DNA of 22,943 bases from positions 1 through 22,943 of the IMG/VR virus record IMGVR_UViG_3300030109_000253, one strand, 5' to 3'. This DNA is from a virus. Below are positions 1-22,943 of the stretch, piece by piece (the stretch's first letter is position 1; each line of letters begins with the position of its first letter). The notes beneath the pieces are model-generated. The model did not search any database, had not been told where the DNA came from, and saw only the letters and a list, made by a program, of their open reading frames with translations. The translations under genes were made by a program, and so were the position numbers.

Positions 1-1862
1 GATTTTACAAACGATGTAACTGTTGTTGTACTACCATCTGCATTAACTTGATCAGTTCCTACTTCATGTTCAAATAAAGTTGTTTGACCTAAACCATCTT
101 CACCTATAACTTCAGGGAAACTACCTGATGCTGAAGCATTAAATTTAGTTGCAAAAGGTTTTGGATAAACGGTTCCGTCAATCCAAGAAGTTCTAGCCTC
201 AGTTCCAATATACCAAACACCACCTCTCATTTGTTCACCATAATTAAATACAACATACTGATCATTATACGCAGAACTAGTTGATGGATAATACCAAATA
301 ACTTCTGTAAACTGATTATTTAAACCTGCATATACCTGCTGGCCTTTTGTAGTATCAGCTTGATCATAAACATAATCTTCAACACTACATGGTAGTGATT
401 TAACTGTACCATCAAACATAAAGAAACCATTTGGACTCATCCAAAAAGCATTACCATCTATTTCTACAACTGCATTCTTGCCTATCAATCCACAGTTAGT
501 ACCTACTTGTTCAAATCCAAAAGTAAAAGGTGCACCAATAAACTTCATGGTATACAAAGCATTATCAGTCCAAACTAAAATAGAATCTTTACCTTTTAAA
601 GCACCCATAATTTTTGTACCATCTTGTAATCTTTGTGTACCTGCAGTGTTAATTGCAGTAGGTGTATAGTCATTTATATCTTCTTGGTCTGAGAATCTTA
701 TAAACATGTTGTCTTGTGTTGCTGTATTACCGATAGTTGTTTCTGTACCTAAATGAATTAAGTGACGTGTTGTAGGTGATACAAGTGTAACTCTTGTAGC
801 TGTTGGGTTAGCTGATGTAGAAAAACCAGATGTAGTTGTTGATGCTCTAGTTGTTAATCTTGCAGCATCTCCAGCATTCCATGTAAATGTTTTACCATTA
901 GCAATAGTTGCAACTAGCACCTGACCAAAATTACTTAGTGACCATAAACCTGGTTCAAGAGATACTTCTGATGCAGAAGAAGCTTCACCCCAGTCAACAA
1001 AGTCTGCAGCATTAGTTACAGTTGCACCACTTGAGTGTGCAGCTCTTGTTGAACCATCTACAGCTCTTGTAATACCTGTTAAGTTATTTGTTGATACACC
1101 TGTATAAGAAATTAATTCTGTACCTATTTGTATTCTACCTGTTGTTGGAAAACCTGTAGCAGAAGTTAAAGCTATATTAGAACCTGATGTACCACTAGTA
1201 TTATCTCCTAGTGTTCCGTTCAATGTATTTTGTAAAGCATTAGAAACTATACCATTCCATTCTGATATACCCCAACCGTAACCATAAGATTGTGCAGCAG
1301 GACCAACAGTTTCATAAGGTATAACACTACAAGCACCACCACCTGCAGCACCTGTTGTAGTTTGTGATCCAGTTACAATTGCAATTAAAGAAGATGTAAC
1401 TTTTGTAACTTGAAATAGTTTATCTTCAAATGCAGCATCAGTTAAACCAATACCACTTGGTACAGTTACATTATCTAATAAAATTATATCACCTGATTGT
1501 AGATTATGTGCTGAAGAAAATGTTAGAGATACTTCTTGTGTTGCATCTAAAGCTGACATTACAACACTACCAATTGTAGATTTAATTGGTGTTACATCAT
1601 ACAATTGTCCTTCAAAATATATTAATAAAAATTTATCAGTTCCAATAGCAACGTATCTATTACCTTGTAAATCAACAAATGCAAATTCACGTCTTGCAAC
1701 ACTAACAATAGTATCAGAAACTAATGAAGACCAACCACCAACTTTTTCAGGTAGTCCATATCTAAATCTAGTATTATCACAATCGACCCACCTATTTTCT
1801 GCACCTGATTCGGTATCTTGTTTGTCGATTCCCGGTAAGACTTTAAAGTCAATTAGAGCCAT
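1..1862 (-). CDS. Podovirus tail nozzle / stabilisation protein, 3' end cut off
   Basis: The frame is open from an ATG at 1862 to base 1, giving about 620 residues with no stop, so the C-terminus lies outside the window. Near the N-terminus (residues 33-44) is FRYGLPEKVGGW, the 'F..G.peK.gGW' signature common in podovirus tail nozzle proteins (T7 gp12 or P22 gp10 type). Around residues 450-485 comes GTNCGLIG followed by WMSPNGFFMFDG, a pattern typical of the beta-propeller part of such proteins. Such a protein would extend the portal-adaptor channel and hold packaged DNA. Its place near two adaptor-like genes fits, although a large fibre region separates them. AGGA sits nine bases before the ATG. 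The nozzle role is inferred from motifs and context; a fibre-associated tail protein is the alternative. Confidence 0.7.
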   Translation of the reverse strand, partial: MALIDFKVLPGIDKQDTESGAENRWVDCDNTRFRYGLPEKVGGWSSLVSDTIVSVARREFAFVDLQGNRYVAIGTDKFLLIYFEGQLYDVTPIKSTIGSVVMSALDATQEVSLTFSSAHNLQSGDIILLDNVTVPSGIGLTDAAFEDKLFQVTKVTSSLIAIVTGSQTTTGAAGGGACSVIPYETVGPAAQSYGYGWGISEWNGIVSNALQNTLNGTLGDNTSGTSGSNIALTSATGFPTTGRIQIGTELISYTGVSTNNLTGITRAVDGSTRAAHSSGATVTNAADFVDWGEASSASEVSLEPGLWSLSNFGQVLVATIANGKTFTWNAGDAARLTTRASTTTSGFSTSANPTATRVTLVSPTTRHLIHLGTETTIGNTATQDNMFIRFSDQEDINDYTPTAINTAGTQRLQDGTKIMGALKGKDSILVWTDNALYTMKFIGAPFTFGFEQVGTNCGLIGKNAVVEIDGNAFWMSPNGFFMFDGTVKSLPCSVEDYVYDQADTTKGQQVYAGLNNQFTEVIWYYPSTSSAYNDQYVVFNYGEQMRGGVWYIGTEARTSWIDGTVYPKPFATKFNASASGSFPEVIGEDGLGQTTLFEHEVGTDQVNADGSTTTVTSFVK

Positions 1863-1873
1863 GATCCGTGGTC

Positions 1874-2599
1874 CTATATGTTGTCTTTATAGATCCAGCC
1901 TCTTGTAGAGTTTACATATACCAAAGTAAATGCAGCTCCATTTGCGGATACTGTTAAATTAGCGGCATTTCCTAAAATAGGTTGACTATTTCTATTGATA
2001 GTTAAGTTATTAGAATTAAAACCATTTCCACTATCAATGAATGTAACTTCATTTCCTATTGCAGGTGAAGCTGGTAATGTTATTGTAACAGGAGCATTTA
2101 AACCCCCACCAGTACCTGTTGTATTAATTAATAATTGATCACCATTAACTGCTGTATAAGCACCTGGTATTGTATAATAACCTTTAGTTATTGGACCTGA
2201 ACTAATGTTAGTTCCATCAGAATATAAAACTATCTTAGCACCTATTGGAATAGTTACACCAGTTCCTGAAACTGTTTTAACTGTTAATGTATAATTAGAT
2301 GAAGATCTAGCTGTTGCATCTTCTACTATAAAAACTCTTTCAGCACCATCAGGCATAGTAACTGTTCTGTTAGCTGCTAGTGTTCCTGTAAATTTGTAGT
2401 ACAAATTTTTACCATTTGATACAGCAAACGTTGAAAGTGCTAAAGCTAAATCAGCTGATGCAATACTTTGAGTAAAGTATCCCGATGCTGCTTGCTCTAA
2501 AATCTGTAAGTTTGTATTAGTAATTGTACCCCAGGTACCTGCTTTTTCACCTGTTGTTATTAATTCTAGTTTTAAATCTGTTGATGTACTTGATGCCAT
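1874..2599 (-). CDS. Tail-fibre-like virion protein (241 aa)
   Basis: A beta-rich protein of 241 residues. The N-terminal segment LELITTGEKAGTWG leads into ITNTNLQILEQA, a motif I recognise from many marine phage tail or fibre proteins. The rest is rich in Thr, Ser, Gly, Asn and Val, and the last third ends in ITLPASPAIG and VYVNSTRGWIYKD. That pattern is typical of a compact beta domain at the tip of a fibre. It has no cysteine, signal peptide or membrane segment. The start is supported by AAGGAG six bases upstream, overlapping the end of the preceding short repeat protein. It is the last gene before the nozzle. Host adhesion or fibre attachment is inferred; the exact role is unknown. Confidence 0.6.
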   Translation of the reverse strand: MASSTSTDLKLELITTGEKAGTWGTITNTNLQILEQAASGYFTQSIASADLALALSTFAVSNGKNLYYKFTGTLAANRTVTMPDGAERVFIVEDATARSSSNYTLTVKTVSGTGVTIPIGAKIVLYSDGTNISSGPITKGYYTIPGAYTAVNGDQLLINTTGTGGGLNAPVTITLPASPAIGNEVTFIDSGNGFNSNNLTINRNSQPILGNAANLTVSANGAAFTLVYVNSTRGWIYKDNI

Positions 2600-2607
2600 A
2601 ATTCTCC

Positions 2608-2862
2608 TTATGCGTCAGGGTCAACCGGGACCCAAACTTGATTAACCCCTGGGGGTATTGGATTCCATGTTATAACACTTACAGGGTTAGTTGCAACATT
2701 AAATTGTACTCCTGTTGGTACTATTAATTGATTAGGAATAGGTGTTATATTACCTATAGCTATGTTTAGTTGGTTACCTGATACAATAACTATAGGACTA
2801 ACAGTGCTACTTCCAATGTCTGAAAAAGTTGTTTGTGCAAATGTTGCGGTTCCAAAAAACAT
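2608..2862 (-). CDS. Short paralogue of the 22-residue-repeat protein (84 aa)
   Basis: An 84-residue protein that shares both ends with the 279-aa protein just upstream. It begins MFFGTATFAQTTFSDIG against MFFGATTFSQTTFADIG, and ends WNPIPPGVNQVWVPV against WNNVDPNVNQIWADV. Between the caps it has only about two degenerate copies of the repeat (SGNQLNIAIGN and PTGVQFNVATN) instead of ten. It is therefore a tandem paralogue with a contracted, or ancestral, repeat region. TAAGGAT serves as ribosome binding site and includes the stop of the preceding gene. I know no function for it; a virion or tail-surface role is inferred from its position between fibre genes. Confidence 0.65.
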   Translation of the reverse strand: MFFGTATFAQTTFSDIGSSTVSPIVIVSGNQLNIAIGNITPIPNQLIVPTGVQFNVATNPVSVITWNPIPPGVNQVWVPVDPDA

Positions 2863-2871
2863 AATTTATCC

Positions 2872-3711
2872 TTACGGTGTTGTGACGTCTGCCCAGATTT
2901 GATTTACATTAGGATCAACATTGTTCCATAATCTAATGTTTGGTTGACTTGTACCTATAGCAAGACCACTTCCTGTTACAGCTATACCTGCTTTTGCAAC
3001 AATTGTCACTGATCCAGTAGCTAAGTTATATCTATTACCTGTTATAATTGCTGTTGCATTTGCTTTAGCTGTTGCATTACCAATTGATAAATTAACTCTA
3101 TTACCTGTAACTGAGAAGTTTGCAGCGGCTGCAATTGTAACTGTACCAGTTCCAATATTTAATTGATTACCATTTGGTAGAACAACTGCTTTACCAGTTA
3201 CGGTTACATTACCAATTGATGTATTTAATCTGTTTCCTGTTACTTGAGCCGAGGCCCCTGCTTTAGCATTGACTGTACCAGTTGCAATATTTAATTGATT
3301 ACCTGTTGCTGCAACAAGTGCATTTGCAACTACAGTTGGGTTACCTGTAGAAAAATTAAATTGATTTCCTGTAACCGATACAACTGATCCTGCTACAACA
3401 GTCACATTACCTATTGCTGTATTAAGTCTACTACCAGTTGGAACAACTGTTCCACTAATAGAGAATGTAACTGAACCTGTTCCTAAATTATATTGATTAC
3501 CTGTAACCGGTGCATTAGCACCTTGTTTAACAGTAACTGTTCCTGTTGCTAAATTATACCTATTGCCGTTTGGTAAGACTAATGAATTACCAACAACAAC
3601 TACATTACCAATTGATGTATTGACCCTGGACCCTGATACATTGACTAATGCATTGGCTATTCCAATATCTGCAAATGTTGTTTGGGAAAAGGTAGTTGCA
3701 CCGAAGAACAT
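2872..3711 (-). CDS. Beta-repeat virion protein with ten 22-residue repeats (279 aa)
   Basis: A protein with cap-repeat-cap layout. Residues 1-21 form the MFFG...TTF.QTTF.DIG cap. Residues 22-241 are ten repeats of 20-23 residues with core TGN(Q/R).N..(T/I)G(T/N)V.V. Residues 242-279 form a cap ending in VNQIWADV. Repeats 1, 4 and 7 share N-T-(S/A)-I-G-N-V, hinting at a three-repeat higher-order unit, and repeats 2 and 8 share LPNGN. The regular V/T/N/G pattern suggests a beta-solenoid. There is no cysteine, signal peptide or membrane helix. The gene follows fibre 2 by six bases and precedes its own short paralogue. Function is unrecognised; a fibre or virion-surface protein is inferred from neighbours. 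Confidence 0.65.
   Translation of the reverse strand: MFFGATTFSQTTFADIGIANALVNVSGSRVNTSIGNVVVVGNSLVLPNGNRYNLATGTVTVKQGANAPVTGNQYNLGTGSVTFSISGTVVPTGSRLNTAIGNVTVVAGSVVSVTGNQFNFSTGNPTVVANALVAATGNQLNIATGTVNAKAGASAQVTGNRLNTSIGNVTVTGKAVVLPNGNQLNIGTGTVTIAAAANFSVTGNRVNLSIGNATAKANATAIITGNRYNLATGSVTIVAKAGIAVTGSGLAIGTSQPNIRLWNNVDPNVNQIWADVTTP
2989..3648 (-). repeat. Ten tandem repeats of about 66 bp (22 residues)
   Basis: Covers residues 22-241 of the 279-aa protein. Hand alignment gives unit lengths of 22, 23, 20, 23, 22, 22, 22, 22, 22 and 22 residues. The conserved core is G-N-(Q/R)-x-N-x-x-x-G followed by a beta-branched stretch and a small-residue linker. The units have diverged at DNA level, so this is an old protein repeat rather than a fresh duplication. 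Confidence 0.8.
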
Positions 3712-3717
3712 GGTAGC

Positions 3718-6700
3718 TTACCCTTTTTTCAATTCGTCTATTTCTGCTTTTAATTCTTTAATTGCATTAACTAATACTGGTATTAAATGTGAATTTGTTA
3801 CTTTTAAATTTTCATCATTTTCATTATCTATAATAACATTATTTAAACCTTCAAGTTCAAGTATGTCTTGTGCTAAAAATCCATATTTTTTAAAACCATG
3901 TGGCTCTGGATTTTCTCTAGATTTTTTAAATCTAAAACTAACTGGTTTTAGTTGATTAACAAATTCTAAACCAACAGGTACATCTCCAATTTCTGTTTTG
4001 TCTCTTAAATCTGAAGTTACTGTCCAATCTACTTTTACATAAGAATTAGTTATGTCGTTATGACCAGCTACAAATCTATTACTTTCAGTAGTAATATTAA
4101 TCATACTAGCATCAGCACCAGCACAAACACCTATTCCAATATTATTGCCACCTGTTGTTAAATTTCTTAAAGCGTGTTTACCAACTCCTGTGTTACTACC
4201 ACCTGTTGTTAAATTTTCTACTGCTTCATTTCCTAGTGCAACATTACCACTTGCACTTGTAGCATCTAACATTGCAGACCTACCCATAGATACATTATCA
4301 TCACCTGTTGTTAATTTACGGGATGCTTCCGAACCTACTGCCATATTGTTTGAACCTGTAGTAAGAGCATTTAAAGCACATTGACCTAATCCAGCATTAT
4401 TACCACCTGATGTAGTACAACGCATAGAAGCAAAACCAACTGCTGTATTAGCAGTTGCTGTATTTTTTTCTAAAGCAGTTCTTCCAACTGCTACATTATT
4501 AGCACCTGTTTGATTTAATCTTAAAGAACTAACTCCTACTGCTGTGTTAGAATTAGCTGTTGTGTTACACATTAAAGCACAAAAACCTAAAGCTACGTTA
4601 CCATCTCCTTCTGTGTTTTCATATAAAGAATATCTACCTACGGCAGTATTTTCTGTACCTGTTGTGTTACAATTCATTGAATTATTACCAACAGCTGTAT
4701 TACTAGCGGCTGTAGTGTTAGCTTCTAAAGCTGATCTTCCAATTGCTGTATTTGAGCTACCTGTATTTTTATGTAAAGAACAAGCACCTACCGCTGTATT
4801 ATTATCTCCTGTTACATTACATTGTAAAGCTATATGACCAATTGCAGTATTACATAATCCTTCTGTATTTTTACCCAAAGCAGCATTACCCATGGCAACG
4901 TTTCTACAACCTGTTGTATTTGAATCCATAGTACCATCACCAAAAGCATTGTTCTGACCACCTGTAGTATTTAATTTTAAAGCATCATGACCAACTGCTG
5001 TATTTGAACCAGCTGTTGTTGCTGTTGTTAAAGCACCTGTACCAACTGCTGTATTTTGATCTCCGTCTGTAGTAGCTTGTAAAGCACCTTGACCTATTCC
5101 TGTATTGGAATGACCTGTTGTGTTAGTATTTAAAGCATAATAACCAAGAGCTGTATTATTAGATGCTGTTGTGTTATTGGCTAAAGAACAACTTCCTATT
5201 GCTGTGTTATTAGCACCTGTTGTGTTATCGTACAAAGCACATAAACCAACTGCTACATTTAAATTAGCTGTTGTATTAGATCTTAATGATTCAGTTCCTA
5301 TTGATACGTTACAACCACCTGTTGTATTTAAATATAATGATGCTCTACCTACTGCAACATTAGCTGCTGCTGTTGTATTACAACGTGAAGCACAAGAACC
5401 TAAAGCTGTATTTGCACCACCTGTTGTATTACAAGATAAAGCTAAATAACCGATTGAAGCATTGTTTCCACCTGTTGTAGTTTTTCTTAATGCTTCTGCA
5501 CCCATTGCAGTATTTGCTCCAGCAGTAGTATTTGCACATAAAGATTCTTTACCAACTGCAATGTTGTCATCTCCTGTAGTATTTGCTGCTAATGCTTGAT
5601 TTCCAACAGCAACATTATTATTTCCACCACTTGTTTGAGAACATAATGATTGATAACCAATTGCAACATTGTAATTACCTGTTGTATTAGCATACATGGA
5701 TATACCACCAATCGCTACATTTTGTGCACCTGATGTGTTTAAATATAATGCTCGTCTACCAACAGCAGTATTATTATCTCCTGTAACATTTTCTAAAGCT
5801 GAAGCACCCACACCTGTATTACAACTACCTGTATTTCCATTAAGAGCATTAGTACCTACAGCTGTGTTTTCCGTTTGAGTTGTAGTGGATCTCATTGCAC
5901 CACCACCAATAGCAGTATTTGCTGAACCTGTAGTGTTACTATCAAGAGAACGACAACCTATTGCTACATTTCCTGATGCTGTTGTGTTAACCTTTAAAGC
6001 GTCTTTCCCTATTGCAACATTACTAGCACCTGTTGTGTTTGTAAATAAAGCACAAGCACCAACTGCTGTATTGTCATCTGCTGTTGTATTATTAGCTAAG
6101 GATCCTCTACCAATAGCTACGTTACAATCTCCTGTTGTATTATCTGTAAAAGAATCATAACCAAAAGATGCATTTGAATTACCTGAAGTTGTAGCATCAC
6201 CTGAAAATGCACCAACTGCTGTATTTGAATATCCAGAGGTCATAGCTCTTAAAGCACAATGACCTAGTGCTGTGTGTCCACTTGATGTAGTCGAAGTTGC
6301 TAACGTACAATCACCAACTGCTGTGTTTTGAATTCCTGTTGTATTAGAATATAAAGAACATAAACCTATTGCGGTGTTGTTAGAAGCTGTCGTACTAGAA
6401 TATAAAGTACATAAACCTATTGCGGTGTTGTTGGATGCTGTTTGTGCTGAATTTAATGCCTGTCTTCCTATAGCTACATTGTTTTCACCTGAAGTATTAT
6501 TTACTAACGCAGCATCTCCAATAGCAACATTGCAGTTTCCTGTAGTAGTAAGTGCCATTGCAGCTTTACCAACAGATGTATTTCTTGAACCTGTTGTAGT
6601 ATCTCTTAATGCACCACAACCAATTGCAACATTATTAATACCTGAAAAACTTCCACTAGAAAAAATGGAATCACCTAGAGCAACATTTGACGTTCCTGTT

Positions 6701-7245
6701 GGATAGTTACCATCTAGTTTGATTGTACCACCGTCTACACTAACATTACCTGCAACAGTTAATCCATCTGTTACTGCTGTTCCTGTAACATCTATACCTG
6801 TAGCTGTTGTTTCTAGTTTCTTTGCGTTGTCATGATAAAGTTCAACAACACCATCTGACCTAAATTTAGCAATATTTTCACTTGAGCCTTTATTAATATC
6901 TATGCCATCTCCATCTGACCTTAAAATTAATCTTCCTGTCCCAACATCTTCAATAATGGAATTGGAACCATCGTGATATATAGCTAAATCTGAACCAGCA
7001 CCAAAGATAGCTTTCTTACTATCTCCTAATAAAATATCTTCTGTAAATGTAACGTCTTCGTCACTTGAAATTGTAATTGCAACTGATGTTGCATTGTCAT
7101 CTATACCCGCAGAAGTAAAACCAGAAACAGACCCTGCAATAGCTAATGTGGCTCCACTAGGTATAGTAAAAGTATCACCACTGTCACCTAAGGTAACAGC
7201 GGTGCCAGATCTTGGACTAAGTTTATTTACTTTTATTTCACTCAT
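3718..7245 (-). CDS. Giant tail fibre 2 with 17-residue repeats and Peptidase S74 domain (1175 aa)
   Basis: Residues 1-35 hold the SGTAVTLGDSGDTFTIPSG motif shared with fibre 1. Residues 80-160 hold DLAIYHDGSNSIIEDVGTG and DGVVELYHDNAKKLETT, a module common in marine phage tail fibres. Residues 169-186 are the linker shared with fibre 1. Residues 187-1034 are 50 repeats of 17 residues (N-T/V-A-V/I-G-x-x-A-L-x-x-N-T-T-G-x-x). The C-terminus is a Peptidase S74 intramolecular chaperone: SDLRDK at 1078-1083 carries the expected Ser/Lys pair, then LKPVSFRFK and YGFLAQD, then a coiled coil. In this family the domain drives trimerisation and cuts itself off before the Ser. The start overlaps the preceding stop as ATGA. 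The adhesion role is inferred. Confidence 0.88.
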   Translation of the reverse strand: MSEIKVNKLSPRSGTAVTLGDSGDTFTIPSGATLAIAGSVSGFTSAGIDDNATSVAITISSDEDVTFTEDILLGDSKKAIFGAGSDLAIYHDGSNSIIEDVGTGRLILRSDGDGIDINKGSSENIAKFRSDGVVELYHDNAKKLETTATGIDVTGTAVTDGLTVAGNVSVDGGTIKLDGNYPTGTSNVALGDSIFSSGSFSGINNVAIGCGALRDTTTGSRNTSVGKAAMALTTTGNCNVAIGDAALVNNTSGENNVAIGRQALNSAQTASNNTAIGLCTLYSSTTASNNTAIGLCSLYSNTTGIQNTAVGDCTLATSTTSSGHTALGHCALRAMTSGYSNTAVGAFSGDATTSGNSNASFGYDSFTDNTTGDCNVAIGRGSLANNTTADDNTAVGACALFTNTTGASNVAIGKDALKVNTTASGNVAIGCRSLDSNTTGSANTAIGGGAMRSTTTQTENTAVGTNALNGNTGSCNTGVGASALENVTGDNNTAVGRRALYLNTSGAQNVAIGGISMYANTTGNYNVAIGYQSLCSQTSGGNNNVAVGNQALAANTTGDDNIAVGKESLCANTTAGANTAMGAEALRKTTTGGNNASIGYLALSCNTTGGANTALGSCASRCNTTAAANVAVGRASLYLNTTGGCNVSIGTESLRSNTTANLNVAVGLCALYDNTTGANNTAIGSCSLANNTTASNNTALGYYALNTNTTGHSNTGIGQGALQATTDGDQNTAVGTGALTTATTAGSNTAVGHDALKLNTTGGQNNAFGDGTMDSNTTGCRNVAMGNAALGKNTEGLCNTAIGHIALQCNVTGDNNTAVGACSLHKNTGSSNTAIGRSALEANTTAASNTAVGNNSMNCNTTGTENTAVGRYSLYENTEGDGNVALGFCALMCNTTANSNTAVGVSSLRLNQTGANNVAVGRTALEKNTATANTAVGFASMRCTTSGGNNAGLGQCALNALTTGSNNMAVGSEASRKLTTGDDNVSMGRSAMLDATSASGNVALGNEAVENLTTGGSNTGVGKHALRNLTTGGNNIGIGVCAGADASMINITTESNRFVAGHNDITNSYVKVDWTVTSDLRDKTEIGDVPVGLEFVNQLKPVSFRFKKSRENPEPHGFKKYGFLAQDILELEGLNNVIIDNENDENLKVTNSHLIPVLVNAIKELKAEIDELKKG
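4144..6687 (-). repeat. Fifty tandem 51-bp (17-residue) repeats in fibre 2
   Basis: Counting by hand, 50 units cover residues 187-1034. Four units have 16 residues (units 17, 18, 38 and 44) and two have 18 (units 1 and 21), which accounts exactly for the 848 residues. The consensus is NTAVGxxALxxNTTGxx, with variation at positions 6-7, 10-11 and 16-17. The pattern resembles the left-handed beta-roll of trimeric adhesin heads, but that fold is inferred. A degenerate 51st unit (NIGIGVCAG) leads into the S74 domain. Confidence 0.9.
6692..6735. repeat. 44-bp direct repeat, copy in fibre 2
   Basis: These 44 bases are identical to 12239-12282 in fibre 1. They encode the linker DGGTIKLDGNYPTGT, which joins the variable N-terminal part to the first 17-residue repeat in both fibres. 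Third codon positions are also identical here, unlike the diverged arrays around it, which suggests recent exchange or a conserved recombination site. Confidence 0.9.
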
Positions 7246-7454
7246 TTATCTTCTGTTTTTACTTCCTCTTTTTCTTCTTCGGGTAGATTTGATTTTAAAA
7301 TATCTAAATAATGTTTTAACAAAATCTCATTGTGGTCAAAATTAATTTTTAACTTACTTTGATTTTGATTAATTACTTGGATATTATTTAACGCAACTTT
7401 CCCTTCATCTGAAAGCTTAGTTTCATCGTACTTTTTATCGTCAATTGTGATCAT
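7242..7454 (-). CDS. Small conserved phage protein, DUF6447-like (70 aa)
   Basis: A 70-residue acidic protein starting MITIDDKKYDETKLSDEGK, followed by a helical stretch with NNIQVINQNQSKLK and an acidic tail. I recognise the 'MITIDGKEYDEEKLSEEGKA' style from small marine phage proteins placed next to fibre genes, and I believe it corresponds to DUF6447; that label is from memory. Its stop overlaps the start of fibre 2 as ATGA, which suggests translational coupling and perhaps a role in making or attaching that fibre. The ribosome binding site AGGAG overlaps the stop of the 83-aa gene before it. Function is unknown. Confidence 0.65.
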   Translation of the reverse strand: MITIDDKKYDETKLSDEGKVALNNIQVINQNQSKLKINFDHNEILLKHYLDILKSNLPEEEKEEVKTEDK

Positions 7455-7462
7455 TTAGACTC

Positions 7463-7714
7463 CTAGCTTGCTGTATAAGCTTTACCGGCAGTGATCGCTG
7501 CATTAACTGCAGACATGTCTTCATCAGTCCAATAATCTTTAGCAACCATGAGTTCTAAGTGTTCAACATTTCTATCTACACAATCTTGTCTATCAGCTGC
7601 TTCTTCATCCGCCATTTTAGAACCATCAATGATACCATTGATTAGATCTACAGAATGACCCATAGCTGTATAGTCTTGAGCGATTTCTTCTGCTGTTTTT
7701 ACTTCGTCTGACAT
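7463..7714 (-). CDS. Small conserved acidic phage protein (83 aa)
   Basis: An 83-residue, mainly helical, acidic protein beginning MSDEVKTAEEIAQDYTAMG and ending AAITAGKAYTAS. The central segment DRNVEHLELMVAKDYW is a pattern I have seen in other marine phage small proteins, also near fibre genes, but I know of no assigned function. A strong AAGGAGG lies eight bases before the start. It sits between the glycosyltransferase gene and the DUF6447-like gene, all in one tight transcription unit. A fibre assembly or accessory role is possible but rests on position only. Confidence 0.6.
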   Translation of the reverse strand: MSDEVKTAEEIAQDYTAMGHSVDLINGIIDGSKMADEEAADRQDCVDRNVEHLELMVAKDYWTDEDMSAVNAAITAGKAYTAS

Positions 7715-7730
7715 AGTTTATCCTCCTTGA

Positions 7731-8615
7731 TTATATTGTTGCGCACGCAACTTTTGTATTGATTGTATCAATTTTTTTTAAATTATCAATGATAAGCTTT
7801 GGTTCTACCATATTGTTTCTTGGGTCACTATCATTAAATTTAGCTTCATCCCATTCTTTTCCCATATGAAAATGTAGGTTTTTGTTATGAGAATAACCAA
7901 ATTGTATCCATCTTGTTGAACCCCAAATAACAACTCCAGCTTTTTTAGCTGATGGTGAGAAATGCTGTAAACAGCTATCTATACTAACAAAGGTTTCAGC
8001 ACCTTTTAACATTTCATGAATTTGAGCCCAATGTAGATCACATCTAATTGTACCATTAAAATGTGGTTCATTAGGTAAAACACAGTTAATAATAGTTGTA
8101 TCTTTATATTCTTCAAGTAGCATATTAACTAATTGTTGAGCAAGATATGGTTGGTAGTTTCTATTTGGATTAATGTTTTGATATTGAACGTTTTCTCCAT
8201 AGTTCCATTTAGCTTGGCCACCTGAAAACTGAATCATAATATATTTACCAATATTATTATCACCTAACCATTTAGTAACAGCTGCTTTATGATTATCTGT
8301 ATATAATTTAGGTGTCATTGATTTATCGTATTTAACACCGTGATGTTCACAGTAACTTTCAATAAGATGTTGTTTACCAAATTGAAAATTTGATTTGTAT
8401 GGCTCACAATAAAATATATTATCAGACGCCATGATTCTTGGATCTTGTAAAGGTATAGTTTGTTCTAATGCAAGTTTAACATCAGAGTTTCCTGCAAAAC
8501 AATCTATGTACGGAGTGTATATTTGTACTTCCGATTTTTTTCTTAGTTTAGGTAATAAAGCAGTAAATGCAGTACATTTACCCACACCACCTTCTACAAC
8601 GTATGTATTAAGCAT
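7731..8615 (-). CDS. GT9-like glycosyltransferase inside the fibre region (294 aa)
   Basis: Probably a GT-B-fold glycosyltransferase related to family GT9 (ADP-heptose:LPS heptosyltransferase type). The N-terminus has the glycine loop EGGVGK (residues 8-13) followed by TALLPKL, equivalent to the 'GGIGD...P.L' start of GT9 enzymes. IQFSGGQ at 128-134 marks the start of the second Rossmann half. The donor-site region is ETFVSIDSCLQHFSPSAKKAG (about 207-227) and then VVIWGSTRWIQFGY, matching the GT9 'DtG..HlAaAl..P.v.lfG.t' pattern. At 294 residues it is somewhat short for GT9. It has no signal peptide, so it acts in the cytoplasm. Lying between two fibre genes, it might glycosylate a fibre or alter host surface sugar; the substrate cannot be read from sequence. 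GAAAGGA lies just upstream. Confidence 0.68.
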   Translation of the reverse strand: MLNTYVVEGGVGKCTAFTALLPKLRKKSEVQIYTPYIDCFAGNSDVKLALEQTIPLQDPRIMASDNIFYCEPYKSNFQFGKQHLIESYCEHHGVKYDKSMTPKLYTDNHKAAVTKWLGDNNIGKYIMIQFSGGQAKWNYGENVQYQNINPNRNYQPYLAQQLVNMLLEEYKDTTIINCVLPNEPHFNGTIRCDLHWAQIHEMLKGAETFVSIDSCLQHFSPSAKKAGVVIWGSTRWIQFGYSHNKNLHFHMGKEWDEAKFNDSDPRNNMVEPKLIIDNLKKIDTINTKVACATI

Positions 8616-8634
8616 TATATTCCTTTCGTTTATA

Positions 8635-11600
8635 TTAGTTGTTTTCTAACGCTTCTATTCTAGATTTCAAGTCTTTATTTTCTGCTGTTAATTCTTGAAT
8701 TGCTTTAATTAAAATTGGGTAAGTTTTCATAGGATCAGCTTCCCATTTTTCAGGATTATCTTTATGTACTAATCTTGTATATTCTGCACTATTAAAATCT
8801 TGTTCTACTTGATCTAATTCTTGTGCAATAAATCCATAATCTTTTTTACCTTTTCTACTTCCATCTCTTGCATTCCAATCAAATTTAACAGGTCTCATAG
8901 CTAAAATATAATCTAACCCATGAGGAATATCTTCAACATTTGTTTTATCTCTTAAATCAGATAGTGTTGAAATAGATGTATCAGCACATCTTAAATTGTT
9001 ATTATTAGAATTTCCTAAAGTAATTTGATTATCAGCACTAAAAGATGATGGTTGAGAATCATAACCAAAAGAAGCATTGTTACTTCCTGTTGATGTAATT
9101 CTTCCAGCTTTATAACCAATGCCTGTATTACAATTCCCTGTAGTTTGATCGCAACCAGTCTGTCTGCCTATATGTGTATTATAACAACCTGTTGTCAGCA
9201 TACAAGCAGAAAAATAACCAACAGCAGTATTTGAATGACCTGACGTATCTTGTCGTAAAGAGCAAGTTCCAATTGCAACTTGATTTCCTATTGAATTAGT
9301 ATTGGATAATGCACAAGTACCTATTGCTACATTTTCAGCAGCATCAATATGTTCAAACATTGCTCTATAACCTATGGCTATATTACATGCAGCTGATGTA
9401 GCATCTAGTAAACCTTGATAACCCATTACTGTATTACAACCACCTGTCATTGCTGCTTGAGATGCACCTTGACCTATTATTATATTTCCATTTCCTGTAG
9501 TTAAACCACAACCAGCTCTTTCACCAATCCCTATATTTGAATCTCCTGTAGTCTGATTCATTAAAGATTGAAAACCAACTGCAACTGTGTTTCCACCTGT
9601 TGTGTTATCAAATAAAGAACACATTCCAACAGCTGTGTTATTATTTGCCGTTGTATTTTTTTTCAAAGCAAATCTACCTGCACCAGTATTATATGAACCT
9701 GTAGTGTTTGCTTGAAGTGAACCATTACCAAGAGCACTATTACATGAACCTGTAGTGTTTGCTTCTAAAGAATTACCAAAAGCTACATTTTCTGCACCTG
9801 TAGTATTTACTAACATAGCAGATTTTCCTACTGCAACGTTAACTCCAGCTGTTGTGTTAGCTTTTAATGCGTTATGACCAACTGCAACATTATTTGTACC
9901 TGTTGTGTTAGCTTTTAGAGCACTCAAACCAACTGCTGTATTATTATTAGCTGTTGTGTTAGCACATAAAGCATCTCTACCATATGCCGCGTTGTAACAA
10001 CCTGTCGTATTACAAGCTAAAGAATTTCCACCCATAGATGTGTTACAAAGTCCTGTTGTATTACAAACACTAGCACCTCTACCAACTGCAGTGTTATCTG
10101 TTCCAGTTGTATTTGAATCTAAAGCATTTGTACCTATACCTGTATTTGAAGTTCCTGTTGTGTTAGCATTTAATGTACAAAAACCTACTGCTGTGTTTAC
10201 ACCAGCTGTGGTATTAGTACACAAAGCATGGTAACCAATTGCAACATTACCATCTCCTGTTGTATTAGATTTTAATGCTCGAAGACCTACAACTGTATTA
10301 CAATGACCCTCTGTATTTGAACAACCTGCTTCTCTACCTATAACAGTATTTTCATGTCCTGTTGTGTTAGAATCTAAAGCATCACATCCCACTGCTACAT
10401 TATCAGAACCTGTTGTGTTAGCACCTAAAGCACTTCTTCCAACTGCTGTGTTTTGTGTTCCTGTTGTGTTAGCTGCTAAAGCACCTCTACCAATAGCAGT
10501 GTTATTTGCACCTGTAGTATTTACTCTTAATGCTATTTCTCCTACTGCTACATTATTTGAAGCAGTGGTATTTGTAACCAAAGCACATTTTCCAACTGCA
10601 ACATTTTCTGAACCTGTTGTATTAGCTTTTAAAGAATTTGAACCGACAGCAGTGTTATTACCTGCTGTTGTATTTCCACCTAAAGCACCACAACCCACCG
10701 CAACATTGTCATCTCCTGTAGTGTTAGCACCTAAAGCACCATATCCATTAGCAACATTTTTACATCCTTCTGTATTAGCAAATAGAGATGTAAAACCAGA
10801 AGCAACGTTGTGAGTACCTGTTGTGTTAGCTTTTAAAGAACAAGAACCAACGGCAACATTTCTGCAACCTGTGCTAACAAATAAAGCTTGACTTCCAACT
10901 GCTGTACTATCAGAAGCTGTAGAATTATTTTGTAAAGCATCTAAACCTACTGCTGTATTATTTGAACCTGTTGTATTTGAATCTAAAGAATCTTTTCCAA
11001 CAGAAACATTTCCTGTTCCTGTTGTGTTACTTAATAAAGAGTGTTTTCCTATTGCTGTATTATTATCTGCTGTTGTGTTGTTATATAAAGAACCTTGACC
11101 TATCGCAGTGTTAGAAGCACCCTCTGTATTAGTAAACATTGCTGTACTTCCAATGGCTGTATTATGATCTGCTGTAGTGTTAGATTTTAAGGTGTTATTA
11201 CCCATTGCAACATTAGTTGCACCTGTTGTATTTGCTGCCATAGAACAAGCACCTACTGCTGTATTATTAGAAGCTGTTTCATTTAAAGCTAAAGAACCCA
11301 TACCTAAAGCAGTATTAAAACATCCTGTTGTACTAGCTTTCATTGCATTTTGTCCTAAAGCTACATTTTTACATCCTGTAGTATTATTACATAAAGAAAA
11401 ACTACCTGCTGAAAAATTCTGAAAACCCGTTGTAGTTTTTAAACCGGAGCAAAGACCTATTGCAATGTTATTTCCTCCTGTCGTATGAGCTTTTAAAGCA
11501 TGAGCACCAATTGCTACACTGGCTGTACCTGTTGTATTAGCACACATCGCATTAAAACCTACTGCAGTGTTGTTACTTGCTGTGGTATTGTCACCTAACG

Positions 11601-12426
11601 CTTCTTGTCCAAGAGCAGTGTTTCCATCTCCTGTGGTATTTAGTGTTAAAGAAAAAGCACCTACAGAAGTATTTTTATCTCCTGTAGTATTAGCATCTAA
11701 AGAGCCACTACCTACACTTACATTAAACTCTCCTGTTGTGTTAAGTATTAAAGCATTTTTACCTACTGCTGTGTTGTGATCTCCTGTAGTGTTAGAAAAT
11801 AAAGAACTATGACCTACAGATGTATTACAAGATCCTGTCGTATTAGTGTCTAATGCTTGGTAACCAACTGCTACATTATCTGATGCTGTTGTGTTAGCTT
11901 TTAAAGCACAAGCACCTAATGCAACATTTTGTGCTCCTGTTGTGTTAACTTTTAAAGATTCAAAACCAACTGCTGTGTTATTGTCTGCTGTAGTGTTAGC
12001 TTCCATTGCATTACGACCAACTGCAGTGTTATTATCTCCTGTTTCGTTATTTCTTAATGCTTGTCTACCAATTGCAGTGTTTTCTGCACCTGTAGTGTTA
12101 ACACAAAATGTTCTATACCCTAAAGCTGAGTTTCCACTTCCTGATGTATTAGCAGTTAAAGATTCTCCACCAATAGCAGTATTACCACCACCTGAAGTTA
12201 AAGAATCTAAAGCAGTATCTCCTAAAGCAACGTTACCTGTTCCTGTTGGATAGTTACCATCTAGTTTGATTGTACCACCGTCAACGACAAAATTTCCAGT
12301 AAGCGTTAATCCTCCACCTGGTGCAAGTGATACACCTGAAGGAATAGTAACCGTATCACCAGAAGATCCTAGTGTTAAGGTTGTACCTGATTGAGGTAAT
12401 ATAGTATCTACTTCTATTCTACTCAT
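8635..12426 (-). CDS. Giant tail fibre 1 with 17-residue repeats and Peptidase S74 domain (1263 aa)
   Basis: Residues 1-35 carry SGTTLTLGSSGDTVTIPSG, the same N-terminal motif as fibre 2. Residues 48-64 are the shared VDGGTIKLDGNYPTGTG linker. Residues 65-1116 are 62 copies of a 17-residue repeat (N-T/V-A-V/I-G-x-x-A-L-x-x-N-T-T-G-x-x). A short connector is followed by the Peptidase S74 domain: SDLRDK at 1156-1161 with the expected Ser1156 and Lys1161, MRPVKFDW, YGFIAQE, and a coiled coil at the C-terminus. In this family the domain assembles three chains and is then released by cutting before the Ser. Unlike fibre 2 it lacks the IYHDGSNS module. About 36 cysteines occur, nearly all in variable repeat positions. 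It starts by a TAATG overlap with the preceding gene. The adhesion role is inferred. Confidence 0.88.
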   Translation of the reverse strand: MSRIEVDTILPQSGTTLTLGSSGDTVTIPSGVSLAPGGGLTLTGNFVVDGGTIKLDGNYPTGTGNVALGDTALDSLTSGGGNTAIGGESLTANTSGSGNSALGYRTFCVNTTGAENTAIGRQALRNNETGDNNTAVGRNAMEANTTADNNTAVGFESLKVNTTGAQNVALGACALKANTTASDNVAVGYQALDTNTTGSCNTSVGHSSLFSNTTGDHNTAVGKNALILNTTGEFNVSVGSGSLDANTTGDKNTSVGAFSLTLNTTGDGNTALGQEALGDNTTASNNTAVGFNAMCANTTGTASVAIGAHALKAHTTGGNNIAIGLCSGLKTTTGFQNFSAGSFSLCNNTTGCKNVALGQNAMKASTTGCFNTALGMGSLALNETASNNTAVGACSMAANTTGATNVAMGNNTLKSNTTADHNTAIGSTAMFTNTEGASNTAIGQGSLYNNTTADNNTAIGKHSLLSNTTGTGNVSVGKDSLDSNTTGSNNTAVGLDALQNNSTASDSTAVGSQALFVSTGCRNVAVGSCSLKANTTGTHNVASGFTSLFANTEGCKNVANGYGALGANTTGDDNVAVGCGALGGNTTAGNNTAVGSNSLKANTTGSENVAVGKCALVTNTTASNNVAVGEIALRVNTTGANNTAIGRGALAANTTGTQNTAVGRSALGANTTGSDNVAVGCDALDSNTTGHENTVIGREAGCSNTEGHCNTVVGLRALKSNTTGDGNVAIGYHALCTNTTAGVNTAVGFCTLNANTTGTSNTGIGTNALDSNTTGTDNTAVGRGASVCNTTGLCNTSMGGNSLACNTTGCYNAAYGRDALCANTTANNNTAVGLSALKANTTGTNNVAVGHNALKANTTAGVNVAVGKSAMLVNTTGAENVAFGNSLEANTTGSCNSALGNGSLQANTTGSYNTGAGRFALKKNTTANNNTAVGMCSLFDNTTGGNTVAVGFQSLMNQTTGDSNIGIGERAGCGLTTGNGNIIIGQGASQAAMTGGCNTVMGYQGLLDATSAACNIAIGYRAMFEHIDAAENVAIGTCALSNTNSIGNQVAIGTCSLRQDTSGHSNTAVGYFSACMLTTGCYNTHIGRQTGCDQTTGNCNTGIGYKAGRITSTGSNNASFGYDSQPSSFSADNQITLGNSNNNNLRCADTSISTLSDLRDKTNVEDIPHGLDYILAMRPVKFDWNARDGSRKGKKDYGFIAQELDQVEQDFNSAEYTRLVHKDNPEKWEADPMKTYPILIKAIQELTAENKDLKSRIEALENN
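9079..12234 (-). repeat. Sixty-two tandem 51-bp (17-residue) repeats in fibre 1
   Basis: Hand parsing gives 62 units for residues 65-1116; two units (27 and 49) have 16 residues and the rest 17, which accounts for the full length. Units near the S74 end (54 onward) are more degenerate than the middle ones. Some neighbours are close at DNA level: a 21-base string at 9692-9712 recurs exactly 51 bases on at 9743-9763. This supports growth by tandem duplication. Confidence 0.9.
12239..12282. repeat. 44-bp direct repeat, copy in fibre 1
   Basis: Identical over 44 bases to 6692-6735 in fibre 2. It encodes the same linker just before the first 17-residue repeat. Together the two copies bracket about 5.5 kb, including most of fibre 1's array, the glycosyltransferase and two small genes, so homologous recombination between them could delete or swap that segment. 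Confidence 0.9.
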
Positions 12427-12884
12427 TATATAACTACCAATGTTCCTGTTATAGTTTGTGTTGCTGTTATAGTAACGGGTCCTGCTAATACTCCAGAATC
12501 AATTGTTTGATCTTCTGAAATAGTTGATGCATGAGTTACTACATAATCTGTTGCTGTCATAGATGGAGATATAGCTCTAGCTGCAGGTAAAGTACAAAAA
12601 ACTGTTTTTGTTCCCGCTGAAAGATCTACTGCATTATCAGAATTAGAAGAAGAAATAATTGTATCTCTAGATAAAGTATCAGGACTTGCATCTGTTACAG
12701 TTCCAATACCAACTTCAAATTCAGTGGTTCCGTCATTAGAAATAGCATAGTAAGTTCGTTTACCAGTACCAATTCCTGATACAAAAGTTTCAAAACCAGT
12801 TTCTGCGCCAGCTAGTGAAATTGTTCCAGTTCCAGTAGTAGTAGATGTTTCTTTAACTCTATCATTTACTATCAACGCTGCCAT
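12426..12884 (-). CDS. Tail protein upstream of fibre 1 (152 aa)
   Basis: A 152-residue beta-rich protein. The start (MAALIVNDRVKETSTTTGTG), then AGAETGFETF, TYYAISNDG, FEVGIGT, LSRDTIISSSNS and AGTKTVF follow a pattern that recurs in many marine phage tail or fibre-base proteins. The last third (ISEDQTIDSGVLAGPVTITA) is a threonine-rich beta segment. Its TAA stop overlaps the ATG of fibre 1 (TAATG), which suggests coupled synthesis and that it could be a fibre base or connector. The family is common in marine phages but I know of no established function. GAGG lies upstream of the start. Confidence 0.62.
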   Translation of the reverse strand: MAALIVNDRVKETSTTTGTGTISLAGAETGFETFVSGIGTGKRTYYAISNDGTTEFEVGIGTVTDASPDTLSRDTIISSSNSDNAVDLSAGTKTVFCTLPAARAISPSMTATDYVVTHASTISEDQTIDSGVLAGPVTITATQTITGTLVVI

Positions 12885-12902
12885 TAATTTAACCTCTATT
12901 TA

Positions 12903-13334
12903 TTATGCATCACCTAATCTAATGATCGCAGCAGAGTTCGTTGCAGCAGGAAAGGCAACTGTAAAGTCACCGTTAGTAGAAGTTTTATCACCGCCAAAGT
13001 CTAAAACTAAAACTGCTTCGTTAGAACTATTTTTATATATCAAACCGTATCTTGCAGTGATTGTAGCTGACGTCCATGTTTCATCAGAAAAATCTACAAA
13101 AGCAATATTACTTGATATAGCTACGCCTAAATTAGTTAATGCCTGACCTCCAGCTGAATAGCCTGTTCCAGATACTTCATTACTATTACTGTATGATGAA
13201 GTACTTGTACTAAAACTAGCTGAAGATGTATACAATGCTAAATAAAAGGTACTACCACTGTTTCCAGAAGTATCAAAACTGAATTTGCCTTTTAAAAGAT
13301 CTGTTTTAAATGAGTCAGGTACTACATTAGCCAT
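12903..13334 (-). CDS. Small virion structural protein (143 aa)
   Basis: A 143-residue protein starting MANVVPDSFKTDLLKGKF, then FYLALYTSSASF, SGTGYSAGGQAL, FVDFSDETWTSATITARYGLIY and LVLDFGGDKTSTNGDFTVAFP. This order of motifs is frequent in phage virion proteins encoded between connectors and fibres. It has a beta-sandwich look, with no cysteine and no membrane segment. AAGGAG lies eight bases before the start, overlapping the stop of the adaptor-like gene. A tail or fibre-base structural role is inferred from family style and context. Confidence 0.6.
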   Translation of the reverse strand: MANVVPDSFKTDLLKGKFSFDTSGNSGSTFYLALYTSSASFSTSTSSYSNSNEVSGTGYSAGGQALTNLGVAISSNIAFVDFSDETWTSATITARYGLIYKNSSNEAVLVLDFGGDKTSTNGDFTVAFPAATNSAAIIRLGDA

Positions 13335-13345
13335 ATTTTATCTCC

Positions 13346-14038
13346 TTAGTATTTTGATGGTGATTCAGATTGCATCCCAGTTCTAATGACCCCATCTTGC
13401 CATTCGTCCCGACGTCTTCTACCTTGTTGTTCAATAGAGTACGATTGTAAAGCTCTTTGATAAGCCTGTTCATAGTATTGTAGCATATCTCCAGGGCCTT
13501 TCAAGTATCCATATGCTTCTACCAGACAACAGAATAAAAGTAAATCTTGATATTTATTACTTGTATAAGTTCCATTTGTACTTGGAGGAGTAGTACCTGT
13601 TGAAGTAGTAATACTCTCTGGTTGTTTGATATAAGCCATAGTTATTTCATAAGTACTATCTGGTGTAGGTGATACCACCCAATTACTAGCATCCCAGTTA
13701 GCATAATATTTTGGAATTCCTGATTGAGTTGCTGGTGCATCATAAAATTCAGACATAAAACTAGTATCTCTTTTTTCTAAAAATACTTGTTTGTTATTTG
13801 AATCTTTTAATTGAATATATCTAATAATTCTTAAATCAGTTGGTATTGTTACATATCTACTACCGGTAACTAAATTAGATGTAGCATAAAATCTATTATC
13901 ATCAGAATCAGAATCTCTATAAATTCTATTTTCTGCATTTTTAATAATAGTATTTAATACGCCAGTAGAAAAAACTGTACTATCAACTTCAGTATAGTTT
14001 CTAATATCGTCTTGTAAGTTTGTTAAAATATAAGCCAT
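13346..14038 (-). CDS. Adaptor-like head-tail connector protein, second copy (230 aa)
   Basis: A 230-residue protein resembling podovirus head-tail adaptors (P22 gp4 or SU10-adaptor style). The N-terminal half is helical (LQDDIRNYTEVDS, LNTIIKNAENRIYRD). The middle has the strand YVTIPTDLRIIRYIQL with FLEKRDTSFMSEFY. A typical adaptor segment GIPKYYANWDASNWVVSPTPDSTYEITMAY (spanning two motifs) is followed by a helix with the QYYEQAYQRAL pattern and a basic tail (GRRRRDEW). In such phages adaptors bind the portal and carry the nozzle. The start overlaps the preceding stop as TAATG, and the gene is part of a three-gene TAATG chain from 15263. The adaptor assignment is by motif style; a tail-completion protein is the alternative. 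Confidence 0.65.
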   Translation of the reverse strand: MAYILTNLQDDIRNYTEVDSTVFSTGVLNTIIKNAENRIYRDSDSDDNRFYATSNLVTGSRYVTIPTDLRIIRYIQLKDSNNKQVFLEKRDTSFMSEFYDAPATQSGIPKYYANWDASNWVVSPTPDSTYEITMAYIKQPESITTSTGTTPPSTNGTYTSNKYQDLLLFCCLVEAYGYLKGPGDMLQYYEQAYQRALQSYSIEQQGRRRRDEWQDGVIRTGMQSESPSKY

Positions 14039-14535
14039 TATGGTGTTAGAGTAACTGGTCCTGCAGTTACGAACATTCCTCCTGATTTTTCTGTTACAGT
14101 TGCATTACTTCCGCAATTGAAACTATAACTGTTTGTATCTACTACTGTTATACTAAATCCTGATGTATTTTCAAATAAAGAAAAAACCAGGCCTCCGGGA
14201 CTTCCATTTACATTTCTAAATACAACAGTATCATTTGTTGATCTTCCATGTGCTGGTTCATTAACAGTTACTGTAGAAGAACCAGATGTTAAACTTAATG
14301 GATCTCCTGGTAATAAATTTTCTGTTGCAGGTTCAGTTCTATCTGGTCTTGCATTAGATAATCCTTGTGGATCACCTGTAAATCTTGTTGGTTGAATCTG
14401 TGGTTGTTTAGCTTCAAATTCTGATGTGTGTACAAAACTACCATCCCATTCAGTTACCATTTCTTGATAAGGAAATGCCATACCTGATCTGTCTGATATT
14501 GCCTGTGCATATTTTCCTCTAGATAATTTTGCCAT
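14038..14535 (-). CDS. Conserved virion-module protein between two adaptor genes (165 aa)
   Basis: A 165-residue protein. The N-terminal third (RGKYAQAISDRSGMAFPYQEM, VTEWDGSFVHTSEFEAKQPQ) is a pattern I have seen repeatedly in marine phage genomes at this position. The C-terminal part is a beta-rich segment (TVTVNEPAHGRSTNDTVVF, SFSITVVDTNSYSF-like) that resembles a small Ig-like or carbohydrate-binding-like fold. It starts and ends with TAATG overlaps, so it should be produced in step with its two adaptor-like neighbours. It is probably a neck or connector component. I know of no assigned biochemical function. Confidence 0.6.
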   Translation of the reverse strand: MAKLSRGKYAQAISDRSGMAFPYQEMVTEWDGSFVHTSEFEAKQPQIQPTRFTGDPQGLSNARPDRTEPATENLLPGDPLSLTSGSSTVTVNEPAHGRSTNDTVVFRNVNGSPGGLVFSLFENTSGFSITVVDTNSYSFNCGSNATVTEKSGGMFVTAGPVTLTP

Positions 14536-15263
14536 TAGATACCTGGATAATAAGTTTTAGGAGTTATAAAAGAACTAGAAGAAGAACCATCTTCTGCTAA
14601 TGCTCTTTGTAATTCATCTTCATATAACATTTTTAATGGTTCAATTCTTTCAGGAGAAAATTTTACAGCTAAATAATAAGCAAGTCCTGCTACCATACAA
14701 GGTACAAATCTGTAAGGCACATCTGCATCATTACTGTAGCTTCCGGCATCTTGTATTCTTTTTACATAGTAATAATTAAAAAAATCACCGGCTTCAGAAG
14801 TACCTGGAGTTAAATATAAAGTAACAGTTACTCTATCTATAAATCTTTGAACATAATATTGTGTAGGTTGTCCATTAGAAGTTTTATTTGATAAAGCTTG
14901 ATAAGTTGATCTACTTATTTTTGTAAGAGGTGTATCTATGTTATTAGAATTTCTATAACTAGCTTCTAAAACATCATCAACACCATAAACAGCAGTTGCA
15001 CTTGACGTTCCATCAGATGTTGATCTGAACATTGTATAAACTGCTTGATTATTAACTAATGTAATTGAGTTATTAGCTATTTCCCAATAATGCAAACCTC
15101 TGTTAGACCATTCTTGAAACATTATATTTAAAGAACGTCTTGCAGTTTTTAATTGATATCCAGAAACACCTTGTATTCCAATTCTTTCAAAAGCTTCTTC
15201 TACAATATCTGCAATAGAAAAACCTTTTTCAAAAACTGTAGTTCCTGAGGTAGTGTTAGCCAT
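14535..15263 (-). CDS. Adaptor-like head-tail connector protein, first copy (242 aa)
   Basis: A 242-residue protein. Near residues 14-60 it has FSIADIVEEAFERIGI, a basic YQLKTARRSLN helix and MFQEWSNRGLHYWEI, a signature common to podovirus adaptor or gp4-like connector proteins that dock on the portal. The middle is a beta domain (DRVTVTLYLTPG), followed by a helical segment FVPCMVAGLAYYLAVKFSPERI and LYEDELQRALAED. It overlaps the next gene by TAATG. The start is preceded by CAGGAGCG, which overlaps the stop of the gene before. Its clear similarity in layout to the 230-aa protein suggests two connector rings or an old duplication; which one contacts the portal cannot be told here. Confidence 0.68.
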   Translation of the reverse strand: MANTTSGTTVFEKGFSIADIVEEAFERIGIQGVSGYQLKTARRSLNIMFQEWSNRGLHYWEIANNSITLVNNQAVYTMFRSTSDGTSSATAVYGVDDVLEASYRNSNNIDTPLTKISRSTYQALSNKTSNGQPTQYYVQRFIDRVTVTLYLTPGTSEAGDFFNYYYVKRIQDAGSYSNDADVPYRFVPCMVAGLAYYLAVKFSPERIEPLKMLYEDELQRALAEDGSSSSSFITPKTYYPGI

Positions 15264-15267
15264 AAGA

Positions 15268-15573
15268 CTACGCTCCTGTTATTGTCAAAGTAACGCTTCC
15301 GTCTGTACCAGAACCTTGTGTAAGTGTACCAATTATTCCATTTTCAAATAAAATACCTGAACCTGGAATATAGACTTCTAATCCTTCAGTTCCATATTTG
15401 TAAGTAGCTTTTAAATTACCTGAAGCTGCTGCACCTGTTGTAGCTGCATCATGCAAAAGTAAAACAGAATCTGGAACTCCTTTTGCTTGAATAGAAGTAA
15501 TTCTAGTTCTAGCTGCTCTCATAACTGAAGCTGCACCGGTATCTTTTTGTAATGTTTTCTGATCTGAATCCAT
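15268..15573 (-). CDS. Small virion-type protein (101 aa)
   Basis: The ATG at 15573 is chosen because AAGGAG lies six bases upstream. An in-frame ATG at 15615 would place the start inside a strong hairpin and has no binding site. The protein begins MDSDQKTLQKDTGAASVM and ends with a beta-rich domain (LLLHDAATTGAAASGNLKATY, LEVYIPGSGILFENG, GSVTLTITGA). The C-terminal pattern resembles small phage decoration or fibre-tip beta domains. It lies between another small virion-type gene and the first adaptor gene. The role is unassigned; a virion protein is inferred. Confidence 0.55.
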   Translation of the reverse strand: MDSDQKTLQKDTGAASVMRAARTRITSIQAKGVPDSVLLLHDAATTGAAASGNLKATYKYGTEGLEVYIPGSGILFENGIIGTLTQGSGTDGSVTLTITGA

Positions 15574-15596
15574 ATTATTCTCCTTAATTAATTTTA

Positions 15597-15616
15597 TGTG
15601 GGCCCGGAGGCCCACA
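15597..15616 (-). promoter_or_regulatory. Strong hairpin with UCCG tetraloop in the leader of the 101-aa gene
   Basis: On the minus strand this reads TGTGGGCC, TCCG, GGCCCACA: a perfect 8-bp stem closed by C-G around a UNCG-class loop, among the most stable RNA tetraloops. It lies between the stop at 15628 and the ribosome binding site of the 101-aa gene. No run of T follows on the minus strand, so it looks like an mRNA processing or stability element rather than a simple intrinsic terminator. The function is inferred. Confidence 0.65.
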
Positions 15617-15627
15617 CTAATTATTTA

Positions 15628-16089
15628 TTAACTTAAATTATTATTTTGTGAGTATAAAACAGTAAGTCTAGTTGAACCAGCGTTAGTTGCTGCAGAAGCA
15701 GTAATAGTTAATCTAATATCTGTAGTTCCTACATCAGACCAAGCTAATGCTCCACCAGCTTCAGTTGTTGGGTATTTTCTACCAACACCTGTTCCAAGTG
15801 CAAAAGTGTTAATTATACTTGTTGCTCCACCGGCTACATCACCAACACTTAAGTTAGTTGCGCCAGAAGCTGCTACGACTGAATCAAGCACACAATCAAT
15901 AATCTGTGAGTTTGCTGGAATAACAATATTTGTTACGTCTGCAGCAAGTGCTCCACCAGATAAATCAATAAGGTGTGTTTGAGTCATTACAACTTGTCCA
16001 ACATTAGCAATGTCAGAACCTATAGTTGTACCTGTAGTGTTTCTTATGTTTCCAGCCGTGATAGGTCCAGAAAAGTTAGTTATAGCCAT
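15628..16089 (-). CDS. Small virion-type protein, possible decoration or fibre (153 aa)
   Basis: A 153-residue protein starting MAITNFSGPITAGNIRNTTG, then TIGSDIANVGQVVMTQ and a beta-rich domain with IPANSQIIDCVLDSV, ATNLSVGDVAGG and LTITASAATNAGSTRLTVLY. This layout is familiar from marine phage genomes just after the capsid gene, but I do not know a proven function; capsid decoration or a head fibre is possible. AGGAG lies eight bases upstream of the start. It is the first gene after the promoter-bearing gap and would be the first product of a transcript starting there. Confidence 0.58.
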   Translation of the reverse strand: MAITNFSGPITAGNIRNTTGTTIGSDIANVGQVVMTQTHLIDLSGGALAADVTNIVIPANSQIIDCVLDSVVAASGATNLSVGDVAGGATSIINTFALGTGVGRKYPTTEAGGALAWSDVGTTDIRLTITASAATNAGSTRLTVLYSQNNNLS

Positions 16090-16132
16090 GATTATTCTCC
16101 TAGTTAAATTCTACATAGTCTCTAGGCCGTCG

Positions 16133-16172
16133 ACTATACTGCGTCTATGCAGAATATTAATTTATGTATAGT
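16133..16172 (-). promoter_or_regulatory. T7-type promoter-like core and inverted repeat in the main gap
   Basis: The minus strand carries TCACTATA at 16174-16167, identical to the last eight bases of the T7 RNA polymerase promoter core before the start site; 11 of 17 positions match in total. ACTATAC at 16133-16139 and GTATAGT at 16166-16172 form an inverted repeat with a nested CTGC/GCAG stem (16139-16152) inside. No second copy was noticed in the window, and the +1 base is not G, so the T7-type reading is weak. Confidence 0.25.
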
Positions 16173-16178
16173 GATTAA

Positions 16179-16207
16179 TTTATATAATACTTTTTAGTAG
16201 AGTGCAA
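16179..16207 (-). promoter_or_regulatory. Sigma70-like promoter candidate for the connector genes
   Basis: On the minus strand TTGCAC (16207-16202) and TATAAA (16184-16179) are separated by exactly 17 bases, each resembling the bacterial -35 and -10 elements. They lie in the only gene-free stretch of notable size in the window (16090-16256, 167 bp), upstream of the 153-aa gene. A transcript from here would cover the connector and fibre genes. In such AT-rich DNA chance matches are common. Confidence 0.4.
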
Positions 16208-16256
16208 GAGATCCTACAGTGTGGAGTGGAATTTTTCCAACGATGTAGCTTTTTTA

Positions 16257-16466
16257 TTAAGTAGCTACTGAAACTTGTGGAGTTACACTTTCAATAGTGT
16301 TTTGTTTGTGAGCAACTGCTGCTTCTGCTAGTTTGATCTTAGTAATGACTTCTTTAACTTTGTCATCAATTCTGACCATTTCAAGAGTATATCTATTATT
16401 AGATAGATGCTCCTGTTCCCACTTCAACTCCAAGGACCTTTTTTGTTTGTATAGGTCTTGTATCAT
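16257..16466 (-). CDS. Small coiled-coil protein, unknown function (69 aa)
   Basis: A 69-residue protein that is predicted by eye to be mostly helical (LYKQKRSLELKWEQEHLSNN, VRIDDKVKEVITKIKLAEAA) with heptad-like hydrophobic spacing, so a short coiled coil is likely. The start at 16466 is set by the very strong binding site GAGGAGGT five bases upstream, although it lies inside the preceding gene, giving a 68-bp out-of-frame overlap. It is the last gene before the promoter-bearing gap. I do not recognise it; its position next to the major capsid gene hints at a head-related role only. Confidence 0.55.
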   Translation of the reverse strand: MIQDLYKQKRSLELKWEQEHLSNNRYTLEMVRIDDKVKEVITKIKLAEAAVAHKQNTIESVTPQVSVAT

Positions 16467-16659
16467 CTATAACCTCCTCATAGGTTATTCTGTATTTATC
16501 GGAAGCAAATACTTTAGTTCCGATATGTTCCCATTTTATAACATTTTCTCCTAGTTTGTCAACTATGGCTTGTTCAAGGGAAACTGCGTTATCTTCTGAT
16601 AACACTTCAAATCTTGCGTAGTGATCGTAGGCATTTATTGTGACTGTAAATTTTTTCAT
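16399..16659 (-). CDS. Small unknown protein after the major capsid gene (86 aa)
   Basis: An 86-residue protein beginning MKKFTVTINAYDHYARFEV, then LEQAIVDKLGENVIKWEHIG and a short beta/loop end. The start at 16659 is preferred because GAAAGGA lies just upstream; an in-frame ATG at 16707 would run through a strong hairpin and lacks a binding site. The alternating hydrophobic pattern suggests a compact alpha/beta fold. The 3' end overlaps the next gene by 68 bp. I recognise no family. Confidence 0.55.
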   Translation of the reverse strand: MKKFTVTINAYDHYARFEVLSEDNAVSLEQAIVDKLGENVIKWEHIGTKVFASDKYRITYEEVIDDTRPIQTKKVLGVEVGTGASI

Positions 16660-16683
16660 GAAATTCCTTTCTACTTTCATAAT

Positions 16684-16705
16684 GAGGCGGAACTGTGTCC
16701 GCCTC
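16684..16705 (-). promoter_or_regulatory. Perfect hairpin just after the major capsid gene
   Basis: GAGGCGGA and TCCGCCTC form a perfect 8-bp GC-rich stem around a 6-base loop, extendable by one T-A pair, 14 bases after the capsid stop. It is followed on the minus strand by ATTATGAAAG rather than a T run, so it is not a standard intrinsic terminator for these genes. It may protect the 3' end of a processed capsid transcript or lower downstream expression. On the plus strand it is followed by AAAATTTTT. Confidence 0.6.
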
Positions 16706-16719
16706 AAAATTTTTAATTA

Positions 16720-17622
16720 TTATGCACCTGGTGATGCAAAAATACCTCTATAGTCAGATACACCAAATGAGTATCTTTCTCTAGCTTTGTATCTTACGTT
16801 ACCAGTGTCAAAGTCACCTTCCATTGCAGTTTTGATAGCTGCTCTGTCAAAGTACTTCATACCATTAGGCACGTCTGTGATAATATAGAATGCATCTGGA
16901 TCAGTTAAGAAATTGTTCACTCTATAACCTTGAGGAACCATTCCCATTGATACGATTGCATTGATATCATTATCAGCAGTACCAACTCTACCTTGAGTCT
17001 TCATAAGTCTCTCAGCAGTGAACTGAAGTTCAGAAGGGATAATCATTTTAACACCTCTTGCAGCAATTTTTAGACCTCTTTCGTCTGTCATTGCAGCAAT
17101 GTCAATTAATGATTGCTCTAATGAAGTTTCGTTCAAGTCAGAAGCCGTTGCTAATGTGTTTGATACAGTTCCACTTACAGTTGGGTGGTTAGTTGCAAAT
17201 AATGCAGAACCATCACCTGAAGTGAATGTACCGAAACCATTAATTAAAGGGCTTACCGCTTTAACTTGTTTAGTGTTCGCCATAGATCTAGCTAATGCTT
17301 TTGTATATCTACTAGCAAGTCTGTCATACAAGTTATCCTCAATAGCTTCTTCAGTAATTGCAAAAGCAAGAGCCACAGTTTCATGTGTGTATCTTGCAGT
17401 GAAAGTTTCTTGAGCATTGTCAAAAACAACTCCACTTCCTTCTGCTTTAGTCTGAGCTTGAGCAAAACCTGATAACATAACTTCTTCTTCAAACGCTCTG
17501 TCTGAAGATTCTGTAGTGTATATTTCAGCATGCTGATTTTCATAACGTTTATATTCTAGGCCAAATAATGCATTTAGACCTGGTTCTAGTTCTTTAACTA
17601 GTTGTCCTCTACTTATTGCCAT
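16720..17622 (-). CDS. Major capsid protein, HK97-fold type (300 aa)
   Basis: A 300-residue protein with the pattern of phage major head subunits. The N-terminal MAISRGQLVKELEPGLNALFG is followed by EEEVMLSGFAQAQTKAEGSG, FTARYTHETVALAFAITEEAI and YDRLASRYTKALARSMANTK, the region expected for the E-loop and long spine helix. The middle has LFATNHPTVSGT, a motif common in marine phage capsid proteins. The C-terminal part has GVKMIIPSELQFTAERLM, DAFYIITDVPNGMKYFDR and YKARERYSFGVSDYRGIF, typical of the A- and P-domain strands. It contains no cysteine. It follows the scaffold, 154-aa and decoration-like genes and starts by a TAATG overlap. Context and pattern make this the capsid protein with good confidence. 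Confidence 0.85.
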   Translation of the reverse strand: MAISRGQLVKELEPGLNALFGLEYKRYENQHAEIYTTESSDRAFEEEVMLSGFAQAQTKAEGSGVVFDNAQETFTARYTHETVALAFAITEEAIEDNLYDRLASRYTKALARSMANTKQVKAVSPLINGFGTFTSGDGSALFATNHPTVSGTVSNTLATASDLNETSLEQSLIDIAAMTDERGLKIAARGVKMIIPSELQFTAERLMKTQGRVGTADNDINAIVSMGMVPQGYRVNNFLTDPDAFYIITDVPNGMKYFDRAAIKTAMEGDFDTGNVRYKARERYSFGVSDYRGIFASPGA

Positions 17623-18188
17623 TATATACCTGCCGTTCCTTTTAAGAAATGCTCGTTAATCATAACAACTAGATTAACATTAGCAGATCCTGCTGTGTTA
17701 TTACTAGGATCTTTTGAAATCCCCATAATTCTTAATTGTGCTGTACCAGTCTTCTGATCAGAAGTATCTAATTCAACTTTAGATACATAATCTGGTGAAG
17801 ATCCTGCTGCATACACAATATCAGCGTTTAGGCCGACGTCTGCTGCTGCAGTTGCGCCGTCCGCTTGTACTTCAAACCTTTCGTAAGGGTCGTCAGAAAC
17901 GAATCCTACGATATCTGTTGCAGTGTTACTTGCATTCAGATGGTTTGCCCATGTTGGCTTGCTTGTAGAAGCATCAGTATAGAAAACTCCAGTAAGTGGA
18001 CCCAATAATAGTGTATCACCTGCTGCTGCTACACCAATAGTACCAGTAGCTAACATTTCTACTGGATCACCTTGGTAAATAGCTGTTGCAGAAGCTGCAA
18101 TACTATATTCGGATAAACCTTGGTTGTCTCTATTCTGGCCAACTTTTCCTATTGCTTTCAAACCGAAAGCTGCGTCTTGGTTTGCCAT
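17622..18188 (-). CDS. Capsid decoration-like protein (188 aa)
   Basis: A 188-residue protein starting MANQDAAFGLKAIGKVGQNR, then SEYSIAASATAIYQGDPVEML, LLGPLTGVFYTDAST, VGFVSDDPYERFEVQADG and TAQLRIMGISKDPSNN, ending LVVMINEHFLKG. Proteins with this beta-barrel pattern are usually encoded immediately before the major capsid gene in marine phages and are often labelled head decoration proteins, though few have been tested. AAAGGAG lies upstream, just after a small hairpin. Its stop overlaps the capsid start by TAATG, so the two should be made in a fixed ratio. It has no cysteine or membrane segment. Confidence 0.62.
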   Translation of the reverse strand: MANQDAAFGLKAIGKVGQNRDNQGLSEYSIAASATAIYQGDPVEMLATGTIGVAAAGDTLLLGPLTGVFYTDASTSKPTWANHLNASNTATDIVGFVSDDPYERFEVQADGATAAADVGLNADIVYAAGSSPDYVSKVELDTSDQKTGTAQLRIMGISKDPSNNTAGSANVNLVVMINEHFLKGTAGI

Positions 18189-18204
18189 TATATTTTCTCC
18201 TTTT

Positions 18205-18233
18205 GTGAGCTGTCTTTACAGACCTCCACTCAC
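18205..18233 (-). promoter_or_regulatory. Two-level hairpin with GUAA loop before the decoration-like gene
   Basis: On the minus strand GTGAG/CTCAC form an outer 5-bp stem, and GTCT-GTAA-AGAC form an inner 4-bp stem with a GNRA-class loop. It sits directly upstream of the AAAGGAG binding site of the 188-aa gene, within the 83-bp gap 18189-18271 that otherwise holds nothing recognised. It probably acts on mRNA stability or translation of the decoration and capsid genes; the outer stem is short, so confidence is modest. Confidence 0.4.
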
Positions 18234-18271
18234 GGGTTTATTTTATTCGTTGGGTAGGAATCGTTAAAAAA

Positions 18272-18736
18272 TTAACTTTTCTTTGAACCACCGAAGGTTA
18301 CACGTGTCTGTCGATCAATATTGATCGGCATACTTGGGTGCTGTTCCTTCATAAGATCGTTGTCTACTGCTTCAACATTATCCTGACCTTGTTTAACATA
18401 ATAGTCAGTTCGTTGTTCTGCAATCTCTTCCGGTACCCTAGCCAGCACTAGGCCTCCTACTCCGATTACCCCTTTGTATTTTCCATCATCCACAATTGGA
18501 AAGTCTGAGTCTGGATATTCATCAGCTCTTACAAGCTCGTATCCGGATCTAATTCTTCCAGCGACGTTTTTAGTGTCTTGGAATCCCATAGATTCTACTC
18601 TGATCCATCTGTGTTTAAAACCTGTTGGTGCAGGGGGTGCATCTAAAGATGAAGGTGGAGTCCAAACTTTTTTCTTAGATTCTTTTTCTCTTGTCTGACT
18701 CGCACGGGATGCTCTTTTTTCATTATTATTTTCCAT
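18272..18736 (-). CDS. Conserved protein between scaffold and capsid genes (154 aa)
   Basis: A 154-residue protein with a charged, disordered N-terminus (ENNNEKRASRASQTREKESK), then WTPPSSLDAPPAPTGFKHRW, RVESMGFQDTKNVAGRIRSG, YELVRADEYPDSDFPIVDDG and GVIGVGGLVLARVPEEIAEQR. I have seen this pattern in many marine phage genomes at the same place, between scaffold and capsid genes, but know no proven role; a capsid assembly or minor head protein is possible. The gene follows the scaffold gene by four bases, and its AAGGAGG binding site overlaps the end of the scaffold gene, which suggests coupling. Confidence 0.62.
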   Translation of the reverse strand: MENNNEKRASRASQTREKESKKKVWTPPSSLDAPPAPTGFKHRWIRVESMGFQDTKNVAGRIRSGYELVRADEYPDSDFPIVDDGKYKGVIGVGGLVLARVPEEIAEQRTDYYVKQGQDNVEAVDNDLMKEQHPSMPINIDRQTRVTFGGSKKS

Positions 18737-18740
18737 ATGC

Positions 18741-19757
18741 TTATGCCTCCTTCGTGATTTTTAATTGTTTCGCATATTCTTCTAGTGGCACACCTAATTT
18801 TTTAGCGATTGCTACCTGTGATGATGTGAGTCTCACAGTCTTGCGACCAGTATTTGTACTTCGCTTCGCACTAGCTACTGTTTGTACGGGTTTGGTCGTT
18901 TCCCCTTTATCTGATGTATTTGTATCAAATTTGTGGGGGAATTCAAGTCTTATTCTTTTATCTATTTCAGAATAATACTCATCAGATTGAGGATCATAAC
19001 CTTCTTCCTCTGTAAGTTTCTTATGTAGATCAAAAGCAGTATAAGTCATAGCATTATCTTGACCAAACCAAGCATTTCTAGATGCCCATGTTTCAGCCTT
19101 AGGATCTGGTGTTCCTTTTGCTGCTTGTTGTCTATTTAAGTTTATATTTGAAGTTTTAACTTCTTCAGCTTTTCTAGCTTTATACTGTTCTTGAGCAACT
19201 ATAGTTTCTTTAAGTTTAGCATTTTTATAACTTAACTCAGAAATTGCAGTTTGAGCTTCAACTTCAGCATTTATATCTCCAGCTTCTCTTGCTGCTGCAA
19301 GTTTTGCTTTTGCTGCTTGAAGACCATTAACAACACTTTCTTCAGCATTTTTAAAAAACTCAGGTTCAAACTTTGAGATTTTTGCTTCAGCAGCTTCTTT
19401 TGCTTTTATTTGTGATTGAGCATAAGTTAACGCTTCATCTTTTTGTCTCTCAGCTTCTCTCCATTTATGAGTTAGTTTAGCTATTCTTCTTTGTACTCCA
19501 TCAGAGTATTTTTCTAATTCTTGTTCTTTATCGTCCTTTGCAGGATCTTCTTTCTTTTCTTCTTTTTCTTCTAACTTAACTTCACGTTCATTTTCGTAAG
19601 TTTTATCTTCAGCTTCTTTTTCTTCTACAACAGGTCTTACTGTTGGTTCTTCTTTTACTTCTGGTTGTTCAATTTCTGCTGAATTATTTTCTTCAGGAAT
19701 ATCAACATCCATTTCTGGACCAGATGTATCTATATCGACTTTATTGTCTATTGGCAT
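18741..19757 (-). CDS. Capsid scaffolding protein (338 aa)
   Basis: A 338-residue highly charged protein. The N-terminal third is very acidic and low in complexity (EVKEEPTVRPVVEEKEAEDK). The middle, about residues 80-205, is a long Ala/Lys/Glu-rich coiled coil (KWREAERQKDEALTYAQSQ, AAKAKLAAAREAGDINAEVE). The C-terminal end has KTVRLTSSQVAIAKKLGVPL and EEYAKQL, a basic helix-turn-helix-like end typical of phage scaffold proteins, which binds the coat protein in the P22 example. It sits before the capsid genes, as expected. It would guide procapsid assembly and then leave. AAGGAG lies eight bases before the start. Confidence 0.78.
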   Translation of the reverse strand: MPIDNKVDIDTSGPEMDVDIPEENNSAEIEQPEVKEEPTVRPVVEEKEAEDKTYENEREVKLEEKEEKKEDPAKDDKEQELEKYSDGVQRRIAKLTHKWREAERQKDEALTYAQSQIKAKEAAEAKISKFEPEFFKNAEESVVNGLQAAKAKLAAAREAGDINAEVEAQTAISELSYKNAKLKETIVAQEQYKARKAEEVKTSNINLNRQQAAKGTPDPKAETWASRNAWFGQDNAMTYTAFDLHKKLTEEEGYDPQSDEYYSEIDKRIRLEFPHKFDTNTSDKGETTKPVQTVASAKRSTNTGRKTVRLTSSQVAIAKKLGVPLEEYAKQLKITKEA

Positions 19758-19776
19758 AGTTTATCTCCTTCTATGA

Positions 19777-20235
19777 TTAATATTGATGAAGTATATCTTC
19801 AGGGTTTTCAATGGTTGCTAAAACTTCATCGTCATTTAGCATTCTTATTTCCCCACCATCTATGTTCATTCTTGAACCGGCATATCTTGCAAAGATAACC
19901 CAATCACCTTTTTTACACCAAGGTCCTTCAGGAAATTTATCTTTGTCATAACAATGTGGCCCCATAGCAAGAACTAAACCACAAGTAGATCCTACTTGTT
20001 GTTTTTCTAAAGTGTCTGCTCCAAGAATTAATCCGCCTTTAGTTTTTTCCTTCATTTTAAAAGGAAGAACAACTAATCTCCATCCGGTTGGTTTAGGTAA
20101 TTTATTTGATTCTTTTGTTTTTAGACGTTCGTAACCGTCTTCTTCTTTTTTAGCGTCTTCTTCGTATTTATTTAATAGTGCCGATTTAACTTTCGGTTCT
20201 TCCGAAGTCGATGACGTTTTCTCTTTCAGGTTCAT
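19777..20235 (-). CDS. groES: Phage-encoded GroES-like co-chaperonin with N-terminal extension (152 aa)
   Basis: Residues 48-148 match the Cpn10 fold: PKPTGWRLVVLPFKMKEKTKG-type first strand, then the mobile loop KTKGGLILGADTLEKQQVG (GGLIL at 67-71, corresponding to the GGIVL hook that contacts GroEL), GLVLAMGPHCYD, KKGDWVIFARYAGSRMNIDG and the final EIRMLNDDEVLATIE. The usual length is near 95 residues; here about 47 charged residues are added in front (with EEDAKKEEDGYERL). T4 gp31 and similar phage proteins replace host GroES to fold the capsid protein, and the neighbouring scaffold and capsid genes suggest the same here. The start lies inside the previous gene with AAAGGAG upstream, a 50-bp overlap. 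Confidence 0.85.
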   Translation of the reverse strand: MNLKEKTSSTSEEPKVKSALLNKYEEDAKKEEDGYERLKTKESNKLPKPTGWRLVVLPFKMKEKTKGGLILGADTLEKQQVGSTCGLVLAMGPHCYDKDKFPEGPWCKKGDWVIFARYAGSRMNIDGGEIRMLNDDEVLATIENPEDILHQY

Positions 20236-20431
20236 TTTTTTGCTCCTTTGGTTCTAGCAGGTTAGAGATTTCCTGTGATATTTTTAAGTAGGCATGTGCC
20301 TGTCCCATCATATACTTGTATTTTTCCATATTGTCAATACCGCCACCAATCATGGCATCTGCAATATCTTCATACGATTGTTTTAGATGTTTTTGTAGTT
20401 TATGTATTATTATTGTTTCTTCTTGTTGCAT
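20186..20431 (-). CDS. Small helical protein before the GroES-like gene (81 aa)
   Basis: An 81-residue protein that looks helical: IIIHKLQKHLKQSYEDIADAM, then MEKYKYMMGQAHAYLKISQEI, with a charged C-terminal tail ending FGRTES. AGGAG eight bases before the ATG gives a clear start. It overlaps the GroES-like gene by 50 bp, so the two are probably made together. I have the impression of similar small proteins at this place in other marine phages but know of no function. A minor head component or a chaperone partner is a guess from position. Confidence 0.6.
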   Translation of the reverse strand: MQQEETIIIHKLQKHLKQSYEDIADAMIGGGIDNMEKYKYMMGQAHAYLKISQEISNLLEPKEQKNEPERENVIDFGRTES

Positions 20432-20570
20432 GTTTCTTTCTCCTTTTTTTATTTAATAAATTAACTCTTGAATGCCAACACCATTCGGTCATTTTTATAG
20501 CACCTGTTTCAACAAATGCAACGGCATCATCTAAAAAACCACAAAATTTATATATTAATCTATCTAACAT
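20400..20570 (-). CDS. Very small basic-tailed protein (56 aa)
   Basis: Translating from the ATG at 20570 gives 56 residues: MLDRLIYKFCGFLDDAVAFV, ETGAIKMTEWCWHSRVNLLN, then a basic tail. The first 20 residues form an amphipathic or membrane-seeking helix with aromatic and Cys residues. It overlaps the end of the 98-aa gene by 7 bp and the start of the 81-aa gene by 32 bp. It fills what would otherwise be a 130-bp gap in a tightly packed operon, which supports it. There is no strong binding site, so coupling to the upstream gene would be needed. It could be a chance frame. Confidence 0.5.
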   Translation of the reverse strand: MLDRLIYKFCGFLDDAVAFVETGAIKMTEWCWHSRVNLLNKKRRKKHATRRNNNNT

Positions 20571-20860
20571 TTCCAACGTCTTCTTGCTTGTCTTATTCTT
20601 GAATTAGGATCGTTTCTAGTTTTAGCTGATGAATTTCTAAGTTGTCCAGCTGATCTTGCACAATATGATTTTCTACGTTTTGCAGCAGCTGAACCTTTTT
20701 TAACTTTACCTGTTACAGCAGTTTTTAATTTTGATCCAGGATTTGCTCTTCTATAAGCAGCTACACCTTTAGCTGTCATACCAGCACCTGATTTTGTTTT
20801 TCGATAATTAGCACCCTTACCTGTAGTAGTTTTTCTAATAGGGTTTTCTTTTTTTCTCAT
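20564..20860 (-). CDS. Small very basic protein with KRRKSYCARS block (98 aa)
   Basis: A 98-residue, strongly basic protein. The order is NPIRKTTTGKGANYRKTKSG, then AGMTAKGVAAYRRANPGSKL, TAVTGKVKKGSAAAKRRKSY with CARS following, and a tail ending ARRRWKC. Blocks like 'GaGlTakGr..y.r.nPGS.L' and 'AAKRRKSFCARS' recur in small proteins of marine phages and giant viruses; I believe they are listed as DUF6321, from memory. Two C-terminal cysteines flank a basic stretch. With no enzyme motif, DNA or RNA binding, or DNA condensation in the head, is a reasonable inference. It starts by TAATG overlap. Confidence 0.68.
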   Translation of the reverse strand: MRKKENPIRKTTTGKGANYRKTKSGAGMTAKGVAAYRRANPGSKLKTAVTGKVKKGSAAAKRRKSYCARSAGQLRNSSAKTRNDPNSRIRQARRRWKC

Positions 20861-21015
20861 TAGATTTTTTGCATTTCTGGACTGGTTGATAAAATATTTT
20901 TTTCTGCTCTAGGTCTAGCTAAAGAGTCTTTACTTCTTTTTCTAAGTTGAGCAATAGCAGATTCTTTTAATGCTTTTTCTTTTCTTAACTTCTGTAAATC
21001 TTTTTCTAAGTTCAT
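20860..21015 (-). CDS. Very small helical basic protein (51 aa)
   Basis: Translated by hand from the ATG at 21015: MNLEKDLQKLRKEKALKESA, IAQLRKRSKDSLARPRAEKN, ILSTSPEMQKI. The first 30 residues form an amphipathic, Lys/Arg/Glu-rich helix. Both ends are TAATG overlaps with neighbouring genes, a strong sign that it is real: stop at 20860-20862 shares a base with the next ATG, and its ATG shares a base with the previous stop. Function is unknown; it belongs to the run of basic small proteins. Confidence 0.65.
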   Translation of the reverse strand: MNLEKDLQKLRKEKALKESAIAQLRKRSKDSLARPRAEKNILSTSPEMQKI

Positions 21016-21269
21016 TATACAAATGTTTTTACGTTTTTTGGTTTGCCGCCAGGATTACCTGCAGCTCTCTTTCGTTTGACAGCACTCGCCTTTTGCGACT
21101 TTGTCATTCGTGTGGCTTTTGCAAGTGGGACGCATTTTGGATATTTCCTCTTTGAGCCTTTGCTTCTCCCGCAAGGTTGATACTTTCCATTCTTCTTCGG
21201 TGCTCCAATGTCTACCCATTTTTCCGATACCCATTTTCTTAAACCACCTTCTGAATAATAAGTTCGCAT
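21015..21269 (-). CDS. Small basic Cys-containing protein (84 aa)
   Basis: The start at 21269 is preferred over an in-frame ATG nine bases upstream, because it forms the TAATG overlap seen at the neighbouring junctions. The protein starts MRTYYSEGGLRKWVSEKWVD and continues IGAPKKNGKYQPCGRSKGSK, YPKCVPLAKATRMTKSQKAS and a basic GNPGGKPKNVKTF end. The motifs 'WVDIgaPk..GkYqPCGR', 'YPKCVP' and 'MTKsQK.SAV.RKR' recur in small phage and giant-virus proteins (I believe DUF5872-like, from memory). Two Cys, in PCGR and PKC, with many basic residues suggest nucleic-acid binding. Function is unproven. Confidence 0.68.
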   Translation of the reverse strand: MRTYYSEGGLRKWVSEKWVDIGAPKKNGKYQPCGRSKGSKRKYPKCVPLAKATRMTKSQKASAVKRKRAAGNPGGKPKNVKTFV

Positions 21270-21499
21270 TAAGCACAACTCATTTTTTTTCTTCTAGCTA
21301 AACCAGCTGCGTGCCCGCCAGTTCCAAATTTAGTTCTTATCATTCCACCACCCATAGCTTTTTTACGACTACCTTTTTTACCACCCGGTGTAATTTTACC
21401 TGAACAAACTCCTGATGCGTACATGTTTGCATATGCAGAAGGATATACTTTAAACTTTCTTTTAGCGGCTGCTTTGCCTTTTGCACAAAGTTTAGCCAT
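21269..21499 (-). CDS. Small basic Cys-containing protein (76 aa)
   Basis: A 76-residue protein, strongly basic: MAKLCAKGKAAAKRKFKVYP, SAYANMYASGVCSGKITPGG, KKGSRKKAMGGGMIRTKFGT, ending LARRKKMSCA. The 'AAKRKFKVYPSAYAN.YAS.VC' block is familiar from small marine phage proteins. Three cysteines and Gly/Lys-rich segments suggest a small nucleic-acid-binding or structural protein. TAATG overlaps at both ends tie it to its neighbours. No enzyme motif or membrane segment is visible. Function is unknown. Confidence 0.65.
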   Translation of the reverse strand: MAKLCAKGKAAAKRKFKVYPSAYANMYASGVCSGKITPGGKKGSRKKAMGGGMIRTKFGTGGHAAGLARRKKMSCA

Positions 21500-21648
21500 T
21501 ACGTTCTAACCATTTTACCCATAGGTGATTTTTCACCTGGCTTCTTTTTCTTTTTACCTTTAGCCATTAAAATTTTTTTCTTTAATGCCTCTGGTAAAGT
21601 TTTTTGTGCTTTGGTTAGTTTAGTTCCATCACTATAATATTTTCTCAT
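21499..21648 (-). CDS. Very small lysine-rich protein (49 aa)
   Basis: Translated by hand from the ATG at 21648: MRKYYSDGTKLTKAQKTLPE, ALKKKILMAKGKKKKKPGEK, SPMGKMVRT. Nearly a third of its residues are lysine. It is joined to both neighbours by TAATG overlaps, with the holin-like gene before and the 76-aa gene after, which supports it as a real gene despite its size. Function is unknown; it shares the basic character of the following small proteins. Confidence 0.62.
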   Translation of the reverse strand: MRKYYSDGTKLTKAQKTLPEALKKKILMAKGKKKKKPGEKSPMGKMVRT

Positions 21649-22034
21649 TATTTTTTTCCTCCGTTTTTAAATATTTGTGTACCCTTTATACCAAAAATTG
21701 ATCCGACGACAAGAATCCAAAGTGTACTGAACCATGTCGGGAGTGCCGCAAAATGCTCGAAGAAAATTTTTACCTTTTCCATAGCAATTGGATTGTCACT
21801 AAAGACTCCCCACGCAAGTACAATTATTGGGGCAGACAATATTACGAGGACAAATTCGTCCTTATAATCGTTTTGACGTGCCTCTAACAATTTTCCTTGG
21901 TAAGCTTCCTCACCACGAGCTTGACGTTCTGCATGTAGCAGTTGTGCGTCTGACATTGCGACTTTTGCCTTCTGCTTGTTAGCATAAATTTTACTTCCAG
22001 CAGAAACGGCTAATTTAATTGCCGATAACCACAT
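21648..22034 (-). CDS. Holin-like membrane protein (128 aa)
   Basis: A 128-residue protein. The N-terminal half is a polar, possibly coiled helix with KIYANKQKAKVAMSDAQLLH and ERQARGEEAYQGKLLEARQ. The second half has two hydrophobic segments, about residues 61-78 (FVLVILSAPIIVLAWGVF) and 97-115 (ALPTWFSTLWILVVGSIFG), with a short basic end. The layout and the 'LP.W...l...v.gs.fG.kg' end recall the GTA-type holin family with three helices. A holin would form the membrane lesion that lets a lysis enzyme out; no endolysin gene is in the window. It starts directly after the preceding stop (TAAATG). Alternative: a virion-associated membrane protein. Confidence 0.55.
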   Translation of the reverse strand: MWLSAIKLAVSAGSKIYANKQKAKVAMSDAQLLHAERQARGEEAYQGKLLEARQNDYKDEFVLVILSAPIIVLAWGVFSDNPIAMEKVKIFFEHFAALPTWFSTLWILVVGSIFGIKGTQIFKNGGKK

Positions 22035-22217
22035 TTAGATCCACCTAGCTTTTTTAGACTTCTCTTTCAGCATTCTTTTAGTTCCTCTAACTTCAACTTC
22101 TTCGCCTTTAGCGATGTAATTGAAAGAACCATCAGCTGTTGTCTTAGATCTTGGGTCGATTTCAAGATTCATCTTGTCTTCTGACGGGATCTCAACAATT
22201 TTATCTAATTTTTCCAT
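22035..22217 (-). CDS. Small conserved-looking protein after the portal gene (60 aa)
   Basis: A 60-residue protein, MEKLDKIVEIPSEDKMNLEI, then DPRSKTTADGSFNYIAKGEEV and a basic end (EVRGTKRMLKEKSKKARWI). AAGGAG upstream supports the start. It is placed right after the portal gene and directly before the holin-like gene with no spacing. The basic C-terminus is like that of the following mini-proteins. I do not recognise a family. Confidence 0.55.
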   Translation of the reverse strand: MEKLDKIVEIPSEDKMNLEIDPRSKTTADGSFNYIAKGEEVEVRGTKRMLKEKSKKARWI

Positions 22218-22265
22218 ATTTTCTCCTTAGTTATATTATTTTAACTTCTTTTTTAGTTTTTGTCA

Positions 22266-22943
22266 CTAACCTTTACGCATGATTTCAATATTTGGCATCA
22301 TTGAATCAGAATTAGGTAATGTTTTTCCTAAAATTGTCTTTTCAATTGATGTATCAGCTCTTAATTGTGCTAATTCTTCGTTCTGTTTAAGTTTTTCAGT
22401 TTGATTAACTTGGTTCATCATGGTTTTCATCTTATCTAAGTCCATTCTGTCCTCAGATTCTTTTTCTTTTCGAGCATTTTCTTGTGCTCTAAGGTCTAAC
22501 TCTCTTGCTCTTAGTTTTGCAATAGGGTCATTGTCAAATTGTGAAGTAATTTTTTGTTCTTCCTTCATAAATTCTTCCATCATGTCTGCAACTAGTTGAG
22601 CTTTTCTACCTTCAATCTTTTGTGTCATCTGTTGCATCTGCATTTGCATCTGTTGAGCCATTTGTGGGTTCTGTTGTGCCTGCATTTGCATTTGTTGTAG
22701 CTGTTGCATCTCATCTCTGAACTCTAATTCAACTTGTTCTTGCGCCATAAGACTAATATGTTCAAAAATATTTTTTTCTAAAGCAGCCATAACCATCGGA
22801 TTATTTCTAGCCATGTTAGTTGCCATAAAATTTAAGTGTGCAGTGATATGAGATCTATGATCTTGTCCAGGGAACGCTTGAAACTGTGCTCCACCTAAAG
22901 CATCAATGTGTTCTAACGCTGGATCTTTAGGCATAGGTTGCAT
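22266..22943 (-). CDS. Portal protein, C-terminal part, 5' end outside window
   Basis: The frame is open to the window edge, so the ATG at 22943 is not necessarily the start. What remains is 226 codons: MPKDPALEHIDALGGAQFQAF, then PGQDHRSHITAHLNFMATNM, a long helical Gln/Met-rich region (QLQQMQMQAQQNPQMAQQMQ) and a charged coiled coil to the end. The 'D...H...H..FM.t' and Q/M-rich helices match the C-terminal barrel region of podovirus-type portals in marine phages, which would form the DNA entry ring. A terminase gene is expected just outside. The assignment is by pattern and by position before the scaffold and capsid genes. Confidence 0.62.
   Translation of the reverse strand: MQPMPKDPALEHIDALGGAQFQAFPGQDHRSHITAHLNFMATNMARNNPMVMAALEKNIFEHISLMAQEQVELEFRDEMQQLQQMQMQAQQNPQMAQQMQMQMQQMTQKIEGRKAQLVADMMEEFMKEEQKITSQFDNDPIAKLRARELDLRAQENARKEKESEDRMDLDKMKTMMNQVNQTEKLKQNEELAQLRADTSIEKTILGKTLPNSDSMMPNIEIMRKG

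Follow-up and report, generated by a model that had tools for sequence, protein, structure and literature searches.

Directly behind the gene for a tail fibre built from 17-residue repeats, phages of several kinds carry a gene for a GT9-like glycosyltransferase (GT), and the repeat fibres of these phages hold cysteines at six positions of the repeat that are free of cysteine in nearly all sampled fibres without the gene. We propose that this phage-borne late enzyme, a GT-B glycosyltransferase of the GT9/TibC type, S-glycosylates surface cysteines of the phage's own repeat fibres, and we put the probability of this reading at roughly 0.6. Four observations underlie it: the gene itself, its GT-B/GT9 likeness, its linkage to the fibre and its near-complete co-occurrence with cysteine at the six positions.

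The window, the whole stretch of DNA analysed here, comprises 22,943 nucleotides of a 30,465-base virus record (IMGVR_UViG_3300030109_000253). Within it, the GT is encoded by an intact minus-strand open reading frame (ORF; 7731-8615, ATG start, 294 residues), whose translation contains all of the motifs quoted in an earlier note on this DNA (MLNTYVVEGGVGK, TALLPKL, SIDSCLQHFSPSAKKAG and VVIWGSTRW). The ORF is not a chance frame, since relatives are encoded in 217 IMG/VR stretches, the mean column identity is 86% in an alignment of 23 of these, and isolates carry annotated counterparts: the Pelagibacter phages HTVC111P and HTVC112P have an 80% identical gene, annotated 'putative glycosyl transferase', which starts at the last base of the preceding fibre gene. 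The placement between two fibre genes given in the same note was also confirmed, both being on the same strand as the GT. Fibre 1 (8635-12426, minus strand; 1263 residues), the proposed acceptor, consists of a 17-residue repeat (NxAxGxxALxxNTTGxx) and a C-terminal S74 chaperone domain (E = 4.8e-12), and its stop codon lies 19 nt ahead of the GT start. Fibre 2 (3718-7245, minus strand; 1175 residues), the proposed second acceptor, has the same repeat and an S74 domain (E = 6.7e-9), and is separated from the GT by two small minus-strand ORFs. One encodes s83 (7463-7714), an 83-residue accessory protein that in neighbourhood tables usually follows the GT, or stands straight after the fibre where the GT is absent; it is found after a repeat fibre, with or without an intervening GT, in the window and in loci L178, L181, L183 and L187, and may serve in fibre assembly or as a chaperone. 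The other encodes s70 (7242-7454), a 70-residue protein with a weak DUF6447/phrog_21153 match, which often follows s83 and in myophage-like loci adjoins the GT as well.

The genes flanking this locus include a major head protein and tail or virion proteins, and a terminase-like ORF lies in the record outside the window. In the remaining 7.5 kb of the record there is neither a second GT-like ORF (by name) nor a GT2 match; two ORFs of this part (L493) run into short N stretches, translated as XXXX, which mark gaps in the record beside the window. Two adjacent minus-strand ORFs of the window, 2872-3711 and 2608-2862, share the start MFFGxxTFxQTTFxDIG and have related repeats, and the 279-residue member of the pair is a separate, cysteine-free repeat protein of the TGNQLNIATGTV type.

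Fold search, family profiles and profile alignment together back the earlier description of the protein as GT9-like, and we class it, from its predicted structure, as a GT9-like GT-B enzyme. The Pfam GT9 profile (PF01075) scores the window copy at 18.0 bits, below its cut-off of 22, and passes the cut-off in the relatives from loci L098 (27.1 bits) and L092 (22.5 bits); 13 of 14 relatives match it at E<=0.1. An AlphaFold2 model was built from 21 sequences (mean pLDDT 71, pTM 0.76, two loops below 50), and its best match in the PDB is the GT9 entry 3tov (E = 2e-5, TMq 0.62). All 22 matches at E<=0.001 are either 3tov or TibC (4rap/4rb4); about 21 of these top 22 are TibC chains (ranks 3-22), which come repeatedly from two entries and therefore count as one match. 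Neither WaaC nor WaaF appears among the 50 best PDB matches of the model. The fold search against GT-B structures, named beforehand as a check on the claim, thus recovered a GT-B/GT9 fold and left the claim standing. By hhalign, the C-terminal part of the GT aligns with WaaC/WaaF, the phage DSCxxHF falling on the DTGxxH of WaaC (DTGLSH) and RNY on KHW. A sequence search of the PDB with the GT returned nothing meaningful, and PHROGs holds no family for it. Among the genome contigs searched for cellular homologues, the single match is on a Roseovarius metagenome-assembled genome contig with a phage-like end (L084; JALQUE010000049.1), in which about 8.8 kb of bacterial chromosome is followed by myophage-like sequence and which is probably a chimeric assembly or a binning artefact.

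In an alignment of 14 diverse relatives, D213-S-C-L-Q-H218 and R152-N-Y154 are invariant or nearly so, and the N-terminal EGG[VI]GK, with K13, is invariant; a marine virus protein with 23% identity (AG-345-L05) has the corresponding GGFGK. Read by eye, as hhalign did not reach the N-terminus, EGG[VI]GK occupies the place of SSMGD in WaaC, which ends in what we take to be the GT9 catalytic residue, Asp13. The catalytic residue of TibC is Asp110 (PMC4358343). From this placement of EGG[VI]GK, the phage GT apparently has an invariant Lys in place of the Asp that serves catalysis in GT9 enzymes and TibC, and its transferase activity could be altered or lost.

By analogy, the phage GT would work most like TibC and AAH (the BAHT family; 4rap/4rb4; PMC4358343), in which a GT-B enzyme is encoded beside the repeat adhesin that it modifies; TibC hyperglycosylates such adhesins (PMC4358343). 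The likeness lies in the catalytic fold, which is among the best structural matches, and in the adjoining gene for a repeat protein as proposed many-site substrate. The differences are several. The N-terminal beta-barrel of about 97 residues is absent, the catalytic glycine motif beginning as early as residue 8 of 294; four conserved cysteines that could form an iron finger of the TibC type are missing from the alignment of 14 relatives, where C192 is the sole invariant Cys; the catalytic Asp is apparently Lys; the proposed acceptor is Cys, not Ser/Thr; and the GT is a phage late gene. With WaaC/WaaF (GT9, PF01075) it shares the aligned motifs and the Pfam match passed by some relatives, but it has G-K for the G-D motif in the motif comparison and is surrounded by virion genes, not LPS genes. 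The phage GT thus lacks two defining features of the BAHT family and one of GT9.

Linkage to the fibre was examined in 118 GT copies from the first IMG/VR loci, 114 of them with visible upstream sequence; these contigs are fragments, some duplicated, with mechanical ORF calls. In 97 of the 114 the GT directly follows a gene for an S74 fibre with the 17-residue repeat, with one-base overlaps or gaps of mostly 2-22 bases between fibre stop and GT start. The other 17 comprise fibres cut by the contig edge, split fibres, cases of one or two small intervening ORFs, and myophage-like loci, where the fibre sits further upstream; in L459 a Cys-rich fibre lies nine genes ahead of the GT, and at three loci (L042, L064 and L098) no fibre is in view. 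One locus (L071) has two fibre–GT–s83 units. The linkage recurs on three or more phage backbones, at GC contents from 31 to 64%, the GT being found in podovirus-like phages, HTVC111P-like siphophages, myophage-like phages and freshwater phages of 64% GC, with GT identities of 50-90% across this range. The fibre–GT cassette clearly moves between phages, and is common to abundant marine podo-, sipho- and myophage-like viruses and to freshwater phages.

A second sample of 50 siphophage loci, anchored on the tail protein, contained 17 with a repeat fibre and the GT, 29 with another fibre type and no GT, four with a repeat fibre and no GT, and none with another fibre type and the GT; the four repeat fibres without GT are Cys-poor or truncated. 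Ten independent pairs can be drawn on the tail-protein tree; in about 7.8 of them the GT goes with the fibre type and in none against it (p about 0.008), so that fibre type and GT switched together about eight times in one siphophage lineage and never in the opposite sense. The earlier note had named free distribution among phages lacking such fibres as evidence against it; the GT is instead tied to the repeat fibre, in 97 of 114 copies and in none of the 29 loci with another fibre type.

Cysteine content was compared in a sample anchored on s83, with 90 fibre–GT–s83 loci (76 distinct fibres) and 121 fibre–s83 loci without GT (112 distinct fibres), counts that overstate independence and are not independent trials, since the s83 tree holds only four changes of GT state, one of them on a well-supported branch. 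The repeat units average 2.98% Cys in the 90 loci with the GT versus 0.10% in the 121 without it (AUC 1.000). Among distinct units, Cys occupies 888 of the 10,782 sites at repeat positions 6, 7, 10, 11, 16 and 17 where the GT is present and 0 of 10,278 where it is absent; at the remaining eleven positions the counts are 4 and 31, respectively. Outside the repeat, the same fibres are alike in Cys content (0.31% with the GT, 0.35% without), and the other ORFs of GT-bearing loci are slightly richer in Cys than those of loci without the GT (0.94% versus 0.63%). Wherever a locus carries the GT, each of its repeat fibres (176 in total) has Cys at the six positions; 56 of these fibres are not adjacent to the GT, and those far from it are as Cys-rich as the adjacent ones. 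In the window, 19 of the 36 Cys of fibre 1 (45 canonical units) and 21 of the 28 Cys of fibre 2 (41 canonical units) stand at the six positions, and most other structural proteins have no such Cys.

The same holds in cultured phages: HTVC111P and HTVC112P, which carry the GT, have nine and seven Cys at the six positions, and the sampled isolates and records without it have none, SPO1 (two) excepted. As a cause, host or base composition was ruled out, because the GT-bearing freshwater phages of 64% GC have Cys-rich fibres whereas the SAR11 phage Kolga, which lacks the GT, does not show the pattern. NTT and the sequon were likewise discarded as discriminating features; their frequencies, like those of Asn, Thr and Ser, are nearly the same whether or not the GT accompanies the fibre. 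In the repeat units Tyr is about half as frequent with the GT as without it (1.37% versus 2.82%), a drop most visible at variable position 6, as though the surface of the repeat carried either aromatic residues or cysteines. The variability of the six positions leads us to infer that they are exposed on the surface. An AlphaFold2 model of the repeat has two short strands per unit; neither the model nor the sequence has a significant match in the PDB, so a YadA-like fold is suggested by the repeat motif rather than by a structural match.

A repeat fibre with 6.4% Cys (L466:1-3020) is accompanied by no GT of this GT9-like family within its 9.9-kb fragment and is the one real exception to the pattern. 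The Cys-rich fibre of this fragment has a sulfotransferase gene close by, and 2OG-Fe(II) oxygenases are encoded there as well; in the myophage-like loci L084-L090 it is the GT that has a sulfotransferase gene nearby, and further modification of a glycan is conceivable in these loci. SPO1 gp2.52, with its two Cys and no match to the phage GT family, is a weak counterexample. Ten further loci with Cys-rich fibres and an apparent lack of the GT do not count as exceptions: in L137, L140, L141, L147, L159, L161, L164 and L166, from a sample anchored on the fibre, the contigs end beside the fibres, and in L171 and L421 they are likewise cut, so that the GT position is out of view. The virus AG-345-L05 (L125) encodes its 23% identical GGFGK protein at 17977-18870, about 15 kb from a Cys-rich repeat fibre at 3-2945 (3.3% Cys in the repeat region), and the association may thus reach distant relatives.

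Three other explanations have to be weighed against fibre S-glycosylation. The fibre and GT could have been joined once and travel as a cassette with no functional tie, and the few independent gains or losses of the GT on the s83 tree, together with the clear mobility of the cassette, are what such a history would leave. The cysteines, however, do not behave as hitchhikers. At 50-60% fibre identity 11% of Cys sites are shared and at 60-70% identity 27%, nearly as rapid a turnover as at other variable sites, and yet density is maintained, so cysteines must be gained continually in GT lineages. Adding the Cys-rich fibres that are not adjacent to the GT, the complete lack of Cys at 10,278 sites without it and the crossing of host and GC boundaries, we favour a functional tie between the GT and the fibre cysteines beyond shared descent, and regard pure linkage as highly improbable.

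The remaining two accept an enzymatic role and differ in the target. TibC and AAH modify Ser/Thr and NGT modifies Asn, and the phage GT, with its TibC-like fold and its N-, T- and S-rich fibres, could place its sugar on Ser, Thr or Asn residues in the NTTG turns of the fibre, the cysteines merely accompanying it, for example as inter-repeat disulphides. The repeat adhesins modified by TibC (PMC4358343) offer a precedent. This was close to the earlier suggestion that the Thr/Asn-rich repeats are the target, which did not hold up: these residues and the sequons are alike in the two sets, which Cys separates completely, and NTTG looks structural, being kept in fibres both with and without the GT. 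We consider such an acceptor unlikely. Of the view that the enzyme acts on the virion, the part that stands is the linkage to the fibre and the part that does not is the Thr/Asn acceptor. Modification of host LPS or another surface glycan against superinfection or re-adsorption, with the fibre link arising from co-evolution of receptor binding and masking, would suit the LPS-core action of GT9 enzymes and the alignment of the C-terminal part with WaaC/WaaF. Pelagimyophage glycosyltransferases have been so interpreted (PMC7029224), and the earlier note had put forward a change of host LPS against superinfection as an equally testable option. This explanation, however, does not predict that Cys in a fibre repeat should track the GT, and the enzyme is 50-90% identical in phages of 31 to 64% GC, whose hosts are probably unrelated; we judge it decidedly unlikely.

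S-glycosylation of the fibre would proceed as follows. The GT would act in the cytoplasm of the infected cell on the phage's own fibres, before or during assembly, and link a sugar to those surface cysteines that occupy variable positions in the 17-residue repeat unit. That these cysteines are the acceptors, and a sugar the transferred group, we infer; ADP-heptose as donor is a guess by analogy with GT9 enzymes and TibC. The invariant Lys in the usual place of the catalytic Asp would fit a thiol acceptor. The glycan would then shield or tune the fibre, the likely benefit being protection of exposed thiols, fibre shielding or tuned adsorption. We give somewhat better than even odds to a dedicated phage S-glycosylation cassette, in which a GT9/TibC-like enzyme with Lys for Asp serves many surface cysteines along the tail fibres.

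The proposed chemistry, a sugar placed on cysteine, is that of the glycocin S-glycosyltransferases (SunS, ThuS and relatives), but these are GT2-type GT-A enzymes with small bacteriocin substrates, whereas the phage GT is of GT-B/GT9 type. Glycocins provide most of the known cases of Cys S-glycosylation (PMC9877059, PMC6405829), and the literature searched yielded no report joining this modification with phage fibres. Virion glycosylation has been described for the capsid and tail tube of the mycobacteriophages Che8 (gp110), Corndog (gp38) and Myrna (PMC12363180, citing Freeman et al., 2023). There, too, a phage-encoded glycosyltransferase acts on the phage's own structural proteins; the phages are different, the targets are capsid and tail tube instead of tail-fibre repeats, and no cysteine signature is reported for them.

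If the proposal is true, S-glycosylation would have been found in a phage fibre for the first time. To our knowledge, no other GT9-like enzyme is known to use cysteine as its acceptor, and GT9-like chemistry would be extended to thiols. Exposed Cys in a fibre repeat would predict the GT, and virion glycosylation in phages other than mycobacteriophages would gain a gene-level marker. What fibre glycosylation is for could then be tested in existing cultured pelagiphages, HTVC111P and HTVC112P. Even if the acceptor is wrong, an association of one gene with one residue type at six repeat positions needs explaining. The near-complete restriction of the GT to phages with surface-Cys fibres suggests that S-linked sugars are put on the fibre by the phage itself, in which case some of the ocean's commonest phages would have densely S-glycosylated tail fibres.
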